From Spongiibacter marinus (GTDB taxonomy: Bacteria; Pseudomonadota; Gammaproteobacteria; Pseudomonadales; Spongiibacteraceae), in assembly GCF_016906995.1 (NCBI RefSeq), contig NZ_JAFBBD010000001.1, positions 372,001 to 436,000 of the forward strand: 64,000 nucleotides of DNA, in the 5' to 3' direction. Position numbers and translations under genes: made by a program. Position 1 is the stretch's first letter, and each line of letters begins with the position of its first letter. Below, in pieces: positions 1-64,000 of the stretch. Below the pieces are notes generated by a model. The model was not told the DNA's origin. It made no database searches and saw only the letters and a list, made by a program, of their open reading frames with translations.

Positions 1-125
1 GCGTCGTTAATTACGCTGGCCGCGCCATAAACCGAAGCTACCAAACCGATAGTTGCGTTGATAGCAAGGCTACTTTTCTCCGGCACGTAATAGGTTTCGT
101 GCCCGGCATTGCTTTGACCCGCCAT
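1..125 (-). CDS. coxC: Cytochrome c oxidase subunit III (N-terminal part)
   Basis: Only the first 41 codons are inside the window; the gene continues past the left edge. The start ATG (123-125 on the minus strand) follows a GGAG Shine-Dalgarno with an 8-nt gap. The peptide begins MAGQSNAGHETYYVPEKSS, typical of the N-terminus of proteobacterial heme-copper oxidase subunit III ahead of its first membrane helix. It is the fourth gene of coxB-coxA-ctaG-coxC, all in one direction with short gaps, so it belongs to the same aa3-type terminal oxidase. Subunit III has no metal centres and stabilises the core enzyme. The call rests on a short peptide plus operon position. Confidence 0.85.
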   Translation of the reverse strand, partial: MAGQSNAGHETYYVPEKSSLAINATIGLVASVYGAASVIND

Positions 126-164
126 GATTAATTCTCCGTTTTCTCGCTTGAGAAAAATCTCTTT

Positions 165-731
165 CTATTTAGACGCCGCAACAGAATCCTGCTTTGCGGC
201 CATCTCGGTTACGTCAAAAATCGTGTAGGAAAGGGTGATTACGTGTATGTCTTTGGGCAGATCCCGGTCGACAATAAAACGCAACGGCATATCGGCTTCT
301 TTGCCGGCATCCAGCGGTTGCTGGTTAAAACAGAAGCACTCGGTCTTGTGAAAGTACTCTGCCGCACGCGAGGGAACGATGCTGGGAATGGTCTGCGATA
401 CCATATAGTGGCTCTGGGTGTTCTTGGCGTAGAACGTCACCATCGCAGGCTCACCGGGATGAACCTCTACCTGACTGGTATTCGGGCCAAACTCCCAGGG
501 CATCAGCTCGTTATTTTGCGCGACAAACTGCACTTTTACCGTGCGGCTTTCGTCAACCGCACTGTCAACCACTTCATAGCGGCCACCTGTCTTACCGTTG
601 ATACCCAACACCTCACAAAGTGCATTGTAAAGTGGTGGCATCACCCACATGGCAAAGGCAAACATTGCGACAACAAGCACCAGTAACTTACCAGTGGTTT
701 GAATAACGTTACGCTGCGTTGCATTTGCCAT
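165..731 (-). CDS. ctaG: Cytochrome c oxidase assembly protein CtaG/Cox11
   Basis: 188 aa, the usual length of bacterial Cox11. This membrane-anchored periplasmic copper chaperone delivers copper to the CuB site of oxidase subunit I. One N-terminal membrane segment (about residues 15-35) is followed by a beta-rich periplasmic domain. The diagnostic CFCFNQQ motif is present with copper-ligand cysteines at about C132 and C134. The start ATG has an AGGAG site 8 nt upstream. It lies between coxA and coxC, the common proteobacterial position, which fits co-translation with the subunit it metallates. The call is secure. Confidence 0.96.
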   Translation of the reverse strand: MANATQRNVIQTTGKLLVLVVAMFAFAMWVMPPLYNALCEVLGINGKTGGRYEVVDSAVDESRTVKVQFVAQNNELMPWEFGPNTSQVEVHPGEPAMVTFYAKNTQSHYMVSQTIPSIVPSRAAEYFHKTECFCFNQQPLDAGKEADMPLRFIVDRDLPKDIHVITLSYTIFDVTEMAAKQDSVAASK

Positions 732-745
732 GTTTCCGACTCCTC

Positions 746-2302
746 TTACTTAACTTCCGGTGGTGTGCTGAAAGTATGGTAAGGCGCCGGGCTAGGTACG
801 GTCCACTCCAGAGTGGTTGCACCATCCCAAACTTTGTCGTCGTTGACCGGCTTGCCGTGCGTGATGGTCCGAACAATGTTGAACAGGAACAACAGCTGGC
901 TAGAGCCATAGATGAATGCACCGATAGACGACATCATGTTGAAGTCAGCAAACATCAGGTTGTAGTCAGGGATACGACGCGGCATACCTGCCAAGCCCAC
1001 GAAATGCTGCGGGAAGAAGGTCAGGTTGAAACCTATGAATGAAACCCAGAAGTGCACTTTACCCATGGTTTCGTTGTACATTTTGCCTGTCCACTTAGGC
1101 AGCCAGTAGTACACGGCAGAAGACAGAGCAAAGATCGCACCCGCCACCATGGTGTAGTGGAAGTGAGCAACAACGAAGTAGCTGTCGTGGTATTGGAAGT
1201 CAGCCGGCGCAATCGCCAACATCAGACCCGAGAAACCACCCACGGTGAACAGGAATACCTTGGCGATAGCAAACAGCATCGGCGTTTCAAGGGTAATAGA
1301 CCCCTTGAACATCGTGGTAATCCAGTTGAACACCTTCGCCGCCGTTGGTACTGCGATCAGCATAGTGGCGTACATAAAGAATAGCTCACCAGCGATCGGC
1401 AGACCTACTGTGTACATGTGGTGAGCCCACACGATGAACGATAGGAAAGCGATAGAAGCCGTCGCGTAAACCATCGAAGCATAGCCGAACAGAGGTTTGC
1501 GCGAGAAGGTTGGGATAACCTCAGACACCACACCAAAGGCAGGCAGAATGATGATGTATACCTCGGGGTGACCGAAGAACCAGAACACGTGCTGGAACAG
1601 AACAGGGTCACCGCCACCCGCTGCTGAGAAGAAGCTGGTACCGAAGTGAATATCCATCAACATCATGGTAACTGCGCCAGCCAGTACGGGCATTACCGCA
1701 ACCAGCAAGAAAGCAGTGATCAACCACGTCCACACGAACATCGGCATTTTCATGTAGGTCATGCCAGGCGCGCGCATGTTCACAACCGTAGCGATAATGT
1801 TGATCGAGCCCATAATGGACGAGATACCCATCGCGTGTACGGCGAAAATGAAGAAGGTCACGCTCGGTGGCGCATAGGTCGTCGACAGCGGCGCGTAGAA
1901 TGTCCAACCGAAGTTAGGACCGCCACCTTCCATGAACAAGGTAGACGCCAACAACAGGAATGTGGGCGGCAGGATCCAGAAGGACCAGTTGTTCATACGC
2001 GGCAGTGCCATATCTGGCGCGCCGATCATCATTGGAATCATCCAGTTCGCCAAACCGACGAAGGCCGGCATAATGGCGCCGAATACCATGACCAGGCCGT
2101 GCATGGTGGTCATCTGGTTGAAGAACTCCGGCTCAACAATTTGCAAACCGGGTTGGAACAGCTCTGCTCGAATAATCATGGCGAACGAGCCGCCAAGCAG
2201 GAACATAGCGAAACTGAACCACAAGTACATCGAGCCGATGTCTTTGTGGTTGGTGGTGGTTAACCACCGGGTCAAACCTTTAGCAGGTCCGTGAGCACCC
2301 AT
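746..2302 (-). CDS. coxA: Cytochrome c oxidase subunit I
   Basis: 518 aa, twelve-helix catalytic subunit of an aa3-type heme-copper oxidase, which reduces O2 to water and pumps protons in the inner membrane. Metal ligands are in place: H68 (heme a), H245 and Y249 in GHPEVY (CuB and the cross-linked Tyr), H294-H295 (CuB), and H380/H382 in the HFHYT motif (heme a3 and heme a). Start ATG has GGAGG 7 nt upstream. It lies 11 nt downstream of coxB and is followed by ctaG. Length is normal and no residue is missing. Confidence 0.98.
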   Translation of the reverse strand: MGAHGPAKGLTRWLTTTNHKDIGSMYLWFSFAMFLLGGSFAMIIRAELFQPGLQIVEPEFFNQMTTMHGLVMVFGAIMPAFVGLANWMIPMMIGAPDMALPRMNNWSFWILPPTFLLLASTLFMEGGGPNFGWTFYAPLSTTYAPPSVTFFIFAVHAMGISSIMGSINIIATVVNMRAPGMTYMKMPMFVWTWLITAFLLVAVMPVLAGAVTMMLMDIHFGTSFFSAAGGGDPVLFQHVFWFFGHPEVYIIILPAFGVVSEVIPTFSRKPLFGYASMVYATASIAFLSFIVWAHHMYTVGLPIAGELFFMYATMLIAVPTAAKVFNWITTMFKGSITLETPMLFAIAKVFLFTVGGFSGLMLAIAPADFQYHDSYFVVAHFHYTMVAGAIFALSSAVYYWLPKWTGKMYNETMGKVHFWVSFIGFNLTFFPQHFVGLAGMPRRIPDYNLMFADFNMMSSIGAFIYGSSQLLFLFNIVRTITHGKPVNDDKVWDGATTLEWTVPSPAPYHTFSTPPEVK

Positions 2303-2313
2303 GGTGAATCCTC

Positions 2314-3477
2314 CTACTGACCTTTCTTGAAGTTATACACATCGATCGGCTGTACCTTGTCACCCATATTGTTGCCAAAGGCATTACGGGTATAGGTAAC
2401 GACTGCCGCCAAGTCGACGTCGTTCAGCTGACCACCAAAGGCCTGCATCGCAGAACCTGGGACGCCGTTAACCAGCACATCGATGTGCGCAGTAACTTCG
2501 CCGGTAGCAATAGGGCTATTGGCAATGGGTTTACCCACACCGCCTTCACCGTTGGCACCGTGACAAGCCATACAAGAGCGGTTGTAAATGCCCTTGCCGC
2601 GCTCAACCAGCTCATCCATAGAGAAGGTTTGCGCCATCAGCTTTTTGATCTCAGCGGCCTCAGCTTGCTTAGTCGCCATCCACGCTTTGTATTCAGGCTC
2701 TTCAACAACGTTGACAACGATCGGCATAAAGCCGTGATCGCGACCACACAGCTCGGCACACTGGCCGCGGTATACACCGGTTTCAGTCGGCTTGGTCCAC
2801 GCCTCGTTGATGAAGCCCGGAATCGCATCACGCTTAACGGCCAGTGCAGGTACCCACCACGCATGCAGCACGTCGTTTGCAGTGACGAGGAAGCGAACTT
2901 TGGTATCAACCGGAATCACCAGCGGCTCATCTACTTCGATCAAGTAGTTCGAACCCTTGGCTTCGGTGTTACCGATTTCAGCTTTGTCAGTCAGCAGGTT
3001 AGAGAAGAAGCTGACATTGTCGCCTTCGGGATTAATGTACTCGTACTTCCACTTCCACTGATAGCCGGTGATCAGAACGTCAAGCTCTGCATCATCGGTG
3101 TCATAAATTTCAATCAGGGTGCTGGTCGCAGGCACAGCCATAACGATCAACAGCAGGAATGGCACGACGGTCCATGCGATTTCCAACTTAGTGTTTTCGT
3201 GGAAAGTGGCTGGTTCTTCGTGACGCTCTTTGCGATAGGCAAAAACCGAGTAGAACATCACGCCAAAGACGATAATGCCTACTACCACACACACCCAAAA
3301 CACAAACATGTGCAGGTCGTAGATTTTGGCACCAACTTCCGTTACGCCCGGCGTCATATTTGTTTGCCAACGCTGGGGGTTACCCTCCGTCGCCCATGCG
3401 CCAGTACTAAGCAGGCTAAGCAGCATCAGCACAGGACAAAGCGCCAGCTTATACAGCCGTTTCGCTTGTTGATACAT
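2314..3477 (-). CDS. coxB: Cytochrome c oxidase subunit II with C-terminal cytochrome c domain
   Basis: 387 aa, longer than a plain subunit II (about 250-300 aa) because a c-type cytochrome domain is fused at the C-terminus. Order: signal peptide (about 1-29), two membrane helices (about 56-80 and 100-120), the CuA cupredoxin domain with ligands H205, C240, E242, C244, H248 and M251, then the heme-binding CMACH motif (C302, C305, H306). The fusion marks a caa3-like enzyme that carries its own electron-entry heme. It is the first gene of the cox operon. A GGAG lies 9 nt before the ATG; a second GGAG directly abuts it. Confidence 0.96.
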   Translation of the reverse strand: MYQQAKRLYKLALCPVLMLLSLLSTGAWATEGNPQRWQTNMTPGVTEVGAKIYDLHMFVFWVCVVVGIIVFGVMFYSVFAYRKERHEEPATFHENTKLEIAWTVVPFLLLIVMAVPATSTLIEIYDTDDAELDVLITGYQWKWKYEYINPEGDNVSFFSNLLTDKAEIGNTEAKGSNYLIEVDEPLVIPVDTKVRFLVTANDVLHAWWVPALAVKRDAIPGFINEAWTKPTETGVYRGQCAELCGRDHGFMPIVVNVVEEPEYKAWMATKQAEAAEIKKLMAQTFSMDELVERGKGIYNRSCMACHGANGEGGVGKPIANSPIATGEVTAHIDVLVNGVPGSAMQAFGGQLNDVDLAAVVTYTRNAFGNNMGDKVQPIDVYNFKKGQ

Positions 3478-3943
3478 CTCCCGTGTCTCCGTATAAGTTA
3501 TAAGAATCCCTTCGCCGATCGACGACAGGCAGACACGCTAGACGCTTTCTTATATATGGAACGCAGTTGCGAACTCACGGTCAGAACAGCTATACGGACG
3601 CAAAAACGCTGCCCTGGCCCACCGCCAAGCAACGTCACTCCCCCCGAAATTGCGCGCTTGCCCACACCGAAATAGCTTTGGGTGCGACAAAACGCCGCAA
3701 TTATAAACCTGAAGAAACCAGCAAGGCTACTCCGAAACACCGAAGGGCGCGCTCACCGGGGCGCCAAATTAACGCGCAGTCCGTGAAAATATACCAGTTA
3801 GAGCATTATTACCCAGCGCACACCACTAGATATAGGCAATGAGAAAAGCCGCACCGTTTAAAAAATAGACGGTGAGATGCACCGCAGCTGTGCACATCCG
3901 CGCCAGCCGATTACACTTGCGGCAACGCCGAGATGCCAGAAAC
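3478..3943. other. Intergenic region between cox operon and MATE gene
   Basis: About 466 nt without a convincing gene. Short open frames occur on both strands (for example 3498-3740 minus and 3567-3842 plus), but they show no recognisable domain. The segment should hold the divergent promoters for coxB (minus) and the MATE gene (plus). Confidence 0.5.
3700..3705 (-). promoter_or_regulatory. Possible -10 element for cox operon
   Basis: The plus strand reads ATTATA, giving a perfect TATAAT on the minus strand about 220 nt upstream of coxB. No good -35 hexamer lies at 16-18 nt spacing, so this is a weak single-element call. Confidence 0.25.
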
Positions 3944-5290
3944 ATGCCCAACACCCCCACAACCACACCCTTGAATGCGAAAATTTGGTCGCTAGCCTGG
4001 CCAATGATTCTCGCCAACTTATCAGTGCCACTACTCGGCTTGGTCGACACCGCCGTGCTCGGCCACCTTGCTGACAGCCGTCACCTCAGCGCCGTGGCGA
4101 TCGGCGCAAGCATTCTGTCACTGTGTTACTGGACCTTCGGCTTCCTGCGCATGGGTACCACCGGCGCCAGCGCCCAAAGCCTTGAGCATAGCGACAGCCT
4201 ACTAATCAAAGCCGTACTACTCGGCCTGGCGCTCGGCAGCGTAGTTTGGCTGATATCGCCAGCATTGCGGTCGCCCGGCCTGACCTTAATGAATGCAGAG
4301 GGCCATTTACGGCCACTGGCCGACAGCTATTTGCAGATCCGCCTAATCAGCGCGCCGGCCGCGCTTGCCAGTTACGCAATCACCGGCTGGCTACTCGGGC
4401 AACAGCAGGCACGCTGGCCACTGGCAATTGCCCTGTTTACCAACATCCTGAACATCTTTTTGGATTTGTTGCTGATTGTCGGCCTGAACATGGCCAGTGA
4501 GGGCGCCGCAATCGCCAGCGCTATCAGCGAATACGCTGGTTTCACCCTCGGCCTCTATGCCGTTCGACAGCCCCTTGGTAGCGCCATACGACGGGGCCTG
4601 CTCAATAGTCTGAAAAGAGGCATGCCGATGCGGCGCCTGCTGAGCGCCAATGCACAAATTCTTGTTCGCACCGCCGCACTATTATTCAGTTTCAGCTTCT
4701 TTACCGCACAGGGAGCCAAACACGGCGAAGTGATTTTGGCGGCCAACACAATTTTAATGCAGCTCGCACTGGCCGCCGCCTACGGTATGGACGGCTTCGC
4801 CCATGCGGCAGAAGCGCTAGCCGGCCGCGCTTACAAACAGGCCGACAGGGGCGCCTTTCTGGAGGTTTGTAAAACCTGTGGCCGCTGGTCATTGTATTCT
4901 GCCTTGTCGGCGAGCCTGATCCTCGCCACCGGCAAACCACTCATCCTGTCACTGATGACCAGCATCGCTGATGTTCAGGCCACCGCCAACCACTACTACC
5001 CCTGGCTGATCGCGCTGCCACTGCTAAGCGTGGCCAGTTATTGTTACGACGGCATTTTTATCGGGGCGCTGCGCACCGGCGCCATGCAGTACTGCATGCT
5101 GTTCAGCGTATTTGTTGTGTACCTGCCACTGTGGTGGGCATGCACGGCCTGGGGCAACCACGGCCTCTGGCTGGCCTTTGCAGCCTTCAATGCCACACGC
5201 GGCATCACACTGGCCGCGTGTTTCTTCTGGTTATTCTCAGAAAAACGCTGGAAGCACAGCACACCCATCGGTAACACTTCTTCTCGATAA
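3944..5290 (+). CDS. MATE family efflux transporter (DinF-like)
   Basis: 448 aa from the chosen ATG, the usual length of DinF-type MATE exporters: about twelve membrane helices arranged as two related halves. The family exchanges Na+ or H+ for cationic drugs or other small molecules across the inner membrane. The N-terminal stretch WSLAWPMILANLSVPLLG and the VDTAVLGHL segment are typical of the DinF branch. The open frame reaches back to 3872, but the first 24 residues are arginine-rich and unlike the family, so the start at 3944 is preferred although its ribosome site is weak. Substrate cannot be inferred. It stands alone between the cox operon and a small secreted protein. Confidence 0.88.
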   Translation: MPNTPTTTPLNAKIWSLAWPMILANLSVPLLGLVDTAVLGHLADSRHLSAVAIGASILSLCYWTFGFLRMGTTGASAQSLEHSDSLLIKAVLLGLALGSVVWLISPALRSPGLTLMNAEGHLRPLADSYLQIRLISAPAALASYAITGWLLGQQQARWPLAIALFTNILNIFLDLLLIVGLNMASEGAAIASAISEYAGFTLGLYAVRQPLGSAIRRGLLNSLKRGMPMRRLLSANAQILVRTAALLFSFSFFTAQGAKHGEVILAANTILMQLALAAAYGMDGFAHAAEALAGRAYKQADRGAFLEVCKTCGRWSLYSALSASLILATGKPLILSLMTSIADVQATANHYYPWLIALPLLSVASYCYDGIFIGALRTGAMQYCMLFSVFVVYLPLWWACTAWGNHGLWLAFAAFNATRGITLAACFFWLFSEKRWKHSTPIGNTSSR

Positions 5291-5446
5291 AGATGCAAGC
5301 ACATTTGCTGAATTTCACTAACTTTTTATGATAAATCAACAAAACCTCATCCAAACAGAAAAACCGAGCGTAACCACTGTTACAAAATTTGTTTCGCTTG
5401 GTAGCATGCCTTCCAACAGACATGCCCGTACTCTGAGGTTTTTAAA

Positions 5447-5761
5447 ATGAAAGTTTTCCCTCTCGTTGCTCTTTTCACTAGCTTGGCGACTTTTTCAGCG
5501 GGAAGCCAAGCGGCCTGCGCCCTGGCCGCGATAATGGGTGCGCCAGCGCTGCCCGCTAGCGATACCAACAACCTGGAGCGCCTGGAAGACTTGCGCGACA
5601 GCGTTGATAGTTATTTGACTAGCGCCAGCGCGCGCCTGGAGTCTTGCACAGGCTCTGATCCGTTCGTGTATAACTACGCCGTTGATCGCCTAGAGGATTA
5701 CGCCAGCGCCTTCAATGCTTTAGCCCAACGCCACAACACGCAGATCATCGCATCGAACTAA
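5447..5761 (+). CDS. Small predicted secreted protein, unknown function
   Basis: 104 aa. It begins with a clear signal peptide (MKVFPLVALFTSLATFSAG then SQA before residue 23), suggesting export and cleavage after an A-x-A site. The mature part is about 80 aa, acidic and probably helical, with two cysteines (one just after the cleavage site, one in ESCTGSD) that could form a disulfide in the periplasm. No family is recognised. It lies in a 470-bp space between the MATE gene and the convergent LysR gene, ending 7 nt from the LysR stop. The signal peptide makes a real gene more likely than a chance frame. Confidence 0.7.
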   Translation: MKVFPLVALFTSLATFSAGSQAACALAAIMGAPALPASDTNNLERLEDLRDSVDSYLTSASARLESCTGSDPFVYNYAVDRLEDYASAFNALAQRHNTQIIASN

Positions 5762-5768
5762 TTGCGCA

Positions 5769-6677
5769 TCAGCGTTGGCGATCGCAGGTCAACGCGGCCG
5801 CGGCGTTTTTTATCAACGCTTCGGCCCGCCGCGCTGCGGGGCCTGCCAGCTCCCGCTCTGGCAATACAATGAAGAGTTCGGCGAAACGTTCGCGACCCTC
5901 GTTCAGCGGCAGCGGCTTGAGTAACCCGCTGTTGAGCGGTTCTTGAATCACAACTTCAGGCAACCAAGCAAAGCCCACCCCCCGGCACACGGCTTGCACT
6001 GAAAAATCGATTCGACTCACCGTCAAGCGCTGCGCGGCCTCGAGCCACCCGGAGTCCCTGCGACGTCGCGCCCCGGAGTCGCGCACCACAACCTGACGAT
6101 GGGCACGCAGGTCCTGGTAACTCAGCGCTCGGTCAAGCTGGTGCAGGGCATGGTCGCGGTGTGCGACAGCAATGAACCGGACTCTCAACAGCGGGTCCCC
6201 CAAAAAGCCCGGCGGAACAATGCCCGTGATCGCGAGGTCACATCGCTGTTCCAGCAATGCTTCCTCGGCGCCACTGAGCACCGTTTCCACGCACTCCAGG
6301 CGCGTTTCCGGGCATTCGACAGCCAGCTGCTCAAGGCAATCCAACATGGCGGATTGCGGAAATAACGCGTCGCTGACAATCCGCAGCTGCGGCTCCCAAC
6401 CCTGGGCGAGGGTTACTGCAGACGCCTCCACCCGCAACGCCTCATCGAGCAGGGCGCGACCGCGGCGGTAAAAAAGCTGTCCGGCGTCGGTCAACTCGGC
6501 TTTACGACCCTTTATTTCAAACAGGGCGACCGCCAGTTGCTCTTCAAGCTTTTGAATCGCATACGTAACGGCCGACTGACTCTTGTGTAATTTTTCCGCC
6601 GCTTTGGAGTAGCTCCCCTCATCCACTACCGCCATAAAACAGTGCCACTGGTCGAGATTCGTTCGAGGTCCGCGCAT
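5769..6677 (-). CDS. LysR-family transcriptional regulator
   Basis: 302 aa, standard LysR length. The N-terminal winged helix-turn-helix is clear (about residues 10-65: SYSKAAEKLHKSQSAVTYAI then LEEQLAVALFE), followed by a periplasmic-binding-protein-like effector domain. It is divergent from the azoreductase-pirin pair across a 112-bp gap that contains a T-N11-A palindrome, the classic LysR arrangement. It therefore probably controls that pair and itself. The effector is unknown; a quinone or other redox-active aromatic is a guess from the neighbours. Confidence 0.93.
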   Translation of the reverse strand: MRGPRTNLDQWHCFMAVVDEGSYSKAAEKLHKSQSAVTYAIQKLEEQLAVALFEIKGRKAELTDAGQLFYRRGRALLDEALRVEASAVTLAQGWEPQLRIVSDALFPQSAMLDCLEQLAVECPETRLECVETVLSGAEEALLEQRCDLAITGIVPPGFLGDPLLRVRFIAVAHRDHALHQLDRALSYQDLRAHRQVVVRDSGARRRRDSGWLEAAQRLTVSRIDFSVQAVCRGVGFAWLPEVVIQEPLNSGLLKPLPLNEGRERFAELFIVLPERELAGPAARRAEALIKNAAAALTCDRQR

Positions 6678-6695
6678 AATACATCAACTTATTCG

Positions 6696-6731
6696 ATTGT
6701 TTAGCCGCTAAAATTGCGCTTTTTAAACAAT
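6696..6731. promoter_or_regulatory. Candidate LysR operator between lysR and azoR
   Basis: The divergent gap holds a perfect 13-bp palindrome TTTAGC-C-GCTAAA (6700-6712), which satisfies the LysR T-N11-A rule. It overlaps an 8-bp inverted repeat, ATTGTTTA (6696-6703) and TAAACAAT (6724-6731). Two dyads in the gap between a LysR gene and its divergent target fit recognition and activation sites. Binding is inferred, not shown. Confidence 0.6.
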
Positions 6732-6789
6732 TAAATCAATAGTTAACTACTCCCATCGCAACTCACCACACGTAGCAACGGGAGGCACC

Positions 6790-7392
6790 ATGCCTAATAT
6801 TCTCTACATCAGCAGCAGCCTGTCAGGCGAACAGGGACATTCCAGCCAAATGGCACAAGAGTTCATCGCGGGCCGGCGCGCCCAAGGCGAGTCAATCAAC
6901 GTGATCCACCGCGACCTGCACGCACAGGCATTGCCTCACCTGGACGCACAGCGCTTCGCCGCACTGACCACTGCGCCAGAAAACCGTTCAGCAGAGCAGT
7001 CTGCCATCGCGGATCAATCCGACGCACTCATTGCAGAAGTCCGCAGCGCCGACGAAATTGTCATTGCAATGCCCCTGTACAACTTGGGTGTACCGTCAAC
7101 ATTTAAGGCGTGGATCGACCATATTGCCCGGGCAGGGGAGACCTTCCTCTATACAGAAAATGGCCCGCAGGGTTTGCTCCATGACCGCCCCGTGCACATT
7201 TTTGCGGCCCGCGGTGGCCAGTATGTCGGCACCGCAATGGATACCCAGAGCCCCTATCTGCGCCATATTTTCGGCCTTATGGGCATTGAGTCTATCCACT
7301 TCATTTACGCCGAAGGGCTAAACATGGGACCAGAAACCGCCGACCAAGCCAGGCAGCACGCCCGCGAGGCGATGTTTAAACACGCCTCTTAA
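6790..7392 (+). CDS. azoR: FMN-dependent NADH-azoreductase (AcpD/AzoR family)
   Basis: 200 aa, matching the AzoR family length. Flavodoxin-like fold: the N-terminal ILYISSSLSGEQGHSS loop binds the FMN phosphate and the MPLYNLGVPSTFKAWID segment forms part of the active site. These enzymes reduce quinones and azo compounds by two electrons with NADH. ATG has GGGAGG upstream. It is followed 21 nt later by a pirin gene in the same direction and preceded by a divergent LysR gene, suggesting a redox or electrophile stress unit. The family call is strong; the physiological substrate is not known. Confidence 0.93.
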   Translation: MPNILYISSSLSGEQGHSSQMAQEFIAGRRAQGESINVIHRDLHAQALPHLDAQRFAALTTAPENRSAEQSAIADQSDALIAEVRSADEIVIAMPLYNLGVPSTFKAWIDHIARAGETFLYTENGPQGLLHDRPVHIFAARGGQYVGTAMDTQSPYLRHIFGLMGIESIHFIYAEGLNMGPETADQARQHAREAMFKHAS

Positions 7393-7413
7393 ATTTAGAG
7401 TGAGGAGTTAGGT

Positions 7414-8271
7414 ATGACACAGCGAACCGTTACTCGCCGTATTACCGCTCGCGACACCCGCGATGGCGCGGGGGTCAGCCTCAAGCGTAGCCTGGGCAGC
7501 ACCCCCGGAGATCGCATAGACCCCTTTCTAATGCTCGATGAGTTCTACTCCGACCGCGCAGAGGACTACATAGCCGGTTTTCCCGCCCACCCTCATCGCG
7601 GCTTTGAAACTGTGACCTACATGCTCGCCGGAAACATGCAACACCGCGACCATATGGGAAATGAAGGCAACCTCGGGCCGGGAGATGTGCAGTGGATGAC
7701 GGCCGGGCGGGGAGTGATTCACTCGGAAATGCCTCAGCAGCGCGAGGGTTTGCTGCGCGGCTTTCAGCTATGGGTAAACTTACCGGCTGATGAGAAAATG
7801 CGACCGGCTGTGTATCAAGACATCAACTCAGCGCGCATTCCGGTGTATCACGGTGAAGGTTTCTCTCTCCATCATATCGCCGGAGAACTTGCGCTGCCCA
7901 GCGGGCACAGCCTGGGCTACGTTAACGGCGTAGATGGGCAGCAATACAGTACCCAACCGGTCTACGCCGACATCCGCTTTACGTCGACGCAGGCACTTAA
8001 GCTTGGTCTGCCTGCTGGTCACAACGCCGCGGTGTACTGCTATGACGGCAGCCTGGAAATCGGCGGGGAGCGTATTTGTGCTGGAACCGCAGCGCTACTC
8101 AGCCCAGGCGACAGCGTAATACTTGATGGCGAGCCAGGTAGCGGCGCGCTATTGATAGCCGGTAAACCCATTGGCGAACCGGTGGTGCAATACGGCCCCT
8201 TTGTGATGAACAGCAACACGGAAATTGAGCAAGCGCTGCGCGACTATCGCGACGGCACCCTCACTGACTAG
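7414..8271 (+). CDS. Pirin family protein (YhhW-like bicupin)
   Basis: 285 aa, two-cupin pirin. The N-terminal cupin carries the metal-binding HPHRGFETVTYML motif and, further on, GDVQWMTAGRGVIHSEMP with the second His and the Glu ligand. Bacterial pirins such as E. coli YhhW are cupin metalloproteins, some with quercetin dioxygenase activity; others act as redox-sensitive partners. It is likely co-transcribed with the azoreductase 21 nt upstream, and a GTGAGGAG-type ribosome site precedes the ATG. Pairing with an azoreductase suggests handling of flavonoid- or quinone-like aromatics, an inference. Confidence 0.93.
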   Translation: MTQRTVTRRITARDTRDGAGVSLKRSLGSTPGDRIDPFLMLDEFYSDRAEDYIAGFPAHPHRGFETVTYMLAGNMQHRDHMGNEGNLGPGDVQWMTAGRGVIHSEMPQQREGLLRGFQLWVNLPADEKMRPAVYQDINSARIPVYHGEGFSLHHIAGELALPSGHSLGYVNGVDGQQYSTQPVYADIRFTSTQALKLGLPAGHNAAVYCYDGSLEIGGERICAGTAALLSPGDSVILDGEPGSGALLIAGKPIGEPVVQYGPFVMNSNTEIEQALRDYRDGTLTD

Positions 8272-8310
8272 GGCGGCGTTGAATCGTCGCTCTTTGTCCC
8301 CATCTAAACA

Positions 8311-8340
8311 CTGACAGCAGCTTAGCTAGGGGCGTATAGT
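8311..8340 (+). promoter_or_regulatory. Sigma70-type promoter for CBS-domain gene
   Basis: CTGACA (8311-8316) and TATAGT (8335-8340), each one base from consensus, are separated by 18 nt. The predicted start would leave a leader of only about 15-20 nt, with GGAGG just before the ATG at 8363. Confidence 0.5.
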
Positions 8341-8362
8341 ATTCACAAATGGAGGAAGTACA

Positions 8363-8776
8363 ATGAGCAACAGTATTCGCGTCCGTGACATCATGACCAG
8401 CCCCGCACCCTTTGTGCGCATGCACACACCACTGGGGGAAGTCGTCGACACCCTATTGCGCAGCCGGGTTATGGGCCTGCCCGTATTAGACGATAACGAC
8501 CGCGTTGTCGGCTTCGTCTCTGAACAGGATTGCATCCATTCTATGCTGGTCAGCAGCTACCACTGTGAAGGCGTGCCGAACGTTGACGATGTCATGCACA
8601 ACGAGGTGCTTGCCGTCGAAGCCGAACAGAATATTGTCGACCTCGCGCAAAATATGGGTAAGAACAAACCCAAACTCTACCCAGTGATTGAAGACGGCAA
8701 ACTTCTCGGCTTGATTACCCGCAGTGCCATCTTGAGTGCGCTTTGGGAAAACCGCGCACACTGCGACTCTCAATGA
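8363..8776 (+). CDS. CBS-domain pair protein
   Basis: 137 aa made almost entirely of two CBS motifs (about residues 7-60 and 73-130), a stand-alone Bateman module. Such modules bind adenine nucleotides and sense energy state, usually by acting on a partner protein. Start MSNSIRVRDIMTS is typical; GGAGG lies 9 nt before the ATG. Its stop overlaps the start of a small lipoprotein gene (ATGA). A second protein of the same build lies at 10376-10795. The partner is not evident. Confidence 0.88.
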   Translation: MSNSIRVRDIMTSPAPFVRMHTPLGEVVDTLLRSRVMGLPVLDDNDRVVGFVSEQDCIHSMLVSSYHCEGVPNVDDVMHNEVLAVEAEQNIVDLAQNMGKNKPKLYPVIEDGKLLGLITRSAILSALWENRAHCDSQ

Positions 8777-8943
8777 CCGCCGCTCAAGCGCTCACCACCG
8801 CCACCCTGTGCGCCATACTCGGCGCCTGTGGCAGCGGTCAGTACGATCAACAACGAGAGTGGGCCCTGCAAGAGTGCGACAAAATACTCGACCCCGATGA
8901 TCGCCACCACTGCCGGCAAGACACCCCTCACTACCTGCGCTAA
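8773..8943 (+). CDS. Small predicted lipoprotein, unknown function
   Basis: 56 aa from the ATG at 8773, which overlaps the upstream CBS gene stop in an ATGA junction, a sign of translational coupling. The N-terminus is a lipoprotein signal with lipobox LGAC at about residues 16-19. The mature part is only about 38 aa, charged, with two further cysteines (QECDK and HHCRQ) that could pair. The frame also opens further upstream at 8743, but that start would lie deep inside the CBS gene. No family recognised. Confidence 0.6.
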   Translation: MTAAQALTTATLCAILGACGSGQYDQQREWALQECDKILDPDDRHHCRQDTPHYLR

Positions 8944-9125
8944 CGACTTCGCAACCAGACATCGGAGATCATGGTAAGTCGCATCGCCCCAGCTACACTA
9001 GTGCCTATTCATTACCGTTTGATAGTTACAGTCCTCGGCAGCAGCTCTGCACCGAGTCAAACACAAGCTATATAACAACACTGCCGTTCCGCGGTGGACA
9101 CATGCATCTTGATAAGGAGTGCTAC

Positions 9126-10349
9126 GTGAGCGAAACCCAATATGAAATCATCGTCTTTGGCGCCAGCAGTTTCGTTGGTCAGATTATCTGCGAATACTTG
9201 AGCACCTACCAAAGCGAAGACACGCCCTTACGCTGGGCAATGGCGGGGCGGAGCGAGAGTAAACTGCAGGCAACCCGCGATGCGCTGAGCGGCGAGAAGC
9301 CGGACATTATATTGGCAGACTCAAACGACGAGGCATCACTGCGCCAGCTCGTTGAAAAAACCCGTGTTGTTCTCAGCACCGTTGGCCCCTACGCGCTTTA
9401 CGGCGAGCCTCTGGTAAAGGTCTGCGCCGAGACTGGCACCGACTACTGCGACCTGACCGGCGAGGTGCACTGGATTCGTCAAATGGTGGATCGCTACCAA
9501 ACCACCGCCCAACAATCCGGCGCGCGCATCGTACATTGCTGCGGCTTTGACTCCATCCCCTCCGACCTCGGCGTCCTCTTCACGCAGCAGCAATTCGAGC
9601 AACGCCACGGCAAACCGAGCAGCGACATTCGTATGCGCGTGAAAGCTGCCAAGGGTGGCTTGTCTGGCGGCACCTTCGCCAGCTTACTCAACGTAATGAA
9701 AGAAGCCTCCAAGGACCCAGCGCTGCGCAAGCAAATGGCCGACCCCTATCTAATTGCTACCGACGCGTCCTACAGCGCTCGTCAACGCAACCCAGGCCTG
9801 GCCGAACACGACCCCGTTACCGGGCGATGGATGTCACCCTTCATCATGGCGGCAATCAACACCCGCGTGGTTCACCGCAGCAATGCCTTACTGGCCTCCA
9901 AATATGGCGAAAATTTTCGCTATGAAGAAACCATGCTCACGGGCAAGGGGCTGTCCGGCCGCCTCAGCGCCTACGGTATTGGTAGCGGCCTGGCCGCATT
10001 CATGGTTGGCGCAGCGATAAAACCCAGCCGCTGGCTGCTGGAAAAGCTTCTTCCCGCGCCGGGCGAAGGCCCCAGCCCTGAAGACCAACTGAATGGCTTC
10101 TTTGATATGCGCTTCTACGCCCTTGAAGACGGCAGCAGCAAACTGCAGTGCAAGGTGACCGGTGACCGCGACCCCGGCTATGGCTCAACCGCCAAAATGA
10201 TCTCTCAAGCTGCACTGTGTTTGGCGCGCGACATCGATGCCAAGCAATGCGATGGCGGCATCTGGACACCGGCGAGCAGCATGGGCACCACACTGCAGGG
10301 TCGCTTAGAAAGCTACGCTGGATTACGCTTTGATGTTGTGGATGGCTAA
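9126..10349 (+). CDS. Saccharopine dehydrogenase-like / trans-acting enoyl reductase family protein
   Basis: 407 aa from a GTG start. The N-terminal Rossmann fold has the nucleotide-binding IIVFGASSFVGQIICEYL segment, followed by the family stretch STVGPYALYGEPLVKVC and the CCGFDSIPSDLGV motif. The family covers saccharopine dehydrogenase-like NAD(P)-dependent reductases, including mycobacterial trans-acting enoyl reductases and many uncharacterised marine proteins. The GTG at 9126 follows AAGGAG at 9114-9119 with ideal spacing, so it is preferred to the ATG at 9102. It stands between two CBS-domain genes. Substrate unknown. Confidence 0.85.
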   Translation: MSETQYEIIVFGASSFVGQIICEYLSTYQSEDTPLRWAMAGRSESKLQATRDALSGEKPDIILADSNDEASLRQLVEKTRVVLSTVGPYALYGEPLVKVCAETGTDYCDLTGEVHWIRQMVDRYQTTAQQSGARIVHCCGFDSIPSDLGVLFTQQQFEQRHGKPSSDIRMRVKAAKGGLSGGTFASLLNVMKEASKDPALRKQMADPYLIATDASYSARQRNPGLAEHDPVTGRWMSPFIMAAINTRVVHRSNALLASKYGENFRYEETMLTGKGLSGRLSAYGIGSGLAAFMVGAAIKPSRWLLEKLLPAPGEGPSPEDQLNGFFDMRFYALEDGSSKLQCKVTGDRDPGYGSTAKMISQAALCLARDIDAKQCDGGIWTPASSMGTTLQGRLESYAGLRFDVVDG

Positions 10350-10375
10350 CGCCATTCCATACAGGGAGGGCGAAT

Positions 10376-10795
10376 ATGAAACTGCGCGATATTATGGCCT
10401 CACCGGTCGTTACCGTTGAAAGTGACGACCGTTTGAGCACCGTGCGAGAGTTGTTTATGAAGACCCGGTTCCACCACCTGCTGGTGGTGGAGGGCGGAAA
10501 GCTTAGGGGGAGTATTTCTCAACGGGATCTTGCCGCCGCCATCAGTCCAAACATCGGCACCATGGCGGAACTGCCTAAAGACCAGGCAACCCTCAATAAG
10601 CACGCCCACCAGATCATGCGCAGGCAGCTGCTATGCCTGGCACCTGACGACGATGTTCACGCCGCCATTGCCGCCTTTAACCGCAACGATATTGCCTGCA
10701 TCCCCATTGTGGATAGCGCGCAGCTAACCGTCGGCATTGTCAGCTGGAGAGACATATTACGTCGCGCTGAGGAATGCGGCTTTAACGGCGACTAA
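10376..10795 (+). CDS. CBS-domain pair protein
   Basis: 139 aa, again almost wholly two CBS motifs (about 7-55 and 78-130), beginning MKLRDIMASPVVTVES. GGAGG precedes the ATG. It follows the Rossmann-type reductase gene by 26 nt in the same direction, so the two may be one transcript. Related in build to the product of 8363-8776; the two probably sense adenine nucleotides for different partners. No catalytic domain is attached. Ends 12 nt from the convergent SpoIIAA-like gene. Confidence 0.87.
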   Translation: MKLRDIMASPVVTVESDDRLSTVRELFMKTRFHHLLVVEGGKLRGSISQRDLAAAISPNIGTMAELPKDQATLNKHAHQIMRRQLLCLAPDDDVHAAIAAFNRNDIACIPIVDSAQLTVGIVSWRDILRRAEECGFNGD

Positions 10796-10805
10796 TGCGT
10801 CGCCG
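10786..10805. terminator. Hairpin at convergent gene junction
   Basis: CGGCGAC, a 6-nt loop and GTCGCCG form a perfect 7-bp stem straddling the stop of the CBS gene and the 12-nt gap to the convergent gene. There is no T tract on either side, so intrinsic termination is doubtful. Confidence 0.3.
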
Positions 10806-10807
10806 CA

Positions 10808-11194
10808 TCAGCCAGAGAACGCACCGGCATCGCGCTCACTTACCCAGATCAACGCTTCATCACGCTGAATTTCCGTGAAGTGTTCAATCTCTGCATTGGG
10901 CATCCAGTGGGTAATCAGCTGCGCGCCACGGCTGTACCAGCGCGGCTCACCGACCAATGCTGTGCGGGTAATATGTTTGAAAAAGCGCGCGAGCAATCGC
11001 ATTTCTTTTAGCAGGCCACGCAAGGTGAAGCCTTTGAAATGCTCTAACTCGATATAAATGCCGAGGTATTCCTCGTTTTCCAGCTTGTGTTCAACGGCGT
11101 CATAGATTTCCGCCATGTCGTCGTGATTTACCTTGCCAGACACCTTTACCCCAATTACATGGGAAGAAGGTATTGGCAGCAGCTCCAACATCAT
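10808..11194 (-). CDS. SpoIIAA-like (STAS-type) protein
   Basis: About 128 aa. The sequence (MLELLPIPSSHVIGVKVSGK, then the acidic stretch KLENEEYLGIYIELEHFKG) matches the SpoIIAA-like family, small cytoplasmic alpha/beta proteins with an anti-sigma-factor-antagonist fold and no known catalytic role. The frame opens at 11212, but GGAGG sits immediately upstream of the tandem ATGs at 11194 and 11191, so one of these is the start. It is convergent with the CBS-domain gene. Function beyond the fold is not known; the partner is not evident. Confidence 0.8.
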   Translation of the reverse strand: MMLELLPIPSSHVIGVKVSGKVNHDDMAEIYDAVEHKLENEEYLGIYIELEHFKGFTLRGLLKEMRLLARFFKHITRTALVGEPRWYSRGAQLITHWMPNAEIEHFTEIQRDEALIWVSERDAGAFSG

Positions 11195-11294
11195 GTTACC
11201 TCCGCGAACCATTTCAGGCGGCCTAGACCGCTTACATAACAGTATAGATAAGCATTACTGAAATGCGTTCCGCGAAGCGTGGATATTACCAGTC

Positions 11295-11582
11295 TCAGTG
11301 ATCGCGGCGCTCAGGCTTGGCCTTGGGGTCGAGGATAGAAACGACTCTTACTTCATCTTCATGAGCGAGCGGTGCTTCGCCAGCCCGGGGTTGATTAACA
11401 CGGGTCGGCGGCTCGTTGACCGCAACATCATCGTCGCGGATCGACTCTTTAAAACCACAGCGAATACACTCGCGCACTTGCTCAACCTCTGAGACGCGGT
11501 ACATCACGGTTTTATCCATCTCAGCGCACTTGGGGCACACCGCCCCCGCAATAAAACGCCTGGGTTTAAACTCCGTTGCCAT
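11295..11582 (-). CDS. yheV: YheV-like zinc-ribbon protein
   Basis: 95 aa. Two CxxC pairs (CPKC near residues 16-19 and CIRC near 39-42) build a zinc ribbon typical of the YheV/DUF2387 family; the start MATEFKPRRFIAGAVCPKC is characteristic. The C-terminal tail is longer than in E. coli and low in complexity. It overlaps the end of prlC by 17 nt, an arrangement also known in Pseudomonas, suggesting co-expression. Biochemical role unknown. Confidence 0.88.
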   Translation of the reverse strand: MATEFKPRRFIAGAVCPKCAEMDKTVMYRVSEVEQVRECIRCGFKESIRDDDVAVNEPPTRVNQPRAGEAPLAHEDEVRVVSILDPKAKPERRDH

Positions 11583-13620
11583 GCGTGGCCCCTCCTGTAT
11601 TTACCGCGATGCCGCTGTGCCGCAGTAGCGCGTCATTGGCAGGCTCTCGCCCACGAAACTCAGTAAATAGCAGCGCCGCATCACGCGCACCGCCTTGTTC
11701 CAATATCACCTTGCGGAACCGCAAACCGGTATCTCTGTCCATCACGCCGCGCTCTTCAAACAGCGAAAAGGCGTCCGCAGACAACACCTCGGCCCACTTG
11801 TAGCTGTAATAACCCGCGGCGTATCCACCGGCAAAGATATGCGAAAAACTGTTTTGAAAACGGTTAAACGCCGGTGGCCGCAACACGGCAACCTGGTCGC
11901 GCACCTCAGCCATCAGGGCATCGATTTGCGACTCACTGGCAATATCCGCCTGCATATGCAGACAGAAATCAAACAGTGCAAACTCTATCTGTCGCAGCAT
12001 CTGCATACCCGACTGAAAGTTTTTTGCCGCCAGCAGCTTTTGCAGCAAGGCCTCGGGCAGCGGCTCACCGGTTTGGTAGTGACCGGAGATATCGGGAATC
12101 ACGGATTTTTCCCAGCACCAGTTTTCCAAGAACTGACTGGGTAGTTCTACGGCATCCCAAGCCACTCCGTTTATTCCGGATACGGCGAGACAGTCTATCT
12201 GGCTTAACATGTGGTGAAGACCGTGACCAAACTCGTGGAAAAGCGTCGTCACCTCATTGTGGGTCAATAACGAAGGGCGGTCGGCACTCGGCGGCGTAAA
12301 GTTGCACACCAAAAAGGCAACGGGGCGCTGCACGTTGCCATCGCCAAGCATCCGCCGCCCCCGGCAGTCTGCCATCCACGCACCGCCACGCTTATTGGCG
12401 CGGGCGTATAGGTCGAGATAGAACTCCGCAATGGTATCGCCGCCGCGACGCAGCGCGAAACACTGCGCATCGTCGTGCCAGAGTGGTGCCTCTTGCTCGA
12501 CAATATCCAGATCGAACAACTCGCCCGTTACCTTGAATAAGCCTTCGAGCACACGCTCCACCGGGAAATAGGGACGCAGCTCTTCCTGAGACACGGCATA
12601 GCGGGCCTCCCGCAGCTTTTCGCTAAAGTAGGGTACATCCCACGCCTCGAGCTCGTGCTGACCCTGTTCGGCGGCAAAGGCCTGCAATGCTTTCAGCTCC
12701 TGCTCGGCCACGGGTTTACTGGCAGCCGCCAACTCAGACAGAAAATCCAGCACCGCATCACAAGACGGCGCCATTTTGCTCGCCAATGACTTTTCAGCGT
12801 AACTACCAAAACCCAACAGGCGCGCTTGCTCGGCACGCAATTGCAATATCTCCACCATCAGCGGGCCGTTGTCCCACTGGGCGCCGCTGGGTGACTGCGC
12901 AGAAGCGCGGGTCACGTAGGCCTCGTAGAGCTCACGGCGGATCTCCCGATTATCGCAGTACTGCATTACCGGCAAATAACTCGGTATGTCCAAACTCAAG
13001 CGATAACCTTTTTGGCCCGCCGCCGTTGCGGCAGCGGCGAGGTTATCCAGCACCGACTCCGGCACACCGGCGAGCGACTCCGCATCAGCGACAAACTTTT
13101 CCCAACCGTCTGTGGCATCCAGTACATGGTTGGAGTAGGCGGTCGACAGCTCACTGAGTCGCTGCTGTATTTCACTAAAGCGAGTGGCGTCGTCACCATC
13201 CAGAGCAACCCCGGACAGGGTGAAGTCGCGCAGCATATTTTCCACCGCCTTCTGGCGAGCAAATGGTAGCTGCTGAAACTCGTCACTCTCAGACAGCGCT
13301 TTCACGCGCTCATAAAGGGGGCGATTCTGACCCATCTCACTGCTGTAAGCCGTCAACAGCGGCAAGCACTTATTGTAGGCATCGCGCCAGGCATCACCGC
13401 TGATCACCGCATGAAGGTGGCTCAAGGGTGCCCAGAATTGCTCAATGCGATCGTTGATCTCTTCCAGCGGCTGCATTAGCGATTGCCAGCTGGGCGGCGT
13501 ATCGCTGGCTAACAGGCCTGCAACATCGGCGCGGCTGCGATTAAGCAGTTCCTCGCACTGGGCGGGATAATCGGCCGGCCGCAATTGAGAAAATTCTGGA
13601 AGAGATTGCTCTGCATACAT
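11566..13620 (-). CDS. prlC: Oligopeptidase A (M3 family metallopeptidase)
   Basis: 684 aa, full length for PrlC. The zinc site HEFGHGLHH is at about residues 461-469, with the downstream Glu ligand in the following helix, defining an M3 (thimet-like) peptidase. It degrades short peptides in the cytoplasm, including cleaved signal peptides. It is upstream of and overlapping yheV; a gamma-carbonic anhydrase gene lies divergently across a 141-bp gap, as in Pseudomonas. No missing residues. Confidence 0.96.
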   Translation of the reverse strand: MYAEQSLPEFSQLRPADYPAQCEELLNRSRADVAGLLASDTPPSWQSLMQPLEEINDRIEQFWAPLSHLHAVISGDAWRDAYNKCLPLLTAYSSEMGQNRPLYERVKALSESDEFQQLPFARQKAVENMLRDFTLSGVALDGDDATRFSEIQQRLSELSTAYSNHVLDATDGWEKFVADAESLAGVPESVLDNLAAAATAAGQKGYRLSLDIPSYLPVMQYCDNREIRRELYEAYVTRASAQSPSGAQWDNGPLMVEILQLRAEQARLLGFGSYAEKSLASKMAPSCDAVLDFLSELAAASKPVAEQELKALQAFAAEQGQHELEAWDVPYFSEKLREARYAVSQEELRPYFPVERVLEGLFKVTGELFDLDIVEQEAPLWHDDAQCFALRRGGDTIAEFYLDLYARANKRGGAWMADCRGRRMLGDGNVQRPVAFLVCNFTPPSADRPSLLTHNEVTTLFHEFGHGLHHMLSQIDCLAVSGINGVAWDAVELPSQFLENWCWEKSVIPDISGHYQTGEPLPEALLQKLLAAKNFQSGMQMLRQIEFALFDFCLHMQADIASESQIDALMAEVRDQVAVLRPPAFNRFQNSFSHIFAGGYAAGYYSYKWAEVLSADAFSLFEERGVMDRDTGLRFRKVILEQGGARDAALLFTEFRGREPANDALLRHSGIAVNTGGATHGNGV

Positions 13621-13761
13621 GAATAAGCACTCACATGATCAAAAAAAATGAACAGGCCCTAGCTTAACAGATCGCAGGCCCAGGCTGGGCCGGAAAGCAT
13701 GTTCGCCGACCACCTGTCTCGCTACAATAGATCTTTCGTCAGTGCTTTGAGGATCATTGCA

Positions 13762-14340
13762 ATGGGCTATCGCGCCGAGAACTACACCCGCCGCTTTGAG
13801 GGTCATCAACCTCAGTTGGAAGAGGGGGTATTTATCGACCCCAGTGCCGTTGTCATCGGCGATGTCCACATTGGTCGCGACAGTTCCATTTGGCCGCAAA
13901 GCACCGTTCGCGGCGATATGCACAGCATTCATATCGGTGAGCGCTGCAGCATTCAGGACAACAGCGTGTTACACATCACCCATGCTGGCCCCTACAACCC
14001 CGACGGATATCCTCTGCGCATTGGCGACGACGTGACCGTTGCCCACAGCGTGACGCTGCACGGGTGCGAAATTGGCAGTCGAGTATTGATCGGTATGGGA
14101 AGCATCGTCATGGACGGCGCAATTATCGAAGACGATGTCGTGGTAGCGGCCAACAGCCTGGTACCACCTGGTAAGCGGCTTGCCAGTGGTCACCTCTATG
14201 TCGGCAGCCCCGCTAAAGCTGCCCGGCCGCTGAGCGAAAAGGAAATGCGCTATTTCTGCTACAGCTCGGCGAACTACAGCAAGCTAAAAGATCGCCACAT
14301 CGCTGAATTAGAAACTGATAGCGCCGGTGTCGACGAGTAG
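13762..14340 (+). CDS. Gamma-type carbonic anhydrase family protein (YrdA-like)
   Basis: 192 aa from the ATG at 13762. Left-handed parallel beta-helix built from hexapeptide repeats (for example IDPSAVVIGDVHIGRDSSIW, then VRGDMHSIHIGERC). Zinc-ligand histidines are visible in VLHITHAG and VAHSVTLHGC. Family members are trimeric, zinc-binding, and either carbonic anhydrases or of unproven activity. The frame opens at 13699, but GAGG at about 13748 and family alignment favour 13762. Its 3' end overlaps the convergent antiporter gene by 33 nt. Confidence 0.9.
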   Translation: MGYRAENYTRRFEGHQPQLEEGVFIDPSAVVIGDVHIGRDSSIWPQSTVRGDMHSIHIGERCSIQDNSVLHITHAGPYNPDGYPLRIGDDVTVAHSVTLHGCEIGSRVLIGMGSIVMDGAIIEDDVVVAANSLVPPGKRLASGHLYVGSPAKAARPLSEKEMRYFCYSSANYSKLKDRHIAELETDSAGVDE

Positions 14341-15282
14341 ATAAGTCAGATAGCCAAGGTATACCGTCAACAGCAATCCGCCCTCATAGCGGCGGATTTC
14401 CGGGGCCCGACGCGGACCGAAGGCAACGAGGTAGAAGCCCGCTGTTAGCATCAACATCAGCGGGTAATCGCGGTCGACGATCGCCATATCAATAGCGCCA
14501 GGCGCGATCACGCCGGGCAGCGCCATCACCCCCAGCAAGTTAAATAGGTTTGAGCCGATCACATTGCCAATGGCAATGTCGTGCTCGCCCTTGCGCGCCG
14601 CGGCGACCGACGCCGCCAACTCGGGCAAACTGGTACCAATGGCCACCACCGTTAGGCCGATCACCAAATCGCTAACACCGAATATCTGCGCCAACTCCAC
14701 CGCTGACCACACCAGCATGCGCGCCGATGCCATCAGTAAAATCAGGCCGACTAACAGCCAGCCCAGGGCAACGGGCAGCGACATATCCTTGGGAATTTCT
14801 TCGGCGTACTCGGCCTCCAAGGCATCGCCGCGGCTGTGCTTGGCTTCCCACAGTTGCCGCAACACTACCGCTAAAAACCCGCCCAGTAGTATGCAGCCAT
14901 CAGTAAAACCAAGCTCGCCATCGCGCAGCAAAAAATAGCCGCCCAGCATCACCAGCAGCAGCAGGGGAATTTCTCGGGTTATCAACTTGCTTTGCACGCG
15001 CAGCGGGATGTACAGCGCCGTCAGGCCGAGAATCAGCGCAATATTTGTGATATTCGATCCCAGCGCGTTCCCTACCGACAGCCCCGACTGACCGTCGGCG
15101 GCGGCCATTGCCGAGACCAGCATTTCCGGTGCAGAGGTACCAATCCCCACCACCAAAATACCTACCACCAGGGTCGACACACCCAAAATCGACGCCGTCG
15201 CCGACGCGCCGATAACAAACCTGTCGGCACTCCACACCAGAATAACCAAACCAAGAATGAGGGTTGTCAGGATCAACAGCAT
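14308..15282 (-). CDS. Calcium/sodium antiporter (CaCA family, YrbG-like)
   Basis: 324 aa with about ten membrane helices in two inverted halves. Each half carries the alpha-repeat: GIGTSAPEML in the first and AIGTSLPELAASVAA in the second, whose acidic residues bind the transported ions. YrbG-like proteins exchange Ca2+ for Na+ or H+ across the inner membrane. It is followed 3' by overlap with the convergent carbonic-anhydrase gene and lies 25 nt downstream of aroE's end on the opposite side, so it is not clearly in an operon. Ion specificity is inferred. Confidence 0.93.
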   Translation of the reverse strand: MLLILTTLILGLVILVWSADRFVIGASATASILGVSTLVVGILVVGIGTSAPEMLVSAMAAADGQSGLSVGNALGSNITNIALILGLTALYIPLRVQSKLITREIPLLLLVMLGGYFLLRDGELGFTDGCILLGGFLAVVLRQLWEAKHSRGDALEAEYAEEIPKDMSLPVALGWLLVGLILLMASARMLVWSAVELAQIFGVSDLVIGLTVVAIGTSLPELAASVAAARKGEHDIAIGNVIGSNLFNLLGVMALPGVIAPGAIDMAIVDRDYPLMLMLTAGFYLVAFGPRRAPEIRRYEGGLLLTVYLGYLTYLLVDTGAISF

Positions 15283-15307
15283 ACAACAAGGGCCCGCAAA
15301 GCGATTT

Positions 15308-16143
15308 TCAGTGAGAAAGGGATTGGCGAATCAACTCAATGACTGGCCGTGTATCAGGGCGAACGCCTCGCCAAATGCAGAACGACTCCGCGGCCTGCTC
15401 AACCAACATGCCCAGCCCGTCTGATACTGCCCAGGCAGCTTCAGCCGCCGCCCAGCGCATAAACGGGGTGGGCTCAGCGCCGTACATCATATCGTAGGCA
15501 CTGCCTTCATTGCTGAGTATGTGGGAGGGCAGCGGCGGCAAATCGCCACTCAAACTGGCGCTGGTACCATTGATAATTAAATCGAACTGGCGGCCCGGCA
15601 AGGCCTCGAAAGGTTGCCCACTCACAGGCCCCAGTTCAGCAAACAACTCGGCCAGGGCCTCGGCTTTTTCCAGGGTGCGGTTCGCAACCACCAATTCCTC
15701 GGGACGCTGTTTTAACAGCGGGCCGAGTATTCCCCGCACAGCACCGCCGGCGCCGAGCACCAAAATTCGCTTACCTGCCACTGGCCAGCCGAGGTTGTCG
15801 TTGATATCCCGCACCATACCCACGCCGTCGGTATTGTCGCCATAGATACGGCCGTCCTCGCCACGCGCCAGCGTATTCACTGCCCCTGCGCGGCGCGCAC
15901 GACCACTGAGTTCGTCGGCAAATTCGAAGGCATCCAGCTTGAAGGGCACGGTGATATTTAGCCCGCGGCCACCATTGCGAAAGAACTCCGACGCCACTTC
16001 AGCGAAACGCCCCAGCTCAACCTTATGCGCCCGATAATGCAGTGCCTGCCCGGTTTGCTCGGCAAACGCCGCGTGAATTTGCGGGGAGCGACTGTGTTTT
16101 ATGGGGTTACCAAATACGGCGTATTGATCCACTGCATCCATCA

Positions 16144-16144
<1 letters not shown>
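15308..16144 (-). CDS. aroE: Shikimate dehydrogenase (NADP+)
   Basis: 278 aa. Converts 3-dehydroshikimate to shikimate in aromatic amino-acid synthesis. Substrate-binding NPIKHSRSPQIH is near residue 13, the NADP Rossmann motif VLGAGGAVRGI is central, and LIINGTSASL follows. The start is the ATG at 16144, whose A overlaps the hemF stop (TAATG); a second ATG follows directly. The longer frame to 16234 lies inside hemF and is not used. Tight overlap suggests translational coupling with hemF. Confidence 0.96.
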
Positions 16145-17052
<908 letters not shown>

Positions 17053-17619
17053 CTAGGCTGAACGCAGCGTGTCGCCGCTAAGCGCATCGCGAATACAGCT
17101 GGGTTGACGGCGGCCACCGAGGCGACCGGGCAAATAGTAGTTTACGGCGCCGACAAAATACCGCTCGGCCTGTTGTTGGCTACGCGCGGGCTCCAGTGAT
17201 GCCGGGTTAGCAGAGGTAGACACCAAACATCCACCCACGGCCTTGCATAGGGCAGCGGTGAGGGGGTGGTCAGTCACTCTTACCGCGACGCTGCTATAGC
17301 GCCCCCTCACCCAACTGGGAGCAAAGCCTTCATCGGGAATCACCCAAGTATAGGGGCCGGGCCAGCTCTCTAATACGGCTTCGCGCCGCGAGTCAGGCAG
17401 CGGCGCCAACAATGTCTGAAGGCGATCGACGCTATCGGTAACCAGCAATAGACCTTTTTCGGGGTCGCGCCGCTTTAAGGTGCAAATCCGCGCCACCGCG
17501 GCGGCATCCTCTGGCACACACGCCAGCCCCCAGACAGCTTCGGTGGGGTGACAAACGATACCACCAGCACGCAGTAGGTCGGCAGCATAGCGCAATCGAT
17601 AACGGGATAGTTCTGTCAT
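17053..17619 (-). CDS. tsaC: Threonylcarbamoyl-AMP synthase (YrdC/TsaC)
   Basis: 188 aa from the ATG at 17619; the frame opens three codons earlier with TTG. YrdC-domain enzyme that forms threonylcarbamoyl-AMP from threonine, bicarbonate and ATP for the t6A37 modification of ANN-decoding tRNAs. HPTEAVWGLAC, LKRRDPEKGLLLV and the STSANPAS motif are present. The short form (no Sua5 C-terminal domain) matches E. coli TsaC. It lies downstream of dprA on the same strand, as in E. coli and Pseudomonas. Confidence 0.95.
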   Translation of the reverse strand: MTELSRYRLRYAADLLRAGGIVCHPTEAVWGLACVPEDAAAVARICTLKRRDPEKGLLLVTDSVDRLQTLLAPLPDSRREAVLESWPGPYTWVIPDEGFAPSWVRGRYSSVAVRVTDHPLTAALCKAVGGCLVSTSANPASLEPARSQQQAERYFVGAVNYYLPGRLGGRRQPSCIRDALSGDTLRSA

Positions 17620-17712
17620 GATAAGCAAGACCCTGCACAGGCAAAGGCCAGCAGTGGGGCGCCGGCAGCGGAAGACGCGGCAAAAGTACCCAAAGGCGAA
17701 CGGCTTTGCAAC

Positions 17713-18825
17713 TTAGCGGCAGCGTTGCCAACCACCACTACACTGCTCAACCCAACCCGCCAGCTCTAATTCGCCCAGCGCGCTGAGCAACTCCGTTACC
17801 GGCAGGGTACTGCGCGCGGCCAGCTGATCGAGTGTAAGCGGCGCAAATTCCAACAGCGCCAGCAACGCAGGCGGCTCAGCCTCAGGGCTCTCCAGTACGG
17901 CACCCGCGAGCCCCGGCGGTAAGCAGGGGAGTTCTTCGACAATGTCCTCTAAGGTCTCGACCAACTTCGCCCCTTGGCGAATCAAGGCATTGCAGCCGCG
18001 ACTGGCCGGACTATGTATCGAGCCAGGCAGGGCAAATACCTCGCGGTTCTGCTCTAAGGCCTGGCGCGCAGTGATTAGCGAACCGCTTTTGATTGCCGCT
18101 TCAATGACCAAAACCCCGAGGCTCATCCCACTGATAATGCGATTTCGACGGGGGAATTGATGGGGCAGGGGCGGGCTGCCCAGAGGGTACTCGGAAAGCA
18201 CAAGCCCGCCCTCAACCATCGCGTCATAGAGCGCCTTGTTGCGTCGCGGATAGCAGATGTCCACTCCGCAACCCAACACCGCTACAGACGCCGCGGCTTC
18301 CTGCATGGCGCCGGCGTGGGCCGCGCCATCGACCCCCATTGCCATACCGCTAACCACCGTAATGCCGTGCGCAGACAAGGCCTGGGCAAAGGCATGCGCA
18401 TCTTGCTCGCCACGGCGACTGGGGCGACGACTCCCCACCACCGCAATCATAATGCTCTGCAGCAACTCTCGCCGCCCCCTCATAAATACGATTGGTGGTG
18501 GGTCGACAATCTCGCTTAGAAGCAAGGGGTAGTCTTCATCGGTCAGGCAAACCAACTCGCAATGAGCGTGCTGCTCCGCCAGTGCGGCGAGGGCGTTGCT
18601 ATCGCTTAGTACCCCGGCGATACGGTCACCCATCGGCGCGCTCAGCAGCTGTTCACTGCGGGCCTCTTCGCCGTAGCGCTGCACGACAAACTGCTGAACC
18701 TCATCGGCAGAAATTTCCGCCAAGCGACGAGGTTGTCCTGCCAGGCTCATTAAGGCGCGCAGTTGCGCAGGGGGGATAGTCAACTGCTGCTGAATCAGCA
18801 GCCAAAGAAGGGCATCTGCGTCCAT
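17713..18825 (-). CDS. dprA: DNA-processing protein DprA (Smf)
   Basis: 370 aa from the ATG at 18825, which has AAGGA 8 nt upstream; the frame also extends to an unlikely TTG at 18846. DprA binds incoming single-stranded DNA and loads RecA during natural transformation. The Rossmann-like core shows SGMAMGVDGAAHAGAM, GVDICYPRRNKALYDAM and GSLITARQALEQNREVFALP. A C-terminal winged-helix domain (about 300-370) is kept. It lies between the LysM gene and tsaC. Presence alone does not prove competence, as most bacteria carry it. Confidence 0.95.
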   Translation of the reverse strand: MDADALLWLLIQQQLTIPPAQLRALMSLAGQPRRLAEISADEVQQFVVQRYGEEARSEQLLSAPMGDRIAGVLSDSNALAALAEQHAHCELVCLTDEDYPLLLSEIVDPPPIVFMRGRRELLQSIMIAVVGSRRPSRRGEQDAHAFAQALSAHGITVVSGMAMGVDGAAHAGAMQEAAASVAVLGCGVDICYPRRNKALYDAMVEGGLVLSEYPLGSPPLPHQFPRRNRIISGMSLGVLVIEAAIKSGSLITARQALEQNREVFALPGSIHSPASRGCNALIRQGAKLVETLEDIVEELPCLPPGLAGAVLESPEAEPPALLALLEFAPLTLDQLAARSTLPVTELLSALGELELAGWVEQCSGGWQRCR

Positions 18826-18881
18826 GGTCTGCATCCTTGCCGACAATGGCCCGCGCAGCGCAAGGCTACGCGGGGGAGTAG

Positions 18882-19907
18882 TTAGGGGTTACGAACTTTG
18901 TCGCCAACCTTTAAGGTTTGCTCGGCTTTCAGGACCAGCGCATAGCTAACTTTATCGAACACGCGGAACACCATTAGGATTCCTGCGCGCACGCCTGGTG
19001 CCTGCAGGCGCTCGCCCGTCAGGGGATCGCGAACCATCACACCCGTGGTGTAAATCGCCATAACATCGCCGGCCTCGATCGCATTTCGCTCACCGAGGTT
19101 CAAGGTCACGACATCCATACTGCCAATTTGAGTTAAACCACCCTCGACAGCAATGATTGACCCGCGGGTGTCTTGGTCTGGGGCCTGGGGTTCAAAGCGC
19201 GCGGTGAGCTGGCGCGACTCCAGCGGTAAAAAGCGGTCGGCTCGGCGAATTTCTTGCGTGCTGCGATTCAGTGCCAGGGTGGAGATATCTCCCTCGGTAT
19301 GCAGTAGGTGGGCGGTGCCGATGTCGATCGCCTCAACCCCCAACAGCTCGCGGCTGCGCGGATCCACATACACTTTACCCCGACGGTAAATACCGAAATT
19401 TTTGGCATCCTCAAAATCGCCGCGACCCAAAATTTCATCGCCTGCACCCGCGACGATATTGCCGCGCTTGCCCGCCAGCACATAGGGCGCTGACTCAAGC
19501 TCACCCTCGTCGACAACGCGGCTGCGCGTTAAGAAGGGGGCAATCACGTCCAGGGGGATCGCGGGAATCGCATCGCTGACATCGGAAATCCGCATCTGCG
19601 GCGTCAATTTCACCACCGCGTCGCGCGGCTCGGGGTTGCGAACCAGTACCGGCTTGCCGTCCACCCACATCAACTTAAGCAGGTCGCCGGGGTAAATAAG
19701 ATGAGGGTTTTCAACCTGGGGGTTGTAGTACCAAAGCTCGGGCCACAACCAGGGGTCATCGAGGAACATCGCCGAGATATCCCACAGGGTATCCCCTCGT
19801 TTTACCACGTAGGTTTGAGGGTGACCGGCTTTCAGTGACAAAACATCACCCGCATGGGCAGCGCTCAGTAGCGCACAAAACAGCAAGCCCAGCACAGTTT
19901 TTCTCAT
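18882..19907 (-). CDS. LysM-domain exported protein
   Basis: 341 aa from the ATG at 19907, which follows AAGGA at good spacing; the frame reaches a TTG at 19922. A signal peptide (MRKTVLGLLFCALLSAAHAG) is followed by one LysM motif (about residues 31-80: YVVKRGDTLWDISAMFLDD) for peptidoglycan binding. The rest is a long domain without a recognised family, conserved next to dprA and divergent from def in pseudomonads. Probably a periplasmic cell-wall-associated protein; enzymatic activity is not evident. Confidence 0.9.
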   Translation of the reverse strand: MRKTVLGLLFCALLSAAHAGDVLSLKAGHPQTYVVKRGDTLWDISAMFLDDPWLWPELWYYNPQVENPHLIYPGDLLKLMWVDGKPVLVRNPEPRDAVVKLTPQMRISDVSDAIPAIPLDVIAPFLTRSRVVDEGELESAPYVLAGKRGNIVAGAGDEILGRGDFEDAKNFGIYRRGKVYVDPRSRELLGVEAIDIGTAHLLHTEGDISTLALNRSTQEIRRADRFLPLESRQLTARFEPQAPDQDTRGSIIAVEGGLTQIGSMDVVTLNLGERNAIEAGDVMAIYTTGVMVRDPLTGERLQAPGVRAGILMVFRVFDKVSYALVLKAEQTLKVGDKVRNP

Positions 19908-19989
19908 AACACTTTCCTTCAAGCGACCTCAGCAAGGGGGTAGCACCCCGGTCGTTCGCGACAATCAGGCATTTCCGCCGTTCTCACGG

Positions 19990-19995
19990 TATAAT
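19990..19995 (+). promoter_or_regulatory. Possible -10 element for def-fmt-rsmB
   Basis: Perfect TATAAT in the 237-bp divergent gap between the LysM gene and def, about 150 nt before the def start. No good -35 hexamer is seen 16-18 nt upstream. Confidence 0.35.
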
Positions 19996-20144
19996 AGTCG
20001 GCCGTCGCGGCGACTGCATATTGTTATCGTTGTAAAAAGCAGAAGGCGTTGCCACCCTATCCGATACACGGCTCTGCAATTGCGAATACTCTTTATAGTA
20101 GCAATAGTTGGGCAACATACACGACAACTTGGTCACAATCATTT

Positions 20145-20651
20145 ATGGCTGTACTAGAGATTCTCGAATTTCCCGATCCGCGCCTGCGCACCGTCGCCAA
20201 ACCCGTGGAAAACGTCGACGACCGCATTCGCAAGATTATCGACGATATGTTCGACACCATGTACGAGGCGCCGGGCATCGGTCTGGCTGCCAGCCAGGTG
20301 GACATACACGAGCAGATCGTCGTCATTGACGTGAGCGAAGACCGCAGCGAACCGCTGGTGTTCATCAACCCCGAAATTACCGTTCTCGATGAAGAAATCT
20401 TCCAGTACGACGAGGGCTGCCTGTCTGTACCCGGCTTCTATGAGACCGTCGAGCGCCCCCGCCACGTTCGCGTGAAGGCCCTGGATCGCAACGGCGACGT
20501 TTTCGAAATTGAGCCCGAGGGACTGCTGGCGGTATGTATTCAGCATGAGAACGACCACCTGTTGGGCAAGTTATTTGTCGACTACCTGTCGCCGCTTAAG
20601 CGCAACCGCATTCGCGGAAAACTGGAAAAACAACACAAACGCAAGGCATAG
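20145..20651 (+). CDS. def: Peptide deformylase
   Basis: 168 aa from the ATG at 20145. Removes the formyl group from the N-terminal methionine of nascent proteins. All three motifs are present: [15 protein letters not shown] (metal ligand C92) and HENDHLLG (ligands H134 and H138, catalytic E135). The open frame reaches 20049, but the extra 32 residues are unlike the family. First gene of def-fmt-rsmB, divergent from the LysM gene. Confidence 0.97.
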
Positions 20652-20660
20652 GAGACGGCA

Positions 20661-21614
20661 GTGGCCGCCACTTCACAAAAGCTGGTATTTGCCGGCACCC
20701 CGGAATTTGCAGCGCAACATTTGAAGGCACTGCTGGACGACGGCCACCACGACATCGTTGCGGTATACACCCAACCTGACCGCCCAGCGGGCCGCGGTAA
20801 AAAGCCCCGCCCCAGCCCCGTTAAACAACTTGCCGAGCAAGCCGGAATCAGCGTTTACCAGCCGCTCAACTTTAAAGACCAGGCCGACCGCGACGCACTG
20901 GCCGCCCTCGGCGCCGACCTAATGATAGTGGTCGCCTATGGCCTGATCCTACCGCAAGCGGTATTGGATATACCGCGACTGGGCTGCGTAAATGTTCACG
21001 CCTCCCTGCTGCCACGCTGGCGCGGTGCCGCCCCCATCCAGCGGGCCATTGAAGCTGGCGACAGCGAGACCGGCGTTACCATTATGCAAATGGCAGCTGG
21101 CTTGGATACCGGCGACATGCTGCGCAAAGTGCACTGCGAGATTGGCCCCCACGACACCAGCGCCAGCCTCCACAACCGCTTGGCTGAGATGGGTGGTCCG
21201 GCCCTGATAGACGCCATTAACCAGCTGGCCAGCGGCACCGCTCAGCCTGAAGTGCAGGATGACGCACTGAGTAATTACGCCGCCAAGATCGACAAGCAAG
21301 AGGGCGAGATCAACTGGCAGTGCAGTGCCGCTGATATAGATCGTCAGATTCGCGCATTTATTCCCTTTCCCGTTTGCTACACCAGCGTCGGTGAAGACCG
21401 TTTGCGTGTATGGCAGGCGGAGCCTACCCGTGGCGAGGGTTCGCCGGGGGAAATACTCAGCTGTGACAAGCATGGCATCGTCGTCGCCTGTGGCGAGGGC
21501 GCCCTGCGACTTCTCTCACTGCAACTGCCCAATGCGCGCCAAATGGCTGTCGCCGATGTGCTCAATGGTCACGCGGCACGCTTCTCGGTAGGCACCGTCT
21601 TGGGTGCGGCATGA
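20661..21614 (+). CDS. fmt: Methionyl-tRNA formyltransferase
   Basis: 317 aa from a GTG start preceded by AGGAGA. Formylates initiator Met-tRNA using 10-formyl-THF. N-terminal KLVFAGTPEFAAQHL and the catalytic-region HASLLPRWRGAAPIQRAI are typical, and the C-terminal OB-like tRNA-binding domain is complete. It lies 9 nt after def, with which it forms the formylation/deformylation pair, and overlaps rsmB by 4 nt (ATGA). Confidence 0.97.
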   Translation: MAATSQKLVFAGTPEFAAQHLKALLDDGHHDIVAVYTQPDRPAGRGKKPRPSPVKQLAEQAGISVYQPLNFKDQADRDALAALGADLMIVVAYGLILPQAVLDIPRLGCVNVHASLLPRWRGAAPIQRAIEAGDSETGVTIMQMAAGLDTGDMLRKVHCEIGPHDTSASLHNRLAEMGGPALIDAINQLASGTAQPEVQDDALSNYAAKIDKQEGEINWQCSAADIDRQIRAFIPFPVCYTSVGEDRLRVWQAEPTRGEGSPGEILSCDKHGIVVACGEGALRLLSLQLPNARQMAVADVLNGHAARFSVGTVLGAA

Positions 21615-22915
21615 GCTGCCCTCGCGTTGCCGCGGCGCGCTGCCTCGTCGCCGTCGTCGATGGCCAGTCACTGAGCCGCCAAATTCCCCTGCAGGAAAAG
21701 TCGCTGCCGGAAAAACAGCGACCACTTTATCGCGAGCTTTGCTACGGCACGCTGCGGCGCTACTGGCAGCTCGATGCCGCTCTGAAGCCCTGCTTTAGCA
21801 AGGGCTTAAAGCGCAAAGACAGCGATATACGAATGCTGATTTACATCGGCGCCTATCAGTTATTTTTTACTCGCATTCCCCCACACGCCGCCATCAGCAG
21901 CGCCGTGGAAGCCTGTAAAGCACTGAAAAAGAAATGGGCGGCCGGGCTGTGTAATGCCATTTTGCGCCGCTGCCAACGCGACGGCGAAGCACTGTTTAAA
22001 GACCTCCCCGCCGACGCGGCGAGCGCTCACCCCACCTGGTTGTATAACGCGATAACGCGCGCCTGGCCCGAGCAGGCCAACGCCGTGTTCGAGGCTAATA
22101 ACACCCACCCGCCAATGTGCCTGCGCGTCAACCAACAGCAACATAGCCGTGACGCCTATTTGGCGAAACTAAGCGCCGCTGATATTGACGCCACCACCTG
22201 CCAATACGCGCCTATGGGCCTGCGCCTCAGCAGCCCCTGTGGTGTGGAAGCCCTACCCGAATTTTTTGCAGGCGCGGTGTCGGTACAAGATGAGGCCGCC
22301 CAGCTGTGTACCCGCTTACTAGAGCTGCAACCGGGCCAACGGGTACTCGATGCCTGCGCCGCCCCCGGCGGTAAAAGCGGCGCCATTTTGGAAGCGGAAC
22401 CGGCGCTACAGGAACTGGTAGCCCTGGATATTGATGAGGGGCGCTTAGAGCGCGTGGCCGACAATCTGCAGCGCCTGGGCCTTCGCGCCCACTACCACGT
22501 GGCGGATGCCGCAGACCCCCAAGCCTGGTGGGATGGCCAAGCCTTCGATCGCATTTTGCTTGATGCCCCCTGCAGCGCCACCGGTGTGTTGCGCCGCAAC
22601 CCCGATATTCGCTTGCACCGTCGCGCCAGTGATATTCCCGAGTTGGTTAGCTTGCAGCGCCGCATTCTGGATGCCATGTGGCAGTGCCTGGCACCGGGTG
22701 GCATATTGGTTTACGCCACCTGCTCGGTACTGCCAGAAGAAAACGAGCAACAGATCGCGGACTTTTTGCAGCGCCACGACGACGCCCACAGTGCAGCATT
22801 GGATGTGGCGTGGGGCATAGATAGAAAAGTCGGTCGCCAGCTACTCCCTTCAAATGAGGGTGCCGATGGCTTCTTCTACGCTAAGCTAGTAAAAGCAGCG
22901 GCAACAGGGCATTAA
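21611..22915 (+). CDS. rsmB: 16S rRNA m5C967 methyltransferase RsmB (Sun)
   Basis: 434 aa. An N-terminal NusB-like RNA-binding domain (about 1-140) is followed by a SAM-dependent m5C methyltransferase domain. SAM motif DACAAPGGKSGAIL, the DAPCSATGVLRRNPDI motif with the first conserved Cys, and the nucleophile Cys in YATCSVLPEEN are all visible. It methylates C967 of 16S rRNA. Its ATG overlaps the fmt stop, so it is the third gene of the def-fmt operon. Confidence 0.96.
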   Translation: MSCPRVAAARCLVAVVDGQSLSRQIPLQEKSLPEKQRPLYRELCYGTLRRYWQLDAALKPCFSKGLKRKDSDIRMLIYIGAYQLFFTRIPPHAAISSAVEACKALKKKWAAGLCNAILRRCQRDGEALFKDLPADAASAHPTWLYNAITRAWPEQANAVFEANNTHPPMCLRVNQQQHSRDAYLAKLSAADIDATTCQYAPMGLRLSSPCGVEALPEFFAGAVSVQDEAAQLCTRLLELQPGQRVLDACAAPGGKSGAILEAEPALQELVALDIDEGRLERVADNLQRLGLRAHYHVADAADPQAWWDGQAFDRILLDAPCSATGVLRRNPDIRLHRRASDIPELVSLQRRILDAMWQCLAPGGILVYATCSVLPEENEQQIADFLQRHDDAHSAALDVAWGIDRKVGRQLLPSNEGADGFFYAKLVKAAATGH

Positions 22916-22981
22916 CCCTTGAGCCCGAGCGGCTAAACAACGCACAATTGGCGCATATTCTGCGGCGGCGACAAAACAGAC

Positions 22982-24355
22982 ATGAAAATCATTATTCTCG
23001 GTGCCGGCCAAGTCGGCGGCACACTGGCTGCCAACCTGGCCAGTGAGCACAACGATATTACCGTTGTCGACCAAGATCAGGATCGTTTGCGAGAGCTGCA
23101 AGACCGGCTGGATATCGGCACGGTGTGTGGCTCAGCCTCCCACCCGGACATACTCGACCGCGCCGGGGCCGAAGACGCGGATCTGCTGATCGCCGTGACC
23201 AGCAGCGACGAAATCAATATGGTCGCCTGCCAAGTTGCCGCAACGCTTTACCGCACACCGACGAAGATCTCGCGCATACGCTCTAGCTCCTATACCAGCC
23301 AGTCGAAATTGTTCGGCAGCGACGCCATTCCCATCGATGTTTTTATCAGCCCGGAAGAGCTGGTTTGCCGCTATATAAAACGTCTGCTGCAGTACCCCGG
23401 TGCCCTGCAGGTGCTGGACTTCGCCGACGGCAAGGTGCAATTGGTCGCCGTTAAGGCCTATTACGGCGGCCCGCTGGTTGGCAACGAGTTGGCGACAATC
23501 CGCGAGCACATGCCACAGATCGACACGCGTGTGGCGGCAATCTTCCGCCGCGGGAATGCCATCGTCCCCAGCGGTACAACCGTTGTTGAAGCCGGCGATG
23601 AAGTATTTTTTATCGCCGCCAAGAAGAACGTTATGCCGGTAATGAGCGAGCTGCGGCGGGTAGATACACGCTACAAGCGCCTAATTATTGCCGGCGGCGG
23701 CAATATTGGTGAGCGGCTGGCCAGCGCCGTAGAGAGTCGCTACAACGTTAAAATTATCGAGCGCAGCTACGATCGCTGTCGCACCCTGTCAGAGCAGTTG
23801 CGCAAGGCCATTGTGCTGCATGGCAGCGCCTCGGACCATGAATTACTGGCCCAGGAAAATATCGAAGAAACCGATGTTTTTCTCGCGCTGACCAATGACG
23901 ACGAGGCCAACATTATGTCGTCGCTGCTGGCCAAGCGCATGGGCGCGAAAAAAGTCGTCACACTGATCACCAACCCGGCCTATGTGGAGCTGGTGCAGGG
24001 CGGCGAGATCGATATTGCGATTTCCCCGCAGCAAATCACCATCGGCAGCCTGCTTACCCACGTTCGTCGCGGGGATATTTACAACGTTCACTCACTGCGG
24101 CGCGGCGCGGCGGAGGCGTTGGAAATTATTGCCCACGGTGACAGCCGCTCCTCCAAAGTAGTGGGCCGTCGGCTAGACGAAATAGACCTGCCCGAAGGCG
24201 TAACGATTGGCGCCATCGTTCGCGGCGACGAGGTGCTTATTGCCCACAGCCACCTGACGGTAGCCAGTGAAGACCACCTGATCCTGTTCCTGGTGGATAA
24301 AAGCAAAATTAAGGCGGTGGAAAAGCTATTCTCCGTCGGCTTCACCTTCTTCTAA
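22982..24355 (+). CDS. trkA: Trk potassium uptake regulator TrkA
   Basis: 457 aa with two RCK_N/RCK_C tandem units. NAD-binding motifs are visible at [14 protein letters not shown] (start) and [15 protein letters not shown] (middle). TrkA is the cytoplasmic nucleotide-binding gating subunit of the Trk K+ channel/transporter. It follows rsmB by 66 nt and precedes trkH by 12 nt, so a trkA-trkH operon is likely. Confidence 0.97.
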
Positions 24356-24367
24356 ACGAGACCGCGC

Positions 24368-25816
24368 ATGCACCTGATCACGATAAGTCGCATTATCGGC
24401 ATGTTGCTCATGGTATTTAGCCTGACCATGGCGTTGCCCGCAGCGCTGGCGGCGATCTATCAAGACGGTGCACTGCACGCCTTCGGCTACGCCTTTGCAC
24501 TGACCTTTAGTGTCGGGCTGGTGCTGTGGCTGATCAGCCAGGGCAAGCAGCCCGACCTCGGTATTCGCGATGGTTTTTTGGTGGTGTCGCTATTCTGGAC
24601 GGTACTGGGCGTTTTCGGTTCGCTGCCGTTCTTCCTTGCCGACAATCCGGGCCTGTCCTTTAGCGCGGCGGTATTTGAGTCGATCTCCGGGTTAACCACC
24701 ACCGGGGCAACGGTAATCGTTGGGATCGATGAACTGCCGGTGTCGGTATTGTTTTATCGACAATTTCTCCAGTGGCTGGGGGGCATCGGTATTATCGTTA
24801 TCGCCGTGGCGATCCTGCCGATACTCGGCATCGGGGGCATGCAGCTCTACCGCGCAGAAACACCCGGGCCGGTGAAGGATAACAAGCTGACGCCACGTAT
24901 TACCGGCACCGCGAAAGTGCTGTTCCTGATGTATGTGGCGCTAACGGCAAGCTGCGGGCTGGCCTACTGGCTCGCGGGGATGACACCCTTTGATGCGATC
25001 TGCCACGCTTTCTCCACGGTGGCCATCGGCGGCTTTTCAACCCACGATGCCAGCATGGGCTTTTTCGACAGCCCGTTAATTTTGATGATTTGCAGCGTGT
25101 TCATGCTGTTGTCCGGCATGAGCTTTGCCATCCACTTCCACGCCTGGCGCGCGCGCAGCCCCCGCACCTATTTAATGGACTCCGAAACCAAGTTCTACCT
25201 TGGCGTAATGGCGACCGCCACGGTTTCTGTGTGCGGCTACCTATTACTGAGCGGCACCCAGGACTTGCCCGATAGTGTGGTGAACGGCATTTTCCACACC
25301 GTGTCTATTGCGACGACGACAGGGTTTGGCGCCGACGACTTCTCGGTGTGGCCCAGCTTCTTGCCAATCGGCCTGTTGATGCTGTCGTTTATTGGCGGCT
25401 GCGCCGGTTCAACTGGCGGTGGTATGAAGGCGGTCAGAATCATGCTGGTCGCCAAACAAGGGATTCGAGAGCTCAAGCAACTGATTCACCCCAGCGCCGT
25501 GATTCCATTGAAGATCGGTTCACAGCGCGTAGAGGCCAAGGTCGTCAGCGCCGTGTGGAGTTTTGTCGGCGTGTATTTGATCTCTTTTATGGGCATCACG
25601 CTGGCAATGATGGCCTGCGGCCTCGACTTCTTATCGGCGTTCTCGGCAACGGCCGCGTCGATCAATAATATGGGCCCTGGCCTCGGCGAAGTGGCCGCGA
25701 ATTACAGCACTGTTAGCAACACCGGCAAATGGATTCTCTGCTATGCCATGTTGCTGGGGCGGCTGGAAATATTCACGTTGCTGGTATTGTTGTTACCGGC
25801 TTTTTGGCGCCGCTAA
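24368..25816 (+). CDS. trkH: Trk potassium uptake membrane subunit TrkH
   Basis: 482 aa, full length. K+-translocating subunit with four membrane-pore-membrane repeats; selectivity-filter regions include SGLTTTGATV, FSTVAIGGFSTHDASMG and TATTTGFGADDF-type segments. It partners with TrkA encoded just upstream. Its stop overlaps the next gene's start (TAATG). Confidence 0.97.
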   Translation: MHLITISRIIGMLLMVFSLTMALPAALAAIYQDGALHAFGYAFALTFSVGLVLWLISQGKQPDLGIRDGFLVVSLFWTVLGVFGSLPFFLADNPGLSFSAAVFESISGLTTTGATVIVGIDELPVSVLFYRQFLQWLGGIGIIVIAVAILPILGIGGMQLYRAETPGPVKDNKLTPRITGTAKVLFLMYVALTASCGLAYWLAGMTPFDAICHAFSTVAIGGFSTHDASMGFFDSPLILMICSVFMLLSGMSFAIHFHAWRARSPRTYLMDSETKFYLGVMATATVSVCGYLLLSGTQDLPDSVVNGIFHTVSIATTTGFGADDFSVWPSFLPIGLLMLSFIGGCAGSTGGGMKAVRIMLVAKQGIRELKQLIHPSAVIPLKIGSQRVEAKVVSAVWSFVGVYLISFMGITLAMMACGLDFLSAFSATAASINNMGPGLGEVAANYSTVSNTGKWILCYAMLLGRLEIFTLLVLLLPAFWRR

Positions 25817-26391
25817 TGTCCCGGCAAAAATGGCAACAACGCTATGCTGACGCCAGGCTGCCTCAACCGCCGTGTTGGCTGCTCAATACCTACAGCCACT
25901 GGCTGCCCGACAGAGGCTACGGCCTGGATGTCGCCTGCGGCCTGGGTGGCAATGCGATGGCACTCGCCAGGGCTGGGCTGACGGTCGACGCCCTCGACTA
26001 CGCAGACAACGCCGTAGACAAGCTCAACGACTATGCACGCCGTGAGCAGCTGTCGATTAGCGCCAAATGGGGAGACCTGGAATCGCAGGGCCTCAACGCT
26101 GAGCGGCGCTACGATGTTATTGTGGTGAGTTACTATTTGCACCGGCCGCTATTGGCTCAATTGGCTGACGCTCTCGCTCCCGGCGGACTATTGTTCTACC
26201 AAACCTTTAATTCGCGCCGCCCGGCGCTCCGCGGCCCAAGCAACCCGGATTTTTTGCTCGGCGAGGGCGAACTGAGCCGCGCCTACGCCAGCCTCGAAAC
26301 ACTGCTTCACCGCGAAGACCTCGACTTGCGAGGCCCCGACCACGCGCTGCAGACCGGCTATATCGGCCGCAAACCCGCCACTATTCGCTAA
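25816..26391 (+). CDS. Class I SAM-dependent methyltransferase (TehB-like)
   Basis: 191 aa from the ATG at 25816, which overlaps the trkH stop (TAATG); the frame opens earlier inside trkH but that part is not methyltransferase-like. SAM-binding motif I is GYGLDVACGLGGNAMALA and a motif-II acidic loop follows (DALDYADNAV); DVIVVSYYLHRPLL is motif IV. The substrate is unknown: similarity to TehB is general. Its 3' end overlaps the convergent acylase gene by 11 nt. Confidence 0.85.
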   Translation: MSRQKWQQRYADARLPQPPCWLLNTYSHWLPDRGYGLDVACGLGGNAMALARAGLTVDALDYADNAVDKLNDYARREQLSISAKWGDLESQGLNAERRYDVIVVSYYLHRPLLAQLADALAPGGLLFYQTFNSRRPALRGPSNPDFLLGEGELSRAYASLETLLHREDLDLRGPDHALQTGYIGRKPATIR

Positions 26392-28813
26392 GGCGCAATA
26401 CCTCAACGGTCTTTTCGGCGATCTCGGCCTCCGTCCACGGGAATTTAATCCAGTTTTTGGCCGAGTAAGCTTCCGTCATATTTTGGTAGTAAGGCGACGC
26501 CGGATCAGTGGATTGCGAATAGGTGATAAAGCCTTCGGCCCTGGGGGTGCCCTCGGCGTCCCAGGTCACGGTCTGCACATAGCTGTTGCCATAGGTGACG
26601 TCATACGCACCATCTTGCAAGTCCCCTTCACTGCCGGCAATGGTAAATGAACCGGCAAAGCTCTCACCGCCAAAGATGGGAATTTCCTGCTCGTGAACGC
26701 CTGATCGCTGTATATCCCGAATGGCGGCAGTCTCGCTCACCCCCGCACTTTGCAGCGCCTGCACAGCATCGGCAAAGGCCCGGGCAATATCCGGGTTGAG
26801 CACATTGAGGCCCCGAGGGGTATTCACCGGATCGTCGGCCGAGAAGGGCGTGGTCCAGCGCAGCGCAGCGGGAATCGAACTGGCGTTAACACCGCGCCAG
26901 AACTCTCGCCAAATATGACCGCCGACCGAATCGAGATTATTTTTACCATCCCAGGCCGACAGCACCGAACAGGCCTGGCTGATATCAACGGGTCCGCTGC
27001 TGCCGAGCAAGGTCGGCAACTGGCAGTAGCTATCCAACACCGCCTGCCGACCCAGCTCCGCCGAATACACAGCACTATCGAGCGCCACGGTTTGCAGCAA
27101 GTCTGGTGTAAAGCGGTTGCCCGGCAGCGCGTCACTGCCATCTAAACGACGCTGAACCTGCAGCATGCACAGTCGCGTGCGCAGCGTTCGCTCGGCACCC
27201 TCATCGCCAATGATGGCAGCAAAGCCGGTCAGTGGCTGCGCCGGGTTGCTCAGCCAGTAACTGTCGTTGCAATTGTGAACCCAGTCATTGCGCTCCAGCG
27301 ACGGCAGATTAGCGGGCCCGAAAATACCCGGCGCGGGCGCATCCGGGTCAGTATCCCATTCACAGGCTGCCCGCGACCCATCGAGTATGGGCAAACCCGG
27401 CAGCAGTGCCCCCAGCGCCGTTTGCAGCGGCTGGGCACCACAGCTCTGCACCTTGCTGTCGGGCACATTGGGCACCACCGTAATATCGCCATAGTAGGCG
27501 GGCTTGCCCGGCCCCGTCGCCGTTGTATTCACCCATGGCACACCCAGCACACTGCCGTGTAAATCGACAAATTCCTCGTAACTTTGCGCGCGATTCCAGC
27601 GGAAGAACTGGTTGATTAGGCGGTTGTTCTCAGCATTGGCATCGCGCAGGGTATAAGCCTTAGCAGGTGACCATTCCAACACCGGCACGCCGGAAACGGC
27701 CAGCTCAAGCATGGGACCGAAGTGCGAGCGGTACAAGGTTCGCGTTTCACTTCCCAAGGTACCGTCACCCTCGAGAATAGGGACGGTTATTTCGCTGGCT
27801 TCCATATCGCGAAGCTCCCCCTCATAGAAGTACTGAGTGGGATCAGCGGGATTCAGGGTAAGCTCGTAAAAAGTAAAGCGGTATGCGGTAGACACCGTGT
27901 GGCTCCAGGCAACATGTTGGTTGAAGCCAATTAACGCTGCCGGAACACCGTACAGCGACGCCCCCATAATCTCGGCATCGGGCAGTTGCATATGCGCCAG
28001 ATACAAGCGCTCAGTGCCCTCCCAGGGAAAGTGAGGATTCACTAACAGCATGGATTCATCGGTGCTGGCCTCAGCGCCCAAGGCATACATATTGCTGGCA
28101 AAAGGCTGCTCACCTGCCAGCGGCATCTCAGAGGGGTCCAGTGCAGAGATTGCAGGAATGCTGACCGGTAGTGGCAGGTTATCCGGGGAGGGTGGCGCGG
28201 CATTGGCCACCTCGCTCACAAATACCGACGACGACGCCAAAATAGACAAGCGGAAATAGCGGCGGTAGAGGTCATCAACGGTGATTTCCGTCAGCCACGC
28301 GGCATCGCGACAGGCGAGGTGGCGGCCACTGTGTTCGCCCGACTTCAGCTCCCGCAAGTAGCGATTGTAACCGGCAACAAAGCCGCGGGTTGCCTCGACG
28401 ACCTCTGGATCGCTGTTTGCTTTGATCGGCGCAATCGCGTCATCAGTCGCCACCGCCCGCCAAAAGAAGTCCGAGTCGACATTCGACGCCGTCGAACCGT
28501 TAGGAATAATGGTATAGCTGCCGTCGCGACCGAGGTATTGGGCGCGCTCACCGCGAATGGTCATCAAGTCCTCGGCCAGCACGCAAATATTGTCCTGCGC
28601 ATGCACATAGCCGTAGCCATAACCCATGCTGGCGTAATTGTCGGCCTTAATGTGGGGAATGCCGTGCTCGCTGCGCCTCACTTCAACATCGTACTGCTTC
28701 GCCTCGCCCTGGCCACCCCCGGAGCTACTGCCGCTACTTCCGCCGCCGCAGGCAGTGAGCAGAACCACGGCGCTCAGTACAGCGCCTTTCATAATTTGAT
28801 GGGAGTGAATCAT
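26381..28813 (-). CDS. Penicillin/acyl-homoserine-lactone acylase family lipoprotein (PvdQ-like)
   Basis: 810 aa Ntn-hydrolase precursor. The N-terminus is a lipoprotein signal with lipobox LTAC at C22, then a Gly/Ser-rich linker. An alpha chain, a spacer, and a beta chain expected to begin at S240 (FASNMYALG), the autocatalytic nucleophile, follow. LLVNPHFPWEGTERLYLAHM, IGFNQHVAWSHTVSTA and NDWVHNCNDSYWLSNP parallel the PvdQ/aculeacin-acylase branch, whose members cleave long N-acyl chains from homoserine lactones, siderophore precursors or lipopeptides. Lipid anchoring is unusual for this branch. ATG has GAGG 6 nt upstream. No luxI/luxR or siderophore genes are seen nearby, so the substrate is open. 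Confidence 0.9.
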   Translation of the reverse strand: MIHSHQIMKGAVLSAVVLLTACGGGSSGSSSGGGQGEAKQYDVEVRRSEHGIPHIKADNYASMGYGYGYVHAQDNICVLAEDLMTIRGERAQYLGRDGSYTIIPNGSTASNVDSDFFWRAVATDDAIAPIKANSDPEVVEATRGFVAGYNRYLRELKSGEHSGRHLACRDAAWLTEITVDDLYRRYFRLSILASSSVFVSEVANAAPPSPDNLPLPVSIPAISALDPSEMPLAGEQPFASNMYALGAEASTDESMLLVNPHFPWEGTERLYLAHMQLPDAEIMGASLYGVPAALIGFNQHVAWSHTVSTAYRFTFYELTLNPADPTQYFYEGELRDMEASEITVPILEGDGTLGSETRTLYRSHFGPMLELAVSGVPVLEWSPAKAYTLRDANAENNRLINQFFRWNRAQSYEEFVDLHGSVLGVPWVNTTATGPGKPAYYGDITVVPNVPDSKVQSCGAQPLQTALGALLPGLPILDGSRAACEWDTDPDAPAPGIFGPANLPSLERNDWVHNCNDSYWLSNPAQPLTGFAAIIGDEGAERTLRTRLCMLQVQRRLDGSDALPGNRFTPDLLQTVALDSAVYSAELGRQAVLDSYCQLPTLLGSSGPVDISQACSVLSAWDGKNNLDSVGGHIWREFWRGVNASSIPAALRWTTPFSADDPVNTPRGLNVLNPDIARAFADAVQALQSAGVSETAAIRDIQRSGVHEQEIPIFGGESFAGSFTIAGSEGDLQDGAYDVTYGNSYVQTVTWDAEGTPRAEGFITYSQSTDPASPYYQNMTEAYSAKNWIKFPWTEAEIAEKTVEVLRLSE

Positions 28814-28972
28814 CCTTAGCCTCGTTTACAGCAGATTTATCGTTATTGGGCGACACTAATACCCTATTATCAATAAATGCGCCATTGCAAGGAAGGACAG
28901 TCAGCAACAATGCTGGCGAAAATGGCCCTTGCCTGCCATCATAGCGCCGTAATCTGACATAAAAGATGGACT

Positions 28973-30853
28973 ATGGCTTACGCGCAACTCGCCCTAGCAC
29001 TCGCCAGCTCGGCCTCCTTAGCAGCCGCAAGCCTGTTACTGCCTGAAAACCGCTACGATTCGGCGGTATTAGCCCTGGCCATCTTCACGATGAGTATGCT
29101 GTGCTTCCTGATCGCCTTTAGCGGCAAGCTGGACGCACTGCGCGCACGACTCGGCCGCAGCCAGGCGAAAGAGCAGCAATTGCAGGCCCTGTTGGATCAC
29201 AGCCCCGCCGCATTGATTTTGCTTAACAAGCACTTTCGGCCCATCTACACCAACCAGAAGTTTCACAGCCTCAGCGGCATCAGTGATGACAGCGTTCCGG
29301 ACACCGCCGACATAGAGCGACTGCTATCGCTGATTTCCGAGGAAACGCGCCAACGCATTCGCAGCACAATTGAGCAAGGCCGAAGCTGGGAGGGCGAGCT
29401 ACATATTCAGCTCGCCGACCGCGAGGAATATGTTGCCGCGGTGGCCTCGGCAACCAAAGACGAACAGGGCAATATAGAACACTATATATTCAGCTGTGAG
29501 GATATTTCTGAGAACAAGGCGATCGCCAACCGGCTTTTTGTTCGCGAACACTACAGCGTGTTAACCGGCTTGCCCAATCGCCAGCTGGCATTAAAAAATC
29601 TGCAGCGCACTATTGAACAGCAGGGCGAGGACGCCAGCGGATTTGCCATTTTGCACCTCGACCTCGACCGCATCCGCTTTATAAACGACTCGCTGGGCCA
29701 CCACGTGGTGGATCGCTTATTTCGCGAGACAGCCGAGCGCCTGCGACGCTGTATCAACGACGAACAGCTACTCGCTCACTTGGGCGCCGACGAATTCTTG
29801 ATCATTCTCGGCGAGGGCAGCTGCAGCGATGAAGCCAGTATTTTCGCCGAAACTGTGCTGAGCAAAGTGAGTGAGCGCTACCTGATAGACACTAATGAGA
29901 TTAACGTCTCAGCCAGTATTGGTATCAGCCAGTATCCCGACCACGGCCGCGACGCCGAAACCCTGTTACGCAGAGCCGAGGCGGCAATGTTCGCGGCGAA
30001 GGGCAAAGGCGGCAACCAATTCTCTTTCTATCAAGCGGGTATGAGCAGCCAGGCCGAATACCGGCTGGAAACAGAGTCGCAACTGCGCCGCGCGATAGAG
30101 CGCGATGAATTTAAGCTGCACTTTCAACCTGTTATCGAGCTTGGCAGCAACCGCCTGGTTGCCGCGGAGGTGCTGCTGCGCTGGCACAATAACGAACTGC
30201 GCAACCCCGGCCCGGATCAGTTTATCTCTGTTGCAGAAGAGTGCGGCATGATTGGCATGATCGGCGAGTGGGTGATGATCAACGCCTGCCAACAGGCAAT
30301 GCGGTGGCGGCGCGCGGGGCTGCCCGAAATTAACATTGCTGTGAATATCTCTGCGCGGCAGTTTGAAGAGTCCGAGATTGTCGATACGGTGCGGCGCGCC
30401 CTGCAGCAATCGGGTCTGCCGGCACGGCAATTGGAACTCGAGATCACCGAAGGCCTGTTGATCAACGATACACCCAATCTTCGCCAGTGCTTTCAGGAAT
30501 TGAAGGCGCTCGGCGTTCGCCTGTCACTGGATGATTTCGGCACCGGCTATGCTTCGCTCAGCTACTTGAAGCGCTACCCCTTCGATATTCTAAAAATCGA
30601 TCGCAGCTTTGTTCACGATATCGACCAAAGCCAAGATAGCGTCACGCTGGTAAACGCCATTATTGCGATGGCGCACAGCTTCGGCATGTCGGTTATTGCC
30701 GAAGGTGTCGAAAACCTGCAACAGCGACGCCTGCTAAAAGATCATCACTGCGACATGGTACAGGGCTTCCTCTACACCCCCGCGCTAAATGCCGAAGCCT
30801 TCTCAGACTGGGCTAAACGCTACGCCGACGTCCACGAAGCTCAGCATATTTAA
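28973..30853 (+). CDS. PAS-GGDEF-EAL protein, probable c-di-GMP phosphodiesterase
   Basis: 626 aa. Two N-terminal membrane helices (about 5-23 and 32-50), a short coiled coil, a PAS domain (about 68-185), GGDEF (about 190-355) and EAL (about 370-620). The GGDEF motif reads GADEF (271-275), so cyclase activity is doubtful. The EAL domain looks intact: EVL at 399-401, NIS near 458, DDFGTG at 520-525, K541 and the AEGVE segment. It most likely degrades c-di-GMP, with GTP binding at the degenerate cyclase domain as a possible control. Divergent from the acylase lipoprotein gene and convergent with the split PHP gene. Confidence 0.92.
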   Translation: MAYAQLALALASSASLAAASLLLPENRYDSAVLALAIFTMSMLCFLIAFSGKLDALRARLGRSQAKEQQLQALLDHSPAALILLNKHFRPIYTNQKFHSLSGISDDSVPDTADIERLLSLISEETRQRIRSTIEQGRSWEGELHIQLADREEYVAAVASATKDEQGNIEHYIFSCEDISENKAIANRLFVREHYSVLTGLPNRQLALKNLQRTIEQQGEDASGFAILHLDLDRIRFINDSLGHHVVDRLFRETAERLRRCINDEQLLAHLGADEFLIILGEGSCSDEASIFAETVLSKVSERYLIDTNEINVSASIGISQYPDHGRDAETLLRRAEAAMFAAKGKGGNQFSFYQAGMSSQAEYRLETESQLRRAIERDEFKLHFQPVIELGSNRLVAAEVLLRWHNNELRNPGPDQFISVAEECGMIGMIGEWVMINACQQAMRWRRAGLPEINIAVNISARQFEESEIVDTVRRALQQSGLPARQLELEITEGLLINDTPNLRQCFQELKALGVRLSLDDFGTGYASLSYLKRYPFDILKIDRSFVHDIDQSQDSVTLVNAIIAMAHSFGMSVIAEGVENLQQRRLLKDHHCDMVQGFLYTPALNAEAFSDWAKRYADVHEAQHI

Positions 30854-30911
30854 GGCAGCTCTGATTAATTCGGTAATGGCTCAGCGGAGCCTCTCGCGTG
30901 CACTGGCGAGG

Positions 30912-33714
30912 CTAAGGCAGCTCGGGATAGAGCAAACTATCCCCTTCCCAGACCGAAGGCGGGCGGCACAATGGCAGCGGTGTGTCGCCTGGCAGCAGCC
31001 AAATCGGCGCTGAAAACGCCACCGGACGGTTATTATTCGCCGAATCTAACACCCTAACAAAGGCGTATTTTTTGTTGCTGCCTACGGAAAGCTCACCCTG
31101 TAGCTCGCCGCCTGTCGCCTGTGCTAACACGGTGTTCCCCGGCCCAACCAACTGCACCACCGCGCTCGACATAACTTGGCCATGCAGGCTCACCGATACT
31201 CGATAAGGCAACACGCTGCCCGCCGGTTGACGAATTCTCGCCCCCAGGGTGGCATCAGCCACGCGGTAGTCCAAACGCAATTCACTGTAGTGTTGCGCCA
31301 CGGCATATATCCGCCTTGCCAACAGCGCCTCTCGCAAATCATCAAGGCTGCGAGAGCGCGCCCGGATCACGGTTTTAGGCAAGTCGGGGTCACCCCAGTG
31401 AATGCCGTGATGGTCTTCTGAACTGATCGGCGCGAGGTGCCAGCCCTTATCCAGGGCATAACTCAACCAGCTCCCGCCAGGCCCATCGCTATCGTATTCA
31501 CTGCCCTTGCCAAAGACCTCAATACCGACAACGCGGTAGTCAGCGGTATCGACATAGCGAAAATCATTGAATGTAAAAGCCGGGTCACCGCCGGCAAACT
31601 CAAAGGCGGATTCCAAGGCATCTTCACGGCCGGGGTGATTAAAGCTAAGTAGTCCATCACTGCCGCCGCCAAACTGCGCAGGATAGGTAAACCACTGCCA
31701 AAACAAGGCCATACTCACCGCGTATCCGGGGCCGGTTTTGGCATTGATGATATTGCGCGAGAAGTAGACATTCGCATGGCCGAATCGGTCCGAGGTCCAT
31801 TCAAAGCCGCGTATAGCCGTGAAATTATCGGTAGTGGCGGCATTGCTTTGACTTAGCGTCGCCGCCCACTTGGCCAGTGCATCCTGCGGGCGTTGCTCGT
31901 CAACCAAAAACAGGCAGTAGAGGAAGTTTTCAGGTGGGCATTCTGCCCGGCCTATGCCCGTGGAGAGGGGGATGCCCAGGTTATCGGAATGGTCAGAGGA
32001 GGCAACGAAGTCGTAGCCAAGTTCCTTCACCCGACGATACACATCCGCAGGCTTGGTTAGCGGCGTGCCGTCAGAGTAGGCGGTGTGCTCGTGCATCGCA
32101 CCGATGTAATCCTCGAAGCTATCGGGATCATACGCGGGGGTGCAGGCATCGGCGGGTGCCTCCGGGCCAATTTGCTCAAGCACATAGCTTGGCTCGGTAA
32201 CATCCAGCAGGGCCTCCGCGCAGCCCTCGGCAGAAGGTTGGCGCAAGCATTGGCGCAGCGACGGGCCGATGAGGTCGCCAAGTATGCAGTCGCTGCTTAA
32301 CGGGTCTGAACAAGCCAGAAAAGCTTGCGGATCAAGTATCGAAGAAAGCGGGTAGAGGGGACAACCGGGTTGCAGTGGGTCCATTAAGCACGACAGAGGA
32401 TCAGGGCTTTGCGCTTCCCGCGGCACCAACTGCAAGCTGCGACGCTCCTCGGTGCGCGCGCGACCATCGCTCACCTGCCACGCTATTTCAACAAGCACGG
32501 GCTCACTGAGCGCTGGAACAATAAAGCTGGCATTGGGCTTGTCGGCATCGCGCAGGCCCAAACGCACATCGCCGCTCGTTTCGCCCTGCTGCCAAGTTGT
32601 TTGCAAAGCATCACCGTCAGCGTCGCTGGCGATGCCGCGCAAGAAAACGGTTTCGCCGCTGTAGGCAACCCCGGGATCGACCTCAACACGCTCGATTTGT
32701 GGCGCCCGATTTGCGACCGGCAACAGATGGATACGCAGGTCGGCGCTGGCACTACCGCCGCTGTTGTCGGTTGCCGTCAACCTCAGTACCAGGTCTCGTG
32801 CCTCACTGGGATTGGGTGCGACAAAACTTGCCTGCAGGGTGTCGGCTCCATCTATTACAAGGTCGTTATCTTCACCCAAGCCCTGCCAACGCACACTGAC
32901 AATGTCGCCATCGGGATCAATCGCCGATGCACTAAGGCTCACCCGCTCACGGCCACGCGCGTCGAAACTATCGCCTACATCGATAATGGGTAGACGGTTT
33001 TGAAACACATTGCGCAACTGCACCGAGGTGTTGTCACTACCGATAAAGCCGCCGCTGTCCCGGGCACTCAGACGAAAGCGCAGGGTGTCATCGTGCTCAA
33101 CCTGGGGCAGGCGGAGGTGCAAGCTGTCTTGGTCACTGGCGCCAATAATCGTGGCACTCGGCCCCGCCGTTTGCTGCCAGGAAAGGGCCCTGATACTGCG
33201 CCGTTACCGAGGAATAGAGCGTAATTTCTTCCCCTTCATCAGCCACTTTATCTGAACCGGCATCCACCCCCGGCGCCATTGCTGTATCGTTAGCCGGCCT
33301 CAACTGAATCGAGGTTTCGGCAGATCGCGGCTCCCCGTCGGCAGCCTGGCGCTGCACACGCACACGAATACTGGCAGGGCCGTTTAGCGCCACGCTGCGA
33401 TATTGAAAACGCTCTTCATCAACCTCGGCGGTTTCCAGCAGGGACTGGCCGGAGACGACCGTCCACTGCCACGGCGCAGTCGTCGCGCTATCGCTGTTAT
33501 CCTGCGCTAACAGAATTTGCGTACTTTGCGCGGCGACTTCCGTTTCGCCAATAATCGTCAGCTCGCTGTTATCAGCGGGCGCACTACTGTTGTCACTGTC
33601 CGATGAACTCCCGCCACCACAGGCGCTGAGAATGATACAACAGGCGATAAAACCGCTTCGAATGGCAAACACGTCGACAAGACCAATCAGTGAAAACGGG
33701 GAGTGTAGCGCCAC
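30912..33714 (-). pseudogene. PHP-domain (CehA/McbA-like) lipoprotein gene split by a frameshift
   Basis: Two frames join into one protein. The 5' part (33133-33714, 193 aa) has a lipoprotein signal (lipobox LSAC) and the start of Ig/PKD-like repeats. The 3' part (30912 to about 33203, different frame) continues with WQQTAGPSATIIGA and two or three more such repeats, then a Cys-rich linker and a PHP metallohydrolase domain with HEHTAYSDG, SSDHSDN, SFNHPG and SEDHHG motifs. The frame change must fall between 33135 and 33203; the best place is near GGGCCC at 33185-33190, as one extra or two missing bases. The 3' frame has no other damage over 2.2 kb, so a recent mutation or sequence error is likely. 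First codon appears to be GTG; a GTG at 33672 is also possible. Confidence 0.8.
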
Positions 33715-33747
33715 TATGTGACATCGACGTTAAATGTGACAGGAGGG

Positions 33748-34548
33748 TTACTTCACGCCTCGATGGCGGCGAATCAGATCGTAAGCCGCCCTGATTTCCT
33801 GAGACTTTTCGGTCGCTATCTTCAGCATATCCTCAGGTACACCGCGCGCAATGAGCTTGTCTGGGTGGTGCTCACTCATCAGCCGGCGATAAGCCTTCTT
33901 CAATTCAGCATTGCTGACATCAGCGCTAACTCCAAGGGCAGTGTAGGCATCCTCGAGGTCACTGTGTTGCTGGCGGTGGGCCTGTTCTCGGGATGAATGT
34001 TGATGGTAATTAAAGTGCTGCTGAGCGCGACTCATTTTTAGCAGCTGCTCAAAGTCTCGCGTGGCAAAACCGAGGAACTGCGCCACGCGGGATAAAACAG
34101 CCTCTTCGGCGGCATCTATTTCGCCGTCGGCGATCGCCATTGCCAGCAACGCCTCTATCAGCATTTGCTTTAACAGCGGCTGAGCCGCGCAGTGTTCCAA
34201 AAAGCGGGACACCTCGTCCTCGAGCACAAAGGCGTCGCCGCTACCTTCCTTAAACCGCTCAATAGCGCTGCGCCGCCGCTCGCTGCTCAAGCCCAGCTGA
34301 GTAAAAATGGCTTCTGCCTGATGAATTTCTCGCTCGCACACGCGGCCATCGGCTTTAGCGAGATGCCCCATAATGCGAAAGGTGCTGTCAAAAAACGCCT
34401 GCTGAAGCTGCTCCCGGCGCGCGGCGTAGTTGAAGCCCATCGCCTGCTTCAGGCCTCGGTCGAAAAAATGCCCAATGGCCAATCCGACCACTGCCAATAG
34501 CACTCCGCCGGTAAAATAGCCGAGTACTGCGCCGATGAGTTTTCCCAT
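33748..34548 (-). CDS. djlA: Co-chaperone DjlA (TerB-like and J domains)
   Basis: 266 aa from the ATG at 34548; an in-frame GTG lies at 34563, and GGAG lies 9 nt before the chosen ATG. One N-terminal membrane helix (about 5-27), a TerB-like helical domain (about 50-170), then a C-terminal J domain with the HPD motif (SEHHPDKLIA). DjlA is a membrane-anchored DnaK co-chaperone facing the cytoplasm. Architecture and length match. It is divergent from glyQ across about 140 bp. Confidence 0.94.
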   Translation of the reverse strand: MGKLIGAVLGYFTGGVLLAVVGLAIGHFFDRGLKQAMGFNYAARREQLQQAFFDSTFRIMGHLAKADGRVCEREIHQAEAIFTQLGLSSERRRSAIERFKEGSGDAFVLEDEVSRFLEHCAAQPLLKQMLIEALLAMAIADGEIDAAEEAVLSRVAQFLGFATRDFEQLLKMSRAQQHFNYHQHSSREQAHRQQHSDLEDAYTALGVSADVSNAELKKAYRRLMSEHHPDKLIARGVPEDMLKIATEKSQEIRAAYDLIRRHRGVK

Positions 34549-34639
34549 GCTGTGTTGCTCCACACCACTGTGAACAGGTCCTAGATCATAACAAGTCTAT
34601 TCCTCGGCCACACGCGTCGCCGCGAGCCACGCAACGCTG

Positions 34640-34645
34640 TATAAT
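34640..34645 (+). promoter_or_regulatory. Possible -10 element for glyQ-glyS
   Basis: Perfect TATAAT (preceded directly by TG) 45 nt upstream of the glyQ start. No convincing -35 hexamer is seen. Confidence 0.4.
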
Positions 34646-34689
34646 CCTCGCTTCTTTTATTCCACGCACAGCGGTAGACGGGGATCACA

Positions 34690-35640
34690 GTGAACCAGGC
34701 AGATGTAAGCAGCTTCCAGGGACTCATCCTGAGCCTGCAACAGTTTTGGGCCAAGCAGGGCTGCGTTGTTTTGCAGCCCCTCGATATGGAAGTCGGTGCA
34801 GGCACCTTTCACCCAGCCACATTCTTGCGGGCCATCGGCCCCGAGAGCTGGAATGCCGCCTATGTGCAGCCATGCCGACGCCCCACCGACGGCCGCTATG
34901 GCGAGAACCCTAACCGCCTTCAGCACTACTACCAGTTTCAGGTAGTCATGAAGCCTTCGCCCGATAATATTCAAGAGCTCTATCTCGACTCCCTGCGCAT
35001 GCTGGGTATCGATCCAACGGTTCACGACATACGCTTTGTTGAGGACAACTGGGAGTCGCCGACACTGGGCGCCTGGGGACTCGGCTGGGAGGTGTGGCTG
35101 AATGGCATGGAAGTCACCCAGTTTACCTACTTCCAGCAAGTGGGCGGTATTGAGTGTTTCCCGGTTACCGGCGAGATCACCTACGGTCTGGAACGTATCG
35201 CCATGTACCTGCAGGGCGTGGACAGCATCTATGACCTTGTGTGGACCGACGGGCCCGAAGGCAAAGTGACCTACGGCGATGTGTTCCACCAAAATGAGGT
35301 GGAGATGTCGACCTTTAACTTTGAAGAGGCCGACGTCGAACAACTGTTCAGCAATTTCGACCACTACGAGGCAGAAAGCCAGCGCCTGGTAGAGAAAGGC
35401 CTGCCTCTTCCCGCCTATGAGATGGTCATGAAGGCCTCACACGCCTTTAACTTGCTCGACGCTCGCCACGCCATTTCGGTCACCGAGCGCCAGCGCTTTA
35501 TCTTGCGTGTTCGTGGCCTGGCCCGCGCAGTGGCCCATGCCTACGACGAAGCGCGAAACCAACTTGACTACCCGCTAGCCAGCGACGAGCGAAAAGCCGT
35601 ATGGCGCGAACAATTTCGCGCAGACAAAGGAACAGCCTGA
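34690..35640 (+). CDS. glyQ: Glycyl-tRNA synthetase alpha subunit
   Basis: 316 aa, GTG start with GGGGA upstream. Catalytic subunit of the alpha2-beta2 bacterial glycyl-tRNA synthetase. Highly conserved stretches include [20 protein letters not shown] and [15 protein letters not shown], plus [20 protein letters not shown]. Its stop overlaps the glyS start (TGATG), so the subunits are translationally coupled. Confidence 0.98.
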
Positions 35641-37724
35641 TGAGCAAGCGTGATCTGCTGATAGAGATCGGCACAGAAGAACTCCCCCCGAAGGCTCTCA
35701 GCAGCCTGTCCGAGGCCTTCACCAACAGCATTACCCAGCAATTGGCCGCTGAGGAACTGAGCTTCGACGGCGTAGAAGGCTTCGCCTCGCCACGTCGCCT
35801 TGCTGTGGTCGTTAGTCAACTCGACGAACAGGCGCCCAGCAAAGACATAGAAAAGTGGGGGCCACCTGTCAAAGTCGCCTTTAAGGACGGCCAGGCCACC
35901 AAAGCCGCCGAGGCCTTTGCAAAGAGCAATGGTTTGGCACTGGATGAGCTGAGTAATTACATCGCCAATGACGGCAAGCAAGACAAGTTGTGCTTCCGAA
36001 CGATTGCCTCGGGCGGGTTTACGAAAAGCATGATTGATCATATAGTTGAAGAGGCGTTAGCTTCGTTACCGATACCCAAGCGTATGCGCTGGGGTGCAAA
36101 GCGTGAACAGTTCGTTCGCCCCATACACTGGGTAGTTTTAATCTTCGGCGACGAAGTGCTTGAATTCGACATCCTCGGTATCACCGCTTCCAACAAAACC
36201 CGCGGCCACCGCTTTCACAGCGAAGGCGAGCTGCAACTGGGCAAGCCCGCAGATTACGCGCGCCAGCTTGAAGAAGAAGGCCGTGTTATCGCCGACTTTA
36301 GCCGTCGCCGTGAGTTAATTCGCCAACAAGTCACCGCACAGGGGCAGCGCCTCGGCGGTGAAGCGGTGATCGACCCGGCACTGCTGGACGAAGTCACCGC
36401 ACTGGTTGAATGGCCGGTGGCCTTAGCGGGTAATTTTGAGCAGCGTTTCTTGCAGGTTCCCGCCGAGGCCTTGGTGTCCTCGATGAAGGAACACCAGAAG
36501 TATTTTCACGTGGTAGACGCCAAGGGGGAGTTGCTCCCTCACTTTATCACGGTGTCCAACATCGAAAGTCGCGAGCCGGAAAAAGTCATCGATGGCAATG
36601 AGCGGGTTATTCGCCCGCGCCTGAGCGACGCCGCTTTCTTTTTCGAAACCGACTGTAAAACGACATTGGCAGAGCGCCGCGAGCGGCTGAAGAAAGTCGT
36701 TTTCCAGGAAAAGCTTGGCAGCATTTTCGATAAAACCGAACGCGTTGCCGAACTCTCGGCGCTTATTGCCTCGCAATTGAATGTCGACGCCGCGCAGGCG
36801 CGCCGTGCCGCCGAGCTTAGCAAAAGCGATCTGGTGTCAGAGATGGTGCTGGAATTCGACGATATGCAGGGCATTGCCGGTACCTACTACGCCAAGAATG
36901 ATGGCGAGCCCGCCGCGGTTGCCCAGGCCATGCAGGAGCAGTATCTGCCTCGCTTTGCCGGCGATGAATTACCGGCTGGTGATGTCGGCACGGTCGTCGC
37001 CCTGGCAGACCGCCTGGACACCATAAGCGGTATTTTCGGCATCGGCCAACTGCCCACCGGGTCGAAAGACCCCTTTGCCCTGCGCCGCGCGTCACTGGCG
37101 GTCATGCGCATTCTGATCGAAAAAGCCTTGGACCTGGATCTGCGCCCGCTGGTCGTTAAGGCCATTGCTCAACACAGCGCGGTGAAGGGCAGCGACGAGC
37201 TGGTAGAGAGCATCCTCGGCTACATGTTCGAGCGACTGCGCGCCTGGTATGACGACAAAGGCGTGGCCAGCGAAATCTTCCTCGCCGTCAATGCCAAAGG
37301 CATCACTCATGCCCTCGACTTTCATCGCCGCGTTAACGCTGTTCAAGCCTTTACCCAGTTGAAGGAAGCCAGTGCATTGGCCGCCGCCAACAAGCGGGTA
37401 TCGAATATTCTCGCCAAAGCGGAAGGGGATGTAGCGCCGACAGTCGATGCGAGCTTATTGCAAGAAGACGCCGAGCAAGCGCTGCACTCAGCCTTGGGGG
37501 CGTGCTCGTCAGAAGCCCTGGCGCTATTTGAATCCGGCGACTATACCGCAGGCTTGAAGTCACTGGCGGTCTTGCAGGGCCCTGTAGATCGCTTCTTTGA
37601 CGATGTCATGGTGAACGCCGACGACCCGGCTCTCAAGAATAACCGTCTCAGCTTACTCAAACAGCTACAAGCCTTGTTCTTGGAAGTGGCCGATATATCA
37701 CTGCTGGTGCCTGCTAAAAAATAG
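35640..37724 (+). CDS. glyS: Glycyl-tRNA synthetase beta subunit
   Basis: 694 aa from the ATG at 35640, which overlaps the glyQ stop; the longer frame from 35601 lies inside glyQ. Starts [20 protein letters not shown], the family signature. Central HD-like domain and C-terminal anticodon/DALR-type region are complete. It binds tRNA-Gly and supports the alpha subunit. In Pseudomonas a gmhB-like phosphatase gene follows; here an acyltransferase gene follows directly after 27 nt. Confidence 0.97.
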   Translation: MSKRDLLIEIGTEELPPKALSSLSEAFTNSITQQLAAEELSFDGVEGFASPRRLAVVVSQLDEQAPSKDIEKWGPPVKVAFKDGQATKAAEAFAKSNGLALDELSNYIANDGKQDKLCFRTIASGGFTKSMIDHIVEEALASLPIPKRMRWGAKREQFVRPIHWVVLIFGDEVLEFDILGITASNKTRGHRFHSEGELQLGKPADYARQLEEEGRVIADFSRRRELIRQQVTAQGQRLGGEAVIDPALLDEVTALVEWPVALAGNFEQRFLQVPAEALVSSMKEHQKYFHVVDAKGELLPHFITVSNIESREPEKVIDGNERVIRPRLSDAAFFFETDCKTTLAERRERLKKVVFQEKLGSIFDKTERVAELSALIASQLNVDAAQARRAAELSKSDLVSEMVLEFDDMQGIAGTYYAKNDGEPAAVAQAMQEQYLPRFAGDELPAGDVGTVVALADRLDTISGIFGIGQLPTGSKDPFALRRASLAVMRILIEKALDLDLRPLVVKAIAQHSAVKGSDELVESILGYMFERLRAWYDDKGVASEIFLAVNAKGITHALDFHRRVNAVQAFTQLKEASALAAANKRVSNILAKAEGDVAPTVDASLLQEDAEQALHSALGACSSEALALFESGDYTAGLKSLAVLQGPVDRFFDDVMVNADDPALKNNRLSLLKQLQALFLEVADISLLVPAKK

Positions 37725-37751
37725 CGGGCAAGCGATGCGAAGGGAGCAGGG

Positions 37752-38477
37752 ATGACGTTACCGTACAAAGTGTGGCTCGGACTGCGCTCGGGGCTGTTTT
37801 TTGTAAGCTATGCGCTGATTACGCTGTTTTTTAGCGTTACAGGTATCGTGTTCACGTGGTTCCTACCCTTCCATGTTCGCGGCCGCTACTTTGTCATCGG
37901 CAATGCGCTGATCATTTTCAGTCTGCGACTATTTTGTGGCGTACGCACGCGCGTCGTCGGCGAATTGCCTGCGCAGCAGCCCTATGTCGCCCTGGCAAAA
38001 CACCAAAGCCAGTGGGAAACCTTTTATTTGCAGTGGTTTCTTTTTCCCGTTACCACCGTGGTTAAAAAGGAGCTGCTGTCCGTGCCGTTCTTCGGCTGGG
38101 CGCTGCGCATGATGAATGCGATCGGCATCGATCGCAGCAACCCCCGGGCGGCCATGCGCCAAACCATGGAGCAGGGCACCCGACACCTAGCGAATAACTG
38201 CAACCTGCTTATCTTCCCAGAGGGAACCCGTGTCCCCCACGGCGTGCGCGGTAAATACGCCAGGGGAGGGGCAGGCATTGCCGTCAAAGCCGGCGTACCC
38301 ATTTTACCCATCGCTCACAACGCCGGAAGGCTGTGGCCACCCAAGAGCCTGCTTATTCGGCCAGGCACCGTCACGCTGTGGATAGGGGAGCTGATTGACA
38401 CTCGCGACGGTGACCCAAAGGCCCTGGCCGAACAGGCCGCAGAATGGATCGAGCAACACTGCGATAAAATGCCTTAG
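37752..38477 (+). CDS. plsC: 1-acyl-sn-glycerol-3-phosphate acyltransferase (PlsC-like)
   Basis: 241 aa with an N-terminal membrane segment (about 12-40). The catalytic block reads KHQSQWETF, an H-x4-E variant of the usual H-x4-D motif. The variant occurs in the acyltransferase next to gyrB in Pseudomonas. The glycerol-phosphate-binding motif FPEGTRVPHG is intact. It acylates lysophosphatidate to phosphatidate in the inner membrane; a secondary role in lipid remodelling is possible. Ends at a strong terminator facing gyrB. Confidence 0.9.
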   Translation: MTLPYKVWLGLRSGLFFVSYALITLFFSVTGIVFTWFLPFHVRGRYFVIGNALIIFSLRLFCGVRTRVVGELPAQQPYVALAKHQSQWETFYLQWFLFPVTTVVKKELLSVPFFGWALRMMNAIGIDRSNPRAAMRQTMEQGTRHLANNCNLLIFPEGTRVPHGVRGKYARGGAGIAVKAGVPILPIAHNAGRLWPPKSLLIRPGTVTLWIGELIDTRDGDPKALAEQAAEWIEQHCDKMP

Positions 38478-38490
38478 CCAGAATCAACAC

Positions 38491-38531
38491 AAAAAAAAGC
38501 CCGCGAATCGATGCGACTCGCGGGCTTTTTT
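38491..38531. terminator. Bidirectional intrinsic terminator between plsC and gyrB
   Basis: GCCCGCGA (38499-38506) and TCGCGGGC (38518-38525) form a perfect 8-bp GC-rich stem with an 11-nt loop. It is flanked by eight A residues on the left and six T residues on the right, so it can stop transcription from both convergent genes. Confidence 0.92.
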
Positions 38532-38542
38532 AGTGCCTGGGA

Positions 38543-41014
<2,472 letters not shown>

Positions 41015-41045
41015 TTACCTGTCGCCCACACGCCATTGGCTGGAA

Positions 41046-42185
41046 TCAGGCGTTGGTAAAATGTTCCACGTGAAACCTTCTTATCTCTTTTGCGTCACCC
41101 AGCCAAGCGTCATCAAGATCTGATGCTTCTATGGATGTCGCGAAAACCTGCATATCCATGCTCGCGATCACACCAAACAGGGCAGCGCGGCGCTCTCTAT
41201 CCAACTCTGCGGGCAAGTCATCGACTAACAACAGCACATCTAGGTTTTGCCGTCGCATCAACCCGCATTGTGCTAATTTCAGCGCACATACCAGCGTTTT
41301 AATCTGCCCGCGCGACAATACCTCGGCCGCATTAGTACCACCGTAACTAAAGCGAATATCGGCGCGGTGCGGACCTACTCGCGTAAACCCTTGCCGCAGA
41401 TCTTGCTCTCTGGATTCATTTAAGAGCCTACGCAAATCCTCTGCGCCTAAACGACCCTCGTCGTCATCCCAGCCACTGATAAAGCGCATAGTAAAACGCG
41501 AGGCATCCAGAAGGTGGCTTGCGTCCTGCCCAGACCCACCCTGAAGCTCGTTAAGCAGACCTACAAACGCTTCCTCTAGCTCCGCAAACTGAGCGCGGCG
41601 CATAGCCGTGATTTTCGCCCCTGTCAGCGCAATTTCCTCCTCCCAGGGGGAGAGTATTGCATCCGATAGTTTACCACGTCTGAGCAGTGTATTTCGCTGC
41701 TTTACCGCTTTTCTATACCTTGACCACTCCTCGTAAAAACCAAGATGTTTCACGTGGAACACTGACCAATCGAGAAACTGCCGGCGCACAGTTGGCGAAC
41801 CTTCAAACAATTGAAAGCTATCGGGATTGATCAACTGCACGGGAAGCAAGCCCGCTAACTCCGAGAAGGACCGGAGTCGTTCGCCCGCATACTTGACCAG
41901 CAGCGACTTATCCCGCCCGCGCTGGATGCCAAGCATCCGACTATCGTCAAAGGCACCGTCAACCAACTCTCCCCTTACCAATAAAGAAGGGGAGTCAAAA
42001 TTCACCACGCTATTAATTTTTCGTGAACGAAATGACCGCGTGAGGGAAAGCATATGTATCGCCTCAAGCACCGAAGTCTTACCACTACCATTCACACCAT
42101 GGATGAAATTAAAGGTAGAGAGATCACTCAACACACAGCGCCGCAAATTACGAAAATTGGAGATATGTAATTCACTTAACCGCAT
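41046..42185 (-). CDS. recF: DNA recombination/repair protein RecF
   Basis: 379 aa. SMC-like ATPase that helps load RecA at single-strand gaps. Walker A (HGVNGSGKTSVLEAI) is near residue 32, the ABC signature-like LSRGQIKTLV and Walker B LLLVDDLPAELD lie near the C-terminus. The coding sequence also contains two parS-like 16-mers (41062-41077 and 41746-41761), which therefore encode residues such as FHVEHF near the C-terminus. Lies between dnaN and gyrB. Confidence 0.97.
   Translation of the reverse strand: MRLSELHISNFRNLRRCVLSDLSTFNFIHGVNGSGKTSVLEAIHMLSLTRSFRSRKINSVVNFDSPSLLVRGELVDGAFDDSRMLGIQRGRDKSLLVKYAGERLRSFSELAGLLPVQLINPDSFQLFEGSPTVRRQFLDWSVFHVKHLGFYEEWSRYRKAVKQRNTLLRRGKLSDAILSPWEEEIALTGAKITAMRRAQFAELEEAFVGLLNELQGGSGQDASHLLDASRFTMRFISGWDDDEGRLGAEDLRRLLNESREQDLRQGFTRVGPHRADIRFSYGGTNAAEVLSRGQIKTLVCALKLAQCGLMRRQNLDVLLLVDDLPAELDRERRAALFGVIASMDMQVFATSIEASDLDDAWLGDAKEIRRFHVEHFTNA
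41062..41077. other. parS: parS centromere site 1 (within recF)
   Basis: TGTTCCACGTGAAACC differs from the consensus palindromes (TGTTCCACGTGGAACA / TGTTTCACGTGAAACA) only at the last base when mixed arms are allowed. It lies at the 3' end of recF, about 16 kb from parA-parB and 4 kb from the candidate oriC. Confidence 0.85.
41746..41761. other. parS: parS centromere site 2 (within recF)
   Basis: TGTTTCACGTGGAACA has one consensus arm of each common type around the CACGTG core and fits TGTTYCACGTGRAACA at every position. It is 684 bp from site 1, inside recF. Confidence 0.9.
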
Positions 42186-42292
42186 CGGGCGTCACAAACT
42201 CCGCAAACAGGAGGGAAGGGGAAGAATACAAAAACGGCCACCATCGCTGGCGGCCGCTATCAAAATCGCAAACATCCGTAATTGCCGACAGC

Positions 42293-43405
42293 TTACAAGC
42301 GCATTGGCATAACAACGTATTGGCTATCGCTGCTCTCAGACTCTTCAACCAAGGCTGAGCTGTTGGCGTCCGACAGCGAGAACTTCACGGTCTCGCCATT
42401 GATTGCCGACATCACATCCAGCAAATAGCTCACGTTAAAACCAATTTCCAAGCTATCGCCCTCGTAATCCACCGCTACGATTTCTTCCGCTTCTTCTTGC
42501 TCGGGGTTGTTAGCCACTATCTGCAAGTTGCCACTGCTGAGTAACAGGCGAATGCCGCGGTATTTTTCGTTAGACAAAATTGCAGTACGTGCGAAGGCTT
42601 GCTTAAGCTCGGCGCGGCTACCTAATACCGTCTTGGTGCTGCCACGAGGCAGTACACGCTCGTAGTCGGGGAATTTTCCGTCTATCAACTTAGACGTGAA
42701 TGTGAAATCACGGGTGACCACGCGGATGTGGTTGCTACCCACGAAAAGCTCCGCATCATCGTTTTCATTAATAAGCAGACGACCCAGCTCGATAACCCCT
42801 TTACGTGGCAGGATCACCTGAGCGCTGTTAGACACATTGATGTCGCCATTGAAGCTGGCCATCGCCAACCGGTGACCATCTGTCGCAACCACTCGCAACA
42901 AACCTGGGTTCACCTCAAACAGCATCCCGTTCAGATAGTAGCGAACATCCTGCTGCGCCATGGCAAAGCTGGTGCGATCGATCAAGCGCTTTAAATCACC
43001 TTGCTTCAGGCTGAAACGCTGACCGCCGTGACCCTGCTCAACACTGGGAAAATCACTGGCGGGAAGGGTGGACAGCTGGAAGCGGCTGCGTCCCGATTTA
43101 ATAATGAGCCTCTGCTCGTCCTGGCTGACATCGATCACCGAGCCCTCGGGCAGGGCCTTACAAATATCCACCAACTTCTTGGCGGGTACCGTGATTTCTC
43201 CCGGTTCGCTTGCCTGGCCCTCTTCCGCCAAATCCACACGACCGATCAACTCCACCTCGAGATCCGTACCCGTCAGCGAAAGTTGCTGACCATCCAGCAC
43301 TAACTGAACATTCGCCAAAATAGGCAGCGTTTGGCGGCGTTCTACAACACCGGCAACAAGGTTCAGGGGCTTGATCAAAGCGTCCCTAGAAATAGAAAAT
43401 TTCAT
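42293..43405 (-). CDS. dnaN: DNA polymerase III beta sliding clamp
   Basis: 370 aa, typical three-domain clamp. Starts MKFSISRDALIKPLNLVAGV and ends SDSQYVVMPMRL, the conserved C-terminal tail near the peptide-binding cleft. Forms a dimeric ring that tethers polymerase III. It is 92 nt downstream of dnaA and followed by recF in the same direction. Confidence 0.98.
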   Translation of the reverse strand: MKFSISRDALIKPLNLVAGVVERRQTLPILANVQLVLDGQQLSLTGTDLEVELIGRVDLAEEGQASEPGEITVPAKKLVDICKALPEGSVIDVSQDEQRLIIKSGRSRFQLSTLPASDFPSVEQGHGGQRFSLKQGDLKRLIDRTSFAMAQQDVRYYLNGMLFEVNPGLLRVVATDGHRLAMASFNGDINVSNSAQVILPRKGVIELGRLLINENDDAELFVGSNHIRVVTRDFTFTSKLIDGKFPDYERVLPRGSTKTVLGSRAELKQAFARTAILSNEKYRGIRLLLSSGNLQIVANNPEQEEAEEIVAVDYEGDSLEIGFNVSYLLDVMSAINGETVKFSLSDANSSALVEESESSDSQYVVMPMRL

Positions 43406-43497
43406 TCGTTGTCTTCCCGTTGGTTTTTGCTGGTCGCAGGGCCGCTTTCCCAGGCCATAACAAACTACACTTTATTATAAAAACTGACCTAAAAACA

Positions 43498-44970
43498 TTA
43501 GGTTGTCAGAAGTCTTATCAAATTCTTATAGTCTTCCCTGATATCGGCATCAGCGTCGCGCAATTCTTTTATTTTACGGCAGGCATGCAACACGGTCGTA
43601 TGGTCCCGACCACCAAAACCCTCGCCGATTTCGGGCAAACTGTGGTTGGTTAACTCTTTGGAAAGCGCCATTGCTAACTGCCGCGGACGCGCCACCGAAC
43701 GACTGCGACGCTTGGACATTAAATCGGCGATTTTAATCTTGTAATACTCTGCGACGGTGCGCTGGATATTATCCAAACTCACCTGCTTATCCTGCAGCGC
43801 CAGCAAGTCTTTTAGCGATTCTTTAATAAGCGGAATATCGATGGGCTTGGCCATAAACCGTGAACTCGCGATAACCCGCTTCAACACACCCTCAAGCTCG
43901 CGGACATTCGAGCGAACACGCTGAGCAATAAAAAACGCCGCATCAGAGGGCAGGGGGATATTCTCTTGCTCTGCCTTTTTCAGCAAAATAGCTACCCGCG
44001 TTTCCAACTCTGGCGGCTCTACCGCAACGGTAAGCCCCCAACCAAAACGCGACTTCAACCGTTCTTCCAGCCCCTTAATTTCTTTGGGGTAGCGGTCACA
44101 GGTAAGGATCATCTGCTGACCGCCTTCCAGCAAGGCGTTAAAGGTGTGGAAGAACTCCTCCTGGGAACGCTCTTTTCCTGAGAAAAACTGAATATCGTCA
44201 ATTAACAGCGCATCCACCGAGCGGTAATAGCGCTTAAATTCATTGATCGCATTGAGCTGCAAGGCTTTAACCATATCGGCAACAAAGCGCTCAGAGTGAA
44301 GATATACCACGCGAGCATTGGGGTTTTGTTGCACCAGGGAGTTACCCACCGCGTGCATAAGGTGCGTTTTACCCAAGCCAACCCCACCATATAAAAATAG
44401 CGGGTTATACGCGCGCCCCGGGTTCTCAGCGACCTGGCTTGCTGCCGCGCGGGCAAGCTGGTTGGACTTACCCTCTACAAACGTTTCGAAGGTATAGCCC
44501 TCCATCAAAGAGCTTTGATGGCGAATACCGCCTTCAACTTCCACTTGCCGCTGAGGGGTGGTAGTGGGTGCTGCCGCAGTGGAGGACTGGATAATTGCCG
44601 GAGCAGGTACCGGGGCAACGCCCTCATCCCCCGCGGGTGCACTTTCTGTGGCAGCAGGGCTTTGACTCAGGTCCTCACCATAACTGGCAGGAGGAGTAGG
44701 GCGTTGGCGCGCCATTGCCGATTGCTGGCGATCGGCAATGGCCAGCTCAACATTGAAGCCTTGGCCGCCGGCGAACTCTGCAACCAGCTCTTCAATCCGA
44801 GCAAAAAATCGATCGTTGACCCAATCTTTAACAAAGCGATTAGGCGCCAGCAGGCGCAACCAACCTTCTCCAGCCTCTAAACGCAGCGGCCGAATCCAGG
44901 TATTGAACTGCTGCGCGGGCAACTCCTCTTGAAGAACCGCTAAGCACCGCTGCCATATGGCGTCAGACAA
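43498..44970 (-). CDS. dnaA: Chromosomal replication initiator DnaA
   Basis: 490 aa. Domain I (about 1-80), a long Pro/Ala-rich variable domain II (about 85-150), AAA+ domain III with Walker A ([15 protein letters not shown]) and Walker B (LLIDDIQFF), and domain IV with the DnaA signature [15 protein letters not shown] for box binding. Initiates replication by opening oriC. Read leftward, away from the candidate oriC in the gap to rpmH. Confidence 0.98.
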
Positions 44971-45475
44971 AATAACACTCCCAAAACCAAAAATACCCGC
45001 CCAGCGAACACCGACCTTGTAACCACAACAAAGGCGCCGCGTAAACGAGGTAAAACCCAGCTAAACCTATAAACAGGCCGGACATTCTACGCCTTCAACC
45101 CAAACTTATCCACACCTACGCGACTTTATCAACAATCGCGAATCGTTAAAAAATACCTAAGTTTCAATGATATATAACAATAAACAATAAGACTCTATGG
45201 ATAAAACAGAACAACATGTGGATAAGCTCGGGATCAAGATGTGAATAACTTGTCAATAGGGTGTTATCATCGAAATCATCTAGCGAAGACCCTCAACCAG
45301 CCGGAAATTCCGATAACGAAGCCAGTGAGAGGCTTGGCAAATAAACCCCTTACAGGCATTGCTATTAGCGGTGCTGTCCACTAAAATTCGCGATCCGATT
45401 TTTCGTGCTCCAGCCACTTATTCTGGCAGGAGACAAAGAACTCGTCGTATAACGACACTGTGAACGGACAAGATC
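44971..45475. other. oriC: Candidate oriC between dnaA and rpmH
   Basis: 505-bp gap where gene direction switches. DnaA boxes: perfect TTATCCACA at 45106-45114 (plus) and 45217-45225 (minus); TTATTCACA (fits TTATNCACA) at 45240-45248 (minus); one-mismatch copies at 45126-45134 (TTATCAACA, plus) and 45196-45204 (TTATCCATA, minus). The boxes flank an AT-rich tract around 45145-45192 that could be the unwinding element. The dnaA-rpmH location is the known Pseudomonas-type origin. The region also carries the dnaA and rpmH promoters. Confidence 0.8.
45359..45387 (+). promoter_or_regulatory. Candidate promoter for rpmH-rnpA
   Basis: TTGCTA (45359-45364) and TAAAAT (45382-45387) at 17-nt spacing, about 90 nt upstream of the rpmH start. 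The -10 is one base from consensus, the -35 two bases. Confidence 0.45.
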
Positions 45476-45610
45476 ATGAAAAGAACTTTTCAACCAAGCA
45501 ACCTGAAACGCGCCCGCACTCACGGTTTCCGTGCTCGCATGGCAACCAAGAACGGCCGCAAAGTATTGAACCGTCGTCGCGCTAAAGGCCGTGCTGTTCT
45601 GTCTGCATAA
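45476..45610 (+). CDS. rpmH: 50S ribosomal protein L34
   Basis: 44 aa: begins [20 protein letters not shown] and ends RAVLSA, the conserved L34 sequence. A small basic protein of the large ribosomal subunit. It is the first rightward gene after the candidate origin, 31 nt before rnpA; the pair is conserved across bacteria. Confidence 0.98.
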
Positions 45611-45641
45611 TTAAGCGCTAGATTAAAGTACCGGTATTGCA

Positions 45642-46019
45642 GTGGAATTCGGCTTTGATAAATCACTGCGTCTACTCAATGCCGGCGACTACCAGGCTGT
45701 ATTCGACCAATCTCGTCTGAAGGTCTCTACCGCCGAATTATTATTTCTAGCGAATGCCAACGGCCTTGACCATCCCCGGCTTGGCCTTGTTGTTGCCAAG
45801 AAGAACGTACGCTTAGCCGCACAGCGAAATCGCCTGAAACGCATCGTTCGAGAGAGTTTCAGAATGCAGCAGTCGCGATTGCCGGGTATCGATGTTATCG
45901 TGCTGGCTCGAAAGGGCGTCGACAACCTCGACAATCCCACTTTGCATAGAACCTGCAAACAGTTGTGGCGACAGTTAGAAAAGCGCGCCGAGAAGCAACT
46001 GCGCAAGCAAGAGGGTTAA
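45642..46019 (+). CDS. rnpA: Ribonuclease P protein component
   Basis: 125 aa from a GTG start. The conserved RNR motif is present (AAQRNRLKRIVRESFR), along with the LGLVVAKKN strand. Supports the RNase P RNA in 5' maturation of tRNAs. Sits between rpmH and yidD in the standard cluster; the C-terminal tail is lysine/arginine rich. Confidence 0.96.
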   Translation: MEFGFDKSLRLLNAGDYQAVFDQSRLKVSTAELLFLANANGLDHPRLGLVVAKKNVRLAAQRNRLKRIVRESFRMQQSRLPGIDVIVLARKGVDNLDNPTLHRTCKQLWRQLEKRAEKQLRKQEG

Positions 46020-46022
46020 ACC

Positions 46023-46283
46023 TTGCAGCGCCTACTTATTGCCTGCATCAAGTTTTACCGCCTGTGCATCAGTCCGCTGATGGCACCACATTGCCGTTTC
46101 TATCCCAGCTGTTCCCATTACGCTATCGACGCGATCCGCGAGCACGGTGCCCTGCGTGGCAGCTGGCTTGCCCTGCGCCGCATCGGTCGCTGCCACCCGT
46201 TAAATCCCGGCGGCTACGACCCCGTTCCACTCTGCCATCACTGCCAAAACGAAAACAACTCAATCAAGGCTATTAAGCAATGA
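46023..46283 (+). CDS. yidD: Membrane protein insertion efficiency factor YidD
   Basis: 86 aa, TTG start 3 nt after the rnpA stop. An amphipathic N-terminus ([16 protein letters not shown]) is followed by the family motif [16 protein letters not shown] with three conserved cysteines overall. YidD assists membrane insertion through YidC/Sec. It overlaps the yidC start by 4 nt (ATGA), so coupling is likely. The TTG start is inferred from family alignment. Confidence 0.92.
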
Positions 46284-47968
46284 TCGATATTCAGCGCTAC
46301 CTACTTATCGCCGCCATCGCCGCGCTCTCATTTATGCTGCTGGTTGAATGGAAAAACTTTGATGGCGGCAACACTGCTCCGCTGGCCGCGGCCGCTGCAC
46401 TGGCTGAGCAACCGGCCAACGTCGACGTTTCTCTACCCACCAACGACGCTGGCAGTGACGATTTACCCACCGCCGACAATGTCGACAACAGCGTTGAAGA
46501 CTTCGCCGATAAGGGCGTAGACAGCCGCTACATCCATATTCGTAACGATGTTCTGGACCTGAAAATCGACCTACAGGGCGGCGACATTGTCTATGCCGCA
46601 ACCTTGGAGCACCGCGACAGCATCGAGGAAGAAGAAGCCTTCGTACTGCTGGAAAACAACCAGCGTCGCAGCTATGTGGCCCAGAGCGGCTTAATCGGTA
46701 AAAACGCCACCGACACGGCGCAGGGCCGACCCATGTTTAGCGCCAGCCTTGAGAGCTTCTCCTTGGAAGAAGGTCAGGACAGTGTTTCCGCGAATCTGCG
46801 CTATCAATACAGCGACGACATTCTTATCACCAAACGCTACACCCTGCAGCGTGGCGATTATCTGGTAAAACTCGACTACCTTGTTGAAAACCGCTCTAGT
46901 GAAGCCTTTAGTGCCTCACTGTTTGGCCAGCTGAAGCGCGACAACAGTGTCGACCCCGGTGTCAGCGACGACGGCTTGTTCGCCATGAAACCCTTTATGG
47001 GTGTCGCCTATTCCAGCAGCGAAGATCCCTACAACAAACTGGCCTTCCACAAGCTGAAAGAAAAGCCACTCAACGAGCAAATGGAAGGTGGCTGGGTCGC
47101 CATAATCCAACACTACTTCCTTAGCGCCTGGGTGCCCGACCAATCTGCCAACAACAGTTTTAAAACCGTTGTTACACGCCAGGGCTTAAATATTGTTCGC
47201 TTCACCTCGCCGTCGCAAACGGTTGCTGCCGGTGAGCAGGGCACCTTGAGCGCGGCGATTTATATCGGTCCTAAAGACCAATACCGTTTAGAGGAAATCT
47301 CTCCTGGTCTGGAACTCACCGTCGATTACGGCTGGCTGTGGTGGATAGCGCAACCCTTGTTCTGGCTGCTGACCAAACTCTACAGCGTCTTCGGCAACTG
47401 GGGTTGGGCGATTATCGGCGTTACCGTGTTGGTAAAAGCCGCCTTCTTCCAGCTCAATGCCAAGGCCTTCACCTCCATGGCAAATATGCGCAAGGTGCAG
47501 CCTAAACTGATGGAGCTGCGCGAGCGCTACGCCGACGACCGTCAAAAGCAGTCCCAGGCGATGATGGAGCTGTACAAGAAAGAAAAAATTAACCCCGTCG
47601 GCGGCTGCCTGCCCATGCTGGTGCAAATGCCAGTATTCATCGCCCTCTACTGGGTGCTGATGGAAAGTGTTGAGCTGCGCCACGCACCCTTTATGTTGTG
47701 GATTAATGACCTGTCAGCAATGGACCCTTATTTTGTCTTGCCGCTGATTATGGGTGCGTCGATGTTCATTCAGCAGAAGCTGAACCCGCCACCGGCAGAT
47801 CCTATGCAGGCGAAAATCATGCAGTGGATGCCCATCGTCTTCACCTTCTTCTTCCTGTTCTTCCCCGCGGGCTTGGTACTGTACTGGGTGGTCAACAACA
47901 CCCTGTCGATTATTCAGCAGTACATTATTACCAAGCGCATCGAAAAAGCTGGCTTGCCGTCTCGTTAA
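46280..47968 (+). CDS. yidC: Membrane protein insertase YidC
   Basis: 562 aa. An N-terminal membrane helix (about 5-22), a large periplasmic beta domain (about 60-340), and the conserved C-terminal five-helix insertase domain (about 355-555), with the hydrophilic-groove helix and the [20 protein letters not shown] segment. Inserts proteins such as Fo subunits a and c, whose genes lie 12 kb downstream. Position after yidD is standard. Confidence 0.97.
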
Positions 47969-47971
47969 GCG

Positions 47972-49327
47972 ATGAGCCAGCAAGACACCATCGCCGCCAT
48001 TGCCACGCCGCCCGGCAAAGGCGGCGTTGGTATCATCCGCATTTCGGGCAGTAAAAGCCTGGCCATTGCCGCTGCGCTGATGGATCGCAGCCCGCAACCT
48101 CGGCGTGCCCACTTCGCCCATTTTCGCGAGATTATCGACAACGGAACGGATGTTATCGACCAGGGGCTGGCGTTGTTTTTCCCCGGCCCCAACTCCTTTA
48201 CCGGCGAAGATGTTCTGGAACTGCAGGGTCACGGCGGCCCGGTAATTATGGACCGCCTGCTCAAGGCCTGCCTGCGTGCCGGTGCTCGCATGGCGCGGCC
48301 TGGCGAGTTCTCCGAGCGCGCGTTTCTGAACAACAAAATCGATCTCGCCCAAGCTGAAGCCATCGCCGACTTGATCGATAGCGCCTCAGAGCAGGCCGCT
48401 CGCCAGGCGATGCGTTCACTAGACGGCGCCTTTAGTCGCGAGATAGACCAACTGGTCGAAGCGGTCACCGTATTGCGGATCTATGTCGAAGCGGCGATAG
48501 ACTTTCCGGAAGAAGAAATCGACTTCATCAGCGACAGCCGCGTCGCCGACGACTTGAGCGCCATCAAACAGCAGCTTCAGCATGTCAGCAACGCCGCCCA
48601 GCAAGGCAGTTTGCTTCGCGACGGTATGACCGTTGTTATTGCCGGGAAACCCAATGCGGGTAAATCCAGCTTGCTGAACGCCCTGGCCGGGCGAGAGTCT
48701 GCCATCGTTACTGACATTGCCGGCACCACGCGGGACATACTACGCGAAAACATTCTGATTGACGGCATGCCGCTGCACATTATTGATACCGCCGGTCTGC
48801 GCGACAGCGATGACCCGGTGGAACAAGAGGGCATTCGTCGAGCCTGGCAGGAAATCGACAAAGCGGACCGCGTCCTACTGATCGTCGATAGCCACCAACA
48901 GCGCCACGCCGATATACCCGATACCTTCGCCGAGCACGCCAATGCCGGCAAACTCAGCCTGATATTCAATAAATGTGATTTGAGTGGCGAAACGGTGCGC
49001 GAGGACACGCAAGGCGAGCTGCCCACGCTCTACCTCAGTGCCAAGGCAGAGCAGGGCATCGACCTGCTGCGCAACCACCTCAAACGCTGCGTTGGTTTTG
49101 AAGACGGCGACAGCCCGTTCATTGCCCGGCGGCGGCATATTGAAGCACTGAATACTGCCCGCGAGCATCTCCTGCAAGGCGAACACCAGCTCCACCACTA
49201 TAATGCCGGCGAACTGCTCGCCGAAGAGCTCCGCCTCGCCCAGCAAAGCCTGTCAGAAATCACCGGTGCCTTCACATCCGACGATCTGTTAGGCCGCATC
49301 TTTTCCAGTTTTTGTATCGGAAAATAG
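47972..49327 (+). CDS. mnmE: tRNA uridine-5-carboxymethylaminomethyl GTPase MnmE
   Basis: 451 aa. An N-terminal folate-binding domain ([20 protein letters not shown]), a helical domain interrupted by a G domain with [24 protein letters not shown] and NKCD motifs, and the C-terminal CIGK tail. Works with MnmG to modify U34 of tRNAs reading NNA/NNG codons. It lies 3 nt after yidC. Its partner gene mnmG lies 5.3 kb further on, separated by a three-gene cassette. Confidence 0.97.
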
Positions 49328-49439
49328 CTATCCCTATTATCACTTCATGCGCAGTACAATTTGCGACATAGATGTGAGACCCCAGCTACACTTATCGTAA
49401 GTTACTACCGTTAAAATTTTCCGCCACAAGGACGTCTCT

Positions 49440-51407
49440 ATGGCTGACGCTACCCGCCACTTTCTATTATTACTACTGGTCGCTAGCAGCGCCGCCACCC
49501 TACCCAGCCATGCCCAGTTGTGGGATAACGAGGCACTGCCCGTTGTGCTTACACCTGCCCGCCTGAAACAAAGCCGCAGCGAGGTTCCCGCCAGTGTCAG
49601 TGTGATCGACCGTCAAATGATCATCGCATCGGGAATACGCCGTATCCCCGAATTATTCCGGCTGATACCCGGCACATCAGTCGGCGCACGCGACGGCTGG
49701 AACCACGTGGTCAGCTACCACGGCACAAATTATCGCGACTCGCGGCGCATGCAGGTGCTGGTAGATGGACGCAGCATCTACCAAGCAGGCCTGGCAACGG
49801 TAAACTGGAACGATATTCCCCTGGCAATTGAAGACATCGAACGTATCGAAGTCGTCCGGGGCCCCTCCACGGCAAGTTACGGCGCCAATGCGTTTTTGGG
49901 CGTCATCAATATTATTACCCGTCACCCCGACGATGCCGACAAACTCTACCTACAAGCCCGCAAAGGTGATAATCAGGTCGAGGACTACCTGCTCAGCCAC
50001 GCCGGTAGCTTCGAGGGCGGTAAGTACCGATTGAGCCTACAAAGCCGTCGCGATGATGGTTTTGAAGTCAACCGCGACGGTGAAGACCGCCGCGACAGCG
50101 ATAATAGCGACACACTCAACCTGCGCTATGAAAAGGCCCTCGACCAGGCCAATATCAGCTTGGCGATGGGCTACAAACAGGGGTGGGTGACCGATGACTT
50201 CGCCGATATCGATGTCACCTCACCCGATACCCGTCACCGCAACCATTTTGTTTCCGCCAAAATGAGTTGGGACTTAAGCAAAGACCACCATCAACACTTG
50301 CGCATTGACTACTCCGGTCAAAAGCAGCAAAAAGAATGGCAGGCGGTACTGCCGCCGGCGTTTATCGGTCAGCCCACCCATCCCTCACCACTGGTGCGCG
50401 TTGATGCCAACGAAAACAGCCGGCAAACTCGCCAAGACATTGAGTTTCAGGACACCATGGTGTGGTCACCAGACTTAAAGACAGTGGCTGGCATTCACAT
50501 CAAGCACAACCGAGTTAGCTCCGAGACGTACTACGATGGCAGCCGCCGCAGCGACAGCATCCAGCTGTTTGCCAATGCCGAATACCGAATCAGCGACCAT
50601 GTTACCGGCAATGTTGGTGCCTCGTGGGAACGGGACAGCAACGACAACAAAGACCATCTCTCGCCCAGGGTTTCACTGCACTACCACCTGAACAATCACC
50701 ACAGTTTTCGCGCCGTCTACTCCGAAGCAGTGCGCAGCCCCGACTTATTGGAAACCACGGCCGATTGGACCTATCGCGCTAAAAACATCACCCCCACTCA
50801 CAATGGCCAAACCACCGGCGAGTACGTTGTTAAAGCTACGGGGAACCCAGATTTGCGCGCGGAGAAAATTTCCTCTCGCGAAATTGGCTACTACGCCAAC
50901 TTTCAACACATCGGCTTACAGTGGGATATAAAACTGTTCCGCGACCACCTAAGCAACCTTGTATCAGACTCAACCGCACTGGATAAATTCTCCCCAGAGA
51001 ACAGCAACCGCCTGCGCCAACAGGGCATAGAAACCGAGCTGGATTATCGCCCATCGCCCAACTGGCTTTTCCACGCCAGCTACGCCTACATCAACTCCGA
51101 CACCACAACCCAAAATGAAGAGAGTTTCACCCCCAGCAATAATTTCAGCGCGCTGCTCAGTTATAAATTTTTAAGTAATACTCAACTTTCACTCAGCCGC
51201 TACTACAGTCAAAACACGCGTCGCCGGGGGAAAAATACCTTTTCACGATCAGATTTACGGCTGGCTCACACCCTGAATCTGCGCGGCACCGAAGTGCAGT
51301 TAGCCTACGTGGCACGATATCAGCATGACGATAACAGCGAACTGTTATCGGATAACTTTTACCGTGAAGAACTGCGACAGCTATTCACACTGAGCCTGCG
51401 CTACTAA
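49440..51407 (+). CDS. TonB-dependent outer-membrane receptor
   Basis: 655 aa. Signal peptide about 1-26 (ending SHA before Q27), plug domain (about 45-155) with RIEVVRGPSTASYGANAFLG-type core, then a 22-strand barrel ending in the aromatic terminal residue Y (TLSLRY). No extra N-terminal signalling domain, so not a FecA-type regulator. Ligand unknown: colicin/vitamin/siderophore-receptor-like plug. Six nt upstream of a periplasmic substrate-binding protein gene and then a hybrid kinase, suggesting one transport or sensing unit. The gene has no close relation to its mnm neighbours. Confidence 0.93.
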   Translation: MADATRHFLLLLLVASSAATLPSHAQLWDNEALPVVLTPARLKQSRSEVPASVSVIDRQMIIASGIRRIPELFRLIPGTSVGARDGWNHVVSYHGTNYRDSRRMQVLVDGRSIYQAGLATVNWNDIPLAIEDIERIEVVRGPSTASYGANAFLGVINIITRHPDDADKLYLQARKGDNQVEDYLLSHAGSFEGGKYRLSLQSRRDDGFEVNRDGEDRRDSDNSDTLNLRYEKALDQANISLAMGYKQGWVTDDFADIDVTSPDTRHRNHFVSAKMSWDLSKDHHQHLRIDYSGQKQQKEWQAVLPPAFIGQPTHPSPLVRVDANENSRQTRQDIEFQDTMVWSPDLKTVAGIHIKHNRVSSETYYDGSRRSDSIQLFANAEYRISDHVTGNVGASWERDSNDNKDHLSPRVSLHYHLNNHHSFRAVYSEAVRSPDLLETTADWTYRAKNITPTHNGQTTGEYVVKATGNPDLRAEKISSREIGYYANFQHIGLQWDIKLFRDHLSNLVSDSTALDKFSPENSNRLRQQGIETELDYRPSPNWLFHASYAYINSDTTTQNEESFTPSNNFSALLSYKFLSNTQLSLSRYYSQNTRRRGKNTFSRSDLRLAHTLNLRGTEVQLAYVARYQHDDNSELLSDNFYREELRQLFTLSLRY

Positions 51408-51442
51408 GGCCTGTGACCTGGCAACCATCGAGGAAGGAATCC

Positions 51443-52327
51443 TTGAAAAAACTGCTTAAAGGACTTCAATACGCGCTCTTACTGCTCCTGGCAGTGGCGG
51501 CGTATGGTAGTGATAAACCCTCTTTAAAGGTCGACCTAGTGCTCCCTGTGGATAACGTTTCCCTGCGGCAACTTGCCAGTGAAATTGCCAGCCCGAGCGA
51601 CTACCAATTACAGGTCTACATCAACGAACTCCCAGACCCAACGCAGGCCGGAGATGTGCTGTTGCTTGTCTCCGACGGCCTGCTGCCAATGATCAACAGC
51701 GCTCACTACCCGGCCAAACTGGCGCTGTATGCAAACAGTGTGCGCTTTAGCCCCTATCGCGCTGAGAATGCCAGCGCCGTTTACTCAGACCAACCTATCG
51801 CACGACAAATAAAGTTGATCGACGCAATACTCAAGGGCAAACCGGCGCGCATTGCCATGGCCTGGGAAAGCCCCAGTTACCATCAACAACTCCACCAGCT
51901 CACCGACCAATATCCTCAGTACCAATTTAATAGCGAACAAATACCGGCCGACGGATCCGCCTCGCAGCGCAAGCTAAACCGCTTAATCCAGCGCAGCGAT
52001 GTGCTGCTGGCAACACCCGAGCAAAATCTCTACAACGCCGCCACCATCCGCGGCGTACTGCTGGCAACCTACCGCCACCAGAACTTTCTTATTGGCCCCA
52101 ACGCCGGTTTTGTCAGCGCGGGAGCGCTGGCGTCTGTCGTATCAAAGCCCAGCGACTACGCCGCTGAAGCAAAGGCAATGATCAACCATTACCGCGATCA
52201 CGGCCGTCTGCCCATGGCGCGCTATCCACAGCGCTACAGTATTACCATCAACCGCAACGTCGCTGATTCTCTGGGCCTGGTTATCGACGATGAGCAAAGC
52301 CTACTCAACACCTTGAGGGGGCAGTAA
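51443..52327 (+). CDS. Orphan ABC-type substrate-binding protein
   Basis: 294 aa from a TTG at 51443, which follows AGGAAGGA at good spacing; a longer GTG start at 51413 is possible but adds ten residues before the signal. The signal peptide is MKKLLKGLQYALLLLLAVAA. The mature part resembles the ABC_sub_bind family (two-lobe periplasmic binding proteins). No ABC permease or ATPase gene is adjacent. Placed between a TonB-dependent receptor and a membrane kinase whose gene starts directly after its stop, it may present ligand to the kinase rather than to a transporter. Confidence 0.78.
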   Translation: MKKLLKGLQYALLLLLAVAAYGSDKPSLKVDLVLPVDNVSLRQLASEIASPSDYQLQVYINELPDPTQAGDVLLLVSDGLLPMINSAHYPAKLALYANSVRFSPYRAENASAVYSDQPIARQIKLIDAILKGKPARIAMAWESPSYHQQLHQLTDQYPQYQFNSEQIPADGSASQRKLNRLIQRSDVLLATPEQNLYNAATIRGVLLATYRHQNFLIGPNAGFVSAGALASVVSKPSDYAAEAKAMINHYRDHGRLPMARYPQRYSITINRNVADSLGLVIDDEQSLLNTLRGQ

Positions 52328-54190
52328 ATGCGCGCGCGAAGAAGCCTCTTTCAACAAATTTTAATTGCCAGCCTGGCTCCGATGCTGGTGTTGTTTATTG
52401 CCCTGTTTTCCTACTCACTTGCCGCACGACTCAGCGATGCTCAACGCTATCAGATCGATCTGGGTGAACGCATTGCGGAAAACGTCGCGGCCTTGATTGA
52501 GCTACCGCTGATTAGCGGTAACGACCAACAACTCAATGACATTCTCAAGTCGGCGCTGCAGGGCGATATCATCGCCTTACGCGTGTATCGCTTTGGCGAT
52601 AGCAAACCCATTAGCGTCAGCCGAAACACCGCTAACGGGCCTGGTAACACCATAAGTATCCTGCTGGAACAGCGCAGCATCGCGCTAACTGACGCCATCA
52701 CCGGTGAACAGCTGCCGCCCATCAACAATATTCTCGGACGACTGGAGCTGGATATCTCCAATGCCGGGCTCAACGCATTGCAGAGCAGCATAATCGCCGT
52801 GTCCATCAGTATTGCATTGCTGGCAATTCTTCTTGGCGCCGCCTTTGCCCTTCGCGTCAGCCGCCGTTTGTCGCAACCGCTCAGCGAAATCCAGCACGTC
52901 ACGCAAGAGATCGCCAGCGGCAAGCACGGCAGCCGTATCCAACACTTAGAGCGTGGTGAACTCGGCGAACTGCAGCGCCACATCAACGACATGGCCGACG
53001 CCATCGAAGCCCAGCAGCGCGAACTCAGCGACTATGTCGAAGAGCTAAAACTCGCCAAAGGCAAAGCAGAAGAGGCCAGCATGGCCAAGAGCTTGTTCCT
53101 GGCCACCATGACCCACGAACTCAGAACGCCCATGAATGGCGCACTGGGCATGCTGCAGCTGTTGGCCAAGAGCGAACTGAATGAATCCCAACGCCACTAC
53201 CTGGATATTGCCAAAAGCTCCAGCGAGCATTTACTCCACATCGTTAACGATATCCTCGACTACTCGCGCATCGAAAAAGGCGATATGGAGCTCGAAGAGC
53301 GCTTCTTCACACCCCAGTCTCTGCTGGGTGAAATCCTTCAACCCATGCAGCTGGATGCGCAAAGTAAAGGCATCGTTTTCAATACTCAGATCGACCCCGT
53401 TCTGCGCCGTATCGAAATACGTGGCGATGAAACCCGACTGCGACAGATCGTTATCAACCTCGCGGCCAATGCGGTCAAATTCACCCATCAGGGCAAGGTC
53501 GATGTCAGTCTGGAGCAACAGCCTGTCGATGCAGAAACCCTGCAATTAACACTGCGCGTTAGCGACACCGGCATCGGCATTACCCCAGAACAACAAGCCC
53601 ACATATTTGAGAGCTTCCACCAGGCCGATAACTCTACGGTTCGCCGCTATGGTGGCTCAGGGCTGGGTCTGGCCATCGTCAAGCGACTGAGCGAGCTGAT
53701 GAAGGCCGACATCCAGCTGAGCAGCCAGCCCGGTGAGGGTTCCTGTTTCACCGTGGTGTGGCGTACGCACTACCGCAAGCTCGCTGCACAAGCGCAGGAA
53801 AACACGGTGGATGACGAACAGTGTTTCTCTGGGCTCACCGCAATGGTGGTTGAAGACAACCCCGTCAATCAGCTGTTGGTCGCTCGCAGTCTCGAAGGTT
53901 GGGGGGCAGACGTCATTACGGCTAACAATGGCGCCGAAGCGATTAGTCAACTGGAGCAACACCACGCCGATGTGATCTTAATGGATCTGCAAATGCCGAT
54001 AATGGACGGTTTTGAAGCAACGCTGCAGCTCCGCAGGCGCTTGCACCAACACATCCCTGTGATCGCCCTAACGGCTAACACTGATCCAGAAACCCAACGT
54101 CGCTGCTTAAATGCAGGTATGAACGCCTTCCTCTCCAAACCGGTATCGCTAGAGCAATTGCGCAATAGCATTGCTGAACAGCTGCCCTAA
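52328..54190 (+). CDS. Membrane hybrid sensor histidine kinase/response regulator
   Basis: 620 aa. TM1 (about 10-33), periplasmic sensor region (about 34-150), TM2 (about 152-176), HAMP (about 177-230), coiled coil, HisKA with phospho-acceptor H263 ([11 protein letters not shown]), HATPase_c with [11 protein letters not shown] and DTGIGI, then a C-terminal REC domain with acceptor D553 ([11 protein letters not shown]) and K in LSKPVS. No Hpt domain and no DNA-binding output, so a separate phosphotransfer protein and regulator are needed. Start codon directly follows the stop of the binding-protein gene. Confidence 0.93.
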
Positions 54191-54606
54191 GCCCTTTTTT
54201 CTACTATTTATCCCAAGGATAAGATCGGGATAGCCGCGTCTGAGCCTGTGAAAAACCCGTCGATAAGGCGGCACTTACTCACAAGCCTCCAACGCGCGCC
54301 GATTTATCCACATTTCATCCCCAAACCGCTCACACCAAGATGACAGGATATCTGTGGATAAAAACGGTAGTTATAAATAAATAAAAACATTTAAATACAA
54401 TGACTTAGACAACTTACTCACAGAAAAGCGGTTCCTTAACATCAGTATCAAGAATAAAAAAACATAAAACTATCAACATATATATTCATAAAATCTTATT
54501 CTTTAAACACAAAAAAAGAATTGATTAAAAATTCACCAATTCATTGCAGCGCATCCAGAACCCCGTATAATTTCGCCCCCAGTAAAATTACTCATTCAGG
54601 TGTTTT
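54191..54606. other. AT-rich intergenic region with DnaA boxes upstream of mnmG (second origin-like site)
   Basis: 416-bp gap. Perfect DnaA boxes at 54304-54312 (TTATCCACA, plus) and 54353-54361 (TGTGGATAA, minus strand box). Two weaker TTACTCACA copies lie near 54275 and 54414. A 15-bp palindrome TTATCC-CAA-GGATAA is at 54208-54222. The stretch 54361-54540 is about 22 percent G+C by hand count, lower than the dnaA-rpmH gap. The position next to mnmG is where E. coli oriC lies. Origin activity is inferred. Confidence 0.6.
54544..54571 (+). promoter_or_regulatory. Sigma70-type promoter for mnmG
   Basis: TTGCAG (54544-54549) and a perfect TATAAT (54566-54571) with a 16-nt spacer, about 35 nt upstream of the mnmG GTG start. 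It sits at the right edge of the AT-rich DnaA-box region. Confidence 0.7.
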
Positions 54607-56496
54607 GTGGACTATCCGCAGCGATTCGATGTCATTGTTATCGGTGGTGGCCATGCCGGTACTGAAGCCGCCTTGGCTGCTGCCCGTATGGGTAGCCAAA
54701 CCCTTTTGCTTACCCACAACATCGAGACGCTGGGGCAAATGTCCTGCAATCCCGCCATTGGTGGCATTGGTAAGAGCCACCTTGTCAAAGAAGTGGATGC
54801 ACTCGGCGGCGCGATGGGCCTTGCAACAGATCGCGGTGGCATCCAATTTCGAGTGCTTAACGCCCGTAAAGGGCCCGCGGTGCGGGCAACCCGCGCACAA
54901 GCTGACCGCGTGCTCTACAAAGCCGCCATACGAGAAATACTGGAAAACCAGGCAAACCTCGCCATTTTTCAGCAGGCCGTAGACGACCTGATCGTCGAAG
55001 GCGACTGTGTTCGCGGCGTGGTGACAAATATCGGCCTGAAATTCTATGCCAGCAGCGTTGTCCTGACGGCAGGCACCTTCCTCGGCGGAAAAATCCACAT
55101 CGGTCTGGATAACCACAGCGGTGGTCGCGCCGGCGACCAACCCTCCATTGCACTTGCGCACCGCCTTCGCGAACTGCCTTTCCGGGTAGATCGCCTTAAA
55201 ACCGGCACGCCGCCACGCATTGACGCAAAAACCGTCAACTTTGCTGGCCTGGAGCAACAGTGGGGCGATGAACCCCGTCCGGTAATGTCGTACCTGGGTG
55301 ACCGAAGCATGCACCCCGAGCAAGTCTGCTGCTGGATTACCCACACCAACGAGCACAGCCATGAGATTATTCGCAGTGGTTTAGACCGCTCGCCCATGTA
55401 CACCGGCGTAATCGAGGGAATCGGCCCCCGCTACTGCCCGTCGATCGAAGACAAAGTCCATCGCTTTGCCGATAAAAACTCTCACCAGGTGTTCATCGAG
55501 CCCGAGGGCCTGAAAACACACGAGCTTTACCCCAATGGCATTTCCACCAGTCTGCCGTTTGATATTCAATTGGCGTTGGTTCGCTCGATCAAGGGCTTTG
55601 AAAACGCCAATATGACGCGCCCCGGCTACGCCATTGAGTACGACTTCTTCGAGCCGCGTGACCTGAAAAACTCGCTGGAAACCAAATTCATTGCCGGTTT
55701 ATTTTTTGCGGGTCAGATCAACGGCACCACCGGTTACGAAGAAGCCGCTGCCCAGGGCCTATTGGCCGGTGCCAACGCCGCCTTGCTGGCGCAGGGCAAA
55801 GAGTCGTGGTGTCCGCGTCGCGACGAAGCCTACATCGGTGTGCTGGTTGACGACCTGATTACCATGGGCACCAAAGAGCCCTATCGCATGTTTACCTCAC
55901 GTGCGGAATATCGCCTGCTGCTGCGCGAAGACAATGCCGACCAACGGCTCACCGAAAAGGGCCGTGAACTGGGCTTGGTCGACGATGCGCGCTGGGCCGC
56001 GTTCTGCGAAAAGCGCGAAGCCATTGAGCGCCAGCGCCAGCGTATGGCCAGCACGTGGATTCAACCGAATACCCCGCAAGCCGAGCAATTGGCGGCCAAG
56101 TTCAGCAAACCGATCAGTCACGAATACAACCTGCTCGACCTGCTAAAACGCCCGGAGCTTGGCTATGCCGACTTGGCGGACATGGTGCAAGACGGCGAAG
56201 CAGTGGTGGACGATGTCGCCGAGCAAATTGAAATTGGCGTGAAATACGCGGGCTACATCGAGCGCCAGAAAGACGAAATCGAGCGCCTGCGTCGCCATGA
56301 AGAAACGCCGTTGCCACTGGACTTTGACTACAGCGTGATCGAAGGTCTGAGCAACGAGATCAAACAAAAACTGGGCGACGCGCGACCGCAAACCCTCGCT
56401 CAAGCCTCGCGGATTCCCGGCGTGACCCCGGCCGCGGTATCGCTGTTACTGATTACGCTGAAAAAGCGCGGTCTGCTGGAAAGGAAGTCCGCCTGA
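54607..56496 (+). CDS. mnmG: tRNA uridine-5-carboxymethylaminomethyl enzyme MnmG (GidA)
   Basis: 629 aa from a GTG start. FAD-binding [17 protein letters not shown] near residue 14, the conserved [11 protein letters not shown] motif and the [19 protein letters not shown] segment are present, and the C-terminal helical MnmE-contact domain is complete. With MnmE it installs cmnm5 on U34 of tRNA. Preceded by a good promoter and an AT-rich, DnaA-box region; followed by rsmG after 1 nt. Confidence 0.97.
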
Positions 56497-56497
56497 G

Positions 56498-57154
56498 GTG
56501 AATGACGAACGCCAATTCCTAACGCGGGGTGTCCAAAAACTTGGGCTCTCGATTACCGACGCCAATATCGACGCACTGCTCAACTACCTCGCCTTGCTGG
56601 TGAAGTGGAACCGCGCCTACAACCTCACGGCGGTGCGCGACCCCATGCAAATGGTCAGCCGCCACTTGCTGGATAGCCTGAGTGTTGCCAATCTGGTCGA
56701 TGGCCAGCGCATTCTCGATGTGGGCACCGGCCCCGGGCTGCCGGGCATTCCGCTGGCAATACTGTTCCCCGAGCGCCAGTTTGAGCTGCTCGACAGCAAC
56801 GGCAAGAAAACGCGGTTTTTGATCGAGGCCAAATTGCAACTCGGCCTCGACAATGTGCAGGTGCACTGTTGCCGCGTAGAATCCCTGCGCGACGAACAGG
56901 GATTTGACGGCATTACCTCGCGGGCATTTGCCTCGCTCGCCGACATGGCTGGCGGTTGTGAGCACTTACTCGCCCCGCAGGGAAAACTCTATGCCATGAA
57001 GGGGCAATACCCCGAGCAAGAGTTGAGTCAGTTGCCAAAACACTTTATCGTCGAAGCCTGTCATACTCTTTCCGTTCCCGGTGTCGACGAGGCCCGCCAC
57101 TTGATGGTGATCGCCTCTCAGCACAGCGGTGAACATTCTGCGAGCGATCAATAG
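56498..57154 (+). CDS. rsmG: 16S rRNA m7G527 methyltransferase RsmG (GidB)
   Basis: 218 aa from a GTG that follows the mnmG stop by 1 nt. SAM-binding motif ILDVGTGPGLPGIPLAI is central, and HLLDSLSV and TSRAFASLADM are family motifs. Methylates G527 of 16S rRNA. Part of the mnmG-rsmG-parA-parB series conserved near bacterial origins. Confidence 0.96.
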   Translation: MNDERQFLTRGVQKLGLSITDANIDALLNYLALLVKWNRAYNLTAVRDPMQMVSRHLLDSLSVANLVDGQRILDVGTGPGLPGIPLAILFPERQFELLDSNGKKTRFLIEAKLQLGLDNVQVHCCRVESLRDEQGFDGITSRAFASLADMAGGCEHLLAPQGKLYAMKGQYPEQELSQLPKHFIVEACHTLSVPGVDEARHLMVIASQHSGEHSASDQ

Positions 57155-57164
57155 GGACCGGGCC

Positions 57165-57989
57165 GTGGCCACCATATTCGCGATCACCAACCAGAAAGGC
57201 GGCGTGGGGAAAACCACCACCAGTGTTAACCTGGCTGCGTCTCTGGCGGCGACAAAACGCCGCGTGCTGCTTATCGACCTCGACCCGCAAGGCAATGCCA
57301 CCATGGGTTGCGGGGTGGATAAAAACGCGGCGGAGCACACGGTGTACGACGTATTGGTCGCCCAGCGCGCCATTGCAGATACCCGCACCGTGGCACCCGA
57401 GAGCGGCTTTGATGTACTGCCCGCTAACCAGGATCTCACCGCGGCAGAGGTTGAGCTGATCAATGAGATCGGTCGCGAATTCCGCTTGCGTGAAGCGCTT
57501 GGCGATATCGCTGACGACTACGACTACGTGCTGATCGACTGCCCGCCGTCGCTCAATATGCTTACCGTTAACGCACTGGCGGCTGCCGATGGCGTGATCA
57601 TTCCCATGCAGTGTGAATACTATGCCCTTGAGGGCTTGAGTGCGCTGCTCAATACCATCAGCCGCGTGACTCAGCTGATAAACCCGCAGCTGCGGATTGA
57701 GGGAATACTTCGCACCATGTTCGACGGCCGCAACAGCCTGACCAATCAGGTCACCGACGAACTGCGCCACCACTTTGGCGATAAACTCTACAGCACCGTC
57801 ATCCCGCGCAATGTGCGCCTGGCCGAGGCGCCCAGCCACGGCCTGCCGGTGCTGTACTACGACAAACAATCCAAAGGGGCTCTGGCCTACCTGGCCTTGG
57901 CCGGGGAAATTTTGCGTCGCGCAACATCCACTGAAGCGCCTGCCAAAGGCGGCCAGAACGAACAACAGGTTGAACACATCAATGGCTAA
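57165..57989 (+). CDS. parA: Chromosome partitioning ATPase ParA (Soj)
   Basis: 274 aa from the GTG at 57165, which fits the usual start (M)ATIFAITNQKGG; the longer frame from 57129 lies partly in rsmG. Deviant Walker A KGGVGKTT is near residue 11, with LLIDLDPQGNAT and VLIDCPPSLNML following. Non-specific DNA-binding ATPase that moves ParB-parS complexes. Overlaps the parB start by 8 nt. Two parS sites lie in recF in this window. Confidence 0.96.
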   Translation: MATIFAITNQKGGVGKTTTSVNLAASLAATKRRVLLIDLDPQGNATMGCGVDKNAAEHTVYDVLVAQRAIADTRTVAPESGFDVLPANQDLTAAEVELINEIGREFRLREALGDIADDYDYVLIDCPPSLNMLTVNALAAADGVIIPMQCEYYALEGLSALLNTISRVTQLINPQLRIEGILRTMFDGRNSLTNQVTDELRHHFGDKLYSTVIPRNVRLAEAPSHGLPVLYYDKQSKGALAYLALAGEILRRATSTEAPAKGGQNEQQVEHING

Positions 57990-58902
57990 GAAACGAGGTT
58001 TAGGACGAGGCCTGGACGCCCTGCTGGGCGCCTCCGCAGAACCGGTAGCGATCGCCGATACCGCGACAAGTGTGGAGCAAGCCAGCGAGACAACCTCAGC
58101 GGCAGTGAGCGACGCCGCCGTGGATGGCGAATTGAAAAACCTGCCCATCGAATACCTGCAACGCGGTAAATACCAACCGCGCCGCGAAATGCCCGCCGAA
58201 GGCCTGGAAGAACTGGCCGAGTCCATTCGCTCCCAGGGCATTATGCAGCCGATTGTTGTGCGCCCCATCGCCGACAATCGCTATGAAATTATCGCCGGTG
58301 AGCGCCGTTGGCGCGCCAGCCAATTGGCCGGTTTAGAGTCCGTACCCGCGCTGATTCGCGAAGTGCCCGACGAAGCCGCGGCGGCGATGGCACTGATCGA
58401 AAACCTGCAGCGTGAAGACCTCAACCCCATGGAAGAGGCCTTGGCGCTGGTTCGCCTGCAACAAGAATTTGAACTCACCCACGCTGAAATTGCCGGCCTG
58501 GTGGGCAAATCGCGCACCACCATCACCAACCTGCTGCGCCTCACCGGGCTGCGCGACGACGTGCAAACCCTGCTGGAAAATGGCGATATTGAAATGGGCC
58601 ACGGTCGCGCCCTGCTGGGCCTGCCCGCCGAGCAGCAGAGCAGCGCCGCTGCTACTGTCGTCAGCCGCGGTTTATCGGTGCGCCAGACCGAAGCCCTGGT
58701 GCGACGCTTGGTTGACGAGGCCAAAAGCCCCGCCAAATCCAGCACGCGCATCGACCCCGACATCAAACAATTACAAGACAGTCTGTCCGAAAAACTCGGC
58801 TCCCCTGTGCAAATTCAGCACGGCGCCAAAGGCCGCGGAAAACTCACCATAAAATACAGCAGCCTGGACGAATTGGACGGAATTCTAAGCCATATGAAAT
58901 AG
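57982..58902 (+). CDS. parB: Chromosome partitioning protein ParB (Spo0J)
   Basis: 306 aa from the ATG at 57982, inside the last codons of parA. N-terminal MAKKRGLGRGLDALLG (ParA-activating tail), ParB/sulfiredoxin-like CTPase domain with GERRWRASQLAG, an HTH domain (THAEIAGLVGKSRTTITNLL) that reads parS, and a C-terminal dimer domain. The next gap holds a short hairpin (58930-58947, GCTACC/GGTAGC) with no T tract. Confidence 0.97.
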   Translation: MAKKRGLGRGLDALLGASAEPVAIADTATSVEQASETTSAAVSDAAVDGELKNLPIEYLQRGKYQPRREMPAEGLEELAESIRSQGIMQPIVVRPIADNRYEIIAGERRWRASQLAGLESVPALIREVPDEAAAAMALIENLQREDLNPMEEALALVRLQQEFELTHAEIAGLVGKSRTTITNLLRLTGLRDDVQTLLENGDIEMGHGRALLGLPAEQQSSAAATVVSRGLSVRQTEALVRRLVDEAKSPAKSSTRIDPDIKQLQDSLSEKLGSPVQIQHGAKGRGKLTIKYSSLDELDGILSHMK

Positions 58903-59135
58903 CTTATTTGGTGGCAACAATGTAGCGGTGCTACCCCATCTGGTAGCCAGGTAAAATAACCCCGCGAATTGTGCTGCTAAATTCCTGATATTGTTAACGA
59001 ATTGCGAATTGTGCTTATTGCAGACTTTGGTCGCATAAATGGTAAATCGGTTGATCCTTAGCCAATGACCACCTATAATTCGCCCCGCTTTTTGGACAAG
59101 CGAAAAATGCGTTGCAGCGGCAGGTAAACAGGGCA

Positions 59136-59546
59136 ATGACAGCAACACAGCGGCAGCAGAAAACTGCGCTAGCCACCGTCAAACCCCCACTGCTAAAAAT
59201 TTATGGCCTGCAATGCATCGTGCTGCTTGTCGCAAGCGGGTTTACATATTCAATTAACGGGGTGGTAGCAAAATCCCTGTTAATCGGTGGGCTGATTTCC
59301 GTTTTACCCAATGCCTATTTTGCGCGCCAGGTTTTTAAGTACGCCGGCGCGGCATACGCGCGCGAGGTAAATCAATCATTCTACCGGGCAGAAGCGGGCA
59401 AATTTATTGCGACGGTTGGGCTGTTTGCCGCCACGTTCGCAATGGTCAGACCCCTCTCTGCCGTCGCCGTATTTTCGGCATACCTGGTGGGTATGCTTTT
59501 AAACACCTTGCTGGTGGCCGTGTTGAGAAACCCCGGCGCAAGGTAA
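59136..59546 (+). CDS. atpI: ATP synthase subunit I (AtpI)
   Basis: 136 aa from the ATG at 59136; the frame reaches a TTG at 59112. Four membrane helices are predicted (about 24-40, 43-60, 88-106, 109-128). AtpI is a non-essential Fo accessory protein that helps assemble the c-ring. It lies after a 233-bp gap from parB, where the atp promoter should be, and 35 nt before atpB. Divergent family, so the call rests on topology and position. Confidence 0.88.
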   Translation: MTATQRQQKTALATVKPPLLKIYGLQCIVLLVASGFTYSINGVVAKSLLIGGLISVLPNAYFARQVFKYAGAAYAREVNQSFYRAEAGKFIATVGLFAATFAMVRPLSAVAVFSAYLVGMLLNTLLVAVLRNPGAR

Positions 59547-59578
59547 AACACAGTTTCTAAGTTTTGCAATGAGAGTGA

Positions 59579-60520
<942 letters not shown>

Positions 60521-60542
60521 GGTATTTGCTTTAACTAACTAA

Positions 60543-60815
<273 letters not shown>

Positions 60816-60871
60816 TTGCACGCATTCGGAATACGACACGTTCAGCAACTTGATATAGCAGAGGTATCGGC

Positions 60872-61342
60872 GTGAATATTAATCTCACACTGATTGGACA
60901 ATCGATCACCTTCCTGTTCTTCGTATGGTTCTGCCACGCATTTGTGTGGGGATACATTCGCAAGGCAATGGAAGAGCGTGAAAAGCAGATTGCTGACGGT
61001 CTTGATGCCGCAGACCGCGCGGGTCGCGATCTTGAGCTTGCTCAGGAAAAAGCTGCCAAGCAGCTTCGCGAAGCCAAAGCGGAAGCGGCTTCCATCATTG
61101 ATGCTGCCAACAAGCGCGCCAATCAAATTATTGATGAAGCGAAAGAGTCTGCACGTACTGAAGGCGATCGCCTGAAAGCAGCAGCCCAAGCCGAAGTAGA
61201 GCAGGAAATGAACCGTGCGAAAGAAGCACTGCGTTCACAGGTGGCTAAACTGGCATTGGCAGGTGCTGAAAAAGTACTGGAAGCGTCTATCGATGAGTCT
61301 GTTCATAAAGACATGGTCGACAAGCTGGCCGCAGGCCTGTAA
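60872..61342 (+). CDS. atpF: ATP synthase Fo subunit b
   Basis: 156 aa from a GTG start. One N-terminal membrane helix (about 5-27) then a long charged coiled coil forming the peripheral stalk. Typical E. coli-like length. Lies between atpE and atpH; 11 nt to atpH. Confidence 0.96.
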
Positions 61343-61353
61343 GCGAGGTTGAC

Positions 61354-61890
61354 ATGGCTGAATTGAGCACAATGGCTAGACCCTACGCCAAGGCGGCTTT
61401 CGAGCACGCCCTGGCTTCTTCGGCATTAGGTGAGTGGTCACAAATGCTGGCAACGGCAGCCGCTGTCGCCAGCCAGGAAGCGGTAGCCAAGCTGCTGTCT
61501 TCTCCGGCCATCACCAGCGAGCAGCAAGCGCAGAAATTTATCGACGTCTGCGGCGATGCACTCAATGCCGGCGGTGAAAATTTCATCAGGATTCTCGCAG
61601 AAAACAAGCGCTTGGCATTACTGCCGTTAATCAGCGAATTGTTTGACGCGCACAAAGCCGTCCAGGAGAAATCCGTGGACGTCGAGCTGACGACAGCCTT
61701 CGCGCTGGACTCAGAATCCGAGCAACGTCTTGCCGACGTTTTGAGCAAAAAACTGCAACGCCAGGTGAAGGTAAGCAGCCACGAAGATCGCAGCCTGTTG
61801 GGCGGCGTTGTGGTTCGCACCGGCGACCTGGTTATAGATGGCTCGGTGCGCGGTCGCTTAGCGAAACTCGCTGAAGCAGTAAATTCCTGA
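61354..61890 (+). CDS. atpH: ATP synthase F1 subunit delta
   Basis: 178 aa. An N-terminal six-helix bundle (begins [20 protein letters not shown]) binds the top of F1; the C-terminal part ([20 protein letters not shown]) contacts subunit b. Length is standard. Thirty-two nt before atpA. Confidence 0.97.
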
Positions 61891-61922
61891 GCGTTTTAGA
61901 GAATAGGATTGAGGAACAGAGC

Positions 61923-63467
61923 ATGCAGCAACTGAACCCCTCCGAGATTAGCGATATTATCAAGCAGCGCATCGAAAAATTAGATGTGACCGCTGAAGCC
62001 CAAAACGAGGGCACTATCGTCTCGGTATCAGACGGTATCGTACGTATCCACGGCCTGACCGATGTGATGTACGGTGAAATGATCGAATTCGAAGGTGGCC
62101 ATTTCGGTATGGCACTTAACCTCGAGCGCGATTCAGTCGGCGCGGTAGTCCTGGGTGACTACTTTGACATCGCCGAAGGCCAAACTTGTAAATGTACCGG
62201 CCGTATCCTGGAAGTACCCGTAGGCCCCGAACTTCAGGGTCGCGTTATCGACGCACTGGGTAACCCCATCGACGGTAAAGGTCCCGTCGACGCCAAACTC
62301 ACCGACGCAGTTGAAAAAGTTGCTCCCGGTGTAATCTGGCGTAAGTCGGTTGACCAGCCCGTGCAAATCGGTCTGAAAGCCGTTGACTCCATGGTACCCA
62401 TCGGCCGTGGCCAGCGTGAGCTGATCATCGGTGACCGCCAGATCGGTAAAACAGCCATCGCTGTTGACGCCATCATCAACCAGAAAGACTCAGGCATTAA
62501 GTGTGTCTACGTCGCTGTTGGCCAGAAGGCCTCTTCTATTGCCGCCGTTGTGCGCAAACTGGAAGAACACGGCGCAATGGACCACACCGTTGTCGTAGCC
62601 GCGACCGCGTCTGATCCTGCTTCTATGCAGTTCATCGCACCGTTCACCGGCTGTACTATTGGCGAATACTACCGCGACCGCGGTGAAGACGCGCTGATCA
62701 TCTACGATGACCTGACCAAGCAAGCCTGGGCTTACCGCCAAATCTCGCTGCTGCTGCGTCGTCCGCCAGGCCGTGAAGCCTACCCCGGTGACGTATTCTA
62801 CCTCCACTCGCGTCTGTTGGAGCGTGCTGCACGAGTTTCTGAAGAGTACGTAGAAAAATTCACCAACGGTGAAGTAAAAGGCAAAACCGGTTCATTGACC
62901 GCACTGCCTGTTATCGAAACCCAGGCTGGTGACGTTTCTGCTTTCGTACCGACCAACGTAATCTCGATCACCGACGGTCAGATCTTCCTCGAAACCGACA
63001 TGTTCAACGCCGGTATTCGTCCGTCAATGAACGCCGGTATCTCGGTATCGCGTGTTGGTGGTGCAGCGCAGACAAAAGTAATCAAGAAACTGTCCGGTGG
63101 TATTCGTACCGCACTGGCTCAGTACCGCGAACTGGCGGCCTTCTCCCAGTTTGCTTCTGACCTCGACGACGCAACCAAAGCTCAGCTTGAGCAAGGTGAG
63201 CGCGTAACCGAGCTGATGAAGCAGAAGCAATACAGCCCAATGAGCATTGCCGACATGGCTCTGTCACTGTACTGCGCGAACGAAGGTCACCTGAAAGACG
63301 TTGATGTTAGCAAGGTACTGGACTTCGAAGCGGCGATCCTGGCTTACGCACACGCTGAATACGGCGACGTGATGAAGCAGATCAACGACACCGGCAACTG
63401 GAATGACGAGCTGGAAGGCAAGTTCAAAGAACTGGTCGAAAAGTTCAAGTCAACACAGACTTGGTAA
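61923..63467 (+). CDS. atpA: ATP synthase F1 subunit alpha
   Basis: 514 aa. Starts [20 protein letters not shown]; Walker [10 protein letters not shown] near residue 170, the [20 protein letters not shown] segment and the catalytic-interface arginine region ([17 protein letters not shown]) are intact. Regulatory nucleotide-binding subunit of F1. Followed by a hairpin and atpG. Confidence 0.98.
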
Positions 63468-63474
63468 GACGGAT

Positions 63475-63498
63475 AAAGCGCTCTCCCGGGAGCGCTTT
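63475..63498 (+). other. Intercistronic hairpin between atpA and atpG
   Basis: AAAGCGCTC, a 6-nt loop TCCCGG and GAGCGCTTT form a perfect 9-bp stem just after the atpA stop and 22 nt before the atpG start. No T tract follows, so it is more likely an RNA stability or processing element than a full terminator. Confidence 0.6.
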
Positions 63499-63519
63499 AC
63501 TGCTTGAGGATTTTTAATC

Positions 63520-64000
63520 ATGGCAGGTGCAAAAGAAATACGCACCCAGATCTCCAGCATCAAGAGCACGCAAAAAATCACTAGCGCCATGGAAATGGTT
63601 GCGGCGAGTAAAATGCGTAAAGCTCAAGATCGCATGGAAGTGGGTAAGCCCTACGCGCAGCGTATGCGCGCAGTGGTTGGGCATATCGCCAATGCAAATC
63701 CGGAATACCGTCATCAATATATGGAAGAGCGTGACGTTAAGCGCGTTGGCTTCGTTATTGTCTCTACAGACCGCGGTCTGTGTGGCGGCCTGAACACCAA
63801 CCTGTTCAAGCAAGCTATTAAAGACATGCGCAGCTGGTCTGACAAAAACGTCGACGTTGATCTTTGCCTGATTGGTGGCAAAGCAGCGGGCTTCTTCAAC
63901 AGCTTTGGCGGCAACATCGTTGCATCAGTGCGCGACATGGGCGAAGCGCCCAGCGTTAGCGATCTGATCGGCTCTGTTAAAACCATGCTGGACGCCTATA
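63520..64000 (+). CDS. atpG: ATP synthase F1 subunit gamma (N-terminal part)
   Basis: The first 160 codons are inside the window; the gene runs past the right edge. Starts [20 protein letters not shown], the conserved N-terminal coiled-coil shaft, and contains [16 protein letters not shown], a family signature. TTGAGGA lies upstream of the ATG. The gamma shaft couples Fo rotation to catalysis. Only the 3' end is missing. Confidence 0.97.

Follow-up and report, generated by a model that had tools for sequence, protein, structure and literature searches.

The window, a stretch of 64,000 nucleotides of the Spongiibacter marinus chromosome, raises the question of which of two textbook positions serves as the replication origin in this genus: the gap directly upstream of mnmG or the gap between dnaA and rpmH. 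The first-pass annotation had pointed out that both gaps carry DnaA boxes and lie approximately 9 kb apart, which is the case, and had called the mnmG site a second origin-like site, asking which of the two is used or whether one is a DnaA-titration or relic origin. The GC skew and the relatives examined here favor instead a reading in which the mnmG gap would be the main chromosome oriC, of the mnmG-linked gammaproteobacterial type, with the dnaA-rpmH cluster mainly an autoregulated dnaA promoter. We regard this reading as highly probable, and it would give a sequence-level answer to the question of which position the genus uses. Among the papers listed, we found no origin study for Neomelitea, Zhongshania or Spongiibacteraceae and, as judged by titles and the starts of abstracts, no comparison of both gaps across the order. 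The window belongs to a 531,766-bp contig of a 3.57-Mb draft genome, and its MnmG shares 99% identity with the protein of Neomelitea salexigens DSM 19753, whose genus is assigned by NCBI to Spongiibacteraceae.

Gene order around the two gaps

43498..44970, minus strand: dnaA (TIGR00362)
44971..45475, no strand: dnaA-rpmH gap with the other DnaA-box cluster (boxes at 45106+, 45126+, 45196-, 45217- and 45240-)
45476..45610, plus strand: rpmH, named by eye from its translation
46280..54190, plus strand: yidC, mnmE, a TonB-dependent receptor gene, gene 51413-52327 and a hybrid histidine kinase gene, jointly of lagging-strand-like composition
52328-54190, plus strand: the hybrid histidine kinase gene, left flank of the mnmG gap
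54607..56496, plus strand: mnmG (gidA; TIGR00136)

The leftward order is gyrB, recF, dnaN and dnaA, then the dnaA-rpmH gap; the rightward order is rpmH, rnpA, yidC, mnmE, the TonB-dependent receptor gene, gene 51413-52327, the hybrid kinase gene, the mnmG gap, mnmG, rsmG and a ParA-like gene. Family searches back gyrB, dnaA, yidC, mnmE, mnmG and rsmG as well as the receptor, kinase and ParA types; the genes that we take to be recF, dnaN, rpmH and rnpA were named from position and sequence, and gene 51413-52327 has no NCBIfam match. Of 17 genus relatives, 16 carry the block of TonB receptor, gene 51413-52327 and hybrid kinase (49440-54190) between mnmE and mnmG, the remaining one being truncated by a contig end; all three sister-genus loci lack the block. 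An extra perfect DnaA box is found at 51547-51555, inside gene 51413-52327. Two parS-like sites (41062-41077 and 41746-41761, with 1 and 0 mismatches, respectively, to the consensus) lie inside frame 41046-42185, presumably recF.

A conserved DnaA-box array precedes mnmG

54191..54606, plus strand: the gap, proposed main oriC (416 bp, intergenic, directly upstream of mnmG)
54247..54255, minus strand: weak DnaA box TTTTTCACA in an R4-like position, with no more than 2 mismatches in 15 of the 18 genus genomes
54275..54283, plus strand: weak DnaA box TTACTCACA, with no more than 2 mismatches in any of the 18
54304..54312, plus strand: perfect DnaA box TTATCCACA, with no more than 1 mismatch in any of the 18
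54353..54361, minus strand: perfect DnaA box TTATCCACA, perfect in 17 of 18
54414..54422, plus strand: R1-like weak DnaA box TTACTCACA, oriented toward the unwinding region, with no more than 2 mismatches in 17 of the 18
54436..54452, plus strand: diverged DnaA-trio-like block (TTAACATCAGTATCAAG), 13 nt past the R1-like box
54370..54560, no strand: candidate DNA unwinding element, AT-rich
54544..54571, plus strand: mnmG promoter candidate (TTGCAG, 16 nt, TATAAT) with a conserved element before it, from conservation in the genus alignment

The two perfect boxes of opposite orientation, 54304-54312 and 54353-54361, were already recognized in the first-pass annotation, and they face each other; three weaker boxes whose positions are conserved across the genus (54247 on the minus strand, 54275 and 54414 on the plus strand) had escaped it. 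Its observation of low G+C content also stands, although the hand count of about 22% becomes a computed 24.6% over 54370-54560; the minimum over 100 bp in the gap is 18%. The window as a whole contains 24 boxes with at most one mismatch versus 8.07 expected, a number reached in none of 100 shuffles. Over the 450 bp before mnmG, the 18 genus genomes carry a mean of 4.33 such boxes versus 0.18 in shuffles, the window's own count being 2. The spacing of the five boxes, 28/29/49/61 bp, is near-fixed, to within one base in most of the 18 aligned genus genomes, and pairwise identity is 0.87 in the box columns (n=45) versus 0.51 in the other columns of 54200-54440 (n=196). One genus genome (L045, identical with G011) has lost the equivalent of the minus-strand box at 54353.

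Duplex instability was ranked among 612 blocks of 500 bp across 306 kb. The AT-rich stretch at mnmG takes rank 1 at 150 and 200 bp and rank 2 at 50 and 100 bp; the ranks of the dnaA gap are 3, 5, 8 and 12 at 50, 100, 150 and 200 bp.

It is barely credible that the mnmG gap does no more than house an AT-rich promoter for mnmG, its DnaA boxes being there by chance or for regulation. The conserved promoter-like element at 54544-54571 would be accommodated by such a reading, but the box array, its spacing, the excess of boxes across the genus and the skew switch described below would not. A consensus promoter scan found nothing before mnmG. A strongly conserved, partly palindromic element (54520-54549) lies directly 5' of the mnmG -10 region and is present in the sister genus too. 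Rfam searches gave no match at the gathering cut-off within 38000-64000.

Strand composition switches at mnmG

The five long genes between the gaps were scored at fourfold-degenerate sites, calibrated in each genome on leading and lagging genes, with 83-91% of these same genes classed correctly. The summed lnLR (leading/lagging) is -7.6 in the window's genome (G000), -17.8 in G015 and -15.8 in G012. Runs of five leading genes as low as this occur in 0 of 28, 0 of 14 and 0 of 37 cases, respectively, and runs of five lagging genes reach or exceed the observed sum in 4 of 12, 26 of 26 and 16 of 26. In G000, two of the five genes supply most of the strand signal. TonB-receptor genes show no bias of their own: all 11 paralogues elsewhere in these stretches score with the strand on which they lie (eight leading positive, three lagging negative), these paralogues also being calibration genes. 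We rejected yidC alone as a strand indicator; it is unreliable, scoring positive in 13 of 16 Vibrionaceae though lagging-strand there.

For both G015 and G012, the cumulative GC skew over 400 kb reaches its minimum approximately 10 bp upstream of mnmG. In G000, a steep fall in the skew ends at mnmG and is followed by a shallow plateau, with the minimum 24 kb to the right of mnmG. Taken together, the lagging-type genes between the gaps and the skew suggest that the forks split at the mnmG gap. Fine-scale skew and a comparison of the gaps across relatives were among the checks recommended in the first-pass annotation, and both favor the mnmG gap as the main origin.

These results bear on a possible Pseudomonas-like arrangement, with the main origin between dnaA and rpmH and the mnmG gap as a relic or DnaA-titration site. 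We consider this very unlikely. The dnaA gap does have conserved boxes and AT-rich DNA, and PMC3056050 describes the P. putida oriC as lying between rpmH and dnaA; against this, the intervening genes are lagging-like in three of three genomes, the skew minimum lies at mnmG in two of three, and five boxes at near-fixed spacing are not expected of a relic. A datA-like titration locus, a box cluster with an IHF site away from the origin, was likewise discarded as a candidate: the gap has no exact IHF consensus and lies at the skew switch.

The dnaA-rpmH gap resembles an autoregulated dnaA promoter

45084..45114, minus strand: dnaA promoter candidate, in which box TGTGGATAA overlaps the -35 TGGATA, followed by 17 nt and the -10 TAGAAT; every one of the 16 readable genus genomes retains box and -10

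The cluster in the dnaA-rpmH gap comprises two perfect and three one-mismatch boxes. Reading toward dnaA, a conserved box TGTGGATAA, 16 nt and a TAGAAT-like -10 element are found in all 16 readable genus genomes, with TAGAAT itself in 14, TATTAT in one and TAAAAT in one. Because the -10 starts 16 nt after the box, the box covers the -35. This overlap is the layout expected for a DnaA-repressed dnaA promoter, and most likely the dnaA-gap site is mainly a self-regulated dnaA promoter, an interpretation drawn from promoter layout and conservation. According to PMC5835720, E. coli dnaA regulates itself by way of a DnaA box, and the E. coli dnaA gap examined here contains a perfect box; in the genus the box overlaps a conserved -35.

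Box clusters at both gaps are ordinary. Vibrionaceae carry the unwinding module described below at mnmG in 16 of 16 loci, yet have boxes at dnaA, on average 3.25 where scored (3.75 in Shewanella). Boxes also remain beside dnaA in five loci with an inverted rpmH-mnmE block, three titled Porticoccus/Porticoccaceae and two only Gammaproteobacteria. As a caution, a DnaA-box cluster at dnaA is not enough on its own to mark an origin.

A candidate R1-trio module at the mnmG gap

The module that we scored consists of an R1 box, approximately 13 nt and a DnaA-trio block. According to PMC7174414, gammaBOriS lists the TAATAATAA DnaA-trio and R1 among gammaproteobacterial oriC motifs. A strict pattern with a 13-nt spacer, placed -170 to -281 before mnmG, is found in all but one of the 16 Vibrionaceae, all but one of the 8 Shewanella, 6 of the 13 Alteromonadales and both Enterobacterales. 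The motif was trained on 30 copies from mnmG gaps of these same four groups, which match by construction; of the 16 Vibrionaceae loci that pass at mnmG, 15 were in the training set. A pass means that at most 1 of 50 shuffles scored as good. A gap-free motif of 42 columns was replaced, as it misses copies with a 12-nt spacer. In E. coli K-12, which is outside the training set, the pattern finds the module at -176 on the plus strand, inside the annotated oriC, as an R1 box, 13 nt and then CTAATAAG; the pattern did not find it in the K-12 dnaA gap.

With the trained motif, 12 of the 18 genus genomes and all three sister-genus genomes pass at the mnmG gap; at the dnaA gap, 2 of 16 genus genomes and none of the three sister-genus genomes do. 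In all but one of the 18 genus genomes, the best mnmG-gap hit coincides with the R1 position of the alignment. The module of the window itself, with its best hit at 54414, is borderline (equalled by 0 of 60 shuffles under one scoring and by 2 of 50 with the trained motif); it is missed by the strict pattern, and the window's genome is among the 6 of 18 that fail the cut. The two passing dnaA-gap modules of the genus sit at +95 and +196 from dnaA, and no genus dnaA gap passes on the rpmH side, from +200 onward, the place of the module in other families; this is a further point against an origin at dnaA. This dnaA-side rule (plus strand, +200 or beyond) was fixed after the motif results had been seen. 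The dnaA-gap counts are of 16 rather than 18 because two loci, L051 (G005) and L044 (G010), stop short of that gap.

The module also bears on an arrangement in which both gaps initiate, with mnmG dominant and the dnaA site auxiliary or conditional, or with the two acting jointly. Each gap is conserved and AT-rich, PMC4403523 mentions the isolation of two autonomously replicating elements from P. aeruginosa, and Pseudomonadaceae pass at both gaps in one of five genomes and at one or the other in five of five. The skew is compatible with this arrangement, since it reports only the dominant origin. Within the genus it nevertheless appears very unlikely: the dnaA gap passes in those two genomes only, and the dnaA promoter accounts for its invariant box.

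Comparison with known origins and a proposed mechanism

The mnmG gap is best read as a member of the mnmG-linked gammaproteobacterial origins in the broad sense, rather than of the narrow E. coli/Vibrio form. It lies directly upstream of mnmG and has a conserved box cluster, an AT-rich element on the mnmG side and a skew switch; the first-pass annotation had proposed an origin-like site at this E. coli-type position, with which the conserved boxes, AT-rich element and skew agree. With the E. coli/Vibrio oriC it shares the place directly upstream of mnmG, the AT-rich side toward mnmG, and a plus-strand R1-like box (here at -193; -176 in E. coli and -184 to -202 in Vibrionaceae) followed by 13 nt and a trio block, which in the window itself is diverged and borderline. 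It differs in box arrangement, which here is - + + - + at 28/29/49/61, whereas theirs is R4-R2-R1 at approximately 74/106, and in its far side, which is a hybrid kinase gene and not mioC. The Dam/SeqA control of E. coli and Vibrio has no counterpart here: the gap contains one GATC site, and SeqA gave no match in 18 of 18 genus genomes, with a positive E. coli control. Nor is there an IHF site between the boxes, the consensus WATCAANNNNTTR having no exact match on either strand of the gap.

With the Pseudomonas-type oriC the gap has in common the TTATCCACA boxes and AT-rich DNA. That origin, however, sits between dnaA and rpmH, and the candidate here is approximately 9 kb away at mnmG; the genus dnaA gap also differs in having no passing plus-strand module near rpmH. 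A pair of putative origins has reportedly been described in P. aeruginosa, by Yee and Smith in 1990 and Jiang in 2006 as related in citing papers, and the presence of two origin-like sites on one chromosome is shared.

In the mechanism that we propose, DnaA would bind the two perfect and three weaker boxes, and a DnaA chain starting on the R1-like box (54414) would extend rightward into the AT-rich DNA beside mnmG and open it. The helicase would be loaded in the opened AT-rich region. The right fork would then pass mnmG, parA and atp, and the left fork the kinase, TonB, mnmE, yidC, rpmH and dnaA genes.

Origin position across the order

We examined 155 genomes of the order and took stretches from 40. 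In 130 loci (128 without two repeats), the module is at mnmG only in 91 (90), at dnaA only in 6, at both in 1 and, with the cut used, at neither in 32 (31); both gaps were scorable in 85 (84) of the loci. The dnaA-side loci are L196 (f19), L186 (f25), L198 (f31), L086 (titled Moraxellaceae), L092 (HF-Dia21) and L179 (f20). The repeats are L084, the same as L195, and L081, the same as L183, each scored twice, and the tests are unchanged without them; L059 and L060 were left out as repeats of L039 and L058. L088, L097, L106, L111, L114, L115, L121 and L135 have no group and were unscored, L113 has less than 450 bp before mnmG, and genome G013 is 84% complete. In L184 (family f7), dnaA is approximately 7.6 kb from rpmH and so not adjacent to it.

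The skew of mnmE has a mean of -0.29 in 48 mnmG-type genomes versus -0.08 in 6 dnaA-type genomes (p=0.002 one-sided, 0.004 two-sided), in a comparison where the dnaA-type set is small and related genomes are not independent. At group level the one-sided p is 0.008 (17 versus 6), and 0.016 without the training groups (14 versus 6). HF-Dia21, which is dnaA-type, runs opposite to the trend with a skew of -0.29, and 21 genomes without a module call have a mean of -0.28, like the mnmG type. The dnaA-side rule set aside 12 of 19 passing dnaA-gap hits, including L181 (Pseudomonadaceae, +61) and two Vibrionaceae; if any strand and position are allowed, the dnaA-only set becomes 7, with a mean of -0.10 (p=0.003). 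The relation between module position and mnmE strand composition suggests, as a lead and not a proof, that the origin switches between two fixed gaps. The number of boxes before mnmG was rejected as a predictor of mnmE skew and is not relied on, because the correlation (Spearman -0.30, p=0.009, 77 genomes) fades at group level (-0.18, p=0.35, 30 groups).

Six loci (L067, L070, L079, L085, L087 and L191) have an inverted rnpA-yidC-mnmE block that points away from the mnmG gap. Three are titled Porticoccus/Porticoccaceae, two Gammaproteobacteria, and one is f37; all were left out of the mnmE-skew test. Their mnmE has no lagging-type skew (mean difference 0.00), as would be expected if the origin is at mnmG.

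Across the order, we put forward tentatively, as possible rather than probable, that the unwinding module has moved between two fixed gaps a few kb apart, before mnmG and between dnaA and rpmH, with the other gap keeping its boxes as a regulatory element, and that Pseudomonadaceae may hold both, in a transitional or truly dual state. The R1 box, approximately 13 nt and trio block form a simple marker that may separate the two origin positions across the order, making a switch of position testable, Pseudomonas included. Family f20 (L177-L181) was taken as Pseudomonadaceae because PrrF, which we take to be a Pseudomonas RNA, is above cut-off in 5 of 5 f20 genomes; it is above cut-off in 0 of 5 non-f20 genomes tested, one of which has a weaker match. 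Four of five f20 genomes pass for the module at mnmG, and two of four at dnaA. Three boxes before mnmG keep their spacing in 5 of 5 f20 genomes and a fourth in 4 of 5, and this array, besides the dnaA-rpmH cluster, is a candidate second origin in Pseudomonas. The f20 boxes lie at approximately -377 (minus), -315 (minus), -297 (plus) and -198 (plus), shifted by 24 in L180 and with one box missing in L181.
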